Below, piece by piece: positions 1-64,000 of a stretch of 64,000 nt of DNA. Made by a program: the position numbers and the translations under genes. Source of the stretch: Pedobacter rhodius (GTDB taxonomy: Bacteria; Bacteroidota; Bacteroidia; Sphingobacteriales; Sphingobacteriaceae). Under the pieces are notes generated by a model. That model was not told where the DNA came from and made no database searches. It saw only the letters and a program-made list of their open reading frames with translations. Location: contig NZ_JAPWGL010000003.1 in assembly GCF_027213645.1 (NCBI RefSeq), positions 124,001-188,000 on the forward strand. Direction: 5' to 3'. Numbering within the stretch: the first letter of the stretch is position 1; every line of letters starts with the position of its first letter.

Positions 1-1050
1 CTGCATAATTGTAGAGCGAATTATTACACTCACGCTATCAAAAGAACCTTCTAAGAATAGGAAAAATAGCGTTAAGTAAAAACTTTTTGAAAGACCATAA
101 CAGATAATACTCAATCCAAAACCTGTAACTGCTATCAGCAGGTTTCGCCAGGGCTTATTCATTGGGGAAAAGCGCGTCATTGCCAACATGGTAATTACCG
201 AACCTGCCGATGCTGCCGCTCGCATAAAACCAAGTCCCTCCGGGCCAACCTTTAAAATATCATTTGCAAATACCGGTAATAAAGCAACCGCACCACCAAA
301 AAACACAGAAAATAAATCTAAGCTCATGGCCCAAACCATCATCTTGGTTTTAAATACGAAATGTACACCTTCTCTTAAACTTTTTATAATCCCCTCTTTC
401 GGAATAAATGAAGGCGGATGAATATCCAAAAAGAAAATACAAACCAGTGCAATAAAAATGAAGGTTATAATCACAATATATGTAATGGTAATGCCCAGAA
501 ACCCATAAACTAAACCACCTGCTGCCGGACCTAAGATAGACGCCATTTGCCAGCTTGAACTGCTCCAGGTGCTGGCATTCGGATAAAGTTCTTTTGGTAA
601 AATCTGAGCCATCAGGGAAAATGTTGCCGGCCCGAAGAAACCTCTGGCTAAACCAATTCCAAAAACCATAGAATACATAATCGGCACAATATAACCTACG
701 GGAATATATTTATGCATGTAACTGGTCGTTACCGTAAGCATAATTAAGGAACATATAAAAACACCCGAAAATATCTTTAAAAGTAAAGCCCTCTTTTCGC
801 TCTTATCTGCAATATACCCCCCATATAAAGCTATCGTAATGGCAGGAATGGCTTCGCATAAACCTATTAGACCCAAGGCAAGCGGATCTTTTGTTAAATG
901 GTAAATATAAATACCAAGTACCACAGCCTGCATTTGATAGGCAAACGTGAAGAAAAAACGCATACCTAAATAAGAACGAAATTCTTTATAACGTAAAGCC
1001 GCGTAAGGATCGGGTTTCACAACAATGGGATTGGGGTCTGAATCTGCCAA
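1..1050 (-). CDS. MFS exporter, 3' end outside window
   Basis: Integral membrane permease of the major facilitator superfamily, nearest in look to the MFS_3 drug/siderophore exporter group; substrate unknown. 350 codons are visible and the frame is still open at base 1, so about 60-70 C-terminal residues of a usual ~410-residue protein are missing. There is no ATG near the N-terminus. I start it at TTG 1050-1048 because a -7 box (TAGTTTTG, 1077-1070 on this strand) sits just upstream and the family-typical stretch YAALRYKEFRSYLG follows; ATG 963 would remove the beginning of the first helix. A motif-A-like loop, GGYIADKSEKRALL, follows helix 2. Hydrophobic helices recur along the whole length. 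It stands alone, separated from recG by about 230 bases. Confidence 0.85.
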   Translation of the reverse strand, partial: MADSDPNPIVVKPDPYAALRYKEFRSYLGMRFFFTFAYQMQAVVLGIYIYHLTKDPLALGLIGLCEAIPAITIALYGGYIADKSEKRALLLKIFSGVFICSLIMLTVTTSYMHKYIPVGYIVPIMYSMVFGIGLARGFFGPATFSLMAQILPKELYPNASTWSSSSWQMASILGPAAGGLVYGFLGITITYIVIITFIFIALVCIFFLDIHPPSFIPKEGIIKSLREGVHFVFKTKMMVWAMSLDLFSVFFGGAVALLPVFANDILKVGPEGLGFMRAAASAGSVITMLAMTRFSPMNKPWRNLLIAVTGFGLSIICYGLSKSFYLTLFFLFLEGSFDSVSVIIRSTIMQ

Positions 1051-1069
1051 TGGAATAAATTTAATACTG

Positions 1070-1077
1070 CAAAACTA
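1070..1077 (-). promoter_or_regulatory. -7 box for MFS gene
   Basis: Reads TAGTTTTG on the minus strand, matching TAnnTTTG. No TTG -33 box at the right distance was found, so the match is half a promoter. Its position predicts a leader of about 15 bases before the TTG start at 1050. Confidence 0.4.
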
Positions 1078-1282
1078 AGCTTTGTAAAATGAAATAATTG
1101 AAATGCGTTAGAATTCTATAAAATCGTTACTGCAAAATGATATTACCCAGAATTCCAAGCCATGGTTCATATACTAACCATAGGTTTCCGGAATAGTTGG
1201 AATATCATTTAATACCCTGATTGTTTTTAAGTTTTCTGAACACCCATGGCCAGATGCAAACCGGATCATCAGGTAAGTGATA

Positions 1283-3388
1283 TTAAGATATCTTATCGAA
1301 AGAAATTCCCCTTTCGAGTTTTTGTAAATATGCTTTAAGCAAGGCGTGTTCGGGCTTGTCCAATTGGGGGTCAGCTTCAAAAAGTTCGATTACGGTGTTT
1401 CTGGCTTCAGCTAAAATGATCTGATCTTTAGCCAAATCTGCCAATTTTAAATCGAGTACGCCACTTTGTTGTGTTCCGGTAATGTCTCCGGGGCCGCGAA
1501 GTTGTAAATCTATTTCCGATATTTCGAAACCATTGTTGGTTCTAACCATAGTTTCCAGGCGAACTTTGCCCTCTTTACTTAATTTATTACCACTCATCAA
1601 AATACAAAATGAATGGTCAGACCCGCGACCAACCCGCCCTCTTAACTGATGGAGTTGCGACAAACCAAACCGTTCGGCATTCTCGATTACCATAACCGAT
1701 GCATTCGGCACATTTACGCCTACCTCGATTACCGTTGTAGCAACCATAATCTGACTTTTACCATCTATAAACTGTTGCATCTCAAATTGCTTATCTGCAT
1801 TGGGCATTTGCCCGTGAACAATACTGATTTGATAATCGGGACGCGGAAATTGATAGCTTAACTGTTCAATGCCAGCTTCAAGGTGAAGCAAATCAAGCTT
1901 CTCACTTTCCTTAATCAGCGGATAAACAATATAAACCTGCCGGCCTTTGGCAATTTCCTGCTTCATAAAGCCAAACATACGGAGCCTTTGTCCTTCAAAA
2001 AGATGCCTGGTTTCAATTGGCTTTCTTCCTGCAGGCAACTCATCAATTATTGAAACGTCCAGATCCCCGTACAAAGTCATCGCCAAGGTCCGGGGAATCG
2101 GTGTTGCCGTCATCACTAAAATATGTGGTGGAATTATATTTTTACGCCATAGTTTAGCCCGCTGTTCAACGCCAAAACGATGTTGTTCATCAATTACAAC
2201 CAAACCCAAATCCCTGAACTTAACTTTATCTTCAATTAACGCATGAGTTCCGATCAGGATATCGATCTCACCATTTTCCAGTTGCTCATGCAGCATTGCC
2301 CGTTCCTTTTTCTTTGTATTTCCGGTTAAAATTGCCACCTTAACCAAATCATCGGTAACCAATTCTGTAACGGATGCATAATGCTGGCGGGCCAGGATTT
2401 CCGTTGGAGCCATCATACAAGCCTGGTAACCGTTGTCGTTTGCCAAAAGCATACTCATGAGCGCAACAGCTGTTTTACCGCTGCCTACATCGCCCTGAAC
2501 AAGCCTGTTCATCTGAATACCACGTTGCGTATCGATACGGATCTCTTTAACAACCCGCTTCTGGGCATTGGTTAACTCAAAAGGCAAAAATTCTTTATAA
2601 AAGCGATTTACTTTTCCGCCCACTTTATCGAACTTAACCCCTTTAAATTTTAACTGCCTTAATTGTTTGTTGTGTAATAATTGAAGCTGAATAAAAAATA
2701 GTTCTTCAAATTTCAATCGCCTTTCCGCCGCATTCAAGTCTTTTTGATTTTTAGGAAAATGAATGTTTAGCAGCGCTGTCTTCTTGTCCGGCAGTTGATA
2801 TTTGTTCAGTATATATTGAGGTAAATTTTCAGGAACTTGTGGAATAACCTGATCAAGTAATCCGGCAATTAAACGCTGAATACCTTTAGAATCAAGCGTG
2901 AACTTTTTAAGCTTTTCAGTAGAATTATAAACAGGCTGCAGCGTTAAATTTCCTCTGCCAACCGGCTTATTTTGGTAAAGCTCCATTTCGGGATGAGAAA
3001 TACTAAAAGTTCCGTTAAATAAAGCAGGCTTACCAAAAGCAACATAGGCAACGCCAACAAGGATGTTGTCTTCAACCCATTTTAAACTCTGGAACCAAAC
3101 CAGCTCCATTAAGCCTGTTTCATCTTTAAAAACAGCAACAATTCTTCTGGTTCTCTTCTCTCCAATTACTTTTTTACTGATAACACGCCCAACTACCTGA
3201 ATGTACTGCGCATCAGGACTAATTTGGTTTATCTTAAAATATTTTGTTCTGTCGATATACCGAAACGGATAATGCGCGAGCATATCCTGAAAAGTAAAAA
3301 GACCTAAATCTTTTTTCAAAACGTCAGCCCGGGCAGGTCCAACACCTTTTATAAACTCAACAGGCGTATCTAAAACGGAATTAAACAA
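1283..3388 (-). CDS. recG: ATP-dependent DNA helicase RecG
   Basis: Superfamily 2 helicase that remodels stalled replication forks and branches Holliday junctions in the cytoplasm. 701 residues, the normal length. Order of parts: N-terminal helical and OB-fold wedge domain (about 1-230), helicase domain 1 with Walker A GDVGSGKT (about 296-304) and the RecG-specific DEQHRFG box (about 396-402), motif III TATPIPRTLA, then helicase domain 2 with QLRGRVGRG (about 580) and the TRG-like C-terminus. Last gene of a tight operon with a small membrane protein, ridA and an EamA permease; only five bases separate it from the permease. Nothing odd in the motifs. Confidence 0.97.
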   Translation of the reverse strand: MFNSVLDTPVEFIKGVGPARADVLKKDLGLFTFQDMLAHYPFRYIDRTKYFKINQISPDAQYIQVVGRVISKKVIGEKRTRRIVAVFKDETGLMELVWFQSLKWVEDNILVGVAYVAFGKPALFNGTFSISHPEMELYQNKPVGRGNLTLQPVYNSTEKLKKFTLDSKGIQRLIAGLLDQVIPQVPENLPQYILNKYQLPDKKTALLNIHFPKNQKDLNAAERRLKFEELFFIQLQLLHNKQLRQLKFKGVKFDKVGGKVNRFYKEFLPFELTNAQKRVVKEIRIDTQRGIQMNRLVQGDVGSGKTAVALMSMLLANDNGYQACMMAPTEILARQHYASVTELVTDDLVKVAILTGNTKKKERAMLHEQLENGEIDILIGTHALIEDKVKFRDLGLVVIDEQHRFGVEQRAKLWRKNIIPPHILVMTATPIPRTLAMTLYGDLDVSIIDELPAGRKPIETRHLFEGQRLRMFGFMKQEIAKGRQVYIVYPLIKESEKLDLLHLEAGIEQLSYQFPRPDYQISIVHGQMPNADKQFEMQQFIDGKSQIMVATTVIEVGVNVPNASVMVIENAERFGLSQLHQLRGRVGRGSDHSFCILMSGNKLSKEGKVRLETMVRTNNGFEISEIDLQLRGPGDITGTQQSGVLDLKLADLAKDQIILAEARNTVIELFEADPQLDKPEHALLKAYLQKLERGISFDKIS

Positions 3389-3393
3389 AGTAA

Positions 3394-4296
3394 TTATACT
3401 TTCTTGTAAACAACACTCTTTAGCAATTGTGCATTAAAAATAATAATCGATAAGAGTAAAAGCAAATAAGCAAATAACTGATGAATATCGATTTTCTCTT
3501 TAAAGTAGAAAAATGCCACCGCAAAAGCAACTATCGGGTTTAAATAAATCAGAATCCCTAAAGCAGAAGAGGGCATTCCCAATAAAGCATAAGAATTTAA
3601 AAACAAAGGAATTATGGTAAAAACTACTGCAATTAAAAAGATATGACCCCAAAAGAAAGCATCTGTTGGAAAAGCATTAGAATGGATGAAATACATTGGC
3701 AGCATAATTAACCCTGCAAGAATTAATTGTACACCCAGAAAATTAAATTTATCAACGTTTTGAATCACTTTAAGTACGATTACATAAAGCGCATAAAATG
3801 ATGCGATAACGACCGCCCAGATTACTTCATACAAAGAGCCTGTTGCAAGCAATAGTATACTTATGAATGCAATTACAATTGCAGCCACCTTAACTTTGCT
3901 AAGTCGTTCCTTAAGGAGTATAAATCCACATAGGGCTGTTAATAAAGGGCATACCATATAGGCAAATGCAGCAGCCTTTAAACTAACATTATTTACTGCA
4001 AAAATATAGGTAAACCAGTTTCCGGTTATTAAGAAAGCGGAAAGGATGGTTAACAGAACAAATTTTCTCTTTGCTATTGGTTCTAAAGCTTTAATGTAGG
4101 CGATATCTTTTCTAAGCGCCTCCCTCCTGAATAGAAGAATTGTTGCCCAAACCATTACAATAGAAATAAATATTCTGTAATATAAAATCTCCTGTGGTGG
4201 AAAATGTTTTATATTCCTTAATGGGACAGACATTGTTCCCCAGATAATATAAGGAACAACACCTGCTAAAAAGTATTTACTTCTTCCTGATGCCAA
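3394..4296 (-). CDS. EamA/RarD-type DMT permease
   Basis: Inner-membrane transporter of the drug/metabolite transporter superfamily with two EamA repeats and about ten helices over 300 residues. The opening FLAGVVPYIIWGTMSVPLRN and the early R-I-x-x-S/I-x-V-M-V-W stretch recall RarD-like members; substrate is not known for this group. Two bases separate it from ridA and five from recG, so it is very likely cotranscribed. The physiological link between the permease and its neighbours is not evident from sequence. Confidence 0.85.
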   Translation of the reverse strand: MASGRSKYFLAGVVPYIIWGTMSVPLRNIKHFPPQEILYYRIFISIVMVWATILLFRREALRKDIAYIKALEPIAKRKFVLLTILSAFLITGNWFTYIFAVNNVSLKAAAFAYMVCPLLTALCGFILLKERLSKVKVAAIVIAFISILLLATGSLYEVIWAVVIASFYALYVIVLKVIQNVDKFNFLGVQLILAGLIMLPMYFIHSNAFPTDAFFWGHIFLIAVVFTIIPLFLNSYALLGMPSSALGILIYLNPIVAFAVAFFYFKEKIDIHQLFAYLLLLLSIIIFNAQLLKSVVYKKV

Positions 4297-4298
4297 AA

Positions 4299-4679
4299 TT
4301 AAGCTACTATGGCAATTACAGAAATTTCTACATTAACATTTTTAGGAAGTACAGATACCTGGACGGTTTCACGGGCCGGGAAATCAGCAGTAAAATATTG
4401 TCCATAAATTTCATTAACCTGGGCAAAAGTTCCCATATCACTCAAAAAAATTGTCGATTTAACAACGTTATCGAAAGTTAAACCAGCCTCCAGTAACACC
4501 GCTTTAAGGTTACGCATAACCTGATGGGTTTCTTCTTCGATAGTACCGATATTCAATTCCCCACTTTCTGGATTGATTGCGACCTGACCGGATGCAAATA
4601 AAAAATTGCCTGCCTGCACAGCCTGGCTATATGGACCTATTGGCGCAGGCGCATTAGTAGTTGAAATGATTTTTTTCAT
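4299..4679 (-). CDS. ridA: RidA family reactive-imine deaminase
   Basis: Small cytoplasmic enzyme of the YjgF/YER057c/UK114 family that hydrolyses reactive enamine/imine intermediates released by PLP enzymes such as threonine dehydratase. 126 residues, the family length. Hallmarks: APAPIGPYSQAV at the N-terminus, FASGQVAINP, and PARETVQVSVLP carrying the conserved substrate-binding arginine. Forms trimers in known members. Second gene of the recG operon: nine bases or fewer separate it from the genes on both sides. Confidence 0.93.
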   Translation of the reverse strand: MKKIISTTNAPAPIGPYSQAVQAGNFLFASGQVAINPESGELNIGTIEEETHQVMRNLKAVLLEAGLTFDNVVKSTIFLSDMGTFAQVNEIYGQYFTADFPARETVQVSVLPKNVNVEISVIAIVA

Positions 4680-4687
4680 AAATTAAA

Positions 4688-4825
4688 TTATTTGACAAGC
4701 CATTGAACAAGCTTGTATAGGATACCGGCCAGAAAAACAGAAATAGCCAATGCATTAATAAAATGCATAATTTTCAAATTTATATTATTTGGCCGGTTCG
4801 GATCTTTTTTCCTGAAGAAATACAT
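4688..4825 (-). CDS. Small single-helix membrane protein
   Basis: A 45-residue frame starting ATG 4825 and ending TAA 4690-4688, eight bases before ridA. It begins MYFFRKKDPNRPNNINL, then has one hydrophobic helix (about residues 24-42, LAISVFLAGILYKLVQWLV). The RKKDPNRP entry followed by a short helix resembles small uncharacterised Bacteroidota proteins (I think of DUF6728, from memory and not verified). Coding is supported by the tight spacing to ridA and by a -7 box only four bases before the ATG, which would make it nearly leaderless. Function unknown. Confidence 0.6.
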   Translation of the reverse strand: MYFFRKKDPNRPNNINLKIMHFINALAISVFLAGILYKLVQWLVK

Positions 4826-4829
4826 AATA

Positions 4830-4837
4830 CAAACTTA
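4830..4837 (-). promoter_or_regulatory. -7 box for recG operon
   Basis: TAAGTTTG on the minus strand, a full TAnnTTTG match, ending four bases before the ATG at 4825. A matching -33 TTG is not seen. If used, transcription would start at or within a base or two of the start codon. Confidence 0.45.
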
Positions 4838-4870
4838 GTTAAAAAGTCTTATACAGAAAAAAAAGCCACA

Positions 4871-4900
4871 AAAAAAGGCCTCGATTTACATCGAAGCCTT
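4871..4900 (-). terminator. Intrinsic terminator after ompA-like gene
   Basis: On the minus strand a 10-base-pair stem (AAGGCUUCGA with UCGAGGCCUU, one G-U pair) and a 6-base loop are followed by a run of U (4876-4871). It lies 24 bases past the stop of the OmpA-family gene and separates it from the recG operon. Confidence 0.9.
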
Positions 4901-4923
4901 TTCTAAAATTTTTTATTGAAATA

Positions 4924-6288
4924 CTAGTTTCTAGCAGTTTCAACACGACGGTTTTGGATACGACCTTCTTCAGTATCGTTAGAAGCAATTGGATTAGCTT
5001 CACCATTACCTTTAGTAGCAACTTGACTAGCGTTAACGCCAGAGTTTACTAAGTAAGTTTTAACAGAATTAGCTCTGTCTTTAGATAATTTCAAGTTATA
5101 TGCAGCAGTACCTTCGCTTGAAGCGTAACCATTCAAAGTTACTTTACCACCATTTTCACGTAACACTGAAGATAATTTATCTAAAGTAGGATAAGATTCA
5201 GTTTTTAATACAGATGAGTTAAAATCGAAACTGATTTTTTCGAAACCTGTTACACTGCTAGTTGCAGTTGTATCAGCTACCATTTTAGGAAGAGGACATC
5301 CTGAACCATCAACAGCAGTACCGGCAGGCGTTCCTGGGCATTTGTCGAATTGATCAGCAACACCATCACCATCAGTATCTTTTTTCAAATCTTCAACAGA
5401 TTTTTCAACAGCAGATACACGGTTTTTCAAAGCTTCAACTTCTTGACGTAGAGTTGGATCTTTTAAATCATCATACATTGTAGCTAATGGGTTAGTCCAC
5501 TCTAAGCTAGGTTTAGCAGATGAACCTAAAGAGAATTCTAAACCAGCATAACCGTAAGAGAATTTATCTTTAGTAGTACCTTGTGCATAAACACCATCAA
5601 AGTTATCAGCATCGATAAAGTTCATTGTGTAACCTAAGTTGAAGTTAACACGCTCAGAAACTTTAAATTTAACGCCAACACCCACTGGGATGTACATACC
5701 TTTAACATAATCTTTTGCTTCATGCGGATCACCTGCAGGACCTACAGCTTTACCTTTCCAGTCAACAACAGTACCGTTAGTGTAAGTTACTTTTGGAGCA
5801 TAAGCCATATAACCAGCACCAGCAGTAACGAAGAAACCTACTGAGTTTTCACGACGTAAAAAATCGATAGAACCTACATTTACAACACCGCGTAAATCTA
5901 CAGCATATTGTAACTGAGTTTCAAATTCTCTAGCAGTAGCACTACCAGGAGCAATAGGACCATTAGTAGCAACATTTGAACCTGAAACTTTACCACGTAC
6001 ACCAGCTAATTCTAATGAGAATGAGTGACCTAATTGTTTACGGATATTTAAGCCATAACCTAAGTTAACATCCCATGAGTTGAAATCATTAGAACCGCCA
6101 ATAGCAACAACAGGAGCTAAAACACCACCGTTAACGCCAATTGACCACGTTCTGTACTGTCCTCTTCCACCAAACACTTTGGTTGAAGAAGTTGTTGCAG
6201 GGGTTTCCTGAGCGACAGCAAGAGAAGCTACTCCTGTTAATGCCACTAAAGAAAGTGCAACACTTTTCTTTAAAGTAGAATAATTCAT
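4924..6288 (-). CDS. OmpA-family outer membrane protein
   Basis: Outer membrane beta-barrel tied to peptidoglycan. 454 residues: signal peptide (MNYSTLKKSVALSLVALTG..., cut near AVAQ), N-terminal barrel domain (about 30-260), a short coiled segment (EVEALKNRVSAVEKSVEDL), one thrombospondin type-3 calcium loop (DTDGDGVADQFDKCPGTP), and a C-terminal OmpA peptidoglycan-binding domain ending in the family's NRRVE-type helix (GRIQNRRVETARN). Repeats of GYGLNIRK/FNLGYTMNF-like strands fit a porin-like barrel. Codon choice looks biased toward common codons, as in abundant proteins, and it has both a full promoter and a strong terminator, so it is a one-gene transcript, probably highly expressed. Confidence 0.93.
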   Translation of the reverse strand: MNYSTLKKSVALSLVALTGVASLAVAQETPATTSSTKVFGGRGQYRTWSIGVNGGVLAPVVAIGGSNDFNSWDVNLGYGLNIRKQLGHSFSLELAGVRGKVSGSNVATNGPIAPGSATAREFETQLQYAVDLRGVVNVGSIDFLRRENSVGFFVTAGAGYMAYAPKVTYTNGTVVDWKGKAVGPAGDPHEAKDYVKGMYIPVGVGVKFKVSERVNFNLGYTMNFIDADNFDGVYAQGTTKDKFSYGYAGLEFSLGSSAKPSLEWTNPLATMYDDLKDPTLRQEVEALKNRVSAVEKSVEDLKKDTDGDGVADQFDKCPGTPAGTAVDGSGCPLPKMVADTTATSSVTGFEKISFDFNSSVLKTESYPTLDKLSSVLRENGGKVTLNGYASSEGTAAYNLKLSKDRANSVKTYLVNSGVNASQVATKGNGEANPIASNDTEEGRIQNRRVETARN

Positions 6289-6346
6289 AATCTTTTTTCT
6301 TTTTTAAGGGTTAAACAATTTAATTGATTAATTTTTTCAGTAACTG

Positions 6347-6375
6347 CAAAATTAATCAAAATATTAAATTTTCAA
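6347..6375 (-). promoter_or_regulatory. Promoter of ompA-like gene
   Basis: Minus-strand -33 TTG (6375-6373), 18-base spacer, -7 TAATTTTG (6354-6347). Both boxes and the spacing match the Bacteroidota housekeeping promoter. Predicted leader of about 50 bases, AT-rich and without a Shine-Dalgarno sequence. Confidence 0.7.
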
Positions 6376-6424
6376 ACTTTTATACAAACTCCGTTCCAAA
6401 CTTCAGTATAACTAATCATTTTAT

Positions 6425-6432
6425 TACTTTTG
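6425..6432 (+). promoter_or_regulatory. -7 box for pepP
   Basis: TACTTTTG matches TAnnTTTG and lies 29 bases before the ATG at 6462. The -33 box is weak (TTC rather than TTG at the expected distance). Confidence 0.5.
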
Positions 6433-6461
6433 GTCTTTAGCCATTAAAGCAAATACTAAAA

Positions 6462-7751
6462 ATGAAATACCCTCAAATCGATAATGATTTATTTGTATTA
6501 AACAGAATAAAATTCAATAAACTATTAAAAAAGAACTCGTTAGCTATATTTCAGTCTAACGATGAGTTCCCCCGAAGCGGCGATCAAAACTTCGTTTTTA
6601 AACAAAATCCTGATTTATTTTATTTATCAGGAATCGATCAGGAACAAACAATTTTACTCTTATATCCCGATTGTCCTAATCCTTTGTACAGACAAGTCCT
6701 GTTTTTAAGACAGACAAATGATCATATAAAAGTTTGGGAAGGTTATAAATATACGAAAGAACAGGCAAAAGCTGCATCCGGTATTGAAAGTATCTATTGG
6801 TTAGAGGATTTTGATAACATTTTGCATAGTATAATAAATTATGCTGACAATATTTATCTGAATACGAATGAAAATGACCGGTACGCACATACCGTTCCTT
6901 ACCGCGACATTCGTTTTATCGAACATATGCGTTCGAAATATCCCCTGCACCATTATGAACGTTCAGCGCCAATAATGCGTGAATTAAGGGCCGTAAAATC
7001 AGAAATCGAAATTGAATTAACAAAAAAAGCATGTGGAATAACCCGCGATGCTTTTATTAGGGTTCTGAAATTTGTAAAGCCCGGGGTTAAAGAATATGAA
7101 ATCGAGGCAGAAATTATTCACGAATTTATTCGTCAGGGTGGAACCGGGCATGCCTATACACCAATTATTGCTTCGGGACATAACGCAAACATACTTCACT
7201 ATAACGATAACAATCAGGAATGTAAAGATGGCGATGTAATATTATTTGATTTTGGAGCCGAATATGCAAACTATAATGCCGACATGAGTCGTTCGGTTCC
7301 GGTTAACGGAAAATTTACCAAACGGCAGAAGGAGGTTTATAATGCTGTCTTGCATGTAATGAAAGCCGCAACGAAATTACTTGTTGCGGGAACAGTGTGG
7401 AACACTTACCATGAAGAGGTTGGGGAAATTATGACCGAACAATTAATCGGCTTAGGGCTTATTTCATCAGCAGACGTTAAAAATCAAAACCCTGCTTCGC
7501 CTGCCTATAAAAAATACTTTATGCATGGAACTTCTCATCATTTAGGAATTGATGTTCATGATTTTGCAGGCAGATATACTTCTTTTGCAGCAGGAAACAT
7601 TTTGACTGTAGAACCCGGCATTTATATTCCTGAAGAAGGTTTAGGTATCCGTCTGGAAAACAACATTCTGATTACAGCAACAGGAAATATAGACCTCATG
7701 GCCGATATCCCTTTGGAAGCAACGGAAATTGAAGATATTATGAACGGGTAG
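6462..7751 (+). CDS. pepP: Xaa-Pro aminopeptidase, M24B family
   Basis: Cytoplasmic metallopeptidase that removes an N-terminal residue next to proline. 429 residues with an N-terminal AMP_N (creatinase-like) domain (about 1-165) and a C-terminal pita-bread fold. All five dinuclear metal ligands are visible: Asp in LFDFGAEY (about 263), Asp in NADMSRSV (about 274), His in HGTSHHLG (about 358), Glu in TVEPGIYIP (about 384) and Glu in GIRLENNI (about 399). Single-gene transcript, divergent from the OmpA gene and convergent with meaB, inside which its terminator appears to lie. Confidence 0.95.
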   Translation: MKYPQIDNDLFVLNRIKFNKLLKKNSLAIFQSNDEFPRSGDQNFVFKQNPDLFYLSGIDQEQTILLLYPDCPNPLYRQVLFLRQTNDHIKVWEGYKYTKEQAKAASGIESIYWLEDFDNILHSIINYADNIYLNTNENDRYAHTVPYRDIRFIEHMRSKYPLHHYERSAPIMRELRAVKSEIEIELTKKACGITRDAFIRVLKFVKPGVKEYEIEAEIIHEFIRQGGTGHAYTPIIASGHNANILHYNDNNQECKDGDVILFDFGAEYANYNADMSRSVPVNGKFTKRQKEVYNAVLHVMKAATKLLVAGTVWNTYHEEVGEIMTEQLIGLGLISSADVKNQNPASPAYKKYFMHGTSHHLGIDVHDFAGRYTSFAAGNILTVEPGIYIPEEGLGIRLENNILITATGNIDLMADIPLEATEIEDIMNG

Positions 7752-7824
7752 TCCGCCGGCGGTTTTCAGTTTTCCGTTGGCAGTTTGACAACTAACCGAT
7801 TAAACAGCTAACCAATTTAAACAA

Positions 7825-8727
7825 TTAACCATTTCCCCCAAACTCATCTGCAAAGCGATAAACATTAAAATCGTCTTTTTTCAAAGCTTCGTGAATTTTT
7901 TCACGAAGCTTTTTTTTATCTGTTTGCTTCATTTTGTTATGCTGGATAATTTTCCAAGCCTTTTCAGCAAATAAAAATTCCCGCCTTAAAGTTTTTCCGT
8001 CGGCACCAGGTTTAATAATCCATTTGCATAAATCATCAATGCCATCATTTTTATCCGCAATGGTTTTAAATATCGGAATTGTTTTAGCGCCCTGATGAAC
8101 CATCTTCTTAAGGTTATTCGCGAAAACAGCAGCACCTGCTCTGTCTGCTTTATTAACCACAAAACAATCGGCAATTTCCATTAAACCCGATTTGATATGC
8201 TGAATTTCATCACCGGATTCGGGGACCAGCACAACAACTGTTTTATCAGCCAGGCCCGCAATTTCAACTTCCGACTGCCCGACACCTACCGTTTCAACCA
8301 AAATCAAATCGAAGTTCGACGCCTTTAAAACATCAACCATTTCAATGGTTTTAGCAGAAATTCCACCCAAAGCGCCGCGTGTTGCAAGCGACCGTATAAA
8401 AACGTCAGGATTATTAAATTGAGTCGCCATCCTGATTCTGTCACCCAGTAAAGAACCAAAATTAAAGGGCGAAGTTGGGTCGATGGCTAATACCGCAATG
8501 CGTTTCCCCTCAGCAATAAAATAGTTTGTTATCGCATTAACCAGGGTACTTTTACCTGCTCCGGGCGGCCCGGTTATACCCAGAACCGTAACGGCCGTTT
8601 TGCTGTCTAAATCTCTTAAAAGTAAATCCGAAGGCGTAATATCATTTTCAACCAAAGTTAAAACCCTGGCCAGAACTTTATAATTGCCTTGTTTAATTTC
8701 ACTTAAAAGAGTTCGATGGGGATTCAT
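7825..8727 (-). CDS. meaB: MeaB/ArgK-type G-protein chaperone
   Basis: GTPase that guards and reloads the adenosylcobalamin enzyme methylmalonyl-CoA mutase. About 300 residues. Walker A GPPGAGKST near residues 51-59, switch region DPTSPFNFGSLLGDRIRM, Glu-rich VETVGVGQSEVE, and base-recognition VNKADRAG are all present. I choose ATG 8727 over the longer frame from 8757 because a promoter -7 box (8762-8755) overlaps 8757, so that ATG could not be on the transcript, and because MNPHRTLLSEIKQGN is a typical family start. The mutase itself is not in the window. Its C-terminal coding stretch (7883-7917) also forms a terminator on the opposite strand. Confidence 0.93.
   Translation of the reverse strand: MNPHRTLLSEIKQGNYKVLARVLTLVENDITPSDLLLRDLDSKTAVTVLGITGPPGAGKSTLVNAITNYFIAEGKRIAVLAIDPTSPFNFGSLLGDRIRMATQFNNPDVFIRSLATRGALGGISAKTIEMVDVLKASNFDLILVETVGVGQSEVEIAGLADKTVVVLVPESGDEIQHIKSGLMEIADCFVVNKADRAGAAVFANNLKKMVHQGAKTIPIFKTIADKNDGIDDLCKWIIKPGADGKTLRREFLFAEKAWKIIQHNKMKQTDKKKLREKIHEALKKDDFNVYRFADEFGGNG
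7883..7917 (+). terminator. pepP terminator inside meaB antisense
   Basis: Plus-strand stem AAAGCUUCGUGAA paired perfectly with UUCACGAAGCUUU (13 base pairs, 4-base loop), ending in eight U (7910-7917). It is in terminator orientation only for plus-strand transcription, so it would end the pepP message 130 bases after its stop, within the convergent meaB coding region (encoding KKLREKIHEALKK). Confidence 0.8.
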
Positions 8728-8738
8728 CAATAAAACTA

Positions 8739-8786
8739 TATTTGTACAAATAAACAAAATTATAACCCGTATATAAGCCTAATCAA
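8739..8786 (-). promoter_or_regulatory. meaB promoter with start-site palindrome
   Basis: Minus-strand -33 TTG (8786-8784), 21-base spacer, -7 TAATTTTG (8762-8755). The predicted start near 8749 falls in a perfect 14-base palindrome, TATTTGTACAAATA (8739-8752). The same stretch read on the plus strand contains TATATTTG (8737-8744), a possible -7 box for the glycosyltransferase genes at 8799, so the two transcripts may overlap here. Confidence 0.55.
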
Positions 8787-8798
8787 CAAGAAATTTAA

Positions 8799-9677
8799 AT
8801 GAAAGTTACCGGATTTACCTTTATCAGAAATGCCATTACCAATGATTATCCGATAAAGGAAGCAATACTTTCGGTTTTACCACTCTGCGATGATTTTATT
8901 GTCGCATTAGGAAACTCAACAGATGAAACTTCAGAACTGGTTAAAAACATCGACCCAAAAAAAATCAGAACCATTGATACCGTATGGAACGAAAGTTTAA
9001 AAGAAGGCGGATTCGTTTTTGCTGACGAAACGAACAAAGCATTGGCTGAAATCCCTAAAGATACAGATTGGTTGATTTACATTCAGGGCGATGAAGCCAT
9101 TCATGAAGATTATTTGCCCCTGATTAAAAAGGAAATGGAAGCAGAACTGAATAACCGCGATGTTGAAGCTTTGCTTTTAAAATATAAACATTTTTACGCC
9201 TCTTATGATTATGCTGCCGAATCGAGGCGATGGTACAGGAGAGAGGTTCGCATTTTAAAAAACTTACCGGGCATACATTCTTATAAAGATGCCCAGGGCT
9301 TCAGAATTAATGGCAGGAAGCTGAAAGTTAAACTTATTGATGCCTATATTTACCATTACGGCTGGGTAAAACCGCCTAAAGGTTTACAAGGAAAAGTTAG
9401 AAATTTCAACCAGTATTATCAAACAGAGGAGTGGATAGAAGAGAATTATCCTGTTCAAAATACGTTTGATATGCACAATGCCGACAGGTTGGTTCATTTT
9501 ACAGGAACACATCCTCAAGTTTTGAAACCCAGAATTAAAGCTGCAAATTGGAAATTTGAACAGGATTTAACCAAACAGACACCTAAAATGAATTTCCGTC
9601 GGAGGCTGTTGCAGAAAATAGAAGATTTAACAGGATTGCGGTTATTCGAATACCGTAACTACAAAATTGTGAAGTAG
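8799..9677 (+). CDS. Glycosyltransferase, GT2-like
   Basis: Cytoplasmic glycosyltransferase with a GT-A fold core, first gene of the surface-glycan cluster. 292 residues: the opening KVTGFTFIRNA and CDDFIVALGNSTDET are the nucleotide-binding beta strands, and IYIQGDEAIHEDY carries the acidic (DXD-like) site near residue 95. The C-terminal third (YHYGWVKPP..., RRRLLQKIEDLTGLRLFEYRNYKI) resembles other Bacteroidota GT2 proteins. Donor and acceptor sugars cannot be read from sequence. The stop TAG abuts the ATG of the next gene with no gap, so the two are probably coupled. Confidence 0.85.
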   Translation: MKVTGFTFIRNAITNDYPIKEAILSVLPLCDDFIVALGNSTDETSELVKNIDPKKIRTIDTVWNESLKEGGFVFADETNKALAEIPKDTDWLIYIQGDEAIHEDYLPLIKKEMEAELNNRDVEALLLKYKHFYASYDYAAESRRWYRREVRILKNLPGIHSYKDAQGFRINGRKLKVKLIDAYIYHYGWVKPPKGLQGKVRNFNQYYQTEEWIEENYPVQNTFDMHNADRLVHFTGTHPQVLKPRIKAANWKFEQDLTKQTPKMNFRRRLLQKIEDLTGLRLFEYRNYKIVK

Positions 9678-10664
9678 ATGCAAAGAAGCGTTTCCATTGT
9701 AATCCCAAATTATAACGGCAGGCATCTGCTCGAAAAATATCTGCCTTCGGTTTTTATCGCCGCTGAAAATGCAAACACCGCATTTGAAATCATCGTAATT
9801 GATGATGGCTCAAAAGATGATAGCGTCGACTTTATAAAAAATAATTATACAAATGTTAAGCTGTTAATCAATGATAAAAACCGTGGCTTTTCGTATACCT
9901 GTAACCATGGCATCCGTGAATCAAAGCATGAACTCATACTACTTTTAAACTCGGATGTTAAGCTTACACCCGATTACTTTCAGCAGCAATGGAAGTATTT
10001 TGCTAAGCCCGATACCTTTGGTGTAATGGCCAGGATAATGAGCTTCGACGAAACCAAAATTGAAGATGCCGCACGTTTACTTTATTACAGCGGTTGCAGA
10101 ATTAAGGCAAACAAATTCTATTATAGTGAAACACCGGAAGATGAAAATGTATACACGGCTTACCTTTCTGGTGCTAATGCCTTGGTTGATGCTAAAAAGC
10201 TGAAAGAACTGGGTGGCTTTGATGAAATTTATTCTCCTTTTTCTTCTGAAGATTTTGATTTAAGCTTACGTGCATGGCAACTGGGCTGGAAATGTTATTA
10301 CGAACATCAGTCGGTTTGTTTTCACCACATCAGCGGGAGTACAAAAACCCAAATCAAATCAGACTTTATAAAGAAAATATATTACCGCAATCGTTTTTTC
10401 CTGCAAAGAATTCAACTGCAAGGAAACAGATTGACATTATTACCGCTTCATTTGATTTTTGCTGAATTAATACCTAAATTACTAACAGGCAAATTCTGGA
10501 TTTTGGCCGCCTATAAAGATTATCTAGCTTCTTTCGAAACCATAAATAATAGTCGCGAACGAATTAACGCTTTAAAACAGAAATACAATTCATCTATAAA
10601 CGTTACTGATGTAATGAACATTATTGATAAATCAGTTCAAGGTAAAAGCATTAAACAATTGTAA
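9678..10664 (+). CDS. Glycosyltransferase family 2
   Basis: GT2 enzyme, 328 residues, for polysaccharide or lipopolysaccharide assembly. Clear motifs: SVSIVIPNYNGRHLLEKYL, IIVIDDGSKDDS (about 40-51), LLLNSDVKLTPDYF (metal-binding NSD, about 92-96) and the acceptor-site SSEDFDLSLRAWQLGWK (about 189-205). A hydrophobic tail segment (PLHLIFAELIPKLL) may touch the membrane. It starts directly after the stop of the preceding gene. The 130 bases that follow before the ABC exporter hold only short weak hairpins. Confidence 0.92.
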   Translation: MQRSVSIVIPNYNGRHLLEKYLPSVFIAAENANTAFEIIVIDDGSKDDSVDFIKNNYTNVKLLINDKNRGFSYTCNHGIRESKHELILLLNSDVKLTPDYFQQQWKYFAKPDTFGVMARIMSFDETKIEDAARLLYYSGCRIKANKFYYSETPEDENVYTAYLSGANALVDAKKLKELGGFDEIYSPFSSEDFDLSLRAWQLGWKCYYEHQSVCFHHISGSTKTQIKSDFIKKIYYRNRFFLQRIQLQGNRLTLLPLHLIFAELIPKLLTGKFWILAAYKDYLASFETINNSRERINALKQKYNSSINVTDVMNIIDKSVQGKSIKQL

Positions 10665-10794
10665 TTTTATGCCTGAGCATTTTTAAAAACCCGAGAGGTT
10701 TATTTCAAAACCGTACATTTGCCAAGTTTTAATTCGGTTTTTTTGGAGGTGTTTTTAATACATTATCCAATATACATATTCCATTTTCTATAAA

Positions 10795-12621
10795 ATGAAG
10801 ACTTATTTCCGTTTATTATCTTTTGCCAAACCCATAGAGAAATTTGCAATTCCGTATGTAATTGCAACCTTGTTTGCCATTATTTTTAATACGTTCCTTT
10901 TTACGTTGTTAGGACCTCTTATGCAAGCGCTGTTTCTAAAAAGCGATTGCGCTAAGCCTTTACCAACACAAGAGGAAAAATCACTGCTGGATCCGAGAGA
11001 GATTTTTCAGGCATATATTGATAAGATCAGCTTCCAACACGGCGAAGTATATGCCTTGAAAATAATTTGTATCGTAATTGTTGTTACAGTATTTCTTGCT
11101 AATTTTTTCCGTTATTTTTCACAACGGTACATGGAAGATTTAAGGGTACACACCTTACTTAATATGCGTAAAACGGTGTTTGACAATGTTATGAATCTCC
11201 ATGTTGGTTATTTTAATAATGAAAGAAAGGGAGATATTATCTCAAAGGTTGCTTCTGATGTTCAGGTTGTACAATTTACCGTGACAAACACTTTACAAGT
11301 CGTTTTTAAAGAACCCCTGCAATTGATATTTTTTATTATTGTATTACTCTCCATTTCTGTCAAACTAACTTTATTTTCATTGTTGGTTATTCCTGTTTCT
11401 GGTTTTATTATTAGTAAAATTGTTAAACGGTTAAAACAACAGGCTACTCAGGCTCATGAATCTTTTGCAAAAATGATCGGCTTTTTAGATGAATCATTGA
11501 GCGGAATTAAAATTATAAAGGCTTTTAATGCTTCAGAAAGAGTTAAAAATAAGTTTGGGGAAGAGAATAAATTTTATTCTTTTTTAAATCGAAAAATGAC
11601 CAGAAGGCAGCAGCTTGCCTCTCCTGTTTCTCAAACGTTGGGTGTATTGGTCGTAGTTTTCATCCTGTTATATGGTGGAACAATGATTTTAACCGGCCAG
11701 GGAGATCTCAAAGGTGGTGAATTTGTAGTATACCTCGCAACTTTCAGTCAGGTAATGCAACCTATAAAAGCCATTACCGATTCTTTCAGCGGCATTCACT
11801 CCGGCATTTCAGCAGGCGAACGCGTTTTGGATTTAATTGATACCAAACCAGAACTTGTAAATAAACCGAAAGCTGAAAGCTTAGATAGGTTTACTAAATC
11901 TTTGAGTTTTGAAAATGTAGTATTTGGCTATGGCGATAAAGAAGTATTAAAAAACATCAATCTCAATATCGAAAAAGGACAAACCGTTGCCTTGGTTGGC
12001 CCTTCAGGTGGCGGAAAAAGTACGCTGATGGATTTAATTCCCCGTTTTCACGACCCAAAATCAGGCACCATCAAAATCGATGGTCACGATTACCGCGATT
12101 TAACCGTTGAAAGTATCCGTAACCAGATGGGCACGGTAAACCAGGAATCCTTTTTATTTAACGACAGTATATTTAATAATATCGCCTTCGCAAAACCTGA
12201 CGCAACTGAAGAAGAGGTTATCGCTGCCGCAAAAATTGCAAATGCACACGAATTTATCCTGAATACAGAAGAAGGTTATCAAACTTTTGTAGGCGACAGG
12301 GGCAACAGGCTTTCCGGCGGACAAAGACAAAGGGTTTGTATTGCCAGGGCGGTTTTAGCCAACCCACCGATTATGCTTCTGGATGAGGCCACTTCAGCGC
12401 TGGATACAGAATCTGAAAAGCTGGTTCAGGATGCCTTGAACAACCTGATGAAAAACCGAACTTCTATTGTAATTGCACACCGTTTGAGTACCATTCAACA
12501 TGCCGATAAAATTGTTGTAATCGATAAAGGCCAGGTTATTGAAACCGGAACGCACCAGGCATTAATTGCACAAAATGGCCTATACAAACGGTTAATTGAT
12601 ATGCAGGCTTTTAACGATTAA
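10795..12621 (+). CDS. ABC exporter, MsbA-like half transporter
   Basis: Inner-membrane ABC transporter of the lipid/drug exporter class; a homodimer would be expected. 608 residues: six-helix membrane domain (about 15-330) and a nucleotide-binding domain with Walker A GPSGGGKST (about 401-409), signature LSGGQRQRVCIARAV, Walker B IMLLDEATSALD and the H-loop AHRLST. In this setting, among glycosyltransferases, it probably flips a lipid-linked glycan or lipid A core (MsbA-type); peptide or drug export cannot be excluded. A long periplasmic loop after helix 1 (residues about 48-75, CAKPLPTQEEKS...) is larger than in enterobacterial MsbA. Confidence 0.9.
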   Translation: MKTYFRLLSFAKPIEKFAIPYVIATLFAIIFNTFLFTLLGPLMQALFLKSDCAKPLPTQEEKSLLDPREIFQAYIDKISFQHGEVYALKIICIVIVVTVFLANFFRYFSQRYMEDLRVHTLLNMRKTVFDNVMNLHVGYFNNERKGDIISKVASDVQVVQFTVTNTLQVVFKEPLQLIFFIIVLLSISVKLTLFSLLVIPVSGFIISKIVKRLKQQATQAHESFAKMIGFLDESLSGIKIIKAFNASERVKNKFGEENKFYSFLNRKMTRRQQLASPVSQTLGVLVVVFILLYGGTMILTGQGDLKGGEFVVYLATFSQVMQPIKAITDSFSGIHSGISAGERVLDLIDTKPELVNKPKAESLDRFTKSLSFENVVFGYGDKEVLKNINLNIEKGQTVALVGPSGGGKSTLMDLIPRFHDPKSGTIKIDGHDYRDLTVESIRNQMGTVNQESFLFNDSIFNNIAFAKPDATEEEVIAAAKIANAHEFILNTEEGYQTFVGDRGNRLSGGQRQRVCIARAVLANPPIMLLDEATSALDTESEKLVQDALNNLMKNRTSIVIAHRLSTIQHADKIVVIDKGQVIETGTHQALIAQNGLYKRLIDMQAFND

Positions 12622-12625
12622 TTGC

Positions 12626-13528
12626 ATGAACAGTTATCCTTTGGTTTCCATCGCACTTTGTACTTACAACGGGGCTGTTCATTTAGAAGAACAATTAGAT
12701 TCTATAGTAAACCAAACTTACCCTAATCTGGAAGTTGTACTCGTTGATGATGGTTCAAAAGACAATACACATGAAATTTTAAAATCATACGCGGCTAAAT
12801 ATCACAATTTTAAAATTTACCAAAACGAGTTTAACCTTGGCTACATTAAAAATTTTGAGAAGGCCATAAGCTTATGTAGCGGAGAATTTATTGCACTTTG
12901 CGATCAGGATGATGTCTGGCTTGAAAACAAGATAGCCTTACAGGTTAGCGAAATCGGGGATAATATACTGGTTTATCATGATTCAGCATTTATCGATGAT
13001 AAAGGCGCGTCGCTTGATAGAAAAATCTCTGATGTCCGAAGGTTTTATGCAGGAAATGATTCCAGGTATTTTCTGTTTGAAAATTGTGTATCTGGCCATA
13101 CAGTTCTATTCCACAAAAAACTAATACCTTACCTGGATAATTTCACCGGTTTGGTGATGCATGACTGGTGGCTGGCGTATGTAGCAACCAATATAGGAAG
13201 TATCGCATTTAGTTCCTTATGTTTAGTCAGGTATCGTCAGCATTCAAACATGAGTACGGATATATTAAGACAAAAAAAAAAAATAAGAGAAGGACGAAAA
13301 ATCAGTTTTGCAAAATTTATTGAGAGAATAAGAATTTTCTCAAACTATCCTTACAATAAACATCAAAAATTCACATTTCATTTATTAAAGCTTCTTGAAG
13401 CAGGAGGTAGTGAAAATCAACCAAACATAAATCTTTTCCTTTTCATTCTTAAACACAAAGAAATCTTATTATTTATGCAGCGGAAGGGATTTTGGAGTAA
13501 AATGAATTTCATCAGAAAGTTTTTGTGA
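12626..13528 (+). CDS. Glycosyltransferase family 2
   Basis: GT2 enzyme, 300 residues from ATG 12626. A longer frame from 12596 would overlap the ABC gene by 26 bases and adds no family sequence; MNSYPLVSIALCTYNG is the normal opening, four bases after the ABC stop. Motifs: VVLVDDGSKDNTHEIL, FIALCDQDDVWLENK (CDQDD metal site, about 85-95), and GLVMHDWWLAYVA, the conserved HDWW of rhamnosyl/galactosyl-type members (RgpF/WcaA-like). Contains a run of nine or ten A near 13272, a potential slippage tract. Confidence 0.93.
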   Translation: MNSYPLVSIALCTYNGAVHLEEQLDSIVNQTYPNLEVVLVDDGSKDNTHEILKSYAAKYHNFKIYQNEFNLGYIKNFEKAISLCSGEFIALCDQDDVWLENKIALQVSEIGDNILVYHDSAFIDDKGASLDRKISDVRRFYAGNDSRYFLFENCVSGHTVLFHKKLIPYLDNFTGLVMHDWWLAYVATNIGSIAFSSLCLVRYRQHSNMSTDILRQKKKIREGRKISFAKFIERIRIFSNYPYNKHQKFTFHLLKLLEAGGSENQPNINLFLFILKHKEILLFMQRKGFWSKMNFIRKFL

Positions 13529-13529
13529 T

Positions 13530-14249
13530 ATGAATAATGTCCCTCCAATTGTATCATTAATTTGCGTAACCTTTAATGCAGGTCAGCACATCAATTCTTT
13601 TCTTCAAAGTGCTAAGAAAAACATGCCTAAGCATTGTGAACTTATTATCTTTGATGGCGACAGTAGAGACGATACCCTGAAAATTATTTCTCAATATCCT
13701 GATTTGGTCACTTCCTTAATCAGTAAAAAAGATAAAGGTATTTACGATGCAATGAATAATGCTGTAAAATTAGCCAAAGGGCAATGGTTATACTTTATAG
13801 GTGCAGATGATGAAATAACTGAAAACTTTGGAACCGTTATAAGTCAATTAAAAGAGACCGATACCATTTATCATTGTGATATAATAATGGATGATGTTAA
13901 AATTATCAGATCTGCCGAGCCTTATCAACTTGCAAAGTATAATATTTCACACCAGGCAATTTTTTATCCGAAGAGTGTTTTTGAAAAATATAGCTATAAT
14001 CTGACATACAAAATCTGTGCGGATTATGAACTCAATTTAAAACTCAGAGGAGATTCCGCTTACAGATTTAAATACATTCCGCTGGTTGCAGCAAAATTCG
14101 GAACAGACGGACTATCAAGTTTAAAAACCGATGATGCTTTCGAACATAAAAAACCGAAATTGATAAATCATTATCTTGGCTTATCTGTTTATTTGCGTTA
14201 TATGTTCCGTAAATTTAAACATCAGATTCAAGGCAAGCATGTCAAATAA
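13530..14249 (+). CDS. Glycosyltransferase family 2, short
   Basis: GT2 of the WcaE/colanic-acid type, 239 residues. Opening PPIVSLICVTFNAG, then IIFDGDSRDDTLKI (about 38-50), KDKGIYDAMNNAV (the family's typical KGIYDAMNKG stretch) and YFIGADDEI (metal site). One base after the preceding gene, and its last 11 bases overlap the start of the next, so translation of the run is probably coupled. Confidence 0.92.
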   Translation: MNNVPPIVSLICVTFNAGQHINSFLQSAKKNMPKHCELIIFDGDSRDDTLKIISQYPDLVTSLISKKDKGIYDAMNNAVKLAKGQWLYFIGADDEITENFGTVISQLKETDTIYHCDIIMDDVKIIRSAEPYQLAKYNISHQAIFYPKSVFEKYSYNLTYKICADYELNLKLRGDSAYRFKYIPLVAAKFGTDGLSSLKTDDAFEHKKPKLINHYLGLSVYLRYMFRKFKHQIQGKHVK

Positions 14250-15042
14250 ACCAAAATACGCAATTCTTGTTCCTCTATATAAAGAAAACCTATCCGAATT
14301 TGAAGAAATTGCTTTAAATCAGTGTTTCAAAGTGTTTCAGGGCTACCCTGTTATTGCTGTAAAACCTGAAAAACTTTTGTTATCCGACAAACGTTTTTCC
14401 AAATCGGTTTCCTTTGATAATTCCTATTTTGAAAGTGTATTTGGCTACAACAAGCTTATGCTTTCAGCAAGTTTTTATACTCAATTTAGCGAATACGACT
14501 ACATTCTGATTTATCAATTGGATGCCTTTGTGTTCTCTGATCAAATGGATTTTTGGTGCAGCAAAGGATATGATTATATTGGAGCGCCCTGGCTATATAA
14601 CCATAATCATTATTCAAAATTTAAAACTTTTAAAGAGCACATAAGATCTTACTTCCACCGACGGTATAATTTATCAGGGAAATCAGGACTACCTATTCTG
14701 GATAAACAACTCAATAATCAGGTTGGAAATGGCGGTTTTTCGTTAAGAAAGGTTGAAACATTTATAAAACTCTGTCAGGTTTATAAAACCCAAATTAGCA
14801 AATATGAACAAATTGAAAATAGCATATTTAATGAAGATATCTTTTTTAGCATCGAATTAAACCGTAGAAAAAGAATCGTTAAAATACCTTCTTATAAAGA
14901 AGCCGTAAATTTTGCCATTGAAACAGAACCAGAAAAAGCATTTAAGTTGAATGGGAATAAATGCCCGTTTGGGTGTCATGCATGGGAAAAAAACATAAAT
15001 TTCTGGCGGCCTTATTTTGCTGAAAACGGTTATAAAATTTAA
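14239..15042 (+). CDS. DUF5672 protein, probable glycosyltransferase
   Basis: 267 residues from ATG 14239, which overlaps the upstream gene by 11 bases. The longer frame from a TTG at 14176 lies wholly in that gene and is unlikely. The protein contains YAILVPLYKENLSEFEE, DYILIYQLDAFVFSDQ (an LDAF motif in place of DXD) and GYDYIGAPWL, NGGFSLRKVE and FNEDIFFSIEL, all of which I associate with DUF5672, a family found in polysaccharide loci and thought to be GT-A-like. Biochemical role unproven. Its TAA overlaps the stop of the convergent gene. Confidence 0.8.
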   Translation: MSNKPKYAILVPLYKENLSEFEEIALNQCFKVFQGYPVIAVKPEKLLLSDKRFSKSVSFDNSYFESVFGYNKLMLSASFYTQFSEYDYILIYQLDAFVFSDQMDFWCSKGYDYIGAPWLYNHNHYSKFKTFKEHIRSYFHRRYNLSGKSGLPILDKQLNNQVGNGGFSLRKVETFIKLCQVYKTQISKYEQIENSIFNEDIFFSIELNRRKRIVKIPSYKEAVNFAIETEPEKAFKLNGNKCPFGCHAWEKNINFWRPYFAENGYKI

Positions 15043-15902
15043 GCTTCAAAAAGTAATTTTAAAAAGATACCGGTTCCTATTTTTTTACTCAGCTTACTTT
15101 TTAACAGAACCTTAATCCTTTGTATTTTGCTGTAACCGGTGATTTGCATTCGCTTGAAAAAAAACCTGAACGCATGTTTCTCTGTAATTTTCATTTCCTT
15201 CTCTGATAGATTTTCGAGATTTACGGGCAAGGAATTTGCCCACTTGTTATGTAACTTCAGTGTTTCTTCTACCCAATTACTATCATAGTTACCTTCTGAA
15301 AAATGTTCTAAAAGGATCTCAAAGGTAACATAAGCTTTGTATTCGTTTCTGATGGCCAACGAATAATCAATATCGTAACAATGGAACTTTTTAAAAGTAA
15401 CTTCGTCAAACGGGTATTTTGTAACACATGTTTTGGTCGTACAAAACCAAACCCCATCTACTGCCACTACCTGTGAAATTTTTTCATTTTTTGGATTTTG
15501 AAGATGATGAGAAGTACCAAGCTGATCAAACTTAAATCGCTGTAATATATTTATGTAGTTGATTTTTGCCGGGCCGCCATTACAAAACCAACCGGATGGC
15601 GCTATAGACTTATAGCTGCTTCCCGCAATACCAATAAGCCCAAGTTTAGTAATTTCTGCAAAAGCAGACAATACAATTTGGCCCCAGTTTCTGGTTTTTA
15701 TTGAAATATCTTCATGCATATAACAAAGTAAATCGTACTTCGCCTGTTTAGCGCCAAGATTGTATATTTCACAAAGGCCTTTATGCCCGTTGGCGTTATT
15801 GAAAACTAAAATTTCGTACGGTATGCCAACAGTTTCCTCTATATTGATTCTTATATCATTCAGTTGTTGTGCATTTACCGAAGCGATTATAATTGATATC
15901 AT
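15039..15902 (-). CDS. Glycosyltransferase-like, StrF-type domain
   Basis: 287 residues from ATG 15902; a longer frame from 15950 adds a Cys-rich tail not typical of the family. Core resembles the GT2-like PF13712 group: ISIIIASVNAQQLNDI, YEILVFNNANGHKGLCEIYN, YDLLCYMHEDISIKTRNW (MHED in place of DXD) and VDGVWFCTTK, FDEVTFKKFHCYDIDYSLAIR. Likely a sugar transferase for the same glycan as its neighbours, but on the opposite strand. Its TAA (15041-15039) overlaps the TAA of the convergent gene, leaving no space for a terminator. Confidence 0.82.
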   Translation of the reverse strand: MISIIIASVNAQQLNDIRINIEETVGIPYEILVFNNANGHKGLCEIYNLGAKQAKYDLLCYMHEDISIKTRNWGQIVLSAFAEITKLGLIGIAGSSYKSIAPSGWFCNGGPAKINYINILQRFKFDQLGTSHHLQNPKNEKISQVVAVDGVWFCTTKTCVTKYPFDEVTFKKFHCYDIDYSLAIRNEYKAYVTFEILLEHFSEGNYDSNWVEETLKLHNKWANSLPVNLENLSEKEMKITEKHAFRFFFKRMQITGYSKIQRIKVLLKSKLSKKIGTGIFLKLLFEA

Positions 15903-16047
15903 GAATTGTAAAAATAAATGCCGTTTTAAACAGCAAAAATAACAATTCAAGCCACATAATACAGAATGTTAAAATGTTATAAAAGACAACATTCTTACAT
16001 GCAAAATAGTAAAAGATTAATCTATTGTTATTATTATTGCAGCATCT

Positions 16048-17130
16048 ATGTCTACATCAATACAAAAAGAAAAAATAAATTACGATTTCATTGATTCACT
16101 CCGATTTATTGCAATCATATCAATCGTTTTGGAACACAGTTATCTTTGGCCCGAGCCTAAATTTTTTACTGATGTTTATGAGCAATCCATTCAACTTTTC
16201 ACTATGCAGGTTTTCAAATTCGGAACGATTTTGTTCTATATACTTGCAGGTTTCCTGATTGGCGATAAAATCCATACCACAACATCTTTACAGTACTTAA
16301 AAAGAAGGTTTGACGGCACATTCAAACCATGGCTTTTCTGGATGGTTGTTTTCCTGATATTTATTTATGCTAATTTTCTGGTTATATACCTTAAAGGTGC
16401 GTGGTCTCCAGTATTTGATCAGCCTTTGTGGGGTTTTGGCAAACAACTTTATGATATTATCGTAAATACCAGTTTTTGGTTTATTCTGAACTTTTTGGGT
16501 AGTATATCTATCCTTCTTATCTTCAGAAGGTACCTTTATAGCTGGAAATTAGGTTTATTTTTAGGAGCATGCTCACTGTTCTATTCTTTAAATTTATATC
16601 ATGAATGGATTTTCAGTCAGCATACCACTGCAGTTCTTGGTTTCGTTTTTTACCTTTGGCTGGGTGTTATTCTTCATAAATACTTTACTGAATTTAATGT
16701 ATGGATAAAAAAATGCCCGGTGTTTCCTTTGGCGCTGGCAACAGCCATTATGTTATTTGTTTCTTGTTGGGAAAGCTACCACCTTATACAAATCGGGGTA
16801 AAGGCAGATCCATACAATACGCTGAGATTTACCAACATTATATATTCGATTGTAAGCTTTGTTTTTCTCTATAAACTTGGAAATCCATTATGGATAAAAA
16901 AGTTAAATCCCCGAAGCAGCACTTATGGAATTCATTTAATTCACTTCATAATTATTGTTCAGATACTTCCTACGATATTTAACCCCCTGCACATTACTTC
17001 TGCAGGAAAAAGTTCTCTGGAACTTGTATTCATTCAGTATGCCAGGTTTTTTATAACTTATTTTGCGAGTTACTTTATAGTTTATCTGATTAATAAATCG
17101 AACAAGTTAAAATGGATTGTTGGGCAATAA
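16048..17130 (+). CDS. Acyltransferase 3 family membrane protein
   Basis: Multi-pass inner-membrane O-acyltransferase (OafA/WecH/NolX group), 360 residues with about ten helices. The N-terminal IDSLRFIAIISIVLEH carries the conserved R and the catalytic-type H of the family, and the end of the protein repeats hydrophobic segments (FFITYFASYFIVYLI). It probably acetylates or succinylates a sugar of the surface glycan. Upstream 100 bases are AT-rich with only a poor promoter match. Convergent with the secreted protein gene 28 bases later. Confidence 0.88.
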   Translation: MSTSIQKEKINYDFIDSLRFIAIISIVLEHSYLWPEPKFFTDVYEQSIQLFTMQVFKFGTILFYILAGFLIGDKIHTTTSLQYLKRRFDGTFKPWLFWMVVFLIFIYANFLVIYLKGAWSPVFDQPLWGFGKQLYDIIVNTSFWFILNFLGSISILLIFRRYLYSWKLGLFLGACSLFYSLNLYHEWIFSQHTTAVLGFVFYLWLGVILHKYFTEFNVWIKKCPVFPLALATAIMLFVSCWESYHLIQIGVKADPYNTLRFTNIIYSIVSFVFLYKLGNPLWIKKLNPRSSTYGIHLIHFIIIVQILPTIFNPLHITSAGKSSLELVFIQYARFFITYFASYFIVYLINKSNKLKWIVGQ

Positions 17131-17158
17131 GTTATTTATTTTTTATACTAATAAATAG

Positions 17159-18403
17159 TTAATTAGGATAATTTGCAACCAATTGAGCCATTGTTACTCT
17201 GACATTTTCTAAGCTGCCAACGCATATGTAAGCGGTAAAATTATAAGTTTGCCCTGCAAAAATATTCGGTATTCGTTGAACCAAATTCCATTTGTTTGTA
17301 GAGCCGAAGCTAAACTGGCCATATCCATTTGTTGCAGCTTGTCCAATAGCAGGACAATAAACACCCATTGCGTAATCGCCCGAAGATTTAGCAAGAATAA
17401 TAGGCCTTCCTGCCTCATTATCAGGCTCATTTGTAACATTAGTCAAAGTACTATTTCCTTGATTGAACCGCCAAAAAGTATTGAATGAACTTGGCATATA
17501 TCCTGTTACCACTTCAAATTGTCCCATAGCCAGATTAGCCTCATCAGATGGCACAGAATGACTAACTTCATACTTGATCGCATGAGCCATTCCAGGAATA
17601 CCAATTGTAACTGTTTTACTCATTATATGATTTGAGAGAATAGTATATCCATTTATCGGGGAAGGACAAGATCCGGTAGGAGCTGATGAATTACTGTAAA
17701 ACGCCATTTGAGTGGTTGTTTGTAATATATATCCCGCAGTAGAAAAGCTCAATAATTCACTTGAAGTACATCCTCCACTACCGTCACCATGATTCCCGGC
17801 TTCTGTTGGATTATAACATTCTGCAGTCCATGAAGGAGGAGAATAAGATGAATAAAAGCTCGACGCAGTTTGTAATTCACGACCATGATCAGCTGCATCA
17901 ATGAATTCTACACCATTCCACGTTAGTGAATAAATACCTCCAGCAAATTTTGAATTAGCTTTAAGGACAATTGGATAGCCTCCAGCTGAAGCAGATATTT
18001 GTCCTTCAAGATATGGTGTTTCAATTGGACTATTGTTTAAAAGTTTATTGTTTACTCCATGTGGATCTATACCGTAAGCATAAATTGCCAAACGACAGGG
18101 TGTTATAAGATTTGTAGGGATTCTCCATCTAAATCCATGGTTTCCTGAGTATCCTGTAGCACTATTAACATCAGGACGAGGATAATTTGCTAATGTTGAA
18201 CCTATAAATACGCTACCCGGAGATCCTGCTGGTGCATTTGCATAAAAATGAATAGTTAAATTAGTTAAAGGAGCAGCAGCATCCAAAGACCATCCTGTGA
18301 CTAATAAACTATTATCGATTGCGTCTAAAAAACCAATTGGTGTTGAACAAAAAAGAACTTTTGAACACAATAATAAAAAAGTAATTGAGAGCATCTTTTT
18401 CAT
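17159..18403 (-). CDS. Secreted protein with GW-type domain
   Basis: 414 residues. A signal peptide (MKKMLSITFLLLCSKVLFCS) precedes GFLDAIDNSLLVTGWSLD, the repeated G-F-x-D...GW-x-x-D pattern seen in carbohydrate-associated modules of secreted proteins. The rest is beta-rich, poor in Lys, with TWNGVEFIDAADHGRELQTA and FWRFNQGNSTLTN; it could be a galactose-mutarotase-like or glycosidase-related fold, but I do not recognise a catalytic site. Several Cys pairs suggest disulfides. A -7 box, TAATTTTG (18431-18424), lies upstream. It sits within the glycan cluster but reads alone. Function not assigned. Confidence 0.6.
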   Translation of the reverse strand: MKKMLSITFLLLCSKVLFCSTPIGFLDAIDNSLLVTGWSLDAAAPLTNLTIHFYANAPAGSPGSVFIGSTLANYPRPDVNSATGYSGNHGFRWRIPTNLITPCRLAIYAYGIDPHGVNNKLLNNSPIETPYLEGQISASAGGYPIVLKANSKFAGGIYSLTWNGVEFIDAADHGRELQTASSFYSSYSPPSWTAECYNPTEAGNHGDGSGGCTSSELLSFSTAGYILQTTTQMAFYSNSSAPTGSCPSPINGYTILSNHIMSKTVTIGIPGMAHAIKYEVSHSVPSDEANLAMGQFEVVTGYMPSSFNTFWRFNQGNSTLTNVTNEPDNEAGRPIILAKSSGDYAMGVYCPAIGQAATNGYGQFSFGSTNKWNLVQRIPNIFAGQTYNFTAYICVGSLENVRVTMAQLVANYPN

Positions 18404-18509
18404 AATTTACAAATTAATTTAATCAAAATTAACAAAAATTCATCCTAATAAATTTTAAACCACTTTTAAGCCAATATTCTATATAATTATTCGAAATAAC
18501 AGCCAAACA

Positions 18510-19490
18510 TTAAGATGATTTATATAAGTAAAAAACAACTGTATCACCCATTTCTTTTTCATTTAACTGCCTTGATCTCATTTCGAAAGTTTCTATTTCC
18601 TCTTCGCTAAAAATCTTTTCAAATGGATAAGCCTGATAGTCATTTTCTATGGAAAACAGCGGAATATCCCGTTGATATAGTTCACTCGCCCAAAATTGAA
18701 AACTTGCAGAGTCAAAATAAGTATTTCTTATTTCAAATCCTGTTTGTTGTGCTAAAATGGACATACTTTTAACCGTATGTAAGAAAAAATGCCGTGGAGC
18801 ATCTAATTGAACCCAGTTTGCTTTGTAAATATTAAAAGCTTCAGCTATTACAGGAATTGCGATCATGAGGCAACCTTGCTCTTTTAGCAGAGAACGGCAA
18901 TTTTTCAATACCTCCTGTTGTTGATCCATATGTTCTAAAACATGATTCATGATGATTAGATCATATTGATTAGGCTGTAGTTCAACTAAATCTTTTTTCA
19001 TGATTTTTACACCAAAACCGTGATCGATTTCTTCAGGGATGAATTTATCTACACCTTCAATATTTTCAAATCCGATATTGAATAAATTGCATATTTGCTG
19101 TCCTTTTCCACAACCTATTTCCAATATCTTATCTGAAAAGGCTATTTTAACTGGCTTTAAATATTTCAACACAGGCCGATTTGTTTTAAAAAGCTTTTTA
19201 AGTCTGAAATAACCGAATAAACGCTTAAAGTAAGATTGTCTTTTTAATACAGCTGTATTGGCTGTGAATGAATAATAATAGGGCGGATAATATTTACTTA
19301 TGTTTACTGGTAATTCTGCTATCTGCAAACAGCCGCATAAGGAACACTGTTGGTATTTAAATTCGTCCCGAAATCCAAACATCATTTCTTTAACGACAAG
19401 TGATTCTCCAAACGGAGCTTTGCAGATTCTGCAGCCGGGTGATGAGTAGGCCTTAGTTTGTGATTCCAAATTAAATGCTTTTAAATCCAA
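18510..19490 (-). CDS. SAM-dependent methyltransferase with zinc ribbon
   Basis: Class I methyltransferase, 326 residues. An N-terminal four-cysteine knuckle (C20-x2-C23 and C49-x2-C52) precedes a Methyltransf_23-like domain: motif I ILEIGCGKGQQ (about 121-131), acidic GVDKF, and motif IV/post-I YDLIIMNHVLEHMDQQ. This two-part layout is common in sugar or natural-product C/O-methyltransferases of polysaccharide loci. Acceptor unknown. It is the last gene of the glycan region; 250 bases of gene-free AT-rich DNA follow before the infB terminator. Confidence 0.86.
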   Translation of the reverse strand: MDLKAFNLESQTKAYSSPGCRICKAPFGESLVVKEMMFGFRDEFKYQQCSLCGCLQIAELPVNISKYYPPYYYSFTANTAVLKRQSYFKRLFGYFRLKKLFKTNRPVLKYLKPVKIAFSDKILEIGCGKGQQICNLFNIGFENIEGVDKFIPEEIDHGFGVKIMKKDLVELQPNQYDLIIMNHVLEHMDQQQEVLKNCRSLLKEQGCLMIAIPVIAEAFNIYKANWVQLDAPRHFFLHTVKSMSILAQQTGFEIRNTYFDSASFQFWASELYQRDIPLFSIENDYQAYPFEKIFSEEEIETFEMRSRQLNEKEMGDTVVFYLYKSS

Positions 19491-19692
19491 ACTTGATGGA
19501 TTTATGATTAATTAATGATTGCTATAAATTTAAGGATAGTTTAGTTAAAAGGCAATTTCATATATTATTAGCTTTATAACACAATTATCTGCCGAATTAA
19601 CTTATTGAAGTTTTGACTACAAATGTTCGATATTTTTAAGTTACAAACTAAATATTATCCGATAATTTTAAGATTAAAACAATATATAAACT

Positions 19693-19718
19693 AAAAAAGC
19701 GGCCTTTTGAGCCGCTTT
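19693..19718 (-). terminator. Terminator of rimP-nusA-infB
   Basis: On the minus strand AAAGCGGC pairs with GCCGCUUU (8 base pairs, 7-base loop) followed by six U (19698-19693). It starts about 20 bases past the infB stop. Confidence 0.9.
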
Positions 19719-19739
19719 GAATTATAATATGTTTGTATT

Positions 19740-22700
19740 TTACAGTTTTCTGGCTACTTCAACTTGTTCGTAAGCCTCTACAATATCACCAACTTCGATG
19801 TTATTAAAGTTCTGAATATTCAGACCACATTCGTAGCCTTTTACCACTTCTTTTACATCATCTTTAAAGCGTTTTAATGATGCCAGTTCACCTGTATAAA
19901 TTACAACACCATCTCTGATGATGCGGATTTTGCTGTTACGGGTAATTTTACCATCTAATACCATACAACCTGCAATGGTACCTACTTTAGTAATTTTGAA
20001 AGTTTCTCGTATCTCTACGTTAGCCACGATTTTCTCTTCAAATTCAGGATCCAACATACCTTCCATCGCCGATTTAATCTCGTTGATTGCATCGTAAATG
20101 ATAGAATATAAACGGATATCGATTTGTTCAGCCTCCGCAAGTTTACGTGCACCTGTTGACGGACGAACCTGGAAACCAATGATAATCGCATCAGAAGCCG
20201 AAGCTAACAATACATCAGATTCTGAAATCTGTCCAACACCTTTACTGATGATGTTGATTTGAATTTGCTCAGTAGACAGCTTCAATAGTGAATCGGCTAA
20301 CGCTTCGATAGAACCATCCACGTCACCTTTAACAATAATGTTAAGCTCTTTAAAGTTACCAATCGCCAAACGACGACCAATCTCATCCAATGTAATGTGT
20401 TTCTGTGTACGTAATCCCTGCTCACGTTGTAATTGCATACGTTTGTTTGCAATATCACGAGCCTCGGTTTCACTTTCTAAAGCATTAAATCGGTCGCCTG
20501 CTGTAGGAGCACCCTGCATACCCAAAACCTGTACCGGTTGTGATGGGCCCGCTGATTCTACCTTGGCACCACGTTCATTGGTTAACGCTTTAACACGTCC
20601 GCTATAACTACCCGCTAAGATTGGATCTCCAACTCTTAATGTACCGGCCTGAACCAATACGGTTGTAACGATACCACGGCCTTTATCTAATGCCGATTCA
20701 ATTACCGTACCTGTTGCGCGCTTATTCGGATTTGCTTTAAGCTCTAACAATTCAGCCTCTAATAAGACTTTGTCTAAAAGTAAGTCAACATTTAAACCGC
20801 TTTTGCTTGAAATTTCCTGTGATTGATATTTACCACCCCAGTCTTCAACCAGTATGTTCATTACCGACAATTGTTCACGTACTTTATCTGCATTAGCACC
20901 GGGCTTATCTACTTTCGTGAAAGCAAACACCAATGGTACACCTGCTGCTTGTGCGTGGTTAATCGCCTCTTTGGTTTGAGGCATCACTGCATCATCCGCA
21001 GCAATAACAATAATTGCAATATCTGCTGCTTTAGCACCACGGGCACGCATCGCAGTAAAGGCTTCGTGACCCGGTGTATCTAAGAACGTTACTTTTTTAC
21101 CGGTTGGCGTAGTTACCATGTAAGCACCAATGTGCTGCGTAATACCACCTGCTTCACCGGCCACTACATTCGCTTTACGAATATAATCCAGCAATGAAGT
21201 TTTACCGTGATCGACGTGACCCATAATGGTAACAACCGGCGCTCTTTCGATTAAATCTGCCTCGTTATCTTCTTCTTCAATTACATTTTCCTCATCTTCA
21301 TCAGGTTTAACGAATTGAATTTCATAACCAAATTCATCAGCAACGATTGTCAATGTTTCAGCATCTAAACGCTGATTGATTGAAACGAACATACCCAGAC
21401 TCATACAAGTACCAATAATTTTGGTAACCGGCACATCCATCATGCTCGCCAATTCGTTAGCCGTAACAAATTCTGTTACTTTTAATATTTTTGATTGCGA
21501 TTCAAGTTCATTTGCTGCTTCTTCTGCATTGTATGCAACATCATCACGTTTCTGACGACGTAGTTTTGCACGTTGAGCAAATTTACCAGATTTACCGGCA
21601 CCACTTAAACGAGCAAGTGTTGCTTTGATTTGATCTTGAATTTCTTTCTCAGTAGGTTCTTCTTTAGGTCCGCTAGGTGTCGCATTTCTGTTTTGGAAAC
21701 CTGGTCTGTTATTGTTGTTATTTCTATTTCCCTGGTAAGGTGTTCCACCCTGTCCGGCAGGTCTGTTACCCTGGTATGGTGTACCACCGCCTGGTCTGTT
21801 TCCCTGATAAGGCTGACGGGGTTGTCCTGGTGCGCCACCCTGACCTTGACCGGCAGGGTTTTGTCCGGACTGACCCTGACCACCATGTTGCCCTGGCTGA
21901 CCGGGAGCTCCAGGTGCTTTCTTACGTTTACGTTTGCGTTTTGCCGCTTCACTATCGCTTGAAGATGCTACCGGACCATTTCTTCTGTCTGGTGTTGTAG
22001 GTAAAACAATTTTACCAATAATGTTCGGGCCTGTTAATTTAACCGAACGGGCTTTCATTACTTCAGGCTCAGTGCTTGTTGCCTCAGGCTTAACTTCTGC
22101 TGGTTTTGCAGTCTCCGCTTTTGGTTGTTCAACAACAGGTTTCGGTGCTTCTTCAACTTTTGGTGCAGGTACCGGAATTTCTTCCTTTTTAACCTCAACA
22201 GGTTTAGGTGCTTCGGCCTTTGGTTGTTCCACTACCGGTTTCGGTGTCTCTTCAACTTTAGGTGCAGGTGCTTCTTCTTTTTTAGCAGGTCTTGTTTTAG
22301 AATTAAGATCATTTAAATCGATCTTGCCTACTATTTTAACACCCGGCAAACTACCATCATCAGCTTTTTCTTCTGCTTTCGCCTCCTTTACAGGTTCTGC
22401 CACAGCTGCTGGTGGTGGTGTTTCAACTTTTGGCACTTCCACTTTAGGTTTTTCGACCTGAGGGGTAAACGTTTGAGCATTTTTAATCAAAATCTCTTCG
22501 TTTTTCTCAAAATCGGTATTCTTTTTCGGTGCTTCAGCTGGCTTTTCAGTCTCAGGCTCGTCACGACGTATTTTACCAATCACTATTTGTTTGGCTTCTT
22601 CTCTTACGATCTTATCTCCCTGATACTCTTTTAACAAAGCATCATACATCTCTCCCGAGAGTTTAAACATAGGACTTTTCTCGGCCGAGAAACCCTTTTT

Positions 22701-22784
22701 GTTTAAAAACTCTACGGCCGTACCCATGCCTATATTAAGTTCTTTAATAGCTTTAATTAAAATGATTGGTTTGTCGTCTGACAT
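19740..22784 (-). CDS. infB: Translation initiation factor IF-2
   Basis: GTPase that brings initiator fMet-tRNA to the 30S subunit and drives subunit joining. 1014 residues, long even for the phylum. The N-terminal ~430 residues are low-complexity: a Pro/Lys/Glu/Val-rich part with two copies of [11 protein letters not shown], then a Gly/Gln/Asn/Arg part with three PYQGNR units. G domain from about 518: [16 protein letters not shown] (G1), [12 protein letters not shown] (G2), DTPGHEAF (G3), TKVDKPGA (G4, TKVD in place of NKxD, usual in IF-2), then domains II-IV ending in the fMet-binding C2 barrel. Third gene of the rimP-nusA-infB operon, 61 bases after nusA. Confidence 0.97.
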
Positions 22785-22845
22785 TTAGCTCCTGTTATTT
22801 TTTTTTATTTATACAAAAGTAGTGTTTATTTGGCAATTACACCAC

Positions 22846-24090
22846 TTATTCAAATTCTGACTTCAAAATTTGAACCACTTCCTTAATGGTTTCTTCTTCA
22901 AGGTCGGTGCGTTTCACCAAATCTTCTACCGTAAGTGCTAGTACACTCTTGGCAGTATCGCAACCGATAGCCTTTAATTCGTCGATAATCCAGCTATCAA
23001 TCTCATCTGAGAATTCTTCTAAATCAACGTCTTCATCATTTTCTTCACCGGCTTCACGGTAAACATCAATTTCATAACCGGTTAATTTACCGGCGAGTTT
23101 AATGTTATGTCCGCCACGGCCAATCGCTAATGATACCTGATCAGGTTTTAAATAAACTGATGCATGCTTAGTATCATCATCTAATTTAATAGAAGTGATT
23201 TTTGCCGGACTTAAAGCACGGGTAATGTATAATGAACTATTGCCTGTAAAGTTAATTACATCGATGTTTTCATTTTTTAATTCGCGAACGATACCATGGA
23301 TACGTGAACCTTTCATACCCACACATGCACCTACCGGATCAATACGATCATCGTAAGATTCTACTGCCACTTTAGCGCGTTCTCCCGGTTCGCGAACAAT
23401 TTTTTTTATGGTAATTAGTCCATCGAATATTTCCGGAACTTCCTGTTCGAATAATCTTTGTAAAAATTCAGGTGCTGTTCTGGAAATAATAATTTTTGGA
23501 TTTGCGTTAATCATCTCTACTTTAGAGATTACTGCTCTCACAGAATCGCCCTTTTTAAAATAATCTGCCGGAATTTGTTCCGTTTTAGGCATTAAAAGTT
23601 CATTACCTTCATCATCTAAAACCAAAGTTTCCTTTTTCCACACCTGGTAAACTTCACCGGTTATGATTTCGCCTACCCTATCTTTATATTTTTTGAAAAT
23701 TTCGTCTTTCTCCAGTTCCAATACTTTAGAAACCAAAGTTTGGCGGGCTGCTAAAATTGCCCTGCGGCCAAAACTTTCTAATGTAATCTGCTCAATATAA
23801 TCATCACCAACTTCCAAACTCGGATCAATCTGATTCACCTCAGCAAGTTCGATTTCCAAATCATCATCTTCAGAAAATCCATCTTCCATTACTTTTCGGG
23901 TTCTCCAGATTTCTAAATCCCCGTTATCAGGATTCACAATCACATCACAGTTCTCGTCTGTTCCATATTTTTTACGCAACATGCTACGAAAAACTTCTTC
24001 CAACACACTAATCACCGTTGGGCGATCTATATTTTTGAAATCTTTAAACTCCTGAAAAGAGTCGATTAAATTAATTGTTGTAGTACTCAT
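22846..24090 (-). CDS. nusA: Transcription factor NusA
   Basis: RNA-polymerase-binding factor for pausing, termination and antitermination. 414 residues: N-terminal polymerase-binding domain (about 1-125), S1 RNA-binding domain (VGEIITGEVYQVWKKETLV, about 130-200), two KH domains (RVAVESYDDRIDPVGACVG... GMKGSRIHGI; and IGRGGHNIKLAGKLTGYEID), then an acidic linker (EAGEENDEDVDLEEFSDE) and a short C-terminal helical region rather than the two acidic repeats of E. coli. Middle gene of the operon. Confidence 0.96.
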   Translation of the reverse strand: MSTTTINLIDSFQEFKDFKNIDRPTVISVLEEVFRSMLRKKYGTDENCDVIVNPDNGDLEIWRTRKVMEDGFSEDDDLEIELAEVNQIDPSLEVGDDYIEQITLESFGRRAILAARQTLVSKVLELEKDEIFKKYKDRVGEIITGEVYQVWKKETLVLDDEGNELLMPKTEQIPADYFKKGDSVRAVISKVEMINANPKIIISRTAPEFLQRLFEQEVPEIFDGLITIKKIVREPGERAKVAVESYDDRIDPVGACVGMKGSRIHGIVRELKNENIDVINFTGNSSLYITRALSPAKITSIKLDDDTKHASVYLKPDQVSLAIGRGGHNIKLAGKLTGYEIDVYREAGEENDEDVDLEEFSDEIDSWIIDELKAIGCDTAKSVLALTVEDLVKRTDLEEETIKEVVQILKSEFE

Positions 24091-24154
24091 TTTTTACCAT
24101 GATTAAATAGATTAGCAGGATTACAAGATTACCTCGTTTCGCTCCTAAATCGCA

Positions 24155-24619
24155 TTACTTAAAACTTATTAATACACTTGTTTCTAATATATCATTAAAC
24201 GGAACAGCTGTTTCAACCGCTACCGCCTTTTTTCCTTTTTCTTTAACTGATTCTTCAATCAGAATATTGTTGTCGGTAACCTCTAAAAGTTTACCTTCTT
24301 TTTTTTGCCCGCCGGCAAATTTTATACTTACTGTACGGCCAATGTTTTTGTTATACTGGCGGATAAGTTTTAAGGGCTCACCAACACCAGGAGATGAAAC
24401 TTCTAAATTATAAGCCTGTTCAATTGTATTTTCTTCTTCCAGATGAAAACCAACATGCCTGCTTATTGCCACACAATCCTGTATGCTTATGCCCTCATCG
24501 CCATCAACATGTATAATTAATTTGTTGTTTGGCAACATTTTTACTTCGACCAAAAAAAGTTCCGGACGATCTGCAATTTTCTCTTCTACGAGTTCAGTAA
24601 CTCTCTTTTCTACCTGCAT
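24155..24619 (-). CDS. rimP: Ribosome maturation factor RimP
   Basis: Assists 30S subunit assembly in the cytoplasm. 154 residues, normal size, with the typical VSSPGVGEPLKL (substrate-recognition SPG) motif and the DCVAISRHVG stretch of the N-terminal domain, and a C-terminal SH3-like barrel (IKFAGGQKKEGKLLEV). First gene of the rimP-nusA-infB operon; a leader hairpin and promoter lie upstream. Confidence 0.95.
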   Translation of the reverse strand: MQVEKRVTELVEEKIADRPELFLVEVKMLPNNKLIIHVDGDEGISIQDCVAISRHVGFHLEEENTIEQAYNLEVSSPGVGEPLKLIRQYNKNIGRTVSIKFAGGQKKEGKLLEVTDNNILIEESVKEKGKKAVAVETAVPFNDILETSVLISFK

Positions 24620-24642
24620 ATTTTAACCCGATTTCATAGAAA

Positions 24643-24661
24643 AAGGGGACACTGTCCCCTT
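24643..24661 (-). promoter_or_regulatory. Leader hairpin of rimP operon
   Basis: The minus-strand RNA has AAGGGGAC pairing with GUCCCCUU (8 base pairs, 3-base loop), followed directly by UUUCU. It lies between the predicted start (about 24676) and the rimP ATG, where it could act as an attenuator or message stabiliser. The core GGGGACAnTGTCCCC is also seen as a dispersed palindrome in many genomes, so it may be neutral. Confidence 0.5.
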
Positions 24662-24682
24662 CTCTTTTCTTCGATTACGATG

Positions 24683-24712
24683 CAAATGTATAAAATTTTT
24701 AGTAATAATCAA
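24683..24712 (-). promoter_or_regulatory. Promoter of rimP-nusA-infB
   Basis: Minus-strand -33 TTG (24712-24710), 19-base spacer, -7 TACATTTG (24690-24683). Full match to the Bacteroidota consensus; predicted leader about 57 bases. Confidence 0.7.
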
Positions 24713-24740
24713 ACTCTTGTACAGGAATTTACATTCAAAA

Positions 24741-25166
24741 CTATCGCTTGAGTATTTGGCGATGCGGTTCGAGGTTATGTTTTATTGTCCCGGTAAATAA
24801 TTTATTTTTATCGGCAAAGCTAACGCCTATATAGCTTTCTACCAGGTATATCTTGTTTTTAACAAACGGGGTTTCCGGCTTGAAAGTAACTGAATCGCCC
24901 TGCATAATTGTGCGCCCTGAAATGATTTTTTCATCCTGTAAGCTATCTGTTTCGCCCGGGATTAATATAACAGCCATAAAGTTAACGGAATCAGGATTAG
25001 ACTTATAATCTTTTCTCAATTCAAATAAACTGGCGCCGTCAATATTTTTAATTATAATAGAAGTGCTATCTTCCGAAAACTTAATCAGGGGTGCTTTGTT
25101 TGTATTGGAGCACGATGCTAAATTCAAAACAACAGGTACAAACAAATATTTAACAGATTTAAACAT
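24741..25166 (-). CDS. Small lipoprotein, unknown function
   Basis: 141 residues with a lipoprotein signal: MFKSVKYLFVPVVLNLASC, lipobox LASC with Cys19. The mature part begins SNTNKAPLIKFSEDSTS and is beta-rich (FELRKDYKSNPDSV, RTIMQGDSVTFKPE). I do not recognise a family. The gene diverges from the YvlD-like gene with 18 bases between the two start codons, so the regulatory regions overlap. Confidence 0.7.
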   Translation of the reverse strand: MFKSVKYLFVPVVLNLASCSNTNKAPLIKFSEDSTSIIIKNIDGASLFELRKDYKSNPDSVNFMAVILIPGETDSLQDEKIISGRTIMQGDSVTFKPETPFVKNKIYLVESYIGVSFADKNKLFTGTIKHNLEPHRQILKR

Positions 25167-25184
25167 TTTACTAAATTAAACATT

Positions 25185-25529
25185 ATGAGACTAATTATTG
25201 AAATCCTTTTAATGGGCTTGGCTGTCTTTATTGGGGCAAAACTCGTTCCGGGTGTAACCGTTGATGGTTATGGGAGTGCAATTATAGCGGCAGTTTTAAT
25301 TGCCCTTGCAAATGCAACAATCGGCTTTATATTAAGACTGTTAACCTTCCCGGTGAATTTTCTTACGCTGGGTTTAATGTCGTTCATCATAACCGTACTA
25401 ATGATTTTATTGGTTGATAATATGATGACAAGCTTTAACACAACAGGATTTTTAGCGGCTGCATTTTTAGCCATCGTTGTGGCTTTGATAAAAGCAATTT
25501 TTGGCGCGATAGCCGGCGAAAAGGAGTAA
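25185..25529 (+). CDS. YvlD-like membrane protein
   Basis: 114 residues with four hydrophobic helices. The FPVNFLTLGLMSFIITVLMI stretch and IIEILLMGLAVFIGAKLVPGV opening are the pattern of the phage-holin-family-4/YvlD family of small inner-membrane proteins. Role undefined in most bacteria; envelope stress is a usual suggestion. Not a phage remnant: no phage genes are near. Convergent with the acyl-CoA dehydrogenase gene across an inverted-repeat region. Confidence 0.85.
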   Translation: MRLIIEILLMGLAVFIGAKLVPGVTVDGYGSAIIAAVLIALANATIGFILRLLTFPVNFLTLGLMSFIITVLMILLVDNMMTSFNTTGFLAAAFLAIVVALIKAIFGAIAGEKE

Positions 25530-25534
25530 TTCAG

Positions 25535-25610
25535 TTGGCAATTTTCAGTTCACAGTTTTCAATTAACGGTTTTCAGTTGGCTTTTTAACTGGCCAACTGA
25601 AAATTGCCAA
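25535..25610. repeat. Nested inverted repeats between convergent genes
   Basis: TTGGCAATTTTCAGTT (25535-25550) pairs perfectly with AACTGAAAATTGCCAA (25595-25610). Inside, TTTTCAGTTGGC (25570-25581) pairs with GCCAACTGAAAA (25592-25603), an alternative hairpin. Further degenerate copies of the CAGTT(G/C)(G/A) unit fill the gap and another sits at 7760-7790. It looks like a dispersed intergenic repeat that may also stop convergent transcription. Confidence 0.7.
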
Positions 25611-25624
25611 ATGTGAACTGAAAA

Positions 25625-26764
25625 CTACCTGATAACCTCTCTTGAGATAACCATTTTCTGTATTTCAGACGTGCCTTCATAAATCTGCGTAATTTTAGCA
25701 TCACGCATGAGGCGTTCCACATGGTATTCTTTAACAAAACCATAGCCACCATGTACCTGAACCGCTTCAACGGTTACATCCATCGCAACTTTTGAAGCAA
25801 ATAATTTAGCCATGGATCCGGCCTGAGTATAAGGCAACCCCTGGTCTTTTAACCAGGCGGCTTTATAAACTAATAATCTTGCGGCTTCAATCTGAGTCGC
25901 CATATCAGCAAGTTTAAATGCGATCGCCTGATGTTCTGATATTGGTTTGCCAAATGATTTGCGTTCTTTGGCATATTGAGTTGCCAGCTCAAACGCACCC
26001 TGAGCAATACCCAGGGCCTGTGCGGCAATACCAATCCGGCCGCCTTCCAATGTTTTCATGGCAAATTTAAAGCCGAAACCATCTTCACCAATTCTGTTTT
26101 CTTTCGGCACTTTAACATCATTAAACATTAAAGAGTGCGTATCAGAACCCCGAATCCCCAATTTATTTTCTTTTGCCCCAATGGTAAAACCTTCCATTCC
26201 TTTCTCAACGATAAAAGCATTAATGCCTTTATGCCTCAATTCGGGATGTGTTTGGGCGATAACCAGATAAGTTGAAGCTGTACTGCCGTTTGTAATCCAG
26301 TTTTTAGTGCCATTCAGTAAATAATAATCGCCTTTATCTTCTGCTGTTGTGCGCTGTGAAGTTGCATCAGAACCAGCCTCGGGTTCTGATAAGCAGAACG
26401 CGCCGATTTTTTCGCCGGATGCCAAAGGTTTCAGGTATTTCTCTTTCTGAGCCTCGCTTCCATAAGCTTCCAACCCATAACAAACCAACGAATTATTTAC
26501 AGAAACCACTACAGAGGCTGAAGCGTCAATCTTAGAAAGTTCTTCCATAACGAGTACGTAAGATATTGCATCTAAACCACTGCCACTATATTTTTCAGAA
26601 ACCATCATACCTAAAAAACCGAGTTCTCCCAGCTTTTTTACTTGTTCGGCCGGAAATTTCTGATGTTCATCTCGCTCGATAACACCGGGTTTCAGTTCCT
26701 GCTGCGCAAAATCGCGGGCAGCTTGCTGAATCATCAATTGCTCTTCACTTAATTCAAAATGCAT
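25625..26764 (-). CDS. Acyl-CoA dehydrogenase
   Basis: FAD enzyme that makes the trans-2,3 double bond in the first step of fatty-acid beta-oxidation, passing electrons to ETF. 379 residues, standard for short/medium-chain members. FAD and substrate motifs GAFCLSEPEAGSDATS and KNWITNGSTASTYLV; DMATQIEAARLLVYKAA; the catalytic Glu is in IYEGTSEIQ near the C-terminus (about 364). Butyryl-CoA or short branched-chain substrates are likely but not certain. Single gene, with an operator-like inverted repeat on its promoter. Confidence 0.95.
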   Translation of the reverse strand: MHFELSEEQLMIQQAARDFAQQELKPGVIERDEHQKFPAEQVKKLGELGFLGMMVSEKYSGSGLDAISYVLVMEELSKIDASASVVVSVNNSLVCYGLEAYGSEAQKEKYLKPLASGEKIGAFCLSEPEAGSDATSQRTTAEDKGDYYLLNGTKNWITNGSTASTYLVIAQTHPELRHKGINAFIVEKGMEGFTIGAKENKLGIRGSDTHSLMFNDVKVPKENRIGEDGFGFKFAMKTLEGGRIGIAAQALGIAQGAFELATQYAKERKSFGKPISEHQAIAFKLADMATQIEAARLLVYKAAWLKDQGLPYTQAGSMAKLFASKVAMDVTVEAVQVHGGYGFVKEYHVERLMRDAKITQIYEGTSEIQKMVISREVIR

Positions 26765-26789
26765 AACATTTATGTATAAAAGGTTAGTG

Positions 26790-26816
26790 TTTCAAATGTA
26801 GCATTTCCATTTGAAA
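26790..26816 (-). promoter_or_regulatory. Operator-like repeat on acyl-CoA dehydrogenase promoter
   Basis: TTTCAAATG and CATTTGAAA form a perfect 9-base inverted repeat with a 9-base spacer (26790-26798 and 26808-26816). The minus-strand -7 box TACATTTG (26800-26793) lies inside it. The -33 TTG is not clear. The arrangement fits a dimeric repressor covering the promoter. Confidence 0.6.
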
Positions 26817-26949
26817 TTACTATGGCTGCATAGCAATTATTTTAGCAGTTGCTTAAAATGGTTAAGGGTTTAGCTTGGCTGAATGATTAACGCGGTCTAT
26901 TTAATATGAACTGCATAGGATTAGACAAGTATATTTAATTTGAAGCACA

Positions 26950-27250
26950 AGGGCTGTAATGTTTAAGCGGGTTCCGGTCCTGTCTGCCTGCGGTAGACAA
27001 GCTTTTGCTTCGCCTCTCCCCGATTTTACATCGGGATGCGGGCCTTCCGCGTCAATCAGGGCTATTTTTCAAAATATAGTTGCTTTTGGGTTGCTTCTTT
27101 TGTACCGGTCTTTGTTTTTAAGCCCGATGGGAGCGGCATCCTTTTTGGGTAAAGTTTTGTTTAATTTGAGCAGAAAACTGCCCGAAAAGATACAGCGTAC
27201 AGCGGGACAGGTGGCCGCCAATGGCCGTATGCGCTCACTTCCAATATAAA
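26950..27250. repeat. GC-rich dispersed repeat block
   Basis: The gene-free stretch 26765-27330 is AT-rich at both ends, but this middle part is clearly richer in G and C than its flanks. It contains CTGCCTGCGGTAGACA and a hairpin CCCGAT/ATCGGG (CCCGATTTTACATCGGG, 27019-27035). An open frame (26959-27249) runs through it, but it begins with a chance ATG, is rich in Ser/Pro/Arg and matches no known fold. I recall similar sequence recurring in Pedobacter genomes, so I call it a dispersed non-coding repeat. Confidence 0.5.
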
Positions 27251-27330
27251 ATATTACCTTAACCCATTACCTGACACCGTCGGTCTGGATTAATATTTTC
27301 TATAAAGTACTATGACTTTGAATTCTTAGC

Positions 27331-28311
27331 TTATTTAATTTTAGGTACTAAAAGAACTGAAAATAAGCTTAATCCACCTAAAATTAGGATAAGCAAAAGT
27401 TGCGAAGAATGAATGATGGTTGCATAAGCAAGGCCATCCTTAAAAGCAATGGAATATAAAACCAAAGCTTGTGCAACCATCCAATGGAAAACCCCAATTC
27501 CACCCTGAACAGGTGCTATCATTGCAAAGCTTGAAAATATAAGTGCTGTAAAAGCTGCATTAAAACCTAAACCGGATGTGATTTGTATTGCTGAAAAAGC
27601 CAGGTATAGGGATAACCAGTAGAAAAACCAGATTCCGAAAGTATAAACCATAAATAATGGCTTGTTTTTTAGCTTTCTATAGGAATTAAAACCTTGTCTC
27701 AACCCGGCAAAAATTCTTAAAAATTTCTTGCTCAGCTTTTTCCTTATCAGATAGATGATTAATGTTGTTAGTATAACCATCAATATAAATAAGCCGATTA
27801 TCCAGAAATAATTTAACGATTTTATCGCATCAGCTGTGTTGCTGTAAATGGTGTGGTAAAGAAAGTCGGAAACCAATTGATATTGGAAAAGAAGCAGCAA
27901 TAACCCTGATAAAAGCAGCACCAATACATCAATTAACCTCTCCGTAATCACGGTACCGATTGAAGCAAACATCGGAACTTTTTCTGTCTTAAGAATAACC
28001 GAACAACGGCCAATTTCACCGAAACGGGGTAATGCCAGATTAGCCAGGTAACCAATAATTACGGCATGGTATGTATGCCAGAAACTTACCTTATAACTAA
28101 TGGATTGATAAAGCATCCGCCAGCGCATGGCCCGAAGCACATGTGCCAGCCAAACTGAAATGCCAGAAAATGCAACCCATAAGAAATCAGCCTGCTTAAT
28201 TTCATGCCAGATCTTATTCAAATCCTGACCTTTAAAAGCCAGGTACAAAATGCCTATTCCTATTAAAAACAGAACAATGTACTTGAACAACGATTTCAGG
28301 TCGAAAGCCAC
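27331..28311 (-). CDS. Flippase-like membrane protein, UPF0104/LPG_synthase_TM
   Basis: 326 residues with about eight to nine helices. The family pattern (lysylphosphatidylglycerol synthetase TM region) shows in LAHVLRAMRWRMLYQ, GYLANLALPRFGEIGRCSVI and ITERLIDVLVLL, and in IAPVQGGIGVFHWMVAQAL. Members are proposed lipid flippases or glycolipid-associated membrane proteins; the C-terminal synthase domain of MprF is absent. Four bases downstream of panD and probably in its transcript, a linkage without an obvious functional reason. Confidence 0.87.
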   Translation of the reverse strand: MAFDLKSLFKYIVLFLIGIGILYLAFKGQDLNKIWHEIKQADFLWVAFSGISVWLAHVLRAMRWRMLYQSISYKVSFWHTYHAVIIGYLANLALPRFGEIGRCSVILKTEKVPMFASIGTVITERLIDVLVLLLSGLLLLLFQYQLVSDFLYHTIYSNTADAIKSLNYFWIIGLFILMVILTTLIIYLIRKKLSKKFLRIFAGLRQGFNSYRKLKNKPLFMVYTFGIWFFYWLSLYLAFSAIQITSGLGFNAAFTALIFSSFAMIAPVQGGIGVFHWMVAQALVLYSIAFKDGLAYATIIHSSQLLLILILGGLSLFSVLLVPKIK

Positions 28312-28315
28312 AAAG

Positions 28316-28666
28316 TTATTTTAGCAAGTGGTTATTATCATCAGGGAAAACAAGTATCGGATTGTATTTTTTCGCTTCGTCAATTGGTAAAGAACCGTAT
28401 GACATGATAATAAGTATATCACCTAATTGAGCCAGGCGGGCAGTTGCTCCATTTAAACAGATGGTTCCGGTGCCGCGTTCGCCTTTAATTACATAAGTTT
28501 CAAAACGGGCGCCATTATTATTATTTACAATCTGCACCTTTTCATTGGCAATAATGTTAGCTGCATCCATTAAATCTTCATCAATCGTAATACTACCTAC
28601 ATAATTCAACTCGGCCTGTGTTACTTTAACACGGTGTATTTTCGATTTTAATATCGTGATAATCAT
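28316..28666 (-). CDS. panD: Aspartate 1-decarboxylase PanD
   Basis: Makes beta-alanine from L-aspartate for pantothenate and CoA synthesis. 116 residues, made as an inactive precursor that self-cleaves at Gly24-Ser25 (YVGSITID), leaving a pyruvoyl cofactor on Ser25; that site is intact. Also present: [17 protein letters not shown] and LIIMSYG, the usual C-terminal half. Lies between panC and the flippase gene on the same strand; about 140 bases of short inverted/direct repeats (ATCCATCTTACATC type) separate it from panC. Confidence 0.95.
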
Positions 28667-28802
28667 TCGGCAAAGTTAGTAATAAAGGATTGGATGAAAA
28701 AAATGTAAAAGAGATGTAATATGTAAAATGGATGAGGATTCATGGTTGATGGAAAGGAAATATCAGATTACATCATCCATCTTACATCTAATCCATCTTA
28801 CA

Positions 28803-29648
28803 TCATTTAATAATCATATTATCTATCAGCCTTGTATTTCCTACTTTTGCGGCAACCAGCGCAACCAAATTACTTTCATCTTTAGACTTTGAAGGCTCCA
28901 GTGTATCACCGTTGGCAATGGTAAAGTAATCAAGTTCCACGCCTTCTACATTGTGATAAAATGATTTTGCTTGTTTTTCGAGTTCATTTAATGAATAGGA
29001 AGCGAAATTATCAGCAACAAATTGTAAAGACTTACTTAATACCAGGGCATTTTTTCTGTCTGTTTCAGATAAATGAATGTTGCGGCTGCTCATGGCCAAA
29101 CCATCATCTTCGCGGATTATCGGGCAAGTAATTATCTTAATAGGCAGTTTGAAATGAGCAAGCATATTTTTAATCATCAACACCTGCTGAAAATCTTTTT
29201 GACCGAACATAGCCACATCAGGCTCTACTGCATCAAAAAGTTTTTTTACGATTTGCGTCACTCCCTGATAATGCCCTTTTCTAAATTCCCCTTCTAATAA
29301 AAACTCTGCTTTTCCTAAATCTATATGCCAGTTTTCATCAGCACCTGATGGGTACATTTCTGCTACGTTTGGCATAAACACGCCGTTACATCCCGCATCA
29401 TTCAGCATCGCCAGATCGTGTTCTATCGGCCGGGGGTATTTTTCGAGGTCTTTAGGATCGGTAAACTGGGTTGGATTTACGAAAATACTGCATATGATGA
29501 TATCAGCATTCTCCTGAGCCAGTTTTATCAATGAAATATGACCATTGTGCAAAGCGCCCATTGTAGGCACAAGGGCTACCTTTTTACCAGAGGCCTTTAA
29601 TGGTTTTAAGTAAGCTTTAAGCGCTTCTTTGGTTTTAAATATTTCCAA
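28803..29648 (-). CDS. panC: Pantothenate synthetase PanC
   Basis: Joins pantoate and beta-alanine with ATP in CoA synthesis. 281 residues, normal length. PTMGALHNGHISLI holds the HxGH nucleotidyl-transfer motif; VNPTQFTDPKDLEKYPR, KLFDAVEPDVAMFGQKDFQQV and AMSSRNIHL are typical. Same strand as panD with which it makes two consecutive steps, so a complete beta-alanine branch is encoded here. It diverges from the glycogen-synthase-like gene. Confidence 0.96.
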   Translation of the reverse strand: MEIFKTKEALKAYLKPLKASGKKVALVPTMGALHNGHISLIKLAQENADIIICSIFVNPTQFTDPKDLEKYPRPIEHDLAMLNDAGCNGVFMPNVAEMYPSGADENWHIDLGKAEFLLEGEFRKGHYQGVTQIVKKLFDAVEPDVAMFGQKDFQQVLMIKNMLAHFKLPIKIITCPIIREDDGLAMSSRNIHLSETDRKNALVLSKSLQFVADNFASYSLNELEKQAKSFYHNVEGVELDYFTIANGDTLEPSKSKDESNLVALVAAKVGNTRLIDNMIIK

Positions 29649-29719
29649 ACTAAACGATATGAGTTAAGGCTGTAAAGGTGTAAATTAATCTAACTGAAAC
29701 CAAACAAATGCTTGCTATA

Positions 29720-29750
29720 TTGATAAATAGTATTATTATTCTTATCTTTG
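29720..29750 (+). promoter_or_regulatory. Promoter of GT5-like gene and DUF4270
   Basis: TTG (29720-29722), 20-base spacer, TATCTTTG (29743-29750). Full match to the consensus. Predicted leader about 35 bases before the ATG at 29792. Confidence 0.7.
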
Positions 29751-29791
29751 CAGCTCATTATCTTTTATTTAACTTAATATTTTCTTAAAAT

Positions 29792-30622
29792 ATGGAGATG
29801 GCAAAAACGAAGCTGCTGATTGTTACACACGAGATGTCGCCTTTCCTCGAGCTTACTAAAATTTCTGAGATTACTCGCCAATTACCTCAGGCTATGCAGG
29901 AAAAAGGATTCGAAATCCGCATTCTGATGCCAAAATTCGGTAACATCAACGAGCGAAGAAATCGTTTACACGAAGTAATACGCTTATCGGGAATGAACAT
30001 CATTATTGATGATAACGATAACCCTTTAATTATTAAAGTAGCTTCCATCCCGGCTGCACGTATGCAGGTTTATTTCCTGGATAATGAAGAATATTTCCAG
30101 CGCAAACAGGTATTTGCTGATGCAAGCGGAAAATTCTTTGATGACAACGATGAGCGTACAATCTTTTTCTGCAAAGGTGCGCTTGAAACTGTTAAAAAAT
30201 TAGGCTGGGCACCAGATATTGTTCACTGCCATGGCTGGATGAGTGCTTTAGTGCCTGCTTACATTAAAACAACTTACAAAAACGACCCTACTTTTAAAAA
30301 TTCAAAAGTTGTTTATTCCATTTATGAAGGCGGTTTTACTGAAAAATTAAATGCTAACTTCTCGAAAAAAGCGGTAATGGCCAACATGACTGAAGAGGAT
30401 ACAAAAGCGTTTGAAGATGCAGATGTTAACAGCCTGCATATCGGTGCTGTAAGCCACTCAGACGCAGTAGTTTTAGCAGATGAAAACCTTGATGCAGCTG
30501 TGTTAAAATATGTTAAAGATTCAAATAAGCCAACTTTAGCTCATAACTTAACCGAAAATTTTGAAAACTTCTATACTTTTTACGAAGAAATTTCAAATGA
30601 AGAATTGGTTTCTGTTGCTTAA
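29792..30622 (+). CDS. Short glycogen-synthase-like protein
   Basis: 276 residues matching only the N-terminal (GT5, starch synthase catalytic) half of glycogen synthases; the C-terminal GT1 half is absent, and the stop is genuine. KTKLLIVTHEMSPFLELTK replaces the usual start, and the ADP-glucose loop KxGGL appears as TKISEI (about 22-27), so normal catalysis is unlikely. IRILMPKFGNINERRNR and DIVHCHGWMSAL (for DVVHxHDW) are kept. In memory similar short proteins lie beside panC in other Bacteroidota. It has its own promoter and is followed after 22 bases by the DUF4270 gene. Role unknown; a binding or regulatory role is more likely than polymer synthesis. Confidence 0.8.
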   Translation: MEMAKTKLLIVTHEMSPFLELTKISEITRQLPQAMQEKGFEIRILMPKFGNINERRNRLHEVIRLSGMNIIIDDNDNPLIIKVASIPAARMQVYFLDNEEYFQRKQVFADASGKFFDDNDERTIFFCKGALETVKKLGWAPDIVHCHGWMSALVPAYIKTTYKNDPTFKNSKVVYSIYEGGFTEKLNANFSKKAVMANMTEEDTKAFEDADVNSLHIGAVSHSDAVVLADENLDAAVLKYVKDSNKPTLAHNLTENFENFYTFYEEISNEELVSVA

Positions 30623-30644
30623 TTAGGTATTATTATTTTTAAAT

Positions 30645-32042
30645 ATGAAATTTATAAAACAAGACTTATTAACCCTGTTGATAGGTCTTTTTCTTTTTGC
30701 ATCCTGTAAAAATCCGACAGGCGTAGGTTTAGATGTTGATTCGAATACGGCTATTCAGGGTACTTTGGTAAGCGACCAGTTGGTTAGTTCACAAACGATA
30801 AGAGAGGCTGATGTTACGACTTCAAATTTAGCGCGTTACCCGCTGGGTTATATGAACGACCCAATTTTTGGAAAAACAGAATCGAGTGTAGCTATGACCG
30901 TATTTCCGTCAGAGCTTAGCCTGGATTTTACTACTGCGACTTTAGATTCTGCCGTTTTAGTGCTTAATCTGGGTACACAATTTTATGGTGATACAACCAC
31001 ATCAAAATACAGCATCGATATTTATCAGTTAACCAATACGATTACAAAGTATAAATCATCTGATGTACAGGCACACAACAGTACCTTGCTCGGCAACTTT
31101 AACAGCAAAATTTATCCAAATACGCCTATCAAAATAACAGATGTGGTATCTGGTGGCAAGGATACGTCACGAACGGTGAAGGCACAAATCCGAATTCCTT
31201 TAAACAAAGCCTTTATTCAAAGCACGATTTTAAGCTTGCCAACTACAGGCACAACAACGAATGCCAAATTCTCAGATTACTTTAAAGGTCTTTACGCCGA
31301 GATTAATAAAACTTCCTCAACAGGTACAGGCGGAATTGCTTTTTTAGATTTCGCAAATTCAAGTTCTTATCTTCAGCTGGTTTACAAAAAAACAAATTCA
31401 TCAAGCGGTATCGATACCCTTTCAAAAAAATTTCCGATTGCTAATGCAGTCGGGCAGGTTATCACGGCTAATATTAAACACGATTATACAGGAACGCCTA
31501 TCAAAACCCAGTTAGATAACCCGACATTACAATATAATGTTACCTATTTACAGGCCCTTGCAGGTTTAAAGACTAAAATTTCTTTTCCTAACTTAAAAAA
31601 TTTCACCACTGTTTATGGCAAAGCAGTCATAAATAAAGCTGAACTAATTGTAGACTTAAGCTCGGGAACTTTTGGTTATCCGTTTAATGCCCCGCAGAGA
31701 TTGTCGCTTTATCGCTGGGATATTGCAGAACAGCCTGTTAATGTTCCCGATCATGATCAATCCAGCTCGAGTTATGCCGGAGACCCCCGGGCACTTTCTG
31801 ATGCTGTTTTCGGAGGCTACTATGATGCATTGAATAACAGATATGTTTTTAATGTTAGTGCTTATGTTCAGGATTTAATCGATAATAAAAAAATAGATTA
31901 TGGTACTTTTCTGGCGCCGACGTCTTTAACAGAATTTGAAGTATTTCCATCAGCTTCATCGGCAGCAAGAGCTGTTATCGGCACATTCGGAAACACCACA
32001 AATCGCCTGAAACTGAATATTTATTATACGAAGATTAACTAA
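30645..32042 (+). CDS. DUF4270 lipoprotein
   Basis: 465 residues. Lipoprotein signal MKFIKQDLLTLLIGLFLFASC with lipobox FASC, then KNPTGVGLDVD. The body is beta-rich and Ser/Thr-rich with no catalytic motif. The order panC / short GT5 / DUF4270 / glmS is one I know from Bacteroidota generally. Probably at the outer membrane or cell surface; function unknown. Twenty-two bases after the GT5-like gene and ended by a clear terminator. Confidence 0.85.
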   Translation: MKFIKQDLLTLLIGLFLFASCKNPTGVGLDVDSNTAIQGTLVSDQLVSSQTIREADVTTSNLARYPLGYMNDPIFGKTESSVAMTVFPSELSLDFTTATLDSAVLVLNLGTQFYGDTTTSKYSIDIYQLTNTITKYKSSDVQAHNSTLLGNFNSKIYPNTPIKITDVVSGGKDTSRTVKAQIRIPLNKAFIQSTILSLPTTGTTTNAKFSDYFKGLYAEINKTSSTGTGGIAFLDFANSSSYLQLVYKKTNSSSGIDTLSKKFPIANAVGQVITANIKHDYTGTPIKTQLDNPTLQYNVTYLQALAGLKTKISFPNLKNFTTVYGKAVINKAELIVDLSSGTFGYPFNAPQRLSLYRWDIAEQPVNVPDHDQSSSSYAGDPRALSDAVFGGYYDALNNRYVFNVSAYVQDLIDNKKIDYGTFLAPTSLTEFEVFPSASSAARAVIGTFGNTTNRLKLNIYYTKIN

Positions 32043-32061
32043 TCATCGCTTTAAAATGCTT

Positions 32062-32092
32062 AAGCCCCACTGCATCGCAGCTGGGGTTTTTT
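32062..32092 (+). terminator. Terminator after DUF4270 gene
   Basis: CCCCACTGC and GCAGCTGGGG form a 9-base-pair stem with one bulged C and a 3-base loop, followed by six T (32087-32092). Confidence 0.85.
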
Positions 32093-32129
32093 ATTTTGTG
32101 AATTCCACAAAAAAGACTTTTGGACATAC

Positions 32130-32155
32130 AAACAAACGTTTGTTTAGTATATTTG
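32130..32155 (+). promoter_or_regulatory. glmS promoter with 16-base palindrome
   Basis: -7 box TATATTTG (32148-32155) lies 22 bases before the glmS ATG. A perfect palindrome AAACAAACGTTTGTTT (32130-32145) fills the spacer just ahead of it. The only TTG at about the right place (32120-32122) is 25 bases away, longer than usual. The palindrome looks like a repressor or activator site. Confidence 0.55.
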
Positions 32156-32177
32156 GCAGAATAATTTAATTAAAAAT

Positions 32178-34016
32178 ATGTGTGGAATAGTAGGTTATAT
32201 AGGCTATAGAGAAGCCTGGCCAATTGTTTTAAAAGGCCTTAAAAGGTTAGAATACCGCGGGTATGATAGTGCCGGTATAGCAATAATGAACGATAATGGC
32301 CAAAGCATCTATAAAAAAGTTGGTAAGGTTGCGGCCCTGGAAGAATTTGCTGAAAACAGGGATAAGACCGGCACCATCGCAATGGGCCATACCCGTTGGG
32401 CAACTCACGGAGTACCTTCAGATAGAAATTCACACCCGCATACTTCCAATAATGATAAACTTTCCATTATTCATAATGGAATTATCGAAAACTATGCGAC
32501 ACTTAAAGAAGAACTTTCTGGCCGCGGACACGAATTTAAAAGTGATACAGATACAGAAGTTTTAATTCATTTAATTGAAGAAATCCAAAATATAGAACAA
32601 TTAGACTTACTTGAGGCCGTTCGCTTGGCGCTGAAAGAAGTTACAGGCGCTTATGCAATTGTGATTATGGACCGGGAAAATCCTGATCGCTTAATTGCTG
32701 CAAGAAAAGGTAGCCCTATGGTTATTGGTGTTGGTAAAGGTGAGTATTTTATTGCTTCTGATGCGACGCCGATAATTGAATACACCAAAAATGTAATTTA
32801 CCTGAACGACCATGAAATTGCTTTAGTTACAAAAGATGATCTTTTAGTTAAAAGATTAGATAATGTGGTTCAAACGCCTTTAATTCAGGAACTGGAACTC
32901 AAATTGGAAATGCTTGAAAAAGGCGGTTTCGAACACTTTATGCTGAAAGAAATTTACGAACAGCCCAGATCAATCAGAGATTGTATGCGTGGACGTATTT
33001 ATCCTGCAGAAGGTAAGGTGCAGTTAGGAGGAATTAAAGAGTTTATAGAAAAACTTAAAAATATCGACAGAATTATCATAGTTGCCTGTGGTACATCATG
33101 GCATGCGGGTTTAGTTGGCGAATATTTAATCGAAGAGTATGCCCGAATTCCCGTAGAAGTTGAATATGCATCAGAATTCAGGTATCGCAATCCGATTATC
33201 ACGGAAAAAGATGTTGTAATTGCCATTTCTCAATCCGGAGAAACAGCAGATACAATGGCTGCAATAGAAATGGCAAAAGAACGTGGCGCTACCATATTCG
33301 GTATTTGTAATGTGGCGGGCGCATCTATACCAAGGTTGAGCCATGCAGGGGTTTACACCCATGCAGGACCAGAAATTGGTGTTGCTTCTACTAAAGCATT
33401 TACGGCGCAGGTTACCGTTTTAACACTGATAGCCTTTTACATGGCACAGCAAAAAGGAACAATAACCCAATCAAAATTAATAAGCCTTTTAACCGAGTTA
33501 GACAGCATTCCGGAAAAGATTGAGGTGGCATTGGAGTCTAACGATATCATTAAGGAAGTTGCTTCAAAAATAAAAGATTCCCGAAACTGTTTATTCCTGG
33601 GAAGAGGCAGTGGTTTTCCGGTGGCCTTAGAGGGTGCGCTAAAGCTTAAGGAGATATCTTATATTCATGCGGAAGGTTATCCTGCTGCCGAAATGAAACA
33701 TGGCCCTATTGCTTTGATTGACGAAGAAATGCCGGTGGTATTTATTGCTACTCAGAATTCGTCCTACGAAAAAGTAATCAGCAATATTCAGGAAGTTAAA
33801 GCCCGTAAAGGCAAAGTAATTGCCATTGTTACTCAAGGCGATACCGAGGTTAATAAAATGGCAGATTATTGTATTGAAATTCCCGATTCGGATGAGGCTT
33901 TTCTACCATTATTAGCAACGATTCCATTACAGCTTTTATCTTATCATATCGCTGTAATGCGTGGCTGTAACGTAGATCAACCAAGAAACTTAGCAAAGTC
34001 GGTTACTGTAGAATAA
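32178..34016 (+). CDS. glmS: Glutamine-fructose-6-phosphate aminotransferase
   Basis: Makes glucosamine-6-phosphate from fructose-6-phosphate and glutamine, the first step toward peptidoglycan and lipid A sugars. 612 residues: N-terminal glutaminase domain with catalytic Cys2 (MCGIVGYIG) and GLKRLEYRGYDSAG, HTRWATHG; then two SIS isomerase domains (about 290-430 and 460-605) with CGTSWHAG, SQSGETADTM, and the C-terminal SVTVE. No frameshift or unusual residue. No glmS ribozyme in the short leader; a palindromic promoter is present instead. Confidence 0.97.
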   Translation: MCGIVGYIGYREAWPIVLKGLKRLEYRGYDSAGIAIMNDNGQSIYKKVGKVAALEEFAENRDKTGTIAMGHTRWATHGVPSDRNSHPHTSNNDKLSIIHNGIIENYATLKEELSGRGHEFKSDTDTEVLIHLIEEIQNIEQLDLLEAVRLALKEVTGAYAIVIMDRENPDRLIAARKGSPMVIGVGKGEYFIASDATPIIEYTKNVIYLNDHEIALVTKDDLLVKRLDNVVQTPLIQELELKLEMLEKGGFEHFMLKEIYEQPRSIRDCMRGRIYPAEGKVQLGGIKEFIEKLKNIDRIIIVACGTSWHAGLVGEYLIEEYARIPVEVEYASEFRYRNPIITEKDVVIAISQSGETADTMAAIEMAKERGATIFGICNVAGASIPRLSHAGVYTHAGPEIGVASTKAFTAQVTVLTLIAFYMAQQKGTITQSKLISLLTELDSIPEKIEVALESNDIIKEVASKIKDSRNCLFLGRGSGFPVALEGALKLKEISYIHAEGYPAAEMKHGPIALIDEEMPVVFIATQNSSYEKVISNIQEVKARKGKVIAIVTQGDTEVNKMADYCIEIPDSDEAFLPLLATIPLQLLSYHIAVMRGCNVDQPRNLAKSVTVE

Positions 34017-34033
34017 ATATGCTATTCATAAAT

Positions 34034-34440
34034 GAGGCTGTCTCATAAATCAACTTATTTTTGATTCTTGTCACAGTGAGCAATGTCATTAAGTTAAAAA
34101 GGTCTTCGACAGGCTCAGACTGACAACACTTATGCTGAACTTAATGACATTTCACATTGAGCCTGTCGAAATGCCTGCCTGTGGTAGGCAGGGAGAGATC
34201 TATCCAGACAGATTTCTCGACTGGAGTGAAACGGAATGGAGAGATCTTTGAATCAAGTATTGAAATGAAATTAAAAAGATTTCTCCACTGCGGTCGAATC
34301 CGGTAGCTATCGGATGACGAAGATTCGAGGAGATTATCTCCTTTAAATTCTCCTGTCATTTATGTTGATTTTTATATAATAAATTACCCCTTGAAAGGAC
34401 GAGATCTAGAAATTATCCCTCAAGATGACATTTTATTTTT
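34034..34440. repeat. Dispersed palindromic repeat block
   Basis: No gene in 34017-34455. Perfect inverted pairs: AATGTCATTAAGTT (34082-34095) with its complement (34138-34151), TTCGACAGGCTCA (34105-34117) with its complement (34158-34170), CCTGCCT/AGGCAGG (34174-34192), and ATCCGGTAGCTATCGGAT (34298-34315). GAGGCTGTCTCATAAAT at 34034 recurs almost exactly at 45222, and the end of the block (TAAATTACCCC..., 34380) recurs inverted at 45240. This is a mosaic of repeats seen across Bacteroidota. Confidence 0.65.
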
Positions 34441-34455
34441 ATAACTTAACCCAAT

Positions 34456-34893
34456 TTAAAATGGCAGATCACCATTTTCATCATTTGGCCGGATGGTAAA
34501 TTCATCTTCGATTTTTGTTTCATTATTTTGAACATGGCTAACAGGTTGCCCTGGTTCAAAGTCACTCTTTCTGCCCAACATTGTAAAATTTTCGGCAACG
34601 ATTTCGGTTACATATTTTTTAACCTTTTCTTTATCTTCAAAAGATCTGGTTCTTAATTTTCCTTCTATATATACAAGTTTACCTTTTTGCAGGTATTTTG
34701 ATGCAACTTCTGCCAAACCTCTCCATAAAACGATATTATGCCATTCCGTTTGTTCAACACGCTTTCCGTCTTTATTGTACGTTTCTGATGTAGCTAATGG
34801 AAAGCTGGCAACTGTAACGCCTCCATCTAAATGTCGCACTTCGGGATCTTTACCCAAGTGCCCGACTAAAATAACTTTGTTAATCCCGGACAT
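34456..34893 (-). CDS. ssb: Single-stranded DNA-binding protein
   Basis: Binds single-stranded DNA in replication, repair and recombination. 145 residues from ATG 34893 (MSGINKVILVGHLGKDPEVR), the classic family start; a longer frame from 34935 adds 14 residues and overlaps nothing, but is atypical. OB-fold (about 1-105) with TEWHNIVLWRGLAEVASKYLQKGKL, and the acidic C-terminal tip ENGDLPF that docks partner proteins. About 80 bases after mutY on the same strand, a plausible repair pair. Confidence 0.95.
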   Translation of the reverse strand: MSGINKVILVGHLGKDPEVRHLDGGVTVASFPLATSETYNKDGKRVEQTEWHNIVLWRGLAEVASKYLQKGKLVYIEGKLRTRSFEDKEKVKKYVTEIVAENFTMLGRKSDFEPGQPVSHVQNNETKIEDEFTIRPNDENGDLPF

Positions 34894-34974
34894 AAAATAT
34901 CTTTTTTTGGTTAGTTTTATTTCTAAATGATTCACGATACCGATTAACGAAGGTTAGTTAGGCCCTCATAAGCA

Positions 34975-36018
34975 TCAAAAATTTTCTTCGATAAAATTTC
35001 TGATTACATTAGGTTGCGGTAATTCATCCAATGTATTAAAAGAAACCCAATTAAGTTCCTTTTGTTTATTAAAGTTAAATATATAATTTTTTAAAGCAAA
35101 AAATCTTACATGGATAATTTGGTGAGTTAATACATGCTTTTTATAGCTTATGAATGTAATTTCTGTTTCACCGCCAAAATTTGATTTTACTGTAAATTCC
35201 AGTGTTTCGTCTTCTTCAGTTGAAAATCCGGTGGTCTCTATACATGGAAAATCGTACAGATGCTGCCAGATATCACCTGCCTGTCTTTCCCTTACCAAGA
35301 TTTTATCATCTACCGTGCTAACCAGGTAGTTAAAATAACGATGTTTTTTTTCTGCTTTAGCTAACTTTACCGGCAACTGGCCAACAGCATTATTTTTAAG
35401 CGCATAACATTCTATATTCAACGGACATATGCTGCAATCAGGCGATTTGGGTTTACACTGAATGGCACCGAACTCCATTATGGCCTGATTATACAATGCC
35501 GGATCTTCTGTATAAAGCAATTCATTGGCAAGTTTAAAAAACTGTTTTTTACCTTCGGGCGAATTGATCGGCGTATCAATACCATAATAACGTGCTAAAA
35601 CCCTGAAAACATTTCCATCTACAACTGCCCTGGCTTCGCCGGAAGAAAAAGAAGAAATGGCTGCCGCCGTATATTCTCCAATACCTTTAAGTTTAATCAG
35701 ATCATCATGAAGGGTCGGAAATATGCCGTTATAATTATTCACAACAATTTGAGCGGTGTTATGCATATTCCTTCCGCGCGAATAATAGCCCAGGCCCTGC
35801 CATAGTTTTAACACTTTAGCTTCACTGGCCGCTGCAAAATCTGTAACAGTCGGAAAATTTTCCAAAAATTTATTAAAATAAGGCAGTCCCTGTTCAACCC
35901 GGGTTTGTTGTAAAATAATTTCTGAAAGCCATATTACATAAGCATCATTTGTGTGTCGCCAGGGCAAATCTCTTTTATGTATCAGATACCACGTTATAAG
36001 TTTATTCTGGAATATCAT
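34975..36018 (-). CDS. mutY: A/G-specific adenine glycosylase MutY
   Basis: Removes adenine mispaired with 8-oxoguanine. 347 residues: helix-hairpin-helix LKGIGEYTAAAI with catalytic Asp in AVVDGNVFRV, catalytic Glu in WLSEIILQQTRV, and the four-cysteine iron-sulfur loop CxxxxxxCxxCxxxxxC (CKPKSPDCSICPLNIEC, about 195-212). The C-terminal NUDIX-like 8-oxoG domain (about 230-347) is kept, so the enzyme is complete. Divergent from the HU gene. Confidence 0.96.
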   Translation of the reverse strand: MIFQNKLITWYLIHKRDLPWRHTNDAYVIWLSEIILQQTRVEQGLPYFNKFLENFPTVTDFAAASEAKVLKLWQGLGYYSRGRNMHNTAQIVVNNYNGIFPTLHDDLIKLKGIGEYTAAAISSFSSGEARAVVDGNVFRVLARYYGIDTPINSPEGKKQFFKLANELLYTEDPALYNQAIMEFGAIQCKPKSPDCSICPLNIECYALKNNAVGQLPVKLAKAEKKHRYFNYLVSTVDDKILVRERQAGDIWQHLYDFPCIETTGFSTEEDETLEFTVKSNFGGETEITFISYKKHVLTHQIIHVRFFALKNYIFNFNKQKELNWVSFNTLDELPQPNVIRNFIEENF

Positions 36019-36070
36019 TCCCGCAAATTACGGTGTAATTATTGGTTTTAAAAAAACTTGCAATAGCCTG

Positions 36071-36133
36071 ATGAGATAATAGATAAAAAAATCATCTTTT
36101 ATTTCCCTATCTCATTAAAAAGCAATACTTTTG
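36071..36133 (+). promoter_or_regulatory. HU promoter with flanking inverted repeat
   Basis: -7 box TACTTTTG (36126-36133) lies 54 bases before the HU ATG. An inverted pair ATGAGATA/TATCTCAT (36071-36078 and 36108-36115) sits just upstream. No clear -33 box. The repeat may be an operator shared with mutY. Confidence 0.4.
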
Positions 36134-36186
36134 CAACCCCAAAACACTGATAATATTAATACACAATATATAATAAATAATAAAAT

Positions 36187-36489
36187 ATGACTAAGGCAGA
36201 TATTATTTCAGAAATATCAACAAAAACCGGAATTGAAAAGGTTGATGTGCAGGAAACAGTTGAGGCATTCTTCAAGGTGATCAAAACCAGCATGATTGGC
36301 GGTGAAAATGTTTATGTTAGAGGCTTCGGAAGCTTTGTTGTTAAAAAGAGGGCTCAAAAAACAGCCAGAAATATCTCTAAAAACACTGCAATAATTATCC
36401 CTGAACATTTTGTTCCAAGCTTTAAACCAGCAAAAGTATTTGTTGATAAAGTGAAAAATAATTCGAAAAAAATTAAAGTAGAAGCTTAA
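36187..36489 (+). CDS. HU-family DNA-binding protein
   Basis: Nucleoid protein of the HU/IHF family, 100 residues, that bends and packages DNA as a dimer. TKADIISEISTKTG opens helix 1, and RGFGSFVVKKRAQKTARN leads into the beta-arm. The arm tip reads RNISKNTAIIIP, where most HU proteins have RNPQTG: the DNA-intercalating Pro is missing, which should change the bend. The end carries a basic tail (KNNSKKIKVEA). Eleven bases ahead of a TPR protein gene that begins with GTG. Confidence 0.93.
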   Translation: MTKADIISEISTKTGIEKVDVQETVEAFFKVIKTSMIGGENVYVRGFGSFVVKKRAQKTARNISKNTAIIIPEHFVPSFKPAKVFVDKVKNNSKKIKVEA

Positions 36490-36499
36490 AACCAGTCAA

Positions 36500-37372
36500 G
36501 TGAACAGTAGCATCAGATTAAAACAAACCATCATTATTGGAGCGATTTTATTGCTTGTTGCATTTCTGTTTACAAGAGACATTAAAGGTTTAGTTAAACC
36601 TACAGAAGAGAATGGTAAAATGCCTGCATCTGGTCAAATGTCAGAATCAGCAACCGCATCTTCCGGATTAAATATTCAAACAACATCTGAAGCTGCTAAA
36701 AATGTAATTAACAAGAGTTTAGCAACTGATATTACAGCCTTAGAAAACAGTTATAAAGGTGCAACAGGCGCTGAAAGAGTTGAACTGGCTCAACAACTGG
36801 CTCAGAAATGGGACGATGTTGAACAACTAACACCATCAGCATTATATTTAGAAGTTGTAGCAGAAGCAAAACCATCGTCAGTAAATTGGTTAGCATCGGG
36901 CAACAAGTTTCTAAAGGCTTTCGAAAGCACACAAGATAGTTTAGCGCAACCTGCCTTATTGCAGAAAGCCAATACTTCTTTTACAAAAGCTTTGGCATTA
37001 GATAAAGAAAATATAGATGCCAAGACAGGATTAGGTGTTACAATAGTTAACGGCTTAGGTGCACCAATGCAAGGGATTGCAATGTTGCTTGAGGTTGTTG
37101 CTAAAGACCCTAAGAACGTTAAAGCAAATATGAATCTTGGTTTATTTTCGATTAAATCAGGTCAGTTCGACAAAGCAATTCCCCGTTTTAATACGGTTAT
37201 TGAAACAGCGCCAACACCTGAAGCCTATTTTTATCTGGCTACGGCTTTAGAAAATTTAAACAAAAATAAAGAAGCTGTTGAAGCCTATTTAAAAAGTAAA
37301 AAATTAGCGGCAAATCCAACTTTATCGTCATTCATTGATAAAAAAGTTGCTGAGCTAAAGAATAAAAATTAA
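36500..37372 (+). CDS. TPR-repeat membrane-anchored protein
   Basis: 290 residues starting GTG 36500. An N-terminal helix (TIIIGAILLLVAFLF, about 9-25) anchors it, a Ser/Ala/Thr linker follows, and the C-terminal half holds about three tetratricopeptide repeats (AKTGLGVTIVNG..., VKANMNLGLFSIKSGQFDKAI, PEAYFYLATALENLNKNKEAV). Repeats of this type assemble protein complexes. It sits between HU and a small basic protein, followed by RNase G; probably one operon. Function unassigned. Confidence 0.85.
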   Translation: MNSSIRLKQTIIIGAILLLVAFLFTRDIKGLVKPTEENGKMPASGQMSESATASSGLNIQTTSEAAKNVINKSLATDITALENSYKGATGAERVELAQQLAQKWDDVEQLTPSALYLEVVAEAKPSSVNWLASGNKFLKAFESTQDSLAQPALLQKANTSFTKALALDKENIDAKTGLGVTIVNGLGAPMQGIAMLLEVVAKDPKNVKANMNLGLFSIKSGQFDKAIPRFNTVIETAPTPEAYFYLATALENLNKNKEAVEAYLKSKKLAANPTLSSFIDKKVAELKNKN

Positions 37373-37408
37373 TTAACAGATTAATAAAAACATTTAAAAC
37401 TTAAAATT

Positions 37409-37498
37409 ATGCCAAGCGGTAAAAAAAGAAAAAGACATAAAATGGCTACGCACAAACGTAAAAAACGTTTAAGAAAAAACAGACATAAGAAAAAATAG
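37409..37498 (+). CDS. 29-residue basic COX24/AURKAIP1-like protein
   Basis: A short frame (ATG 37409, TAG 37496-37498) of 29 residues, about two thirds Lys/Arg/His, beginning MPSGKKRKRHKMATHKRKK. This matches the COX24/AURKAIP1 (mS38/bS22-type) small-subunit ribosomal peptide annotated in Bacteroidota from memory. It lies between the TPR gene and rng, 37 bases after the TPR stop, on the same strand. A ribosome-bound role is likely but rests on this recognition alone. Confidence 0.75.
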   Translation: MPSGKKRKRHKMATHKRKKRLRKNRHKKK

Positions 37499-37521
37499 TT
37501 TCTTATTTTGATTTAGCCTTT

Positions 37522-37550
37522 TAAACCTCATAGCACACCTATGAGGTTTA
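37522..37550. other. Perfect hairpin before rng
   Basis: TAAACCTCATAG and CTATGAGGTTTA form a 12-base-pair stem with a 5-base loop, but no T-run follows on either strand. It could be a processing or RNase site, or a regulator of the rng leader; a standard terminator is unlikely. Confidence 0.5.
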
Positions 37551-37656
37551 AATACTTATATATGATTTCTATTGTATAACAATTTGGGGCTATCTCACTG
37601 TATTTTTATTTTTACTATCCATTTGTTAATAGGCGAAAGCCTTAAATCTGTAGCTG

Positions 37657-39207
37657 TTGGTAAAAGAATTAATTATCAATTCGACTCCTGCCGGAGTTAC
37701 CATAGCTTTGATTGAAGACAAACAACTTGTTGAGCTTCATAAAGAACAAATCAATAATAACTACGCCGTAGGCGATATTTATTTAGGTCGCATTAAAAAA
37801 ATTATGCCTGGCCTGAATGCTGCTTTTGTGGATGTTGGTTATGAAAAAGATGCATTTTTGCATTATTTTGATTTAGGCCCTCAGGTACAATCTTTAATTA
37901 AGCTAACGAAGATCAAGCGTAATGGCTCGGTTACAGGCACATTATTAGATAATTTAAAACTCGAGGCCGATATTAATAAGGCGGGTAAAATATCTGATGT
38001 GCTTAGTAAGAACATGCTCCTGCCTGTACAAATTGCTAAAGAGCCAATTTCTACAAAAGGACCTCGTTTAAGTTCCGATCTATCTATTGCCGGCAGGTAT
38101 GTGGTACTGGTGCCATTCTCCAATACCATATCCATATCAAAAAAAATAAAAAGTAATACCGAACGTAATCGCTTAAAAAAGATTATAGAAAGTATTAAAC
38201 CTCAAAATTTTGGGGTAATCATCAGAACTGTTTCTGAAGGAAGAGGTGTTGCTGAAATGCAAAAAGATCTGCTGGATCTGGTTGCAAAATGGGAAACCTT
38301 TATTAAAAAATTACCTACAGCCGAACCTTCGAAAAGGGTGTGGGGCGAAATGGACAGGTCATCTACATTAATCCGTGATATCCTGAATCCTGACTTTACA
38401 AATGTTTATGTAAGTACGCCCGAGCTGTATGATGATATTCGTTCTTATGTACACGATATTTCCCCGGAAATGGAAAAAATCGTGAAGCTTTACAAACATA
38501 AAGAACCTGTATTTGAACATTTTGGAATCGAAAAGCAAATTAAAAATGCTTTCGGCAAAACGGTAAATTTACCGGGTGGTGCTTATTTGGTTGTTGAACA
38601 TACCGAAGCATTACACGTAATCGATGTAAATAGTGGTAACCGAACAGCCAGTAAAGAGAATCAGGAAGAAAACGCTTTACAGGTGAATAAGGAAGCGGCA
38701 AAAGAAATTGCCCGTCAACTGCGTTTACGTGACATGGGAGGTATAGTGGTAATCGATTTTATCGATATGCATAAACCAACGAACCGTAAAATATTATTCG
38801 ATTATTTACGCGAACTGATGTTGCTGGATCGCGCTAAACACACCATTTTACCCCCTAGTAAATTTGGTTTAGTGCAAATTACCCGGCAACGTGTTCGCCC
38901 GGAAATGAATATTGTTACGGTTGAAAAATGCCCGGCGTGTGGCGGAACAGGTGAGATAAAAGCAAGTATCGTTCTGATGGATGATATTGAAAATAACCTG
39001 AACTATATTTTATCGGAACAAAACGAAAAAGGCGTTACCCTTTGTGTGCATCCTTATATTGAAGCATACATCACAAAAGGTATTTTCAACTTACAGCGTC
39101 GCTGGTTTTTTAAATATGGCCAGTGGGTAAAGGTTAAAGCACAACCTGCTTATCATTTAACGGAGTTTCATTTCATTTCATCGAAAGATGAAGAAATAAA
39201 GCTTTAA
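37657..39207 (+). CDS. rng: Ribonuclease G/E family
   Basis: Endoribonuclease for rRNA maturation and mRNA decay. 516 residues, no long C-terminal scaffold, so RNase-G-like. An S1 domain (about 35-120) precedes the catalytic DNase-I-like part: HVIDVNSGNRT and GGIVVIDFIDM hold the two metal Asp residues, and CPACGG is the Zn-link of the dimer. It begins with TTG 37657 (MVKELIINSTPAGVTIAL), the family's usual opening; no ATG is closer. Last gene of the HU-TPR-COX24 run before its terminator, after a 158-base gap. Confidence 0.95.
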   Translation: MVKELIINSTPAGVTIALIEDKQLVELHKEQINNNYAVGDIYLGRIKKIMPGLNAAFVDVGYEKDAFLHYFDLGPQVQSLIKLTKIKRNGSVTGTLLDNLKLEADINKAGKISDVLSKNMLLPVQIAKEPISTKGPRLSSDLSIAGRYVVLVPFSNTISISKKIKSNTERNRLKKIIESIKPQNFGVIIRTVSEGRGVAEMQKDLLDLVAKWETFIKKLPTAEPSKRVWGEMDRSSTLIRDILNPDFTNVYVSTPELYDDIRSYVHDISPEMEKIVKLYKHKEPVFEHFGIEKQIKNAFGKTVNLPGGAYLVVEHTEALHVIDVNSGNRTASKENQEENALQVNKEAAKEIARQLRLRDMGGIVVIDFIDMHKPTNRKILFDYLRELMLLDRAKHTILPPSKFGLVQITRQRVRPEMNIVTVEKCPACGGTGEIKASIVLMDDIENNLNYILSEQNEKGVTLCVHPYIEAYITKGIFNLQRRWFFKYGQWVKVKAQPAYHLTEFHFISSKDEEIKL

Positions 39208-39228
39208 CACAAGGTTAAATTAAAGGAA

Positions 39229-39264
39229 AACGTCTGACGCCTTAACGGCATCAGGCGTTTTTTT
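39229..39264 (+). terminator. Terminator after rng
   Basis: Plus-strand stem AACGTCTGACGCC / GGCATCAGGCGTT (one G-U and one mismatch, 5-base loop) with a run of T (39258-39264). Confidence 0.85.
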
Positions 39265-39301
39265 GTGCAAAAATGATTTAGCTTTTGCGTGCTATAAAAT
39301 T

Positions 39302-39329
39302 TAAATTTGTTATCCGATAGCTATCGGAT
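39302..39329 (+). promoter_or_regulatory. radA -7 box and start-site palindrome
   Basis: TAAATTTG (39302-39309) is followed at once by a perfect 18-base palindrome ATCCGATAGCTATCGGAT (39312-39329) that covers the predicted start, 16 bases before the TTG codon. The same palindrome, one base different, occurs at 34298-34315, so it is also a dispersed repeat. No TTG at normal -33 spacing. Confidence 0.5.
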
Positions 39330-39345
39330 CTAAACCTGAAATCAA

Positions 39346-40725
39346 TTGGCAAAAACAAAAACAGCGTATTTCTGTCAGAGTTGCGGATATGAATCGGCTA
39401 AATGGCTTGGTAAATGCCCGTCATGTAATCAATGGAATACCTTTGTAGAAGAAATTGTTGAGAAAAACCCAACTACTGTACCAACCTGGAAAAATGATGC
39501 TGCTCCTGCACGAAAACTCAGCAAGCCAAGTAAAGTAAACGAAATTGAACGTTCGCCGGAGCGCAGAATGCTAACAGGAGATAAAGAATTGGATCGCGTT
39601 CTTGGAGGTGGCCTGGTTGAAGGATCTTTAATTTTAATTGGCGGTGAACCCGGAATCGGAAAATCGACACTCATGCTTCAGCTTGCTTTAAATTTAAAGG
39701 GTAAAAAGCTTTTATACGTATCGGGTGAAGAAAGTGAACAGCAAATTAAAATGAGGGCGGAACGGATTACGGAATCGCCTTCTGCTGATTGCTATATTTT
39801 AACAGAAACATCAACCCAGAATATTTTTAAGCAAATCGAGATTCTTGAGCCCGAAATTGTAGTTATCGATTCCATTCAAACTTTACACTCCGCCCACATC
39901 GAATCTACACCGGGAAGCGTTTCGCAGGTTCGCGAATGTACGGCAGAATTGCTGCGGTTTGCAAAAGAAACCGGCACACCCGTGTTTTTGATTGGTCATA
40001 TTACCAAAGATGGCGCCATTGCCGGTCCGAAAATTTTAGAACACATGGTTGATACCGTTCTTCAGTTCGAGGGCGACAGGCACCATGTTTATCGCATCCT
40101 ACGCTCAATTAAAAACAGGTTTGGGGCCGCAGCAGAATTGGGTATTTATGAAATGCAGGGAAGCGGTTTAAGGGAAGTTTCCAATCCATCAGAAATATTA
40201 TTAACACAACGCGATGAAGAACTTAGCGGTATTGCCATTGCAGCAATGCTGGAAGGCGCAAGACCCATGTTAATCGAAACCCAGGCACTGGTAAGTGCTG
40301 CCGCTTATGGAACACCACAAAGATCTGCTACAGGGTTCGACACCAAAAGGATGAATATGCTTCTGGCTGTTTTAGAAAAACGTTGTGGCTTCAGATTAAG
40401 CACCCAGGATGTTTTTTTAAATATTGCCGGCGGTATAAGGGTCGAGGACCCGGCGATTGATTTAGCGGTGCTGATTGCTGTTATTTCTTCACACCAGGAT
40501 ATTCCGGTCTCTTCTAAAAATTGTTTTGCGGCAGAAGTTGGTTTATCAGGCGAAATCAGAGCAGTAAACCGGATAGAACAACGAATTGCAGAAGCCGATA
40601 AATTAGGCTTTGAAGTTATTTATATTTCAAAGTATAATATGAAAGGCATAAACATCGAAAAATATAACCTGGAAATTAAAGCGGTAAGTAAAATTGAAGA
40701 AGTCTTTAGCCTAATCTTCGGTTAA
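39346..40725 (+). CDS. radA: DNA repair protein RadA
   Basis: RecA-related ATPase that helps branch migration in recombination. 459 residues: zinc finger CQSCGYESAKWLGKCPSC, Walker A GGEPGIGKST (about 101-110), the RadA motif KNRFG in IKNRFGAAAELG, and a Lon-protease-like C-terminal domain (about 280-455). Begins with TTG 39346; the first downstream in-frame ATGs would remove the zinc finger. Separate transcript from rng. Confidence 0.96.
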   Translation: MAKTKTAYFCQSCGYESAKWLGKCPSCNQWNTFVEEIVEKNPTTVPTWKNDAAPARKLSKPSKVNEIERSPERRMLTGDKELDRVLGGGLVEGSLILIGGEPGIGKSTLMLQLALNLKGKKLLYVSGEESEQQIKMRAERITESPSADCYILTETSTQNIFKQIEILEPEIVVIDSIQTLHSAHIESTPGSVSQVRECTAELLRFAKETGTPVFLIGHITKDGAIAGPKILEHMVDTVLQFEGDRHHVYRILRSIKNRFGAAAELGIYEMQGSGLREVSNPSEILLTQRDEELSGIAIAAMLEGARPMLIETQALVSAAAYGTPQRSATGFDTKRMNMLLAVLEKRCGFRLSTQDVFLNIAGGIRVEDPAIDLAVLIAVISSHQDIPVSSKNCFAAEVGLSGEIRAVNRIEQRIAEADKLGFEVIYISKYNMKGINIEKYNLEIKAVSKIEEVFSLIFG

Positions 40726-40879
40726 AGTATTTAAATATTGGGGAATATAGTTGTCGGATTTCCACATTTATAAAATCATTTTTCCCCATTTCCCCAATTA
40801 AAAATTATCTACCCAGCTATAATTTTCTTACAACAACCTGATAATAAGGTATTTAACAATATAAAATTAACTTTTCAAT

Positions 40880-40984
40880 TTTTGGAGTAACGTTTGTCTT
40901 ACATACTATGATGTACGTCATGGGATGTGACTTACAACAATAGGGATGATTCTCCTCGTTAGCCGGTGCTAGCGAGGATTTTTT
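40880..40984 (+). ncRNA. Possible small RNA or long leader
   Basis: The 338-base gene-free stretch 40726-41063 has AT-rich DNA, then TAACGTTTG-like sequence near 40889, a region with an imperfect inverted ATGATGTACGTCAT (40909-40922), and a strong terminator at 40953-40984 (stem TCCTCGTTAGC / GCTAGCGAGGA, one G-U, 4-base loop, then six T). A terminator with no gene before it implies a short transcript. It could be a separate RNA or the end of a longer radA message. I do not recognise a known RNA family. Confidence 0.4.
40953..40984 (+). terminator. Strong intergenic terminator
   Basis: Eleven-base-pair stem, CGGT loop, six T. It lies 228 bases after radA, and ends any transcript before the DUF4920 promoter. 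Confidence 0.88.
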
Positions 40985-41010
40985 GTTTTAATAATTGAAT
41001 AAATTTTAAA

Positions 41011-41018
41011 TACTTTTG
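41011..41018 (+). promoter_or_regulatory. -7 box for DUF4920 gene
   Basis: TACTTTTG, a full TAnnTTTG match 45 bases before the ATG at 41064. The candidate TTGs upstream are at spacings of 13 and 25, neither ideal. Confidence 0.45.
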
Positions 41019-41063
41019 AGGTAGATAATTTCCGGAATGAAAAAATTAATATAATAAAAGAGT

Positions 41064-41528
41064 ATGAAAAAAATTATTTTAAGCCTGGGGTTTTGCTTAA
41101 TCGGCGTATTCGCTTTTGCACAAACAGCATTTACAGGCCAGAAATTTGGCGAAAATGTAACGCCGGGCAATGTTAAACCTGTTGCAAAATTAGAGGCTGC
41201 AATGGGCGATAAAACTACGGCTGACATGAAGATTGAAGGTAAAGTTGTAGATGTGTGCAAAAAGAAGGGCTGCTGGATGACTTTGGAAATGCCTAACGGA
41301 GAACCCATGCGTGTAACATTTAAAGATTATGCATTCTTTATGCCAATGGATATTGTGGGCAAAAAAGTTGTATTGGACGGTATTGCAAAAAAACAGACCA
41401 TTTCTGTAGAAACCTTGCGCCATTATGCCGAAGACGCAAAAAAGACACCTGAAGAAGTTGCTAAAATTACAGACCCCAAAAAAGAATTAGCTTTCGAAGC
41501 TAAGGGTGTTGTAATATTAGATAAATAA
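41064..41528 (+). CDS. DUF4920 exported protein
   Basis: 154 residues with a signal peptide (MKKIILSLGFCLIGVFAFAQ). The centre reads EGKVVDVCKKKGCWMTLEM and FKDYAFFMPMDIVGKKVV, the hallmark of DUF4920, a family of periplasmic or outer-membrane proteins of unknown role; its Cys pair (CKKKGC) and Met residues suggest metal or disulfide chemistry, but this is speculation. Single gene with a shared terminator downstream. Confidence 0.87.
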   Translation: MKKIILSLGFCLIGVFAFAQTAFTGQKFGENVTPGNVKPVAKLEAAMGDKTTADMKIEGKVVDVCKKKGCWMTLEMPNGEPMRVTFKDYAFFMPMDIVGKKVVLDGIAKKQTISVETLRHYAEDAKKTPEEVAKITDPKKELAFEAKGVVILDK

Positions 41529-41551
41529 GCGGATAGCTTAAAGACTAAAGC

Positions 41552-41593
41552 AAAAAAATGCCCTAAGCTTGAGAAAGTTTAGGGCATTTTTTT
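41552..41593. terminator. Two-way terminator, DUF4920 and ilvE
   Basis: ATGCCCTAA (41558-41566) pairs with TTAGGGCAT (41579-41587). The stem is flanked by seven A and nine T, so it works for both convergent genes. Confidence 0.92.
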
Positions 41594-41609
41594 TTAATTT
41601 AATATTCTA

Positions 41610-42674
41610 TTATAAAACCCAGTTCCACCCAAATTCATCAGTTGCTAAACCGTAACGGATATCATTTAGTTTTTTAGCAATGCCATTAGAAATGGTTCTT
41701 GTAGACGAATCGGTAAGTTTATATGTTTTACCCAAGTAACCAATCTCCCCAATGTGTGTTACTGTTGCGGCTGTTCCTGCAGCAAAAGCCTCCGTTAAAC
41801 TACCATTTTCAATGCCTTCAATTACCTCTTTAACAGATACCCTGCGCTCTTCAACTGCTATGCCTGCAGCAGTTGCAAGTTTAATAATTGTATCGCGTGT
41901 AACGCCATCTAATACCGTACTACGAACGGATGGTGTAACCAATTTTCCGTTAATTACAAAAATTAAGTTAGCTGTTCCGGCTTCTTCTATGTATTCGTGG
42001 TTAATAGCGTCTGTCCAGATTAACTGGTCAAAACCTTCTTTTTTTGCCTCTTCAAACGGATAAAGCGAACGGGCGTAGTTACCTGCAGTTTTGGCAAAGC
42101 CAACGCCACCATCGTCAGCTCTTGTAAATTCGGTTTCTATTTTAACTTTTAAAGCGCTGCTGTAATATGGTCCGGTTGGCGTGGTAAGCAAGGCAAATTT
42201 GTAAGTCTCTGACGCTTTTACACCTAAATAAGGATCTGTTGCAAACATGACAGGACGAATGTATAAAGCATAATCTTCCTGTGAAGGCACCCATTTTTCA
42301 TCTATATTTATCAGCGCAGCTAATCCCTGCATAAAAATTTCTTCAGGAATGGTCGGCATCGACATTCTGGCTGCAGATTTATTAAATCTTTCAAAGTTTT
42401 TATCAGCACGGAATACGCTAATCTTTCCGTCTGGCTGACGATAAGCTTTCAGACCTTCGAAAATTGCCTGACCATAGTGAAGTGCAGAAATGGCCGGACT
42501 CATCGGAATTGGCCCGTAAGGTAAGATTTGCAGGTTTTTCCATTCGCCATTTTCAAAATCGGCGGTAAACATATGGTCGGTAAAAACTTTACCGAAAGGT
42601 AATTGCGAAAAATCCGTAACTGATAACCGTGTTTTATCTGCTCTGGCAATTTTTATATCTAATGTATCGGTCAT
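41610..42674 (-). CDS. ilvE: Branched-chain amino acid aminotransferase
   Basis: PLP enzyme that makes or breaks Leu, Ile and Val with 2-oxoglutarate/glutamate. 354 residues, the longer type II BCAT class. YGQAIFEGLKAYRQPDGK, YIRPVMFATDPYLGV, FAKTAGNYARSLYP (with the PLP-binding Lys) and EYIEEAGTANLIFV; the end reads GLATDEFGWNWVL, typical of the class. Stands alone on the minus strand between its terminator and the tryptophan dioxygenase gene. Confidence 0.95.
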   Translation of the reverse strand: MTDTLDIKIARADKTRLSVTDFSQLPFGKVFTDHMFTADFENGEWKNLQILPYGPIPMSPAISALHYGQAIFEGLKAYRQPDGKISVFRADKNFERFNKSAARMSMPTIPEEIFMQGLAALINIDEKWVPSQEDYALYIRPVMFATDPYLGVKASETYKFALLTTPTGPYYSSALKVKIETEFTRADDGGVGFAKTAGNYARSLYPFEEAKKEGFDQLIWTDAINHEYIEEAGTANLIFVINGKLVTPSVRSTVLDGVTRDTIIKLATAAGIAVEERRVSVKEVIEGIENGSLTEAFAAGTAATVTHIGEIGYLGKTYKLTDSSTRTISNGIAKKLNDIRYGLATDEFGWNWVL

Positions 42675-42798
42675 ATTTCGTTATATTTTGAATGAGGAAA
42701 TTTTGAATTAGTGAAGGTGAATATTCGCCAATTCCATATCATTAACTAATTTTCGCAAATTAAGAAAAAAGCGGCTATCTTAATAGCATTTCTGGATA

Positions 42799-43764
42799 TT
42801 AATCTTTGTTCTTTAGTGTTTTAAGCACACTAAGTACCCAACCTTTACCCCATTCTTCCATTTGTTCTTCGGTCCATAAGAAAGGGTAAAAAATTCTTTT
42901 TTGAAAACGCGGCGGCAGGTATTTCTGCCAGTTCGTCCCACCGGTGGCGGCAACATCAACCGGATCTTTTTCAAGGTAGCGGACAGCAGATTTATAGTGT
43001 GCTAATGGCCACTCCACATTTACATATAGATCAAGCTTGCGAAGTTCTTCTCCCAAGGCAGAAACATCGTTGCCATTTGCCTGAAACTGTTGATACAAAG
43101 CAGAAAAGTTTGTTAAGGCTCTGTCTTTTGCCAGTTGCAGAAATTGAGCCGAATATTTTTCAATAAATTGCTTCAGGGTTAGCGTCTGCTTGCCTGATGC
43201 GAGTTCAGTTGCACCGAATTTCCAGTAAATATGTTCAAACTGTTCTTCAAGTGTTGCTGTACTCAATTCAATTCTTTTACTTTTATCAACTAAACGAATA
43301 AAATCAGTTGCGCAAATTTCAATCATCCGGTATTGGCCGGATTGAAAACCACTGGCCGGTAAAAGCGACATTCTGAATTTCAAAAACTGTTCTTTTTCCA
43401 TGCCTTCAACCATAACCCCGAAAGAAGTTGTTAAGGCATTGAAATAGGCATTAATCCGTTTTACGCGAGCTGTAAAAAAATCAACAGTTAAATTTTTGTG
43501 CGTTGCAATTTGTTTACATTCATGCAAAGTCAGTTTAAAATAAAGCTCCGTAATCTGATGATACATGATAAAAATCTCTTCGTCAGGAAAAGGCGTTTTC
43601 GGGCTTTGTAAACTCAAAAGTGTATCCAGGTGGATATAGTCCCAGTAGGTTAAGAAATCGGCATACAACAATCCATCGAGATATGATGCCATATCCTGGC
43701 CCATTGCCGTATATTTCTCTTGAAGCTGATTTAGTTTGTTTTTTATTTCAGGTGTAAAATCCAT
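42799..43764 (-). CDS. kynA: Tryptophan 2,3-dioxygenase
   Basis: Heme enzyme that opens the indole ring of L-tryptophan to N-formylkynurenine. 321 residues. EIFIMYHQITELYFKL holds the active-site His (about 78), FRMSLLPASGFQSGQYRMIE the carboxylate-binding Arg, LAHYKSAVRYL the proximal heme His, and ATGGTNWQKYLPPR the substrate Thr. Compared with bacterial KynA the heme-proximal part is divergent (AHYKSAVRYL), as I would expect for this Bacteroidota subgroup. No other kynurenine gene is in the window. Confidence 0.9.
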   Translation of the reverse strand: MDFTPEIKNKLNQLQEKYTAMGQDMASYLDGLLYADFLTYWDYIHLDTLLSLQSPKTPFPDEEIFIMYHQITELYFKLTLHECKQIATHKNLTVDFFTARVKRINAYFNALTTSFGVMVEGMEKEQFLKFRMSLLPASGFQSGQYRMIEICATDFIRLVDKSKRIELSTATLEEQFEHIYWKFGATELASGKQTLTLKQFIEKYSAQFLQLAKDRALTNFSALYQQFQANGNDVSALGEELRKLDLYVNVEWPLAHYKSAVRYLEKDPVDVAATGGTNWQKYLPPRFQKRIFYPFLWTEEQMEEWGKGWVLSVLKTLKNKD

Positions 43765-43910
43765 TGTTTTGTTGTATCACTACAAAGGTGTTAAAGATTT
43801 TTGGAACAAATAGCTAAAATTTATACATTTGAAGCGATGGCGATGGGGTACCGCCAAAACCGCCCAAACAGGCTGATGACTCCTACGATTTTTATTAAAA
43901 TTGATTTCAA

Positions 43911-45200
43911 ATGCCTGTTAAAAAATCAACAGAAGCTTTTCTTCTGTCCTTGAGTCGCCTTACCAGAATGGAGTTTGGCGTATTATTGCTGAATAGCTTT
44001 AAATGGCTTTTATTCTCCGCGTTACTCGGTGGAATTGTTGGTTCAGCTTCTGCTTTATTTTTAGAAACCCTAAATCTGGTGACCGATTATCGGGAGCAAC
44101 ATTTGTGGATAATTGGCTTTTTGCCAATTGCAGGTTTATTAATTGGCCTGGCTTATCACTATTGGGGAAAGGAAGTTGTTAAAGGTAATAACCTCTTAAT
44201 TGAAGAACTTCAAACACCTAAAAAAGTAATTCCTTTAGTGATGGCGCCGCTAATTTTTGCAGGAACGATAATTACCCATTTATTTGGAGGTTCTGCAGGC
44301 AGAGAGGGAACAGCCGTTCAAATTGGTGGTGCTTTTGCCGATCAGTTTACCAAAATCTTTAAACTGAAACCCAGAGACAGAAAAATCATTTTAATATGTG
44401 GTATTAGTGCAGGCTTTGCTTCTGTGTTCGGAACCCCATTAGCGGGTGCTGTATTTGGACTCGAAGTTTTTGTTATTGGTACCTTAATGTATAATGCTAT
44501 ATTACCATCTTTTATAACAGCCATTATTGCTGATTATGTTTGCAAAATGTGGGGCGTTGGCCATACCCATTATTCCATTTCGGTAGTACCACAGATCGAC
44601 GGCTTAAGGATTTTATTATCACTTGGTGCCGGAATAATTTTTGGTTTGGTTGCACGTAGTTTTTCAGCTTTAAATCATCGTTTGTCGGCAATATTTGGTC
44701 AAATAAAATACCCGCCATTACGGCCCCTAATCGGTGGATTTATATTAATAGTAATTATCTTTTTATCTGGCACAACACGCTATGTAGGATTAGGTATTCC
44801 GGTAATATCCGAATCTTTTAATGCACAAGAGCCTTATTATACTTTCGCCATTAAACTATTTTTAACAGCTTTAACATTAAGTACCGGTTTTAAAGGCGGA
44901 GAAGTTACCCCCTTATTTTTTATCGGGGCAACCTTAGGTAGTTTCTTAAGCTTTTTTATTCCACTTCCTGCCGGATTGTTGGCGGGGATGGGTTTCGTCG
45001 CTGTTTTTTCCGGAGCCGCAAATACGCCCTTAGCCTGCATCTTTATGGGTTTAGAATTGTTCGGAACTGAATCAGGTATTTACATTGCGCTTGCCTGCAC
45101 AACGGCCTATTTATTTTCAGGGCATACTGGTATATACCATTCGCAAGCTATTGGAAGCCCAAAGCATTTATTGCTGAAAAGGCATCAGTTTTTAAGATAA
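43911..45200 (+). CDS. ClC-type chloride channel/transporter
   Basis: Inner-membrane voltage-gated chloride channel family protein, 429 residues, about 11-12 helices. Selectivity-filter motifs are GGSAGREGTAVQIG (for GKxGPxxH, with the gating Glu in REG) and FKGGEVTPLFFIGA (for GxFxP). The absence of Pro after REG places it in a side group often seen as a fluoride or chloride ClC relative; the exact ion is not readable. It lies alone, upstream of a repeat block. Confidence 0.87.
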   Translation: MPVKKSTEAFLLSLSRLTRMEFGVLLLNSFKWLLFSALLGGIVGSASALFLETLNLVTDYREQHLWIIGFLPIAGLLIGLAYHYWGKEVVKGNNLLIEELQTPKKVIPLVMAPLIFAGTIITHLFGGSAGREGTAVQIGGAFADQFTKIFKLKPRDRKIILICGISAGFASVFGTPLAGAVFGLEVFVIGTLMYNAILPSFITAIIADYVCKMWGVGHTHYSISVVPQIDGLRILLSLGAGIIFGLVARSFSALNHRLSAIFGQIKYPPLRPLIGGFILIVIIFLSGTTRYVGLGIPVISESFNAQEPYYTFAIKLFLTALTLSTGFKGGEVTPLFFIGATLGSFLSFFIPLPAGLLAGMGFVAVFSGAANTPLACIFMGLELFGTESGIYIALACTTAYLFSGHTGIYHSQAIGSPKHLLLKRHQFLR

Positions 45201-45214
45201 AAAACCTAATCAGC

Positions 45215-45820
45215 GATTTTAGAGGCTATCTCATAAATACAAATGTCATCCTTGAGGGGTAATTTATTTCATAAAAATGAATATGAATGACGTTTGCTAT
45301 TCCCCTCTTATTAGAGGGGTGCCCGCAGGGCGGGGTGTTTTATTTGTCCTGGCCGGACAGGCTTTTTTGTTTTTCAGATAAGTTTATATTTTTATTGGTC
45401 TTCAAGCTTGCTTCGCAGGTTTGGCAACAAAAGAAACAAAACCGAGCATTTTGCGAGCTCATTAATACAATTAAAAACAATGATAACTAATTAATAATTG
45501 CCGGCTGAAAATTATTCATAAGTATTTATTGTTTTAATAGGTATTCATGAGGGCTACGCCGTTTTTGTATTTAAGGTTTTGCTTTGGCTAGGACAGTGCA
45601 TCCCCAAAAATTTATTAGGCCGGTTTAAAGCGGAACGGAGAAACAGTGCTTTGGCCTTATAAAACGCAAACATACATAGTTCATAATTTAATGTATTTCA
45701 GTAAGTTAACAAATAACGTAAATGGTAGCCTGTCGAAGGACTTATAAAAACTGAATTTTAAGCATTTCGACAATTTTAGCTTTGACAAATTTAAAAAGTT
45801 GTCAAAGCTTCAGGATGACA
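45215..45820. repeat. Dispersed repeat block
   Basis: The 639-base gap 45201-45839 holds no gene. GAGGCTATCTCATAAAT (45222) repeats 34034. Then CCCCTCT/AGAGGGG (45302-45319), GCCC/GGGC (45321-45331), TGTCC/GGACA with a T-run (45345-45368) and AGCTTTGACAA / TTGTCAAAGCT (45778-45809, perfect 11-base stem). A short open frame (45287-45490) is a product of the repeat. The GGGGTGCCCGCAGGGC part is one I recall as a common Bacteroidota repeat. Confidence 0.6.
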
Positions 45821-45839
45821 AACAAAAGGGTATTAATCT

Positions 45840-47141
45840 TTAATACAACACCCTAAATTTTATGGTGTGTTCAATTTTCTTTAGCGCTTTAAATAATTGC
45901 TTATCATATTCTGTATTAATATCGGTAATTGCATAGCCAATTTCAGAATTGGTCATTAAGAATTGTCCGACAATATTAATATTATGTTTTGCAAAAACGG
46001 TATTAATTTGCGCCATAATACCTGGTATATTTTTATGAATATGAATCAGGCGGTGCGATTTATCTATTTTAGGCAATTGTAAATTCGGGTAATTACTACT
46101 CAGGTATGTGGTGCCCGTATTCATAAAATCAATCATCCGTTTTGGAATAAAATCGAGGTTACGTGGGTTTGATTTAACATCATCAAAAATAACAATGCCC
46201 ATTTTGGTACAAATTCCTGCATCAATTTTATTTTTGGAGTTACCCAAATAACCAATTGTTTTAAGCTTAACTGCATTTTTTAATTGCTCTTTTTCAATCT
46301 TCTCCCCATCAGCCAGAAGCATTATACCGACATCTTTAACATATTTTTCTTCGAACGAGGTTTTATGCCTGATGGATAGACCGTCATTTTTAAGGATGGC
46401 GATACTTTTTGGATCTACATTGCCAATAACGAGACATAAAATCCTGTTTTTTGGATAGGAGATTGCCCTTGGTAAATTATTTACGTATAAAAATTCATCA
46501 AAGCTTGGCGTAATGTGATCGGCTTTTTCGATAATGGTTTGGCGGGCAATATTTTCTGTAAAAGCAAAAAACTTATTAATCATGCCGCTTTCGCGAAGCT
46601 GAAAATCTGAATAACCATCCCCAATGCCAAACAATTCGCCTTCTAATTTTAAATGTTGAAGCAGCTTTACCTTTCCTCCTTCCTCACTCAACGGATTGGC
46701 ATGGTCGTAATCTATAATTTTCCCATCACCTGTGGTTACAAATGTATTGGCATAGATATTTTCCTTTTTAATATGATACTGACTTACAACCGGCGTGATA
46801 AACTCTTTGAAACCGCCAGAAACAATAAGCACTTCATCGGCATGCTTTTTAAAGAACTCTGCGTTCCGTGAAAACGATGTGGACACTTTTTTCTTTAAAT
46901 GTTTGATGAGCTGTTTTAAATGGTCTTCATTTGCTTCGAGTAATTTAACGCGTTGGGCAAGGCTTTCAGAAAAGGAAAGTTTACCTTCCATTGCCTGGTT
47001 GGTGTAATCTTCAATTTTTTGAAAGATAGCTTCTTTATCAGGGTGTTTTTTTAAGGAAATTCTGGCAAGCTCATCGAGCGCTTCAACCTGCGTAAAAGTG
47101 CTGTCAAAATCAATGATGTAATAGGCTTTTTGTTTAGGCAT
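45840..47141 (-). CDS. serB: SerB fused to truncated SerA
   Basis: Phosphoserine phosphatase (last step of serine synthesis), 433 residues. The HAD part (about 1-215) is complete: DFDSTFTQVEALDELA (nucleophile Asp), VSGGFKEF (motif II), GGKVKLLQ (Lys) and GIGDGYSDFQL (motif IV). Residues about 229-340 resemble the outer lobe of 3-phosphoglycerate dehydrogenase (KTIGYLGNSKNKID vs VAIGCFCIGTNQVD in E. coli SerA), and 355-433 its ACT domain (RLIHIHKNIPGIMAQIN). The NAD-binding Rossmann domain between them, and its catalytic residues, are absent. So it is a phosphatase with a PGDH-derived, probably serine-sensing, tail. Its ATG overlaps the epimerase stop by one base. Confidence 0.88.
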   Translation of the reverse strand: MPKQKAYYIIDFDSTFTQVEALDELARISLKKHPDKEAIFQKIEDYTNQAMEGKLSFSESLAQRVKLLEANEDHLKQLIKHLKKKVSTSFSRNAEFFKKHADEVLIVSGGFKEFITPVVSQYHIKKENIYANTFVTTGDGKIIDYDHANPLSEEGGKVKLLQHLKLEGELFGIGDGYSDFQLRESGMINKFFAFTENIARQTIIEKADHITPSFDEFLYVNNLPRAISYPKNRILCLVIGNVDPKSIAILKNDGLSIRHKTSFEEKYVKDVGIMLLADGEKIEKEQLKNAVKLKTIGYLGNSKNKIDAGICTKMGIVIFDDVKSNPRNLDFIPKRMIDFMNTGTTYLSSNYPNLQLPKIDKSHRLIHIHKNIPGIMAQINTVFAKHNINIVGQFLMTNSEIGYAITDINTEYDKQLFKALKKIEHTIKFRVLY

Positions 47142-48103
47142 TATTTTAAATATTGGGTAATCTCCTGGATACTTTGAGTAATTGGTTTAAACTGAATTCC
47201 GGTTGCTTCAATTATTTTTTCGTTGCTGTAATAACTTAAAGATAAACTGCTGTTTGCAGTATCTTTGGTAATCGACGGTTGTTTTCCTGTAAAGCTGGAA
47301 AAGAACTTTAAGGTTCTCCAGGCGATGCCAAGCATCCATGATTTGGCCTCCCTGGTTGGCGGCTTAACATTAAAACCCTCCGCAATTGCAGTAAATAAAT
47401 CTTTATAATGGTAGTTCGCTGAAGAAATGATATAACGTTCGGCCGTAACTGGATTTTCCATTAAAAGCATCATGGCTCTGGCTACATCCTCAACATCAAC
47501 GAAGCCCGAAGCGCCATCGGTATAAAAAGGAAAACCTCCTTTTACCAGTTTAAAAATGGCACCACTACCATCAAAACCTGCGTTTTTACCAATAATTATA
47601 GAAGGATTTACAATTACTGCATCTAAACCTTCGGTGATGCCACGCCAAACTTCCATTTCACTTTCATACTTGGATAAACCATAAGCATGTGCTTTTGAAT
47701 CGTATTCCCAAAAATCCTTTTCAGTTATTGGCATACCCTTCTTCGCATTACCCAGTGCAGCAACCGAACTTACATGCAATAAACGGCAGTTATTTTCAAT
47801 ACAAAGATTTACCAGGTTTGATGTACCGTCAATATTTACATGAAAAAGTTGCTTTTTATCCTTTGGATTAAGCGAAACAAATGCCGCACAGTGAAATACT
47901 TTTGTAATGCCAATGAAAGCATCTTCCAGTATTGCCGGCTCATTTATATCGGCTTCAAACCAATCGATTAAAGGGTTATTATCAATTACTGAAGGAATTA
48001 CAGAAGTTTTTCGCTTTAAAGCCCGAACAGCCAAACCACTATCGGTTAACTGTTTTATTAATTCAGATCCTAAAAATCCCGTGCCGCCGGTTACGAGTAT
48101 CAT
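47141..48103 (-). CDS. NAD-dependent epimerase/dehydratase
   Basis: Extended short-chain dehydrogenase, 320 residues, close to dihydroflavonol-reductase-like members. NAD(P) site MILVTGGTGFLGSELI, catalytic YGLSK (Tyr and Lys) and HVSSVAALGN (the Ser). Substrate unknown; sugar-nucleotide or ketone reduction both possible. It ends with TAATG shared with the start of serB, so the two are translationally coupled. The upstream 71 bases separate it from the divergent arginase-fold gene. Confidence 0.88.
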   Translation of the reverse strand: MILVTGGTGFLGSELIKQLTDSGLAVRALKRKTSVIPSVIDNNPLIDWFEADINEPAILEDAFIGITKVFHCAAFVSLNPKDKKQLFHVNIDGTSNLVNLCIENNCRLLHVSSVAALGNAKKGMPITEKDFWEYDSKAHAYGLSKYESEMEVWRGITEGLDAVIVNPSIIIGKNAGFDGSGAIFKLVKGGFPFYTDGASGFVDVEDVARAMMLLMENPVTAERYIISSANYHYKDLFTAIAEGFNVKPPTREAKSWMLGIAWRTLKFFSSFTGKQPSITKDTANSSLSLSYYSNEKIIEATGIQFKPITQSIQEITQYLK

Positions 48104-48174
48104 TATATTTTTTTTGGGCTATAGGTGAAAATACGCATTCAAAAATAGATATTTGGGGCGATAGTTTTAAATAT

Positions 48175-49356
48175 ATGTCATTAACCGATTTCTTTTCACC
48201 TTTAAATGCCGAACAATTTACCCCTAAAGATGGGTTTTATACCAGTCAGCTGGGTTTAAAAACACAATTTTATACCGAATCATTTCCTGATTTAGAAGAA
48301 ACAAAATTTGATATCGCAATTTTCGGTGTACTTGATGGCAGAAGTGCGATTAATAACGAGGGCTGCGGAATTGGTCCGGATTATTTTAGGGAAAAGTTTT
48401 ATAAATTAAACGAAGGTGCTTTTACGAGCCGTTTAGTCGATTTAGGGAATATACGTCCGGGTGCAACATTGGCAGATACTTATATTGCTGTAAAAATGGT
48501 TGTTTCTGAGTTGATTAAAAATGATATTATCCCGGTTATTATTGGCGGAGGGCAAGATCTAACCTATGCGCAATACATGGGTTACGAAGATTTAGAACAA
48601 AAAGTTGATTTGGTTATTATAGATAATCAATTCGATATCGAGGACGATAACCATGAAGGCATTGCAACCCGTTCTGATTGCTATCTGAATAAAATTTTCC
48701 TTCACCAGCCAAATTATCTTTTCAATTTCAGCAACATTGGCTACCAAACTTATTTTGTAAATCAGGAAAGTTTAAGCGTAATGGATAAGCTTTATTTTGA
48801 TGTTCACCGAATTGGCGAATTCGCTCAGGATATTACTTTAACTGAACCAATTATTCGAAATGCGAACATGGTAAGCTTTGACATTGGCGCAATTCGATCT
48901 GCTGATGCAGTGGCCAATGCAAATACTACACCCAACGGTTTTGATGGAGAAGAGGCTTGCAGAATTGCCCGTTACGCTGGCATGAATGATAAACTGACAT
49001 CAATAGGATTCTATGAATTTAATCCGGCATATGATAGTAACGGACAAACCGCCTTTCTGCTGGCACAGATGGTTTGGTACTTTGTAGATGGATTTTATGC
49101 CCGTAAAAAGGATTTCCCACTTACACCTAAATCGCAGTTTATTATATACAGAACCAGTTTAAAAGATGGCTCAGGCGAAATGACTTTTGTAAAAAGTAAA
49201 AAATCAGATCGCTGGTGGATGCAGGTTCCGTATCCATCCGGACAATCTAAAAATGAGCGTTATCACCTGGTTCCATGCCGCTATGACGATTATCAAACTG
49301 CGATAAATGGCGATATGCCCGACTTATGGTGGCGAACTTATCAAAAGCTATCATAA
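48175..49356 (+). CDS. Arginase-fold protein, ligands degenerate
   Basis: 393 residues from ATG 48175 (MSLTDFFSPLN). A longer frame runs in from 47932 across the divergent gene, so it is rejected. The ureohydrolase fold is clear, but of the arginase metal ligands GGDHS reads GGGQD (about 124-128), DAHxD reads DNQFD (about 150-154), and SxDxD reads SFDIG (about 233-237): His101, His126 and Asp234 are lost while Asp124, Asp128 and Asp232 stay. Usual annotation is formimidoylglutamase, but the enzyme may be inactive. C-terminal RTYQKLS end. Followed by the TlpA thioredoxin gene after 71 bases. Confidence 0.8.
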   Translation: MSLTDFFSPLNAEQFTPKDGFYTSQLGLKTQFYTESFPDLEETKFDIAIFGVLDGRSAINNEGCGIGPDYFREKFYKLNEGAFTSRLVDLGNIRPGATLADTYIAVKMVVSELIKNDIIPVIIGGGQDLTYAQYMGYEDLEQKVDLVIIDNQFDIEDDNHEGIATRSDCYLNKIFLHQPNYLFNFSNIGYQTYFVNQESLSVMDKLYFDVHRIGEFAQDITLTEPIIRNANMVSFDIGAIRSADAVANANTTPNGFDGEEACRIARYAGMNDKLTSIGFYEFNPAYDSNGQTAFLLAQMVWYFVDGFYARKKDFPLTPKSQFIIYRTSLKDGSGEMTFVKSKKSDRWWMQVPYPSGQSKNERYHLVPCRYDDYQTAINGDMPDLWWRTYQKLS

Positions 49357-49427
49357 TTTTACACAAGTAGTTACGTTAGAAAACTACAAATATTTACCTT
49401 TAGCAAAAAGACGATTAAATTAGAACC

Positions 49428-50570
49428 ATGAAAAGAATACTCTTATCTGCGATGGCCTTGTTGCCTTTAGCAGCATTAGCGCAAAAGCCATTTACCATAA
49501 AGGGTGATGCAAAAGCATTAAAAACAGGCGACAAAATATACTTTGTTTATACTGTAAATAGCGAACGCAAAACAGATTCTGCAATAGTAACAAACGGTAA
49601 ATTCGAATTTAAAGGCACCGCAACCGATCCGGTTATGGGTAATTTGTTTAAAAACATAAATCCGTACATAAAAGGTACTAATACCCGCAACATGGATTAC
49701 GTAAGCTTATATGTCGAACCAGGAAACATTGTTGCAAGTTCTGTGGATTCAATTAAATCGATAAAGGTTACTGGTACACCTTCAAACAATGATAATACAA
49801 AGTTAAAGGCAAGTTTAAAACCTGCTACGGATAAAATGAACGCAGTTAATGCTGAGTTCGCTCAGCTAACTGCTGCACAGAAAGAAGATAAAACTATAAT
49901 GGCAGGTATTAGGGAGCGATATGATAAAGCGGCTGATGAAACTACGCCTATTTATTTAGCTTTCGCAAAAAGCAATCCTAAATCTTATGTGAGCTTGATG
50001 TCGTTGGCGCAGTTAGCAAGTGACCCTGATCAACTCCCACAAGTTGAAGCAGTTTTTCCAACTTTAAGTCCTGAATTAAAAGCAACAAAAACCGGAACAA
50101 CTTTAGCGAAAACTTTAGAAGCCTCAAAAAAAACTGCTGTAGGTGTAATGGCAATGGATTTTACGCAGAATGATCCTGATGGAAAACCGGTAAAATTATC
50201 TGATTTTAAAGGTAAATATGTATTGGTCGATTTCTGGGCTTCATGGTGCGGACCTTGCCGCCAGGAAAATCCAAATGTGGTTGTAGCTTATAACAAATTT
50301 AAAGACAAAGGCTTTACAGTTTTAGGCGTTTCTTTAGATCAGCCGGGTAAAAAAGATGCATGGTTAAAAGCAATTGCTGATGACAAATTAACCTGGACAC
50401 ACGTTTCTGACTTAAAATATTGGGATAACGAAGTTGCTGTAATGTATGGCATTCGTTCGATACCTGCTAATTTCTTAATTGACCCGACCGGTAAAATTAT
50501 TGCAAAAGGATTAAGAGAAGAAGCTTTACAAACTAAACTTCAGGAGCTTTTGGGTAGCAAAACGAAATAG
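49428..50570 (+). CDS. TlpA-type thioredoxin with DUF4369
   Basis: Exported thiol-disulfide oxidoreductase, 380 residues. Signal peptide MKRILLSAMALLPLAALAQ, a DUF4369 domain (about 22-115), a helical linker, and a C-terminal thioredoxin/AhpC-TSA domain with WASWCGPCRQEN (active-site CGPC about 274-277) and the cis-Pro in SIPANFLID. Probably reduces or relays disulfides in the periplasm. A weak -7 (TACCTTTA, 49397) is the only promoter sign. Confidence 0.93.
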   Translation: MKRILLSAMALLPLAALAQKPFTIKGDAKALKTGDKIYFVYTVNSERKTDSAIVTNGKFEFKGTATDPVMGNLFKNINPYIKGTNTRNMDYVSLYVEPGNIVASSVDSIKSIKVTGTPSNNDNTKLKASLKPATDKMNAVNAEFAQLTAAQKEDKTIMAGIRERYDKAADETTPIYLAFAKSNPKSYVSLMSLAQLASDPDQLPQVEAVFPTLSPELKATKTGTTLAKTLEASKKTAVGVMAMDFTQNDPDGKPVKLSDFKGKYVLVDFWASWCGPCRQENPNVVVAYNKFKDKGFTVLGVSLDQPGKKDAWLKAIADDKLTWTHVSDLKYWDNEVAVMYGIRSIPANFLIDPTGKIIAKGLREEALQTKLQELLGSKTK

Positions 50571-50607
50571 CAAGTCAAATTTATCGTCATTACGATGACT
50601 TCCTTAT

Positions 50608-50650
50608 AAAAAGATAAAGCCACGATTTACTGTCGTGGCTTTATCTTTTT
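50608..50650. terminator. Two-way terminator, TlpA and SUKH genes
   Basis: A perfect 18-base-pair stem (AAAAAGATAAAGCCACGA with TCGTGGCTTTATCTTTTT, 7-base loop) bounded by A and T runs, between the two convergent stops. Confidence 0.93.
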
Positions 50651-50657
50651 AAATTAT

Positions 50658-51164
50658 TTAAGCTGATTTCAAGAAATCAAGTGCATTAATAAAATAATGC
50701 TCCATGCCTTCATAAGGATCTTCACCGGGTATCCACGAAGCAAATTTCCAATATTCCCACTGGCCATTTTCCAATAAAGGTGGTATTAACAGAAAGTATT
50801 GTTCCTGGTTTATTCCGCCAACCAAAATGCTTCGGGCCAGCTTAATGGCAACATCCAAAAGCGCATCATTATTAATCCAGATTTCTATTATTTCAGGATC
50901 TATATCTTTTAAAAACCCGACATTTTCTATCGGTTCAAATGATGGTTCTATATTTTCGTTCGGTGTAGTGAATCCATTTGTAATTAAAAGAAAATCTTTA
51001 TAATCTTTCGGCAGGATGATTTGCAATCGCTCTTCCAGCTGTTTTATTTCTGCGGCAGAAGCAGGCGCATTTCCCAACCACTTTGATTCTATTTGTTCAT
51101 CGGTGAAAGTAAATTCACCTTGTTTAATGGCAGTTTCTGAAATTCTTTTAAGTATTTTTTTCAA
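50658..51164 (-). CDS. SMI1/KNR4 (SUKH) family protein
   Basis: 168 residues. SAAEIKQLEERLQIILPKDYKDFLLITNGF is the SUKH-1 core that in other bacteria often serves as an immunity protein against toxins. Here there is no visible toxin, and the gene is 18 bases downstream of purD, so it may simply ride with it. Immunity or another protein-binding role is possible. Confidence 0.85.
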   Translation of the reverse strand: MKKILKRISETAIKQGEFTFTDEQIESKWLGNAPASAAEIKQLEERLQIILPKDYKDFLLITNGFTTPNENIEPSFEPIENVGFLKDIDPEIIEIWINNDALLDVAIKLARSILVGGINQEQYFLLIPPLLENGQWEYWKFASWIPGEDPYEGMEHYFINALDFLKSA

Positions 51165-51182
51165 AGCGGTTTCCTTTTGAAA

Positions 51183-52454
51183 TTAAATTAAATCGAAGCC
51201 AATATCTTCCCTGAAATATTTACCATCGAAATAAATTCGACCGGCATCGGCTGTTGCACATTGTAATGCGGTAAACATATCTTTTTGCAAACTGGTAATT
51301 GCGATAACACGACCACCATTGGTTTTAATAACATCGTTTTCCAATAATGTTCCGGCGTGAAATGCATTTGAATGACGAAGGTTCTCGATACCTGAAATTG
51401 CCTTGCCTTTTAAATATTCGCCCGGATAACCCCCGGCAACAATCATTACGGTTGCGGCTGTTTGTTCAGAAATTACCAGGTTTACCTGGTTTAACTGCTT
51501 AGCGGCCGTTGCCATAAATAATTCAACTAAATCATTTTCAATTCTTGGGATTACGCTTTCCGTTTCCGGATCGCCCATGCGGGCATTGTATTCAATGACA
51601 TAAGGTTCTTCACCAACTTTTATCAAGCCGAAAAAGATAAACCCTGTGTAATCGATATTATCTTTCTTTAAACCTTCAACAGTAGGTTTGATAATTCGTT
51701 CTTCAACTTTTTCTAAAAATTCGGGAGTTGCAAATGGTACCGGAGAAATGGAACCCATTCCACCAGTATTTAAACCGGTGTCGCCCTGGCCAATTCTTTT
51801 ATAATCTTTAGCGGATGGAAGTGTTATATAATTTTCGCCGTCCGTTAAAATGAAAACCGAAAGCTCGATACCGCTTAAAAATTCTTCGATAACAACCGTT
51901 GCACCCGCAGCACCAAACTTACCACCAAGCATTAACTTTAATTCTTCCTGTGCCTCTACGGTTTCCGTACAAATTAAAACACCTTTACCGGCAGCTAAGC
52001 CATCTGCTTTTAAAACGACGGGTAAAGCATGGGTTTCTAAGTAAGCTAAGCCATCTTCTAAAGTTTGTGGGGTAAAAGATTTTGAAGCCGCAGTCGGAAT
52101 GCTATGACGTTCCATAAATTGCTTTGAAAAATCTTTACTACCTTCTAAAATCGCACCTTCTTTTTTAGGCCCGATAACCGGAACATGTGCAATGGCTTTA
52201 TCCGCCAGGAAAAAATCGTGAATACCATTTACCAAAGGTTCTTCAGGCCCAACGATTACCATTTCGATGTTTTCGGTAAGCACTATCTTCTTAATAGAAT
52301 CGAAATCGTTTACACTGATGTTGATGTTGGTACCAAAAGCACCTGTACCACCATTTCCGGGTGCAATAATTAATTTATCACAATGTGAAGACTGGCTTAT
52401 TTTCCAGGCAAATGCGCTTTCTCTGCCACCTGAACCTAATAGTAAGATATTCAT
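51183..52454 (-). CDS. purD: Phosphoribosylamine-glycine ligase
   Basis: Second step of purine synthesis: joins 5-phosphoribosylamine and glycine with ATP. 423 residues, ATP-grasp enzyme. MNILLLGSGGRESAFAWKI opens the N-domain, FSKQFMERHSIPTA, VLKADGLAAGKGVLIC and GDTGLNTGGMGSISPVPF follow, and YNARMGDPETESVIPR carries the metal site. Unbroken. Other purine genes are not nearby. Confidence 0.97.
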   Translation of the reverse strand: MNILLLGSGGRESAFAWKISQSSHCDKLIIAPGNGGTGAFGTNINISVNDFDSIKKIVLTENIEMVIVGPEEPLVNGIHDFFLADKAIAHVPVIGPKKEGAILEGSKDFSKQFMERHSIPTAASKSFTPQTLEDGLAYLETHALPVVLKADGLAAGKGVLICTETVEAQEELKLMLGGKFGAAGATVVIEEFLSGIELSVFILTDGENYITLPSAKDYKRIGQGDTGLNTGGMGSISPVPFATPEFLEKVEERIIKPTVEGLKKDNIDYTGFIFFGLIKVGEEPYVIEYNARMGDPETESVIPRIENDLVELFMATAAKQLNQVNLVISEQTAATVMIVAGGYPGEYLKGKAISGIENLRHSNAFHAGTLLENDVIKTNGGRVIAITSLQKDMFTALQCATADAGRIYFDGKYFREDIGFDLI

Positions 52455-52477
52455 ATCGGCAAAGATAATATTTTAGT

Positions 52478-52520
52478 GTAAAGTAGCGAGTATCTAGTAT
52501 TAAGTAGCGCGTATCAAGTA
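52478..52520. repeat. Short GTATC/AGTAG repeat
   Basis: Degenerate direct units of the type AGTA(G/T)CNNGTATC(A/T)A between purD and the SDR gene, related to the heptamer array at 54363. A spread-out low-complexity repeat; no function is claimed. Confidence 0.5.
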
Positions 52521-52538
52521 GTTTTAATCTTTCTGCTT

Positions 52539-53420
52539 TTAGCTTCCCTTGGCGCTTCTTGTCATCTGTTCCAGCATATCCCACATTTCATTAGGAATTG
52601 CTTCCAAACCGTTCATTTGCCCGGCGCCCTGCAACCACTCGCCACCATCAATCGTTACAACTTCTCCGTTGATGTAACCGGAAAAATCACTGACTAAAAA
52701 TGCAGCCAGATTCGCCAGTTCCTGGTGTTCGCCAACTCTTTTCAATGGTACACGATTTTTAAAATCGAATTTCTTGGCTAAATCACCCGGCAGTAATCTT
52801 TCCCAGGCACCTTTGGTTGGAAATGGTCCTGGCGCAATTGCATTTGTACGGATACCATATTTACCCCACTCAACGGCCAGAGAGCGTGTTAAAGCCAAAA
52901 CCCCTCCTTTAGCACAGGCTGAAGGCACCACATAAGCCGAACCTGTAAAAGCATAGGTGGTTACGATATTTAAAACTGTTGCCGTTTGTTTTTCTTTTAT
53001 CCAGTGTTTACCAAAGGTAAGTGTACAATTCACCGTACCCTTTAAAACAATATCGATAATGGACGAAAAAGCATTTGCCGATAAACGTTCTGTTGGGGAA
53101 ATAAAGTTCCCGGCAGCGTTATTTAAAAGCACATCAACTTGGCCGAATCTTTCGATTGTTTTTGCAAGTACGTTTTCAACCTGTTCTATCTCCCGAACAT
53201 CGCAGGCAACAGCCAAAACCTTACCTCCAGTCTTTTCTTCCATTTCATCGGCAGTTTTCTGTAGAACATCTTGTTTACGGCTGGTGATAACGAGGTTAGC
53301 GCCCAGCTTTAAAAAGTAAATTCCCATTGCTTTTCCTAAGCCGGTTCCACCGCCGGTAATTACAATGGTTTTGCCCTCTAGGGCTCCGTCTCTAAGCATG
53401 GGCTGATTGAATGCAAACAT
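52539..53420 (-). CDS. SDR oxidoreductase, 2,4-dienoyl-CoA reductase-like
   Basis: 293 residues. TGGGTGLGKAMG is the NADP(H) loop, LLNNAAGNFISPTERLSANAF and FKNRVPLKRVG are typical of 2,4-dienoyl-CoA reductases. In place of YxxxK the site reads SACAKGGV: the Tyr is replaced by Ser, as known for this subfamily. Reduces the dienoyl-CoA formed in oxidation of unsaturated fatty acids; a cofactor preference is inferred. 138 bases after the enoyl-CoA hydratase gene, on the same strand. Confidence 0.88.
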   Translation of the reverse strand: MFAFNQPMLRDGALEGKTIVITGGGTGLGKAMGIYFLKLGANLVITSRKQDVLQKTADEMEEKTGGKVLAVACDVREIEQVENVLAKTIERFGQVDVLLNNAAGNFISPTERLSANAFSSIIDIVLKGTVNCTLTFGKHWIKEKQTATVLNIVTTYAFTGSAYVVPSACAKGGVLALTRSLAVEWGKYGIRTNAIAPGPFPTKGAWERLLPGDLAKKFDFKNRVPLKRVGEHQELANLAAFLVSDFSGYINGEVVTIDGGEWLQGAGQMNGLEAIPNEMWDMLEQMTRSAKGS

Positions 53421-53558
53421 AATATCTGGTTGTTTATAGGTTGGTTAGCTGTTGGGATTGGTTAATTGTAGGAGTCAAATCCGTGGCCTGCGAGGACACA
53501 GACCATGGAATAAATACAATTCCTTTAACAGGCTCGGGATGACAGGCCGAGCATTGAA

Positions 53559-54320
53559 TTATTTTCGCTGAAGGTTTTCTAAAATGGTTTTTAATATATG
53601 CCTTGTGGCCGGCGACCACCATTGCTCGAGCATTTTTTCTAAGGTAGCGGATTGATCTGCCGACACCGCAGCAATTAATTCCTGACGAATATTCAGTTTA
53701 CTCTGCGACCAGGTATTGCTTTCCAGTTCCATAAACTTTTTAATTTTTCTTTCTGCTGCAGTTAAAAGACTTTCGCCTTTGACCATTTCATCAATCAAAC
53801 CAACTTTCAGCGCTTCTTCCGGGTTGTATAATTTCCCTGTAAGTAAACTGCGAGCTGCTTCAGCCTTGCCTATCCAAAAAGAATATAATTGAAATATACT
53901 GTTTGGCACAATAATACCAACCGGAACTTCATTTAGTCCGATTATGTATTGACCTTCAGACATTACACGATAATCGCAGGCTAAAGCCATCACGCAACCA
54001 CCCGCCGGGCTGTGACCGCTAATTGCCGCGACTACAGGTTTTTTGAACGAAACCAGGTTAGCTGTAAAGGCTAAGAATAACTGCCAGAACGACCTGACTT
54101 CTTCTTCGTTATAATTATAAAGTTCTACTAAATCTAAACCTGCTGAAAAAAATGGTGCTGTACCTGTTAAAACCACACCACCAATATTATTATCAGCAGT
54201 TATATTTTTTAACATATCATCTAGTTCGGTAATCAACTCGCGGTTTAATGCGTTTGATTTCCCCCTGTTTAAGGTTATTGTTGCCAGGCGGTCTTTTACA
54301 CTTACTTTAATCGTATTCAT
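53559..54320 (-). CDS. Enoyl-CoA hydratase/isomerase family
   Basis: Crotonase-fold protein, 253 residues. The oxyanion hole appears as ALNRELITELDDM... and SAGLDLVELYN (SAGxD), then AAISGHSPAGGCVMALACDYRVM. In true hydratases two Glu residues follow; here the sequence SEGQYIIGLNEVPVGIIVP keeps the second-Glu position (NEVP) but the first position is not evident, so delta3-delta2 isomerase activity is also possible. Pairs well with the dienoyl-CoA reductase in beta-oxidation of unsaturated fats. Confidence 0.85.
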   Translation of the reverse strand: MNTIKVSVKDRLATITLNRGKSNALNRELITELDDMLKNITADNNIGGVVLTGTAPFFSAGLDLVELYNYNEEEVRSFWQLFLAFTANLVSFKKPVVAAISGHSPAGGCVMALACDYRVMSEGQYIIGLNEVPVGIIVPNSIFQLYSFWIGKAEAARSLLTGKLYNPEEALKVGLIDEMVKGESLLTAAERKIKKFMELESNTWSQSKLNIRQELIAAVSADQSATLEKMLEQWWSPATRHILKTILENLQRK

Positions 54321-54362
54321 GTTAAATAGTATCTAGATTTGAGTATGAAAGTAGCATGTAAT

Positions 54363-54402
54363 GAGTATTGAGTATCAAGTATCGAGTATCGAGTATCGAG
54401 AT
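54363..54402. repeat. Heptamer tandem array in leader
   Basis: Five copies of a 7-base unit (GAGTATT, GAGTATC, AAGTATC, GAGTATC, GAGTATC) plus a part-copy. It lies just below a -7 box TATTTTTG (minus strand, 54413-54406) for the enoyl-CoA hydratase gene, so it would be inside its leader. Confidence 0.7.
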
Positions 54403-54455
54403 AAACAAAAATAATAATTATGCATGCATACTAATTCAAATTTATTTATTTTTTC

Positions 54456-57146
54456 TTATTTAACATCATAAGTGTAAACTTTCCTTGCCAAATGCCCTTC
54501 GGCATCAATTCCTTCAATTACGATTCGATACGTTCCGGCTTCATCAGCATTGTAAAAATCAAATTTTGCTTTACCATCCTCGCCTGCAACAACTTGCGGA
54601 TTCCAATATATCGTACTTCTATAATCTGCTTTACTCGTTGTTGTTTGTGAATCGTATTTAGGCGAATAAAATTCTCTTGATGCAGAGAAACCTTTTTGGT
54701 TGATAACCACTACACCCGGAGCATAATTATTATAAGAAACATCACTTCCACCGCGTTTGGTTGTTATAACTAAGACGCCACCTGCCCCCTGGCTTCCATA
54801 TATTGCTGTATTGCCAATTGATCTTAAAACTTCTATCGTTTCTATGTCATTTGCATTTAAATTATCTAAAAATTCCGGTTCAACCTGCATACCATCAACG
54901 ATAACATTCATAGGCGTATTCTGGCTTCGGGTAGAGTAAGGTATCCCGCCCCTGAATATTACAAAGGGCAGGCGGCCATTTAAACATTGGGAAAGCTGAA
55001 CACAATTAGATAAATCTTTTGCCGTAAGCACAAAATCAGCATTTCCGGCACCATTCAGATTTGATGAATTTTTTGCAATGTTCCTTTTTTCAGTAACAAC
55101 CACCTCATCCAGCTTAATTGTTCTTTCCAAAAGCCCGAGCCGGGTCATTTCATTAAAATAATTATCACTTTCTTTAATGTATTTCATTAACGTATTGTTA
55201 ACGTTTACCTCTATATCAGCACTGTTTTTATTTTTCGTTACAATCTGATAAGGAACAGCATCTATATTAATTTCAACAAACTTTCTATCGGCTTTTGTTC
55301 TTGCCTGAACCACAAATTTTGTACTGTCATTAAATACAAGGTTATCGAAATTAAATTTCCCTTCAGCATTTGTTACCGTATCCATTACAAAAAAACCACC
55401 TTTGGTAGACATTAGCATTACCTTACCATTCGGCACCGGTTTCCCTCCTTTTGTAACTGTGCCGCTAATTGATGTAGATTGTTCGGCTTTATAGGTAATT
55501 ACCGGTCCGGCACCGCCAATAACATTTTTCCATAAAAATCTTCTCCAACCCTGGGTTAACATTAAGTCATCAAGTTCCCGGATGGTTTTTAAATCGTTGT
55601 TAAGAAAATAATGATTAGGCTTTTCAACATGTCCTGCTAAATCGGATGTTAACCATAAGTTAGCAAAAATATTGCTTTCATTATCTTCGTCGGGTATTAC
55701 TTTAGTCGCATTTGTTACCGAAACAGAGAAACTGCCAATTACAGGCTTGTCGTTATTTAATGCGTCAAAGGTAAAACCCGATTTTCCCTTTTTCGAACCT
55801 GAGGCGCCTGAAGAATTTAGTTTTACGTCTATAACATCGATTTTATTTTTATTAAAAATCAGCCGTTCGGCTATAGGTTGATTTGTAGAAGAGAACAAAG
55901 TAAACTGTACAATTCCGGATGGCAATTTATTTTTAGGAATTGTTGCAACTAATACTTGTTTATCAACTTTGGCTTTCGATACATAGTAAACGTTACCACC
56001 CTGTTGTGCAACAATTTTTAATTCATCGCTATTGGTTAAGCTGGCACTTGCCATAATTTTAATAACAACTTTGCCCGTATCTAAATTATTAACGGATAAG
56101 GCATATCCGCTTTTTTGTGCCTGCGGAAGTTTGAAATCCTTAACAGAACCGTCCTTAAATTTAATTTTAGCTGTATAGGTTTTTCCTGGCTGTGCGTTCA
56201 ACGTAAAATTGCCCATGCCCAGGTACGGGGTTGCTATATCTAAAATTTCTGCACCACTCTCATCAACAATTTTACCTGCTATATTCTCCCCGTTTCCAGT
56301 ACCATTCAAGGCTTTAATCGCAATTTTTTGAGGCAATTCTTCTACCAATGTTCCACCCTCAGGCAGGAACTGAACATCCACATCATTACTGGTCGAAGTA
56401 ACCGGAATTGACTTTACAATTTTTTGTTTGTTATCGAGTGTTATGGTTGCAACGATTTTTCCTTTTTTGTTTAAAAACGACTGATTATTCGTAAAGCTAA
56501 TAACGGCATCGCCCTTTAAATCTGTTTTGGTTTTTCCTTTTGCTACCGTTCTAAAATCTAATTGGGCCTCGTAACTAACTTCATTTTCTTTATAAGCTAC
56601 GCCATTTTTATCTTCGAAATGAATGGTTGCAGTTACTTTTTCTGCATTATTTTCTTTGCTGAATTTATAATCGGTAAAAGTGAAAACCTTATTGGCCCAG
56701 CTGTTGCCAATTTTTATTGTCTTATCAAAAAAAAAGTCGGTGCCGAAGTTTCGCATGTAATTCGTATATGCCCTGATCCGATAATTTCCTTCACTTAAAG
56801 AATCCGTAAGTTTAAAATCGCCCCAGGTTATACCACCCATTAATGGTAATTTTACCAATTTTTTTAGCGAGTCTTTTTCATTAATTAATTCTACATAAAG
56901 TATTTTACTGATGCTGGAAGGTGCCTGTGTTTTGCTGTTTAAAACATAAGCCTTAAACCAGATGTCATCACCGATAGCATAGTAAGGCTTATCTAAATGC
57001 AGGTATACTTTCTCCTGTTGAAATTTAGTGGTATACTCATCGAGTTTTTTAATAATCTGAGAAAAAGGATCGTCATCAATCCTAAAAGCTGCGAAACCTA
57101 CAAGCACAGCCAGAAAGCTCAGCGCAAGCGAAATTTTGATTTTCAT
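54456..57146 (-). CDS. MG2-type protein with TonB plug domain
   Basis: 896 residues from ATG 57146 (MKIKISLALSFLAVLVGF... signal peptide); a longer frame from 57194 adds an unlikely prefix. Layout: N-terminal macroglobulin MG2-like repeats (YLHLDKPYYAIGDDIWFKAYV), more beta domains, a carboxypeptidase-regulatory-like domain (SISGTVTKGGKPVPNGKV, about 557-630), a TonB-dependent receptor plug (about 690-795, NANDIETIEVLRSIG and IYGSQGAGGVLVITTKRG), and a C-terminal macroglobulin-like segment. The outer-membrane barrel expected after a plug is absent. Likely a periplasmic or surface protein whose plug domain binds a partner barrel. Known in Bacteroidota; role unclear. Confidence 0.87.
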   Translation of the reverse strand: MKIKISLALSFLAVLVGFAAFRIDDDPFSQIIKKLDEYTTKFQQEKVYLHLDKPYYAIGDDIWFKAYVLNSKTQAPSSISKILYVELINEKDSLKKLVKLPLMGGITWGDFKLTDSLSEGNYRIRAYTNYMRNFGTDFFFDKTIKIGNSWANKVFTFTDYKFSKENNAEKVTATIHFEDKNGVAYKENEVSYEAQLDFRTVAKGKTKTDLKGDAVISFTNNQSFLNKKGKIVATITLDNKQKIVKSIPVTSTSNDVDVQFLPEGGTLVEELPQKIAIKALNGTGNGENIAGKIVDESGAEILDIATPYLGMGNFTLNAQPGKTYTAKIKFKDGSVKDFKLPQAQKSGYALSVNNLDTGKVVIKIMASASLTNSDELKIVAQQGGNVYYVSKAKVDKQVLVATIPKNKLPSGIVQFTLFSSTNQPIAERLIFNKNKIDVIDVKLNSSGASGSKKGKSGFTFDALNNDKPVIGSFSVSVTNATKVIPDEDNESNIFANLWLTSDLAGHVEKPNHYFLNNDLKTIRELDDLMLTQGWRRFLWKNVIGGAGPVITYKAEQSTSISGTVTKGGKPVPNGKVMLMSTKGGFFVMDTVTNAEGKFNFDNLVFNDSTKFVVQARTKADRKFVEINIDAVPYQIVTKNKNSADIEVNVNNTLMKYIKESDNYFNEMTRLGLLERTIKLDEVVVTEKRNIAKNSSNLNGAGNADFVLTAKDLSNCVQLSQCLNGRLPFVIFRGGIPYSTRSQNTPMNVIVDGMQVEPEFLDNLNANDIETIEVLRSIGNTAIYGSQGAGGVLVITTKRGGSDVSYNNYAPGVVVINQKGFSASREFYSPKYDSQTTTSKADYRSTIYWNPQVVAGEDGKAKFDFYNADEAGTYRIVIEGIDAEGHLARKVYTYDVK

Positions 57147-57225
57147 TAATGTGTTGGTAAATAAATATGCCTCAAGGTACGAAACCCGAGGCATATTTTA
57201 ATGAAGATCAAATGAATTATTTATA

Positions 57226-57762
57226 TTAGAAAGTATTCTTCCACATCATACTTTCTACCGGCTTTGTTGTTTTATTATTGTATTTAGCACTGCCTTTTGT
57301 GTTGTACATGGTTTCGATATTACCCTCCACCACAAAATAAATTAATTGACCGATAGGCATACCGGCATAAATTTTTACAGGTTGTGCCACCGAAATTTCC
57401 AATGTCCAGGTATTACAAAAACCTACATCACCTTTTCCTGCCGTGGCGTGTATGTCGATACCTAAACGGCCTGTACTGCTTTTACCTTCCAGAAATGGAA
57501 CATGCCCGTGTGTTTCCGTGTATTCTAACGTTACCCCTAAATATAAGGTGCCGGGCTGAAGTATATATCCATCTTTAGGAATTTCAAAATGCTCTATCTC
57601 ATTGTGCTTCTTCGCATCCAATACACGGTTTTTATATGTTGCCAGGTATTTCCCCAGGTGTACGTCGTATGAATTTGTACCCAGGCAGCTCCCGTCAAAA
57701 GGTTCTATTATAATTGTTCCCTTATCAATTTCCTCCAAAATCCTTTTATCTGATAATATCAT
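57226..57762 (-). CDS. dcd: dCTP deaminase
   Basis: Turns dCTP into dUTP for thymidylate synthesis. 178 residues. MILSDKRILEEIDKGTIII, PFDGSCLGTNSYDVHLG, FLEGKSSTGRLGIDIHATAG and TWTLEISVAQPVKIYAG, with the catalytic Glu in TLEI (about 121), are as in the family. The final YNNKTTKPVESMMWKNTF is a Bacteroidota-like tail. Thirty bases separate the stop from the start region of the plug protein; divergent from the transferase gene. Confidence 0.93.
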   Translation of the reverse strand: MILSDKRILEEIDKGTIIIEPFDGSCLGTNSYDVHLGKYLATYKNRVLDAKKHNEIEHFEIPKDGYILQPGTLYLGVTLEYTETHGHVPFLEGKSSTGRLGIDIHATAGKGDVGFCNTWTLEISVAQPVKIYAGMPIGQLIYFVVEGNIETMYNTKGSAKYNNKTTKPVESMMWKNTF

Positions 57763-57771
57763 TATTATGCG

Positions 57772-57811
57772 TATTTTTGGTCTAAATTATCATTTATTTA
57801 AGATAATTTTG
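57772..57811 (+). promoter_or_regulatory. Two -7 boxes for phosphopantetheinyl transferase
   Basis: TATTTTTG (57772-57779) and TAATTTTG (57804-57811) both match TAnnTTTG. The second is nearer the ATG at 57834 (22 bases). Neither has a TTG at normal spacing. Confidence 0.4.
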
Positions 57812-57833
57812 CATGCTAATCTCAATTTTATAA

Positions 57834-58484
57834 ATGCCCGTAGTTTATAATAAAAATATTGATGAGCGTTCGGTTCTGGCGATTTGGAAAATTGAAGAAA
57901 CGGAGGCTGAGCTCCTTGCCGGCTTACAACTCAGGCAGCATGAGTGGGATATTATTACCTCATTTAACAATGGCAAAAGACTGCTTCATTGGCTAAGCAC
58001 GCGACTTTTATTAAGAACCCTACTCAACACTGCTGAATATATCGACTGCCAGTTTGACGAAGATGGGAAACCATACCTGACCAATTTCGATTATAAAATT
58101 TCGTTAAGCCATTCTTACGATTATGCAGCAGTTATGATTAGTAAGGATTATGCCGTAGGTGTTGATATTGAGCTGATAAAACATAAAATTAAGAGCATTA
58201 AACATAAGTTTTTAAATGATGTTGAACTTGCTCAAAAGCAAATTGGCGATAATACGGACGGATTATATGTTTGCTGGTGTGCAAAGGAAGCCATATATAA
58301 ATGGCATGGAAAAAAAGGCCTTGAATTTAAGCAGCATATTCACATTAAACCTTTTAAATTAAAAAATGAAGGCGACTTAAATGCACTTGTAGAATTGCCG
58401 TCAGGTACCCGGGAGTTAACTGTGCATTATTTCAAAACGAAGGATGGTTATATGTTGGGCTATGTAAAAGCGCCAATCCGCTAA
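57834..58484 (+). CDS. 4'-phosphopantetheinyl transferase
   Basis: Attaches the phosphopantetheine arm of CoA to acyl or peptidyl carrier proteins. 216 residues of the Sfp/HetI-like class. KISLSHSYDYAAVMIS, GVDIE (magnesium-binding, about 116-120) and CWCAKEAIYKWHGKKG (WxxKE motif, about 151-161) are all visible. Holo-ACP synthesis for fatty acids or another carrier protein is likely; no polyketide or peptide synthase is nearby. Upstream of lipB by 43 bases. Confidence 0.93.
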   Translation: MPVVYNKNIDERSVLAIWKIEETEAELLAGLQLRQHEWDIITSFNNGKRLLHWLSTRLLLRTLLNTAEYIDCQFDEDGKPYLTNFDYKISLSHSYDYAAVMISKDYAVGVDIELIKHKIKSIKHKFLNDVELAQKQIGDNTDGLYVCWCAKEAIYKWHGKKGLEFKQHIHIKPFKLKNEGDLNALVELPSGTRELTVHYFKTKDGYMLGYVKAPIR

Positions 58485-58527
58485 TCCCATATAATAACCG
58501 ATTGAAAATAGTATAAAGCATATTACC

Positions 58528-59265
58528 ATGCAAAACAATATAAACGAAGAATTGGAAAAGTCTTCTTCAGCAGGTATCCCTACTCAATTTATTGACTGGG
58601 GTTTAACTGATTATCAGGAGGCCTGGGATAAGCAGGAAGATTTACTAAATAAAACTGTTGCCATTAAAACGGAAAACAGAATTAACGGAACGCAGCTACC
58701 TACACCAAATTACCTTATTTTTAATGAGCATCCGCATGTTTATACACTTGGAAAAAGCGGGCATCCCGAAAATTTACTACTGGATGAACAAGGCCTTAAG
58801 GCTAAACAGGCCACGTATTATAAAATAAACAGAGGTGGCGACATCACTTACCATGGTCCGGGACAAATTGTAGGCTACCCGATTTTAGATTTGGATAACT
58901 TTTTCACGGATATTCATCTTTACCTACGTACTTTGGAAGAAGCTGTAATGCTTACCTTAAAAGATTATGGAATAGCATCCGGTCGTTACCCGGGTTATAC
59001 AGGCGTATGGCTGGATGCAGATAATGAAAAAGCAAGAAAAATCTGTGCCATGGGCGTTCGTTGCAGCCGTTGGGTAACCATGCATGGTTTTGCCTTTAAT
59101 GTAAATGTAGATTTAGATTATTTTAAAAACATTGTGCCCTGCGGCATTGATGATAAGGCCGTAACTTCTTTAGAAAATGAATTGGGTTATCAACCGGATA
59201 TTAATAAAGTGAAAGAAAAGCTTAAAAACCATATTGCTACCTTGTTCAGAATGAAATTGGTTTAA
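58528..59265 (+). CDS. lipB: Octanoyltransferase LipB
   Basis: Moves octanoate from ACP to lipoyl domains, the first step of lipoate synthesis. 245 residues. YTLGKSGHPENLLL, RGGDITYHGPGQIVGYPIL (the family RGG.TYHGPGQ), KICAMGVRCSRWVTMHGFA (Lys) and VPCGIDDKAVTS (catalytic Cys, VPCGI) are intact. The LipB family is normal in length. LipA is not in the window. The -33 box of the next gene lies in its last codons. Confidence 0.96.
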   Translation: MQNNINEELEKSSSAGIPTQFIDWGLTDYQEAWDKQEDLLNKTVAIKTENRINGTQLPTPNYLIFNEHPHVYTLGKSGHPENLLLDEQGLKAKQATYYKINRGGDITYHGPGQIVGYPILDLDNFFTDIHLYLRTLEEAVMLTLKDYGIASGRYPGYTGVWLDADNEKARKICAMGVRCSRWVTMHGFAFNVNVDLDYFKNIVPCGIDDKAVTSLENELGYQPDINKVKEKLKNHIATLFRMKLV

Positions 59266-59286
59266 AATCTGAGCATAATATTTTTG
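59257..59286 (+). promoter_or_regulatory. Promoter of SGNH lipoprotein gene
   Basis: TTG (59257-59259), 19-base spacer, TATTTTTG (59279-59286). Full consensus match. Predicted leader only about seven bases before ATG 59300. Confidence 0.7.
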
Positions 59287-59299
59287 CGTAAATTGAGCT

Positions 59300-60025
59300 A
59301 TGAAACTTTTGCCGGTCATCATTTTATTTTCTTTGTTATCTTCGGGCTGCACTAAAGAAAATAGCATGCCTGTTACTGATAATACTGTTAATCCATTTAT
59401 TACGACAAATACATCTGGTAATTTCACTTATTTAGCCTTAGGCGATTCTTATACCATCGGCCAGTCGGTTACACAGGCAGAATCTTTTCCCTATCAATTG
59501 CAGGCTTTAATGAAAAAGAATGGGCGTAATGTAGAAGACCCGAAAATTATTGCGGTAACCGGATGGACAACAGACGAACTTCAGAATGCAATTACACAGG
59601 CAAAAATTACCCAAAAGTTTGATTTTGTAACCTTGCTGATTGGTGTGAACAATCAATACAGAGGCTACCCGATAGAGACCTATAAAAAAGAATTTTCAGA
59701 ATTATTACAAACCGCAATTGGTTTTTCCGGCGGAAGAAAAGCAAGGGTTTTTGTAATTTCTATCCCGGATTGGGGTGTAACGCCGTTTGCAAAAAATTAT
59801 TCCAAATCACCTCAGGTTATTGCTTCGGAAATTGATGCTTACAATACCGCAGCTGAACAAATTACAACAGCAGCAGGGGTAAGTTTTACGAACATTACAC
59901 CAAATTCCAGAGTTGCGGCAAACGATGTTTCATTAATAGCAAGTGATGGCCTGCATCCGAGTGGAAAAATGTATGCCGACTGGGTTAATGCGCTGGGCCC
60001 CAAAATTATGGATGTTGTAAGATAA
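59300..60025 (+). CDS. SGNH hydrolase lipoprotein
   Basis: 241 residues. Lipoprotein signal with lipobox SSGC (MKLLPVIILFSLLSSGC), then an SGNH/GDSL esterase domain: block I LALGDSYTIGQ (nucleophile Ser), block II VTGWTT, block III LIGVNNQYRG (Asn), and block V SDGLHPSGKMYADW (Asp and His). Likely a periplasmic or outer-membrane esterase acting on lipids or acetylated sugars; substrate not readable. Confidence 0.92.
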   Translation: MKLLPVIILFSLLSSGCTKENSMPVTDNTVNPFITTNTSGNFTYLALGDSYTIGQSVTQAESFPYQLQALMKKNGRNVEDPKIIAVTGWTTDELQNAITQAKITQKFDFVTLLIGVNNQYRGYPIETYKKEFSELLQTAIGFSGGRKARVFVISIPDWGVTPFAKNYSKSPQVIASEIDAYNTAAEQITTAAGVSFTNITPNSRVAANDVSLIASDGLHPSGKMYADWVNALGPKIMDVVR

Positions 60026-60109
60026 TTTGATTTCCAGTTTATTTCTTTTTTAAACAAAAAGTTATAATTTTAGTTTAACTATCTAATCTTAAATTAAAAT
60101 TAAATTACT

Positions 60110-60451
60110 ATGGAAGAACAACCTCAAGGTCAAGCACCATTTGGTCAACAACCATTTGGCCAGTCGCCATTTGGAAACAACCCGACGCCTATACCGAAGA
60201 ACTGGCTGGTGGAATCAATTCTTGTAACCCTGTTCTGCTGTTTACCTTTTGGCATTGCCGGAATCGTTAATGCCGCAAATGTAAACTCGAAATATGCATC
60301 CGGAGACTATTTAGGTGCTCAGGCCGCATCTGCTGCAGCTGGTAAATGGACCAAAATAGGCTTCTTTTGTGGAATTGGAGTTATGGTTATTTATGTTATT
60401 TTCTTTGTCGTTTTAGGCATGGGTGGCGCAATGATGGGCAATTACAGATAA
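60110..60451 (+). CDS. CD225/dispanin-type membrane protein
   Basis: 113 residues, two helices. The N-terminus has tandem PFGQ units from a 15-base repeat (60139-60180), then PKNWLVESILVTLFCCLPFGIAGIVNAANVNSKYASGD, the CD225 pattern with a Cys-rich first helix and intracellular loop. Often beside DUF2752 proteins in Bacteroidota, as here. Function unknown. Its TAA overlaps the next ATG (TAATG). Confidence 0.87.
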   Translation: MEEQPQGQAPFGQQPFGQSPFGNNPTPIPKNWLVESILVTLFCCLPFGIAGIVNAANVNSKYASGDYLGAQAASAAAGKWTKIGFFCGIGVMVIYVIFFVVLGMGGAMMGNYR

Positions 60452-60846
60452 TGAATACAAAGTACATCTTGGGCTTTGTTATAGTGATAACATTAGGTGT
60501 TGTTTACTATAATTTCAATCCTGAGATGTACTTCTTTTTTCCGGAATGTCCGTTTCACAAATTTCTAGATCTTGATTGTCCTGGTTGCGGCTCGCAGAGA
60601 GCAATTCATGCAATTTTAAACGGACAGATAATGGCGGCTCTCGATTATAATTTATTACTGGTAATGAGTATTCCTTTACTTCTTATCCATTTATTCTTTC
60701 GAATATATGCTCATTTGAGCAAAAAGGATGTGATTCTTAATTTTTGGTATAACCCTGTTGTACCTAAAATCATCCTGATAATAGTTATTGTTTTTTGGAT
60801 AATAAGAAATATTCCTGCTTATCCATTTACGTATCTTGCAGCCTAA
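60451..60846 (+). CDS. DUF2752 membrane protein
   Basis: 131 residues from ATG 60451, overlapping the CD225 stop by one base. A longer frame from 60346 lies in the CD225 gene and is rejected. Three helices with the family hallmark CPFHKFLDLDCPGCGSQRAIHA. Role unknown. Confidence 0.9.
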   Translation: MNTKYILGFVIVITLGVVYYNFNPEMYFFFPECPFHKFLDLDCPGCGSQRAIHAILNGQIMAALDYNLLLVMSIPLLLIHLFFRIYAHLSKKDVILNFWYNPVVPKIILIIVIVFWIIRNIPAYPFTYLAA

Positions 60847-61590
60847 CTAAACATGCATATTAGCTGTTAAATGTCTGTAATCTTTCATTACTGTTTCTAA
60901 AAACTGTAATTCATTCATACCTTCAGGGGTAGCTGCTCCAATATGTTTTTTTGTTTTATCTGCCATTGCATAAATTAACTGTGCATTTCCGGTTTGATAA
61001 AACCCTGTTAGCACCTCATATATTAATTCTGCTTCACGGTCGCTTAAATGCAAGACTTCTTTAAATACAGGTTCATAATCATCAGGTAAGGTAAAAGCAA
61101 ATGCTACATTATCAATCTTAGTTCTCGGAACGGTTTTAATAAGAATTGTTTTCGCGAGCATATCACCAACCCGCTGATGGTTTTTAGATACAGCCACACA
61201 AATCAGCGCAACCACTCCCCAGCCAAGAAAAAACCCGAAATCTATAATCCTGAAAATCCATCGCATTAAATATTGCCCAAAGGTAGGTTGTCCGCCATCA
61301 AGACTAATTACCTTTATTTTCATAATTTTTTTTCCGAAAGTCTGTCCATCCATAAATATTTCGCAAGCCAGATCGTAAAACATAAAAATGACTAAAAATA
61401 TGATCAGAAGAACTACGATTAAAGTTTCAGAACGACTAATCGAGGCAACGATCATCAAGATTGCAGCGATAATATACAGGATTAGAAATCCCGCCAAATC
61501 AATTAATCTTGCAGCGATTCGTTCGCCTAAGCCTGCAACTTCATAATCGATATCAACATTTTGAGCTGTGCTAATTCTGATGGTTTCCAT
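60847..61590 (-). CDS. RDD family membrane protein
   Basis: 247 residues. The RDD domain is seen in ERIAARLIDLAGFLILY (Arg...Asp) and the two later helices, and the C-terminal part, about 150-247, is soluble. Members are linked to ion or solute transport, but this is unproven. It begins just four bases after a TATGTTTG -7 box, so it may be leaderless. Paired divergently with the SpoIIM gene as in other bacteria. Confidence 0.9.
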   Translation of the reverse strand: METIRISTAQNVDIDYEVAGLGERIAARLIDLAGFLILYIIAAILMIVASISRSETLIVVLLIIFLVIFMFYDLACEIFMDGQTFGKKIMKIKVISLDGGQPTFGQYLMRWIFRIIDFGFFLGWGVVALICVAVSKNHQRVGDMLAKTILIKTVPRTKIDNVAFAFTLPDDYEPVFKEVLHLSDREAELIYEVLTGFYQTGNAQLIYAMADKTKKHIGAATPEGMNELQFLETVMKDYRHLTANMHV

Positions 61591-61594
61591 ATTT

Positions 61595-61602
61595 CAAACA
61601 TA
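61595..61602 (-). promoter_or_regulatory. -7 box for RDD gene
   Basis: Minus-strand TATGTTTG, four bases before the ATG at 61590. A -33 TTG is not evident. Confidence 0.4.
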
Positions 61603-61740
61603 ATTTTTTTTAGTCATAAAGAAGTTATCAGCCACTTAAAAAAATTATTCCCTAAGCCTGATTTAAATTTCTATATTTTGAATGCTATTTTTTGTATCCA
61701 TAAAAAATTAAACTATTTTAACCAAAGATTTGTGCAATCA

Positions 61741-62688
61741 ATGAGAGAAGCCCTATTTGTAAAACAGAATACTGAAAAGTGGAAACGCTTTGATGAAATG
61801 CAACTGGCGAATCCTGATGAACTTGCTGATCGTTTTACCGAAATTACAAACGATTTGGCTTATGCAAAAACCTTTTATCCGAACTCAAAAACAACGGCTT
61901 ACCTTAATGGGTTGGCTTCAAAACTGCATCGTTCAGTATATAAGAACAAGAAAGAAAAGTCGAACAGGTTTATTCATTTCTGGGAAACTGAATTACCAAT
62001 GCTCTTTTTTGAACATAAAAAGCAGATCATTTATGCACTCGCATTCTTTTTAATTTCCTGCGCAATCGGTACACTTTCTGCGAAATATGACGATACATTT
62101 ATTCGTTTAATTTTAGGTGATGGTTATGTGAACATGACCAACGACAACATTTCAAAAGGCGACCCATTCGGCGTTTATAAACAAGAAAATCCTTTCTTAA
62201 TGTTTATGCAAATTGGCATAAACAATATTTATGTATCCCTTTTAACCTTTGTTATGGGTATAATTTTTTCATTTGGTTCCATTGTATCGCTTTTCAGAAA
62301 TGGCATAATGCTGGGTTCTTTTCAATATTTCTTCTTTAGCAAAGGCTTGGGTATGAAATCTGTTTTAGTAATTTGGATACACGGTACACTGGAAATCTCG
62401 GCACTTGTTTTAGCTGGTGCTGCCGGATTGGTTTTGGGCAACAGTATGTTATTTCCAAAAACCTACACCAGAAAGGCTTCCATTTTAAAAGGGGCAAAAG
62501 ACGGATTAAAAATTGTTTTAGGCCTTGTGCCTATTTTTATTGTTGCCGCTTTTTTAGAAAGTTTTATTACCCGACATACCGAAATGCCAGTGTTATTAAG
62601 CGGATTTATTTTACTCGCTTCAGCTGCATTTATTATATGGTATGTATTTATCTACCCGATTAAAATTAACAGAAAAACACGCTTTTAA
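61741..62688 (+). CDS. Stage II sporulation protein M-like
   Basis: 315 residues from ATG 61741 (MREALFVKQNTEKWKRFDEM); a longer frame from 61561 is rejected because it runs through the RDD promoter. SpoIIM/DUF95 domain of about six helices, with NDLAYAKTFYPNSKTTAYLNGLASKLH and a HGTLEISALVLAGAAGLVLG stretch. Not a spore-former; the family recurs in the RDD-SpoIIM-DUF4129-MoxR-DUF58 cluster of many bacteria. One base of separation to the next gene. Confidence 0.92.
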   Translation: MREALFVKQNTEKWKRFDEMQLANPDELADRFTEITNDLAYAKTFYPNSKTTAYLNGLASKLHRSVYKNKKEKSNRFIHFWETELPMLFFEHKKQIIYALAFFLISCAIGTLSAKYDDTFIRLILGDGYVNMTNDNISKGDPFGVYKQENPFLMFMQIGINNIYVSLLTFVMGIIFSFGSIVSLFRNGIMLGSFQYFFFSKGLGMKSVLVIWIHGTLEISALVLAGAAGLVLGNSMLFPKTYTRKASILKGAKDGLKIVLGLVPIFIVAAFLESFITRHTEMPVLLSGFILLASAAFIIWYVFIYPIKINRKTRF

Positions 62689-62689
62689 T

Positions 62690-63574
62690 ATGTCTTCAAA
62701 AATAGAGTTTAAAAAAAGAAGGGATTTCGGTCAGATTATAAACGACAGCTTTACATTTATCCGCCAGCATTTTAAGCCGCTGGTAAAAAATTATTTCATT
62801 TTTTGTGGTCTATTCGTACTGGGCGGAATGCTGTCTATGCTTTTACAACAGTACAAAACGGTAAATATGATTAATAATGTTACTCCCGAAACAGCGAGCA
62901 GCACTTTTGGTTTTGGTGCTCAATTTGGACTTGAATATTTTCTTTCTATATTATTCTCTATTGCCGGATATGCCAGTACAACGGTTGCAACACTATCCTA
63001 TATCGGAATTTACGTAAAAAAAGGGAATCAAACGCCCACAACCGATGAAGTTTGGGGCTATTTTAAACACTATTTTTTGAAGGTTTTAGGAAGTTCATTG
63101 TTAGTATCATTAATGGTAGGTATTGGCCTTGTTTTTTGTTTAATCCCCGGACTTTGGCTTTTACCTTTTGTTTCCTTAGTATTTCCAATTATGATTATAG
63201 AGAATGGCACATTTAGTTATTCCTTTAGCAGAAGTTTTAAACTGATTAAAGATAATTTCTGGTTAACCTTCGGCACTTTAATTATTATATGGATAATCGT
63301 TTATGCGTGTATGTCGTTCATTGTTTTGCCAACAACATTGTTCAGCATGATAGGTTTATTTTCCTCTACAAAGCCGCAAATGTCTTTAGTTTTTACCATG
63401 TTCAGTACGGTGTTACAATACCTTTGCCAGGTATTTACAATCATTCCCGTGGTCACCATAACATTATCGTATTTCAATCTTGTTGAAGAAAAAGAAAGTA
63501 CAGGTTTAATGGAGCGTATTTCAAATTTCGGCACTACTGAAAAACCAATTGATACCAGACCGGAAGACTATTAG
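62690..63574 (+). CDS. Multi-pass membrane protein of SpoIIM cluster
   Basis: 294 residues from ATG 62690 (MSSKIEFKKRRDFGQII); the longer frame from 62642 overlaps the SpoIIM gene. About six helices (FKPLVKNYFIFCGLFVLGG, FFLSILFSIAGYASTT, SLLVSLMVGIGLVFCLIPGLWLL). Resembles the glycerophosphodiester-phosphodiesterase membrane-domain-like proteins, but no catalytic residues are seen. In the same operon as SpoIIM and the DUF4129 gene, with 1-base gaps. Confidence 0.75.
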   Translation: MSSKIEFKKRRDFGQIINDSFTFIRQHFKPLVKNYFIFCGLFVLGGMLSMLLQQYKTVNMINNVTPETASSTFGFGAQFGLEYFLSILFSIAGYASTTVATLSYIGIYVKKGNQTPTTDEVWGYFKHYFLKVLGSSLLVSLMVGIGLVFCLIPGLWLLPFVSLVFPIMIIENGTFSYSFSRSFKLIKDNFWLTFGTLIIIWIIVYACMSFIVLPTTLFSMIGLFSSTKPQMSLVFTMFSTVLQYLCQVFTIIPVVTITLSYFNLVEEKESTGLMERISNFGTTEKPIDTRPEDY

Positions 63575-63575
63575 G

Positions 63576-64000
63576 ATGCAGAAGATTACCTTTAAATTTC
63601 TGATACTATTTTGCCTGCTTTTTGCATCCGGATATAGCTATGCTCAAAATTTAAAGCCGCAGGTAAAGCAGATCGTAAAATCCGACACCAGCCAGATAAC
63701 ACCGGCAAAATTCAATAAAGAAGCGCTGCAAGCTTATGCTGAACAAAAAGAATTTCAATACGACGATTCACTTCGAAGAGATTTATCCCTCTGGGATAGA
63801 TTCTGGATGTGGTTCTGGCGTATGGTCAGTAAGCTTTTTACGGGTGCAGCCTCAAATCCGATTTCCAAATATTTCTTTATCGGCATTGGTGTTGCAATTC
63901 TGCTTTATATCATTATTAAAATAATCGGATCAGAAAATATCTTTGCCAGAAAATCAAAGGAAACGATATTACCTTACGATATTTTAAATGAGAACATTCA
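63576..64000 (+). CDS. DUF4129-type protein, 3' end outside window
   Basis: First 141 residues of a longer protein, one base after the previous stop. Signal peptide MQKITFKFLILFCLLFASGYSYAQ, a soluble stretch, then one helix (YFFIGIGVAILLYIIIKIIG, about 97-117) and a cytoplasmic part. Layout and position after SpoIIM fit the DUF4129 proteins that precede DUF4350 and MoxR in this cluster. The rest of the gene is not in the window. Confidence 0.7.
   Translation, partial: MQKITFKFLILFCLLFASGYSYAQNLKPQVKQIVKSDTSQITPAKFNKEALQAYAEQKEFQYDDSLRRDLSLWDRFWMWFWRMVSKLFTGAASNPISKYFFIGIGVAILLYIIIKIIGSENIFARKSKETILPYDILNENI

Follow-up and report, generated by a model that had tools for sequence, protein, structure and literature searches.

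The locus and its encoded protein

The gene examined here, referred to as GT5s, lies at positions 29792..30622 (+ strand) of the window, i.e., the whole 64,000-nucleotide stretch of Pedobacter rhodius DNA that was analysed, and encodes a protein of 276 aa. Its N-terminus (MEMAKTKLLIV...) shows no signal peptide as judged by eye. The divergent neighbour panC (28803..29648, -), panD (28316..28666, -) and a gene for an LPG_synthase_TM/flippase-like protein (27331..28311, -) were recognized by their domain matches. In the other direction, the DUF4270 lipoprotein gene bamH (30645..32042, +; assigned by PF14092 and a structure match) begins 22 nt downstream of GT5s with no terminator-like site between them, and is followed by glmS (32178..34016, +; ORF and domain matches).

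Glyco_transf_5 (PF08323) is the sole Pfam family to exceed its cut-off (184 bits, residues 7-232), and the protein does not reach the NCBIfam GlgA cut-offs (190 bits at best versus 754; 126 versus 328 for TIGR02095). A second GT5 protein, a full-length GlgA of 480 aa, is encoded on another contig of the same genome. The closest solved structures to GT5s are starch/glycogen synthases (6gne, E 2.7e-9). Its AlphaFold2 model, built from 49 sequences, is of moderate confidence (pLDDT 69.8, pTM 0.78); aligned with the starch synthase 6gne by VIA-align, it gives a Z of 20.4 and an rmsd of 3.0 over 227 residues, and Z values against 2qzs, 1rzu and 6gne are 17-20. A preliminary description, made from the sequence alone, had proposed a conserved fold, and the model bears this out. 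By its ORF, PF08323 match, fold and dN/dS ratios, GT5s is one half of a GT5 (glycogen-synthase-type) glycosyltransferase, a real and strongly conserved open reading frame.

Constraint and distribution

The dN/dS ratios of GT5s against 10 Pedobacter loci range from 0.024 to 0.058, which speaks against a pseudogene. At 80% coverage, all four of GT5, BamH, PanC and GlmS could be identified in 49 of 80 Pedobacter loci; across these 49, the mean identity to the window is 89.7% for GT5s, 89.9% for GlmS, 76.9% for PanC and 59.2% for BamH, with GT5s exceeding PanC in every locus and GlmS in 23. PanD averages 93.2% (48 Pedobacter loci).

Of the 296 genomes surveyed across the phylum, 294 contain a GT5 match (any GT5 relative, full-length proteins included), and both misses (G169 and G225) belong to a single family, f17, which we take to be the green sulphur bacteria. 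In the survey of the class Bacteroidia a match occurs in 379 of 395 genomes and in 337 of the 339 near-complete ones, the two near-complete misses (G378 and G408) being drafts of 300-410 contigs. The 379 include two genomes (G372 and G543) with weak matches only (E 1.4e-7 and 1.5e-5), which may be other GT5 genes, and one (G511) whose best match is a fragment at a contig edge. In both surveys, match lengths are known among the matches listed.

A genome of 489,825 bp in one contig (G317) still encodes a short GT5 protein, 41% identical to that of the window, with the signature block described below still recognizable. The neighbours there are a gyrB/parE-like gene and one for an M42 peptidase, with neither panC nor bamH next door. 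A phage origin was also considered and rejected; a scan of viral contigs with GT5s peptide patterns gave no encoded relative. Literature searches of open-access texts found no account of GT5s as a pseudo-glycosyltransferase, and gave nothing on essentiality under the name glycogen synthase or in Blattabacterium.

Loss of the donor loop and catalytic residues

The catalytic residues were scored on an alignment of 28 GlgA paralogues of the phylum and E. coli GlgA, whose numbering is used here, with 45 Bacteroidia short forms (the window protein among them) and 17 short forms from outside the class. The GlgA residues scored outside the KTGGL motif are taken to be catalytic. All 28 paralogues retain K15, G17, G18, D21, D137, H161, N162, R300, K305 and E377. 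K15 survives in only 3 of the 45 Bacteroidia short forms, G17 and G18 in none, D21 in 7, D137 in 4, H161 in 1 and N162 in 16; the corresponding numbers for the 17 other short forms are 4, 0, 7, 6, 5 and 4. The C-domain residues R300, K305 and E377 occur in no short form of either group (0 of 45 and 0 of 17).

In the window protein, E20, T22 and K23 stand for K15, G17 and G18, G148 for D137, and Y178 for H161. The degenerate donor loop comprises residues 20-26 (ELTKISE; 29849..29869, +; from alignment and translation), aligned with K15-D21 of E. coli GlgA. KTGGL is given as the ADP-glucose motif in PMC6156364. The preliminary description had read KISEI as the KxGGL loop; the alignment instead puts KTGGL at E20-L-T-K-I24, and KISEI starts three residues later.

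On the best reading of these alignments, GT5s would be a catalytically dead GT5 derivative, best described as a pseudo-glycosyltransferase. Identity as a glycogen synthase was rejected, as the catalytic residues and the C-domain are lost; glycogen synthesis had already seemed the less natural guess in the preliminary description, and the residues agree.

The C-terminal helix

GT-B enzymes bind the nucleotide sugar mainly through the C-domain, and their final helix crosses back onto the N-domain. The C-terminal helix of GT5s (residues 257-268; 30560..30595, +; from the model and alignments) probably corresponds to the crossover helix with which full-length GT5 enzymes end. Most of the short forms shown carry a YxxFY-like pattern in their end helix, matching the YxxLY found in the final helix of the full-length proteins. 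Y264 of the window protein aligns with E. coli Y473 and is kept in 98% of the short Bacteroidia rows, 100% of the other short rows and 100% of 15 motif-intact full-length rows, a match that is support and not proof, because aligners may draw chain ends together. The motif-intact set leaves out the degenerate L182, L188, L197 and L198 and keeps rows with single changes (e.g., L181, L190 and L199); L183 is of the short type and was counted among the short forms.

VIA-align likewise runs the GT5s model into the end of the GlgA chains. Since the terminal helix seems to be kept and the structural alignment reaches the GlgA chain end, the C-domain looks to have been excised from inside the gene, leaving the N-domain with its capping helix. 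A simple 3' truncation was rejected on account of the seemingly retained helix. The earlier statement that the GT5 half alone is present fails to account for this helix. At locus L175 a second, independent removal of the C-domain may have taken place.

The retained N-domain fold and terminal helix would suit a split glycosyltransferase, in which this half pairs in trans with a separate C-domain protein, on the model of the eukaryotic pair Alg13/Alg14. Such an arrangement is improbable: K15, G17, G18, D137 and H161, intact in GlgA, are lost from the N-domain itself in nearly all short Bacteroidia forms, so that a partner in trans could hardly restore a GT5 active site.

Relation to glycogen synthesis

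A second full-length GT5 (>180 bits) occurs in 8 of 44 Bacteroidia genomes (G000, G002, G007, G012, G021, G037, G099 and G122), and a second GT5-domain protein of 424-602 aa, at 52-72 bits, in 7 of the 44 (G049, G230, G318, G322, G348, G459 and G534). For 29 of the 44, the GT5 search, outside which GT3-type synthases fall, gave no second match above 40 bits; GT5-type glycogen synthesis therefore cannot be the general reason for keeping GT5s.

In this regard, plant STARCH SYNTHASE5 (SS5) is a single, non-catalytic GT5 domain that lacks the GT1 half and probably acts via protein contacts, in starch granule initiation in the plastid. GT5s, with its lost catalytic residues, resembles SS5 in having a GT5 domain without a GT1 half, whereas the plastid role of SS5 is unrelated to the outer membrane. 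A regulator of glycogen synthesis or accessory of GlgA, in the manner of SS5, would accord with the common fold class, with this precedent and with the second GT5-domain protein found in 15 of the 44 genomes, but the 29 genomes lacking such a match make this role very improbable.

In PMC10797578, BT_4307 is cited as a potential glycogen synthase, and its presence as a sign that B. thetaiotaomicron stores glycogen; from its number, adjoining that of bamH BT4306, we infer that BT_4307 is a gene of the GT5s family. A 'glycogen synthase' under raised selection in P. gingivalis (OG0000702 in PMC10394638) may also belong to this family.

A shift of selection to residues 41-105

Residues 41-105 (29912..30106, +; from alignments) form a signature block, the most conserved part of the short family, which includes R43, R55, H60, R64, K82 and Q92. 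Mean pairwise identity over residues 8-40, 41-105 and 106-179 is 0.45, 0.72 and 0.58, respectively, among the Bacteroidia short forms, in which this block is the highest of four, and 0.46, 0.65 and 0.46 among the other short forms. The same segments give 0.65, 0.44 and 0.59 in the 15 motif-intact full-length forms, and 0.58-0.70, 0.33-0.44 and 0.49-0.58 in three GlgA subclades, in which block 41-105 is the lowest of the three computed. By these identities the block is thus under the strongest constraint in the short forms only. GT5s shares with GlgA the N-domain fold, ancestry and terminal helix, and differs from it in the absence of the C-domain and in this shift of constraint.

All 62 short forms have R43, R55, H60, R64 and K82, and 61 of them have Q92; each of the six occurs in all 45 Bacteroidia short forms and in 16-17 of the 17 others. 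In the same order, the six residues are found in 15, 14, 13, 15, 10 and 15 of the 15 motif-intact full-length forms, and in 3, 4, 1, 1, 1 and 1 of the 28 GlgA paralogues. R43, R55, R64 and Q92 had thus become invariant or almost invariant before the short forms arose. Only some of the face residues would predate the catalytic loss, since the block as a whole is the least conserved part of residues 8-179 in the motif-intact full-length forms (0.44) and K82 occurs in 10 of 15. The AlphaFold2 model places helix 52-66 and strands 70-96 in the block, and its residues suggest a basic face.

These segment identities bear also on the proposal, made in the preliminary description, of a regulator that senses a sugar nucleotide. 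GT5 ancestry, the proximity of glmS in Bacteroidia and the gmhB-like gene of deep lineages would be in keeping with a sensor of this kind, but the donor-binding C-domain is absent, the KTGGL loop of the N-domain is lost, and residues 8-40 are the least conserved part of 8-179 in the short Bacteroidia forms (0.45). With the donor site missing, sugar-nucleotide sensing is disfavoured and we consider it unlikely.

The bamH neighbour

The DUF4270 protein of the window matches PF14092 (152 bits) and the solved BamH chain 9n2d_C (E 1.8e-8), and it is the only BamH candidate in the Pedobacter rhodius genome (one match by profile and PF14092). It remains below the NCBIfam equivalog cut-off (84 bits versus 420 for NF053686, BamH_fj); the two NCBIfam BamH models represent Flavobacterium- and Bacteroides-type proteins, judged from their names. 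Its lipoprotein cysteine, C21, is invariant in 30 Bacteroidia BamH rows. By these matches, the gene is a BamH homologue. After the lipobox cysteine the window protein reads CKNPTG, without acidic residues; PMC12578637 describes acidic residues after the cysteine in B. thetaiotaomicron BAM lipoproteins.

BamH, described in 2025, belongs to the Bacteroidota BAM complex as one of its surface lipoprotein subunits (Fjoh_0823 in PMC12611786; BT4306 and PGN_1735 in PMC12578637). Membership of the complex is reported for relatives only, and the window protein is a putative member by homology. A GT5-like partner goes unmentioned in the available portions of the two papers, and neither main text contains the word glycogen.

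Six proteins from the BamH slot were scanned with NCBIfam: L125 (568 > 420, BamH_fj) and L132 (782 > 670, BamH_bt) pass, L127, L146 and L153 match below the cut-off, and L171 gives no match. The one BamG candidate scanned passes its equivalog cut-off (256 > 250). Our BamH profile was built iteratively on the same loci and its E-values include training rows; the Pfam and NCBIfam checks are independent. Profiles of 28 bamH/BamG-like pairs from outside the class recover 9hjm_G (E 1.9e-14) and, at only 0.0074, 9his_G on the BamH side, and 9n2d_B (2.6e-70) and 9hiv_F (3.7e-77) on the BamG side. The BamH-side profile also hits myostatin propeptide chains weakly (E 2e-4 to 5e-4), which we take as chance or a shared fold.

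Gene neighbourhood across the phylum

Neighbours were counted by six-frame profile searches at 80 loci, chosen by hand from the listed matches (roughly one for each family outside Bacteroidia, and a range of families within); bamH was counted on the same strand within 900 nt downstream, and glmS within 3.5 kb. The bamH gene is adjacent at 40 of 44 Bacteroidia loci, 15 of 17 short-form loci of other classes and 14 of 19 full-length loci. A divergent panC next door (36 of 44) and a downstream glmS (31 of 44) are confined to Bacteroidia, with none at the 17 or the 19 other loci. Linkage of both genes is therefore at class level only, and an old tie of GT5s to panC was rejected. The preliminary description had named a panC/DUF4270/glmS set across Bacteroidota, which holds within Bacteroidia and, for panC and glmS, not beyond. 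Its steadiest member is the DUF4270 gene, in a position that is not random; random gene order in relatives, which that description had named as counting against it, is not what we found.

Among the full-length loci without adjacent bamH, L193 and L198 hold a lipoprotein gene and then a BamG-like gene in the slot, beyond the reach of the profile, L184 has bamH 2.3 kb off, and L182 and L188 have none. Outside the class, the BamG-like gene mostly comes after bamH. At L161 and L171 a further gene comes next, its product measuring some 446-449 aa and, in L171, containing TPR repeats, and several other non-Bacteroidia loci have ORFs of similar size at the same place.

By Pfam alone, DUF4270 was detected in 16 of 55 genomes. 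These comprise 13 of 14 genomes of the class, in 11 of which it lies beside the GT5 gene (the exceptions are G002 and G007), and three from outside it, beside the GT5 gene in G013 and G179 and away from it in G231. In G002, G007, G096 and G231, BamH is encoded elsewhere in the genome, and in the last three a BamG match adjoins the distant BamH.

A gmhB-like phosphatase gene (190-233 aa) directly follows GT5 in 10 of the full-length loci shown; the sole such protein scanned, that of L185, reaches 170 bits with PRK08942 against a cut-off of 178. Five loci outside the window's class (L185, L186, L190, L191 and L195) have the cluster GT5 - gmhB-like - bamH - bamG. Clusters of this kind suggest an old tie of heptose/LPS-type chemistry to BAM genes.

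The BamH and BamG profiles gave no match in G317 (0.49 Mb) and G534 (about 1.2 Mb), both of which keep the short protein, an absence by profile that is not proof. Nor did they match in three f17 genomes of one genus (those of L182 and L188, and G169), two of which (L182 and L188) encode a degenerate GT5 of full length. The function of GT5s is therefore not strictly tied to BAM. The preliminary description had also proposed an adaptor for the DUF4270 lipoprotein. This idea is weakened by G317 and G534, by the lack of a signal peptide in GT5s as judged by eye, and by mature BamH being, in contrast to GT5s, an extracellular lipoprotein; service as a dedicated BamH adaptor is unlikely to explain the protein fully.

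The same genomes lend themselves to a reading as general cytosolic housekeeping, in which the conserved face would bind an anionic ligand (RNA, nucleotide, CoA or lipid precursor) or a core protein, and adjacency to bamH would be a relic of an ancestral operon and shared promoter. The short protein is kept in the 0.49-Mb genome and in G534, and a degenerate full-length one in two f17 genomes, with no BamGH found; moreover, GT5s evolves as slowly as GlmS, with BamH at 59%. We nevertheless regard this reading as doubtful, since the linkage to bamH persists from class to class, whereas panC, glmS and the gmhB-like gene are gained or lost, which is more than would be expected of inertia, and a failure to detect BamGH by profile is not proof of absence for such fast-evolving proteins.

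Phylogeny and order of events

The N-domains of 114 sequences were placed in a FastTree tree with E. coli GlgA as the root, in which the support of many inner nodes is low. The GT5 proteins of the 81 loci studied fall in one clade of 85 (support 0.82), together with 4 close relatives whose membership is by sequence and not by neighbourhood; none of the 28 GlgA paralogues falls inside. The short forms are nested among full-length forms. Most of the deeper full-length forms have an intact motif. L182 and L188, a degenerate full-length pair with RSADDHNNNQE at the eleven scored positions, join the main short clade with support 1.0, and L197 and L198 are degenerate elsewhere in the tree. Given these separate positions, loss of the catalytic residues happened more than once, with the gene itself retained.

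L182 and L188 (family f17) have a full-length GT5 with a decayed donor loop and a gmhB-like gene next to it, and no BamH/BamG profile match. This pair is possibly a living intermediate. The L175 locus (genome G172), at which a GT5 gene of 288 aa is followed by a 200-aa ORF and then bamH, stands apart from the other short forms in the tree.

The full-length bam-linked GT5 proteins of deep Bacteroidota (e.g., L185 and L189) belong to the same clade as GT5s and have the same bamH/bamG neighbourhood. They differ from it in their length of about 490 aa, in a mostly intact catalytic motif and, often, in a gmhB-like gene before bamH. Since full-length GT5 genes occupy the same place in deeper lineages, the bamH link is older than the catalytic loss.

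A promoter-like site

A Bacteroidota-type promoter-like site (-33/-7 like) with the pattern TTG-N20-TATCTTTG was located upstream of GT5s by motif scan (29720..29750, +). At exact spacing the motif occurs 3 times in the window against 2.46 expected, so the window instance alone is no evidence. With a spacer of 18-22 and within 250 nt upstream of the GT5 gene, it recurs at 69 of 80 loci in Pedobacter and at 18 of 40 elsewhere in Bacteroidia, compared with 1.9% of random stretches. It was also found upstream at 5 of 20 loci of the full-length group (1.8% in random stretches) and, under the same limits, at 0 of 16 short-form loci outside the class. The full promoter of the preliminary description is thus backed by recurrence in Pedobacter and other Bacteroidia and not by the window instance itself.

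In PMC12611786, the -33 and -7 motifs are named for the promoter of fjoh_0824, and an inducible promoter was built from the 100 bp upstream of that gene. From gene numbers and order, we infer that fjoh_0824 is the GT5-like gene of the present family.

A proposed role in the cell envelope

The catalytic parts of GT5s are lost, yet the gene is under strong selection and usually has a BAM gene as its neighbour; it therefore probably has a new, unstudied function in the cell. Overall, we favour a dead GT5 derivative that acts as a non-catalytic cytosolic scaffold or regulator, probably in envelope biogenesis, and put the probability of this explanation at about one half.

The comparisons support an ancestral full-length GT5 protein that would have been encoded beside bamH, in many deep lineages together with a gmhB-like gene and bamG. 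They likewise support a course of events in the lineage of the window in which the donor loop and catalytic residues decayed and the C-domain was removed, while the N-domain and the apparent capping helix stayed. As a scaffold or regulator, GT5s would act in the cytosol without catalysis, through block 41-105 (helix 52-66 and the strands that follow). More speculatively, it might tie the supply of envelope components, such as LPS or surface-lipoprotein precursors, to BAM-dependent assembly of the outer membrane, and this might be why it is encoded just upstream of bamH.

In its most specific form, which we offer tentatively, the proposal is that a nearly universal but so far overlooked cytosolic pseudo-glycosyltransferase of the Bacteroidota steers construction of the outer membrane: its conserved face would bind an envelope precursor pathway or an export factor and adjust BAM or surface-lipoprotein output, a function that a full-length glycosyltransferase, its gene clustered with the gmhB-like gene, bamH and bamG, might first have had alongside its catalytic one.

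A gene that is nearly universal in Bacteroidia (337 of the 339 near-complete genomes sampled) looks like a glycogen synthase and is probably a misnamed core gene. The GT5 family to which it belongs has lost its catalytic residues repeatedly while the gene was kept, with intermediates still alive. If GT5s is truly an envelope factor, it would point to a cytosolic arm of the BAM system lately described in Bacteroidota, and would make testable how the phylum coordinates the building of its outer membrane.
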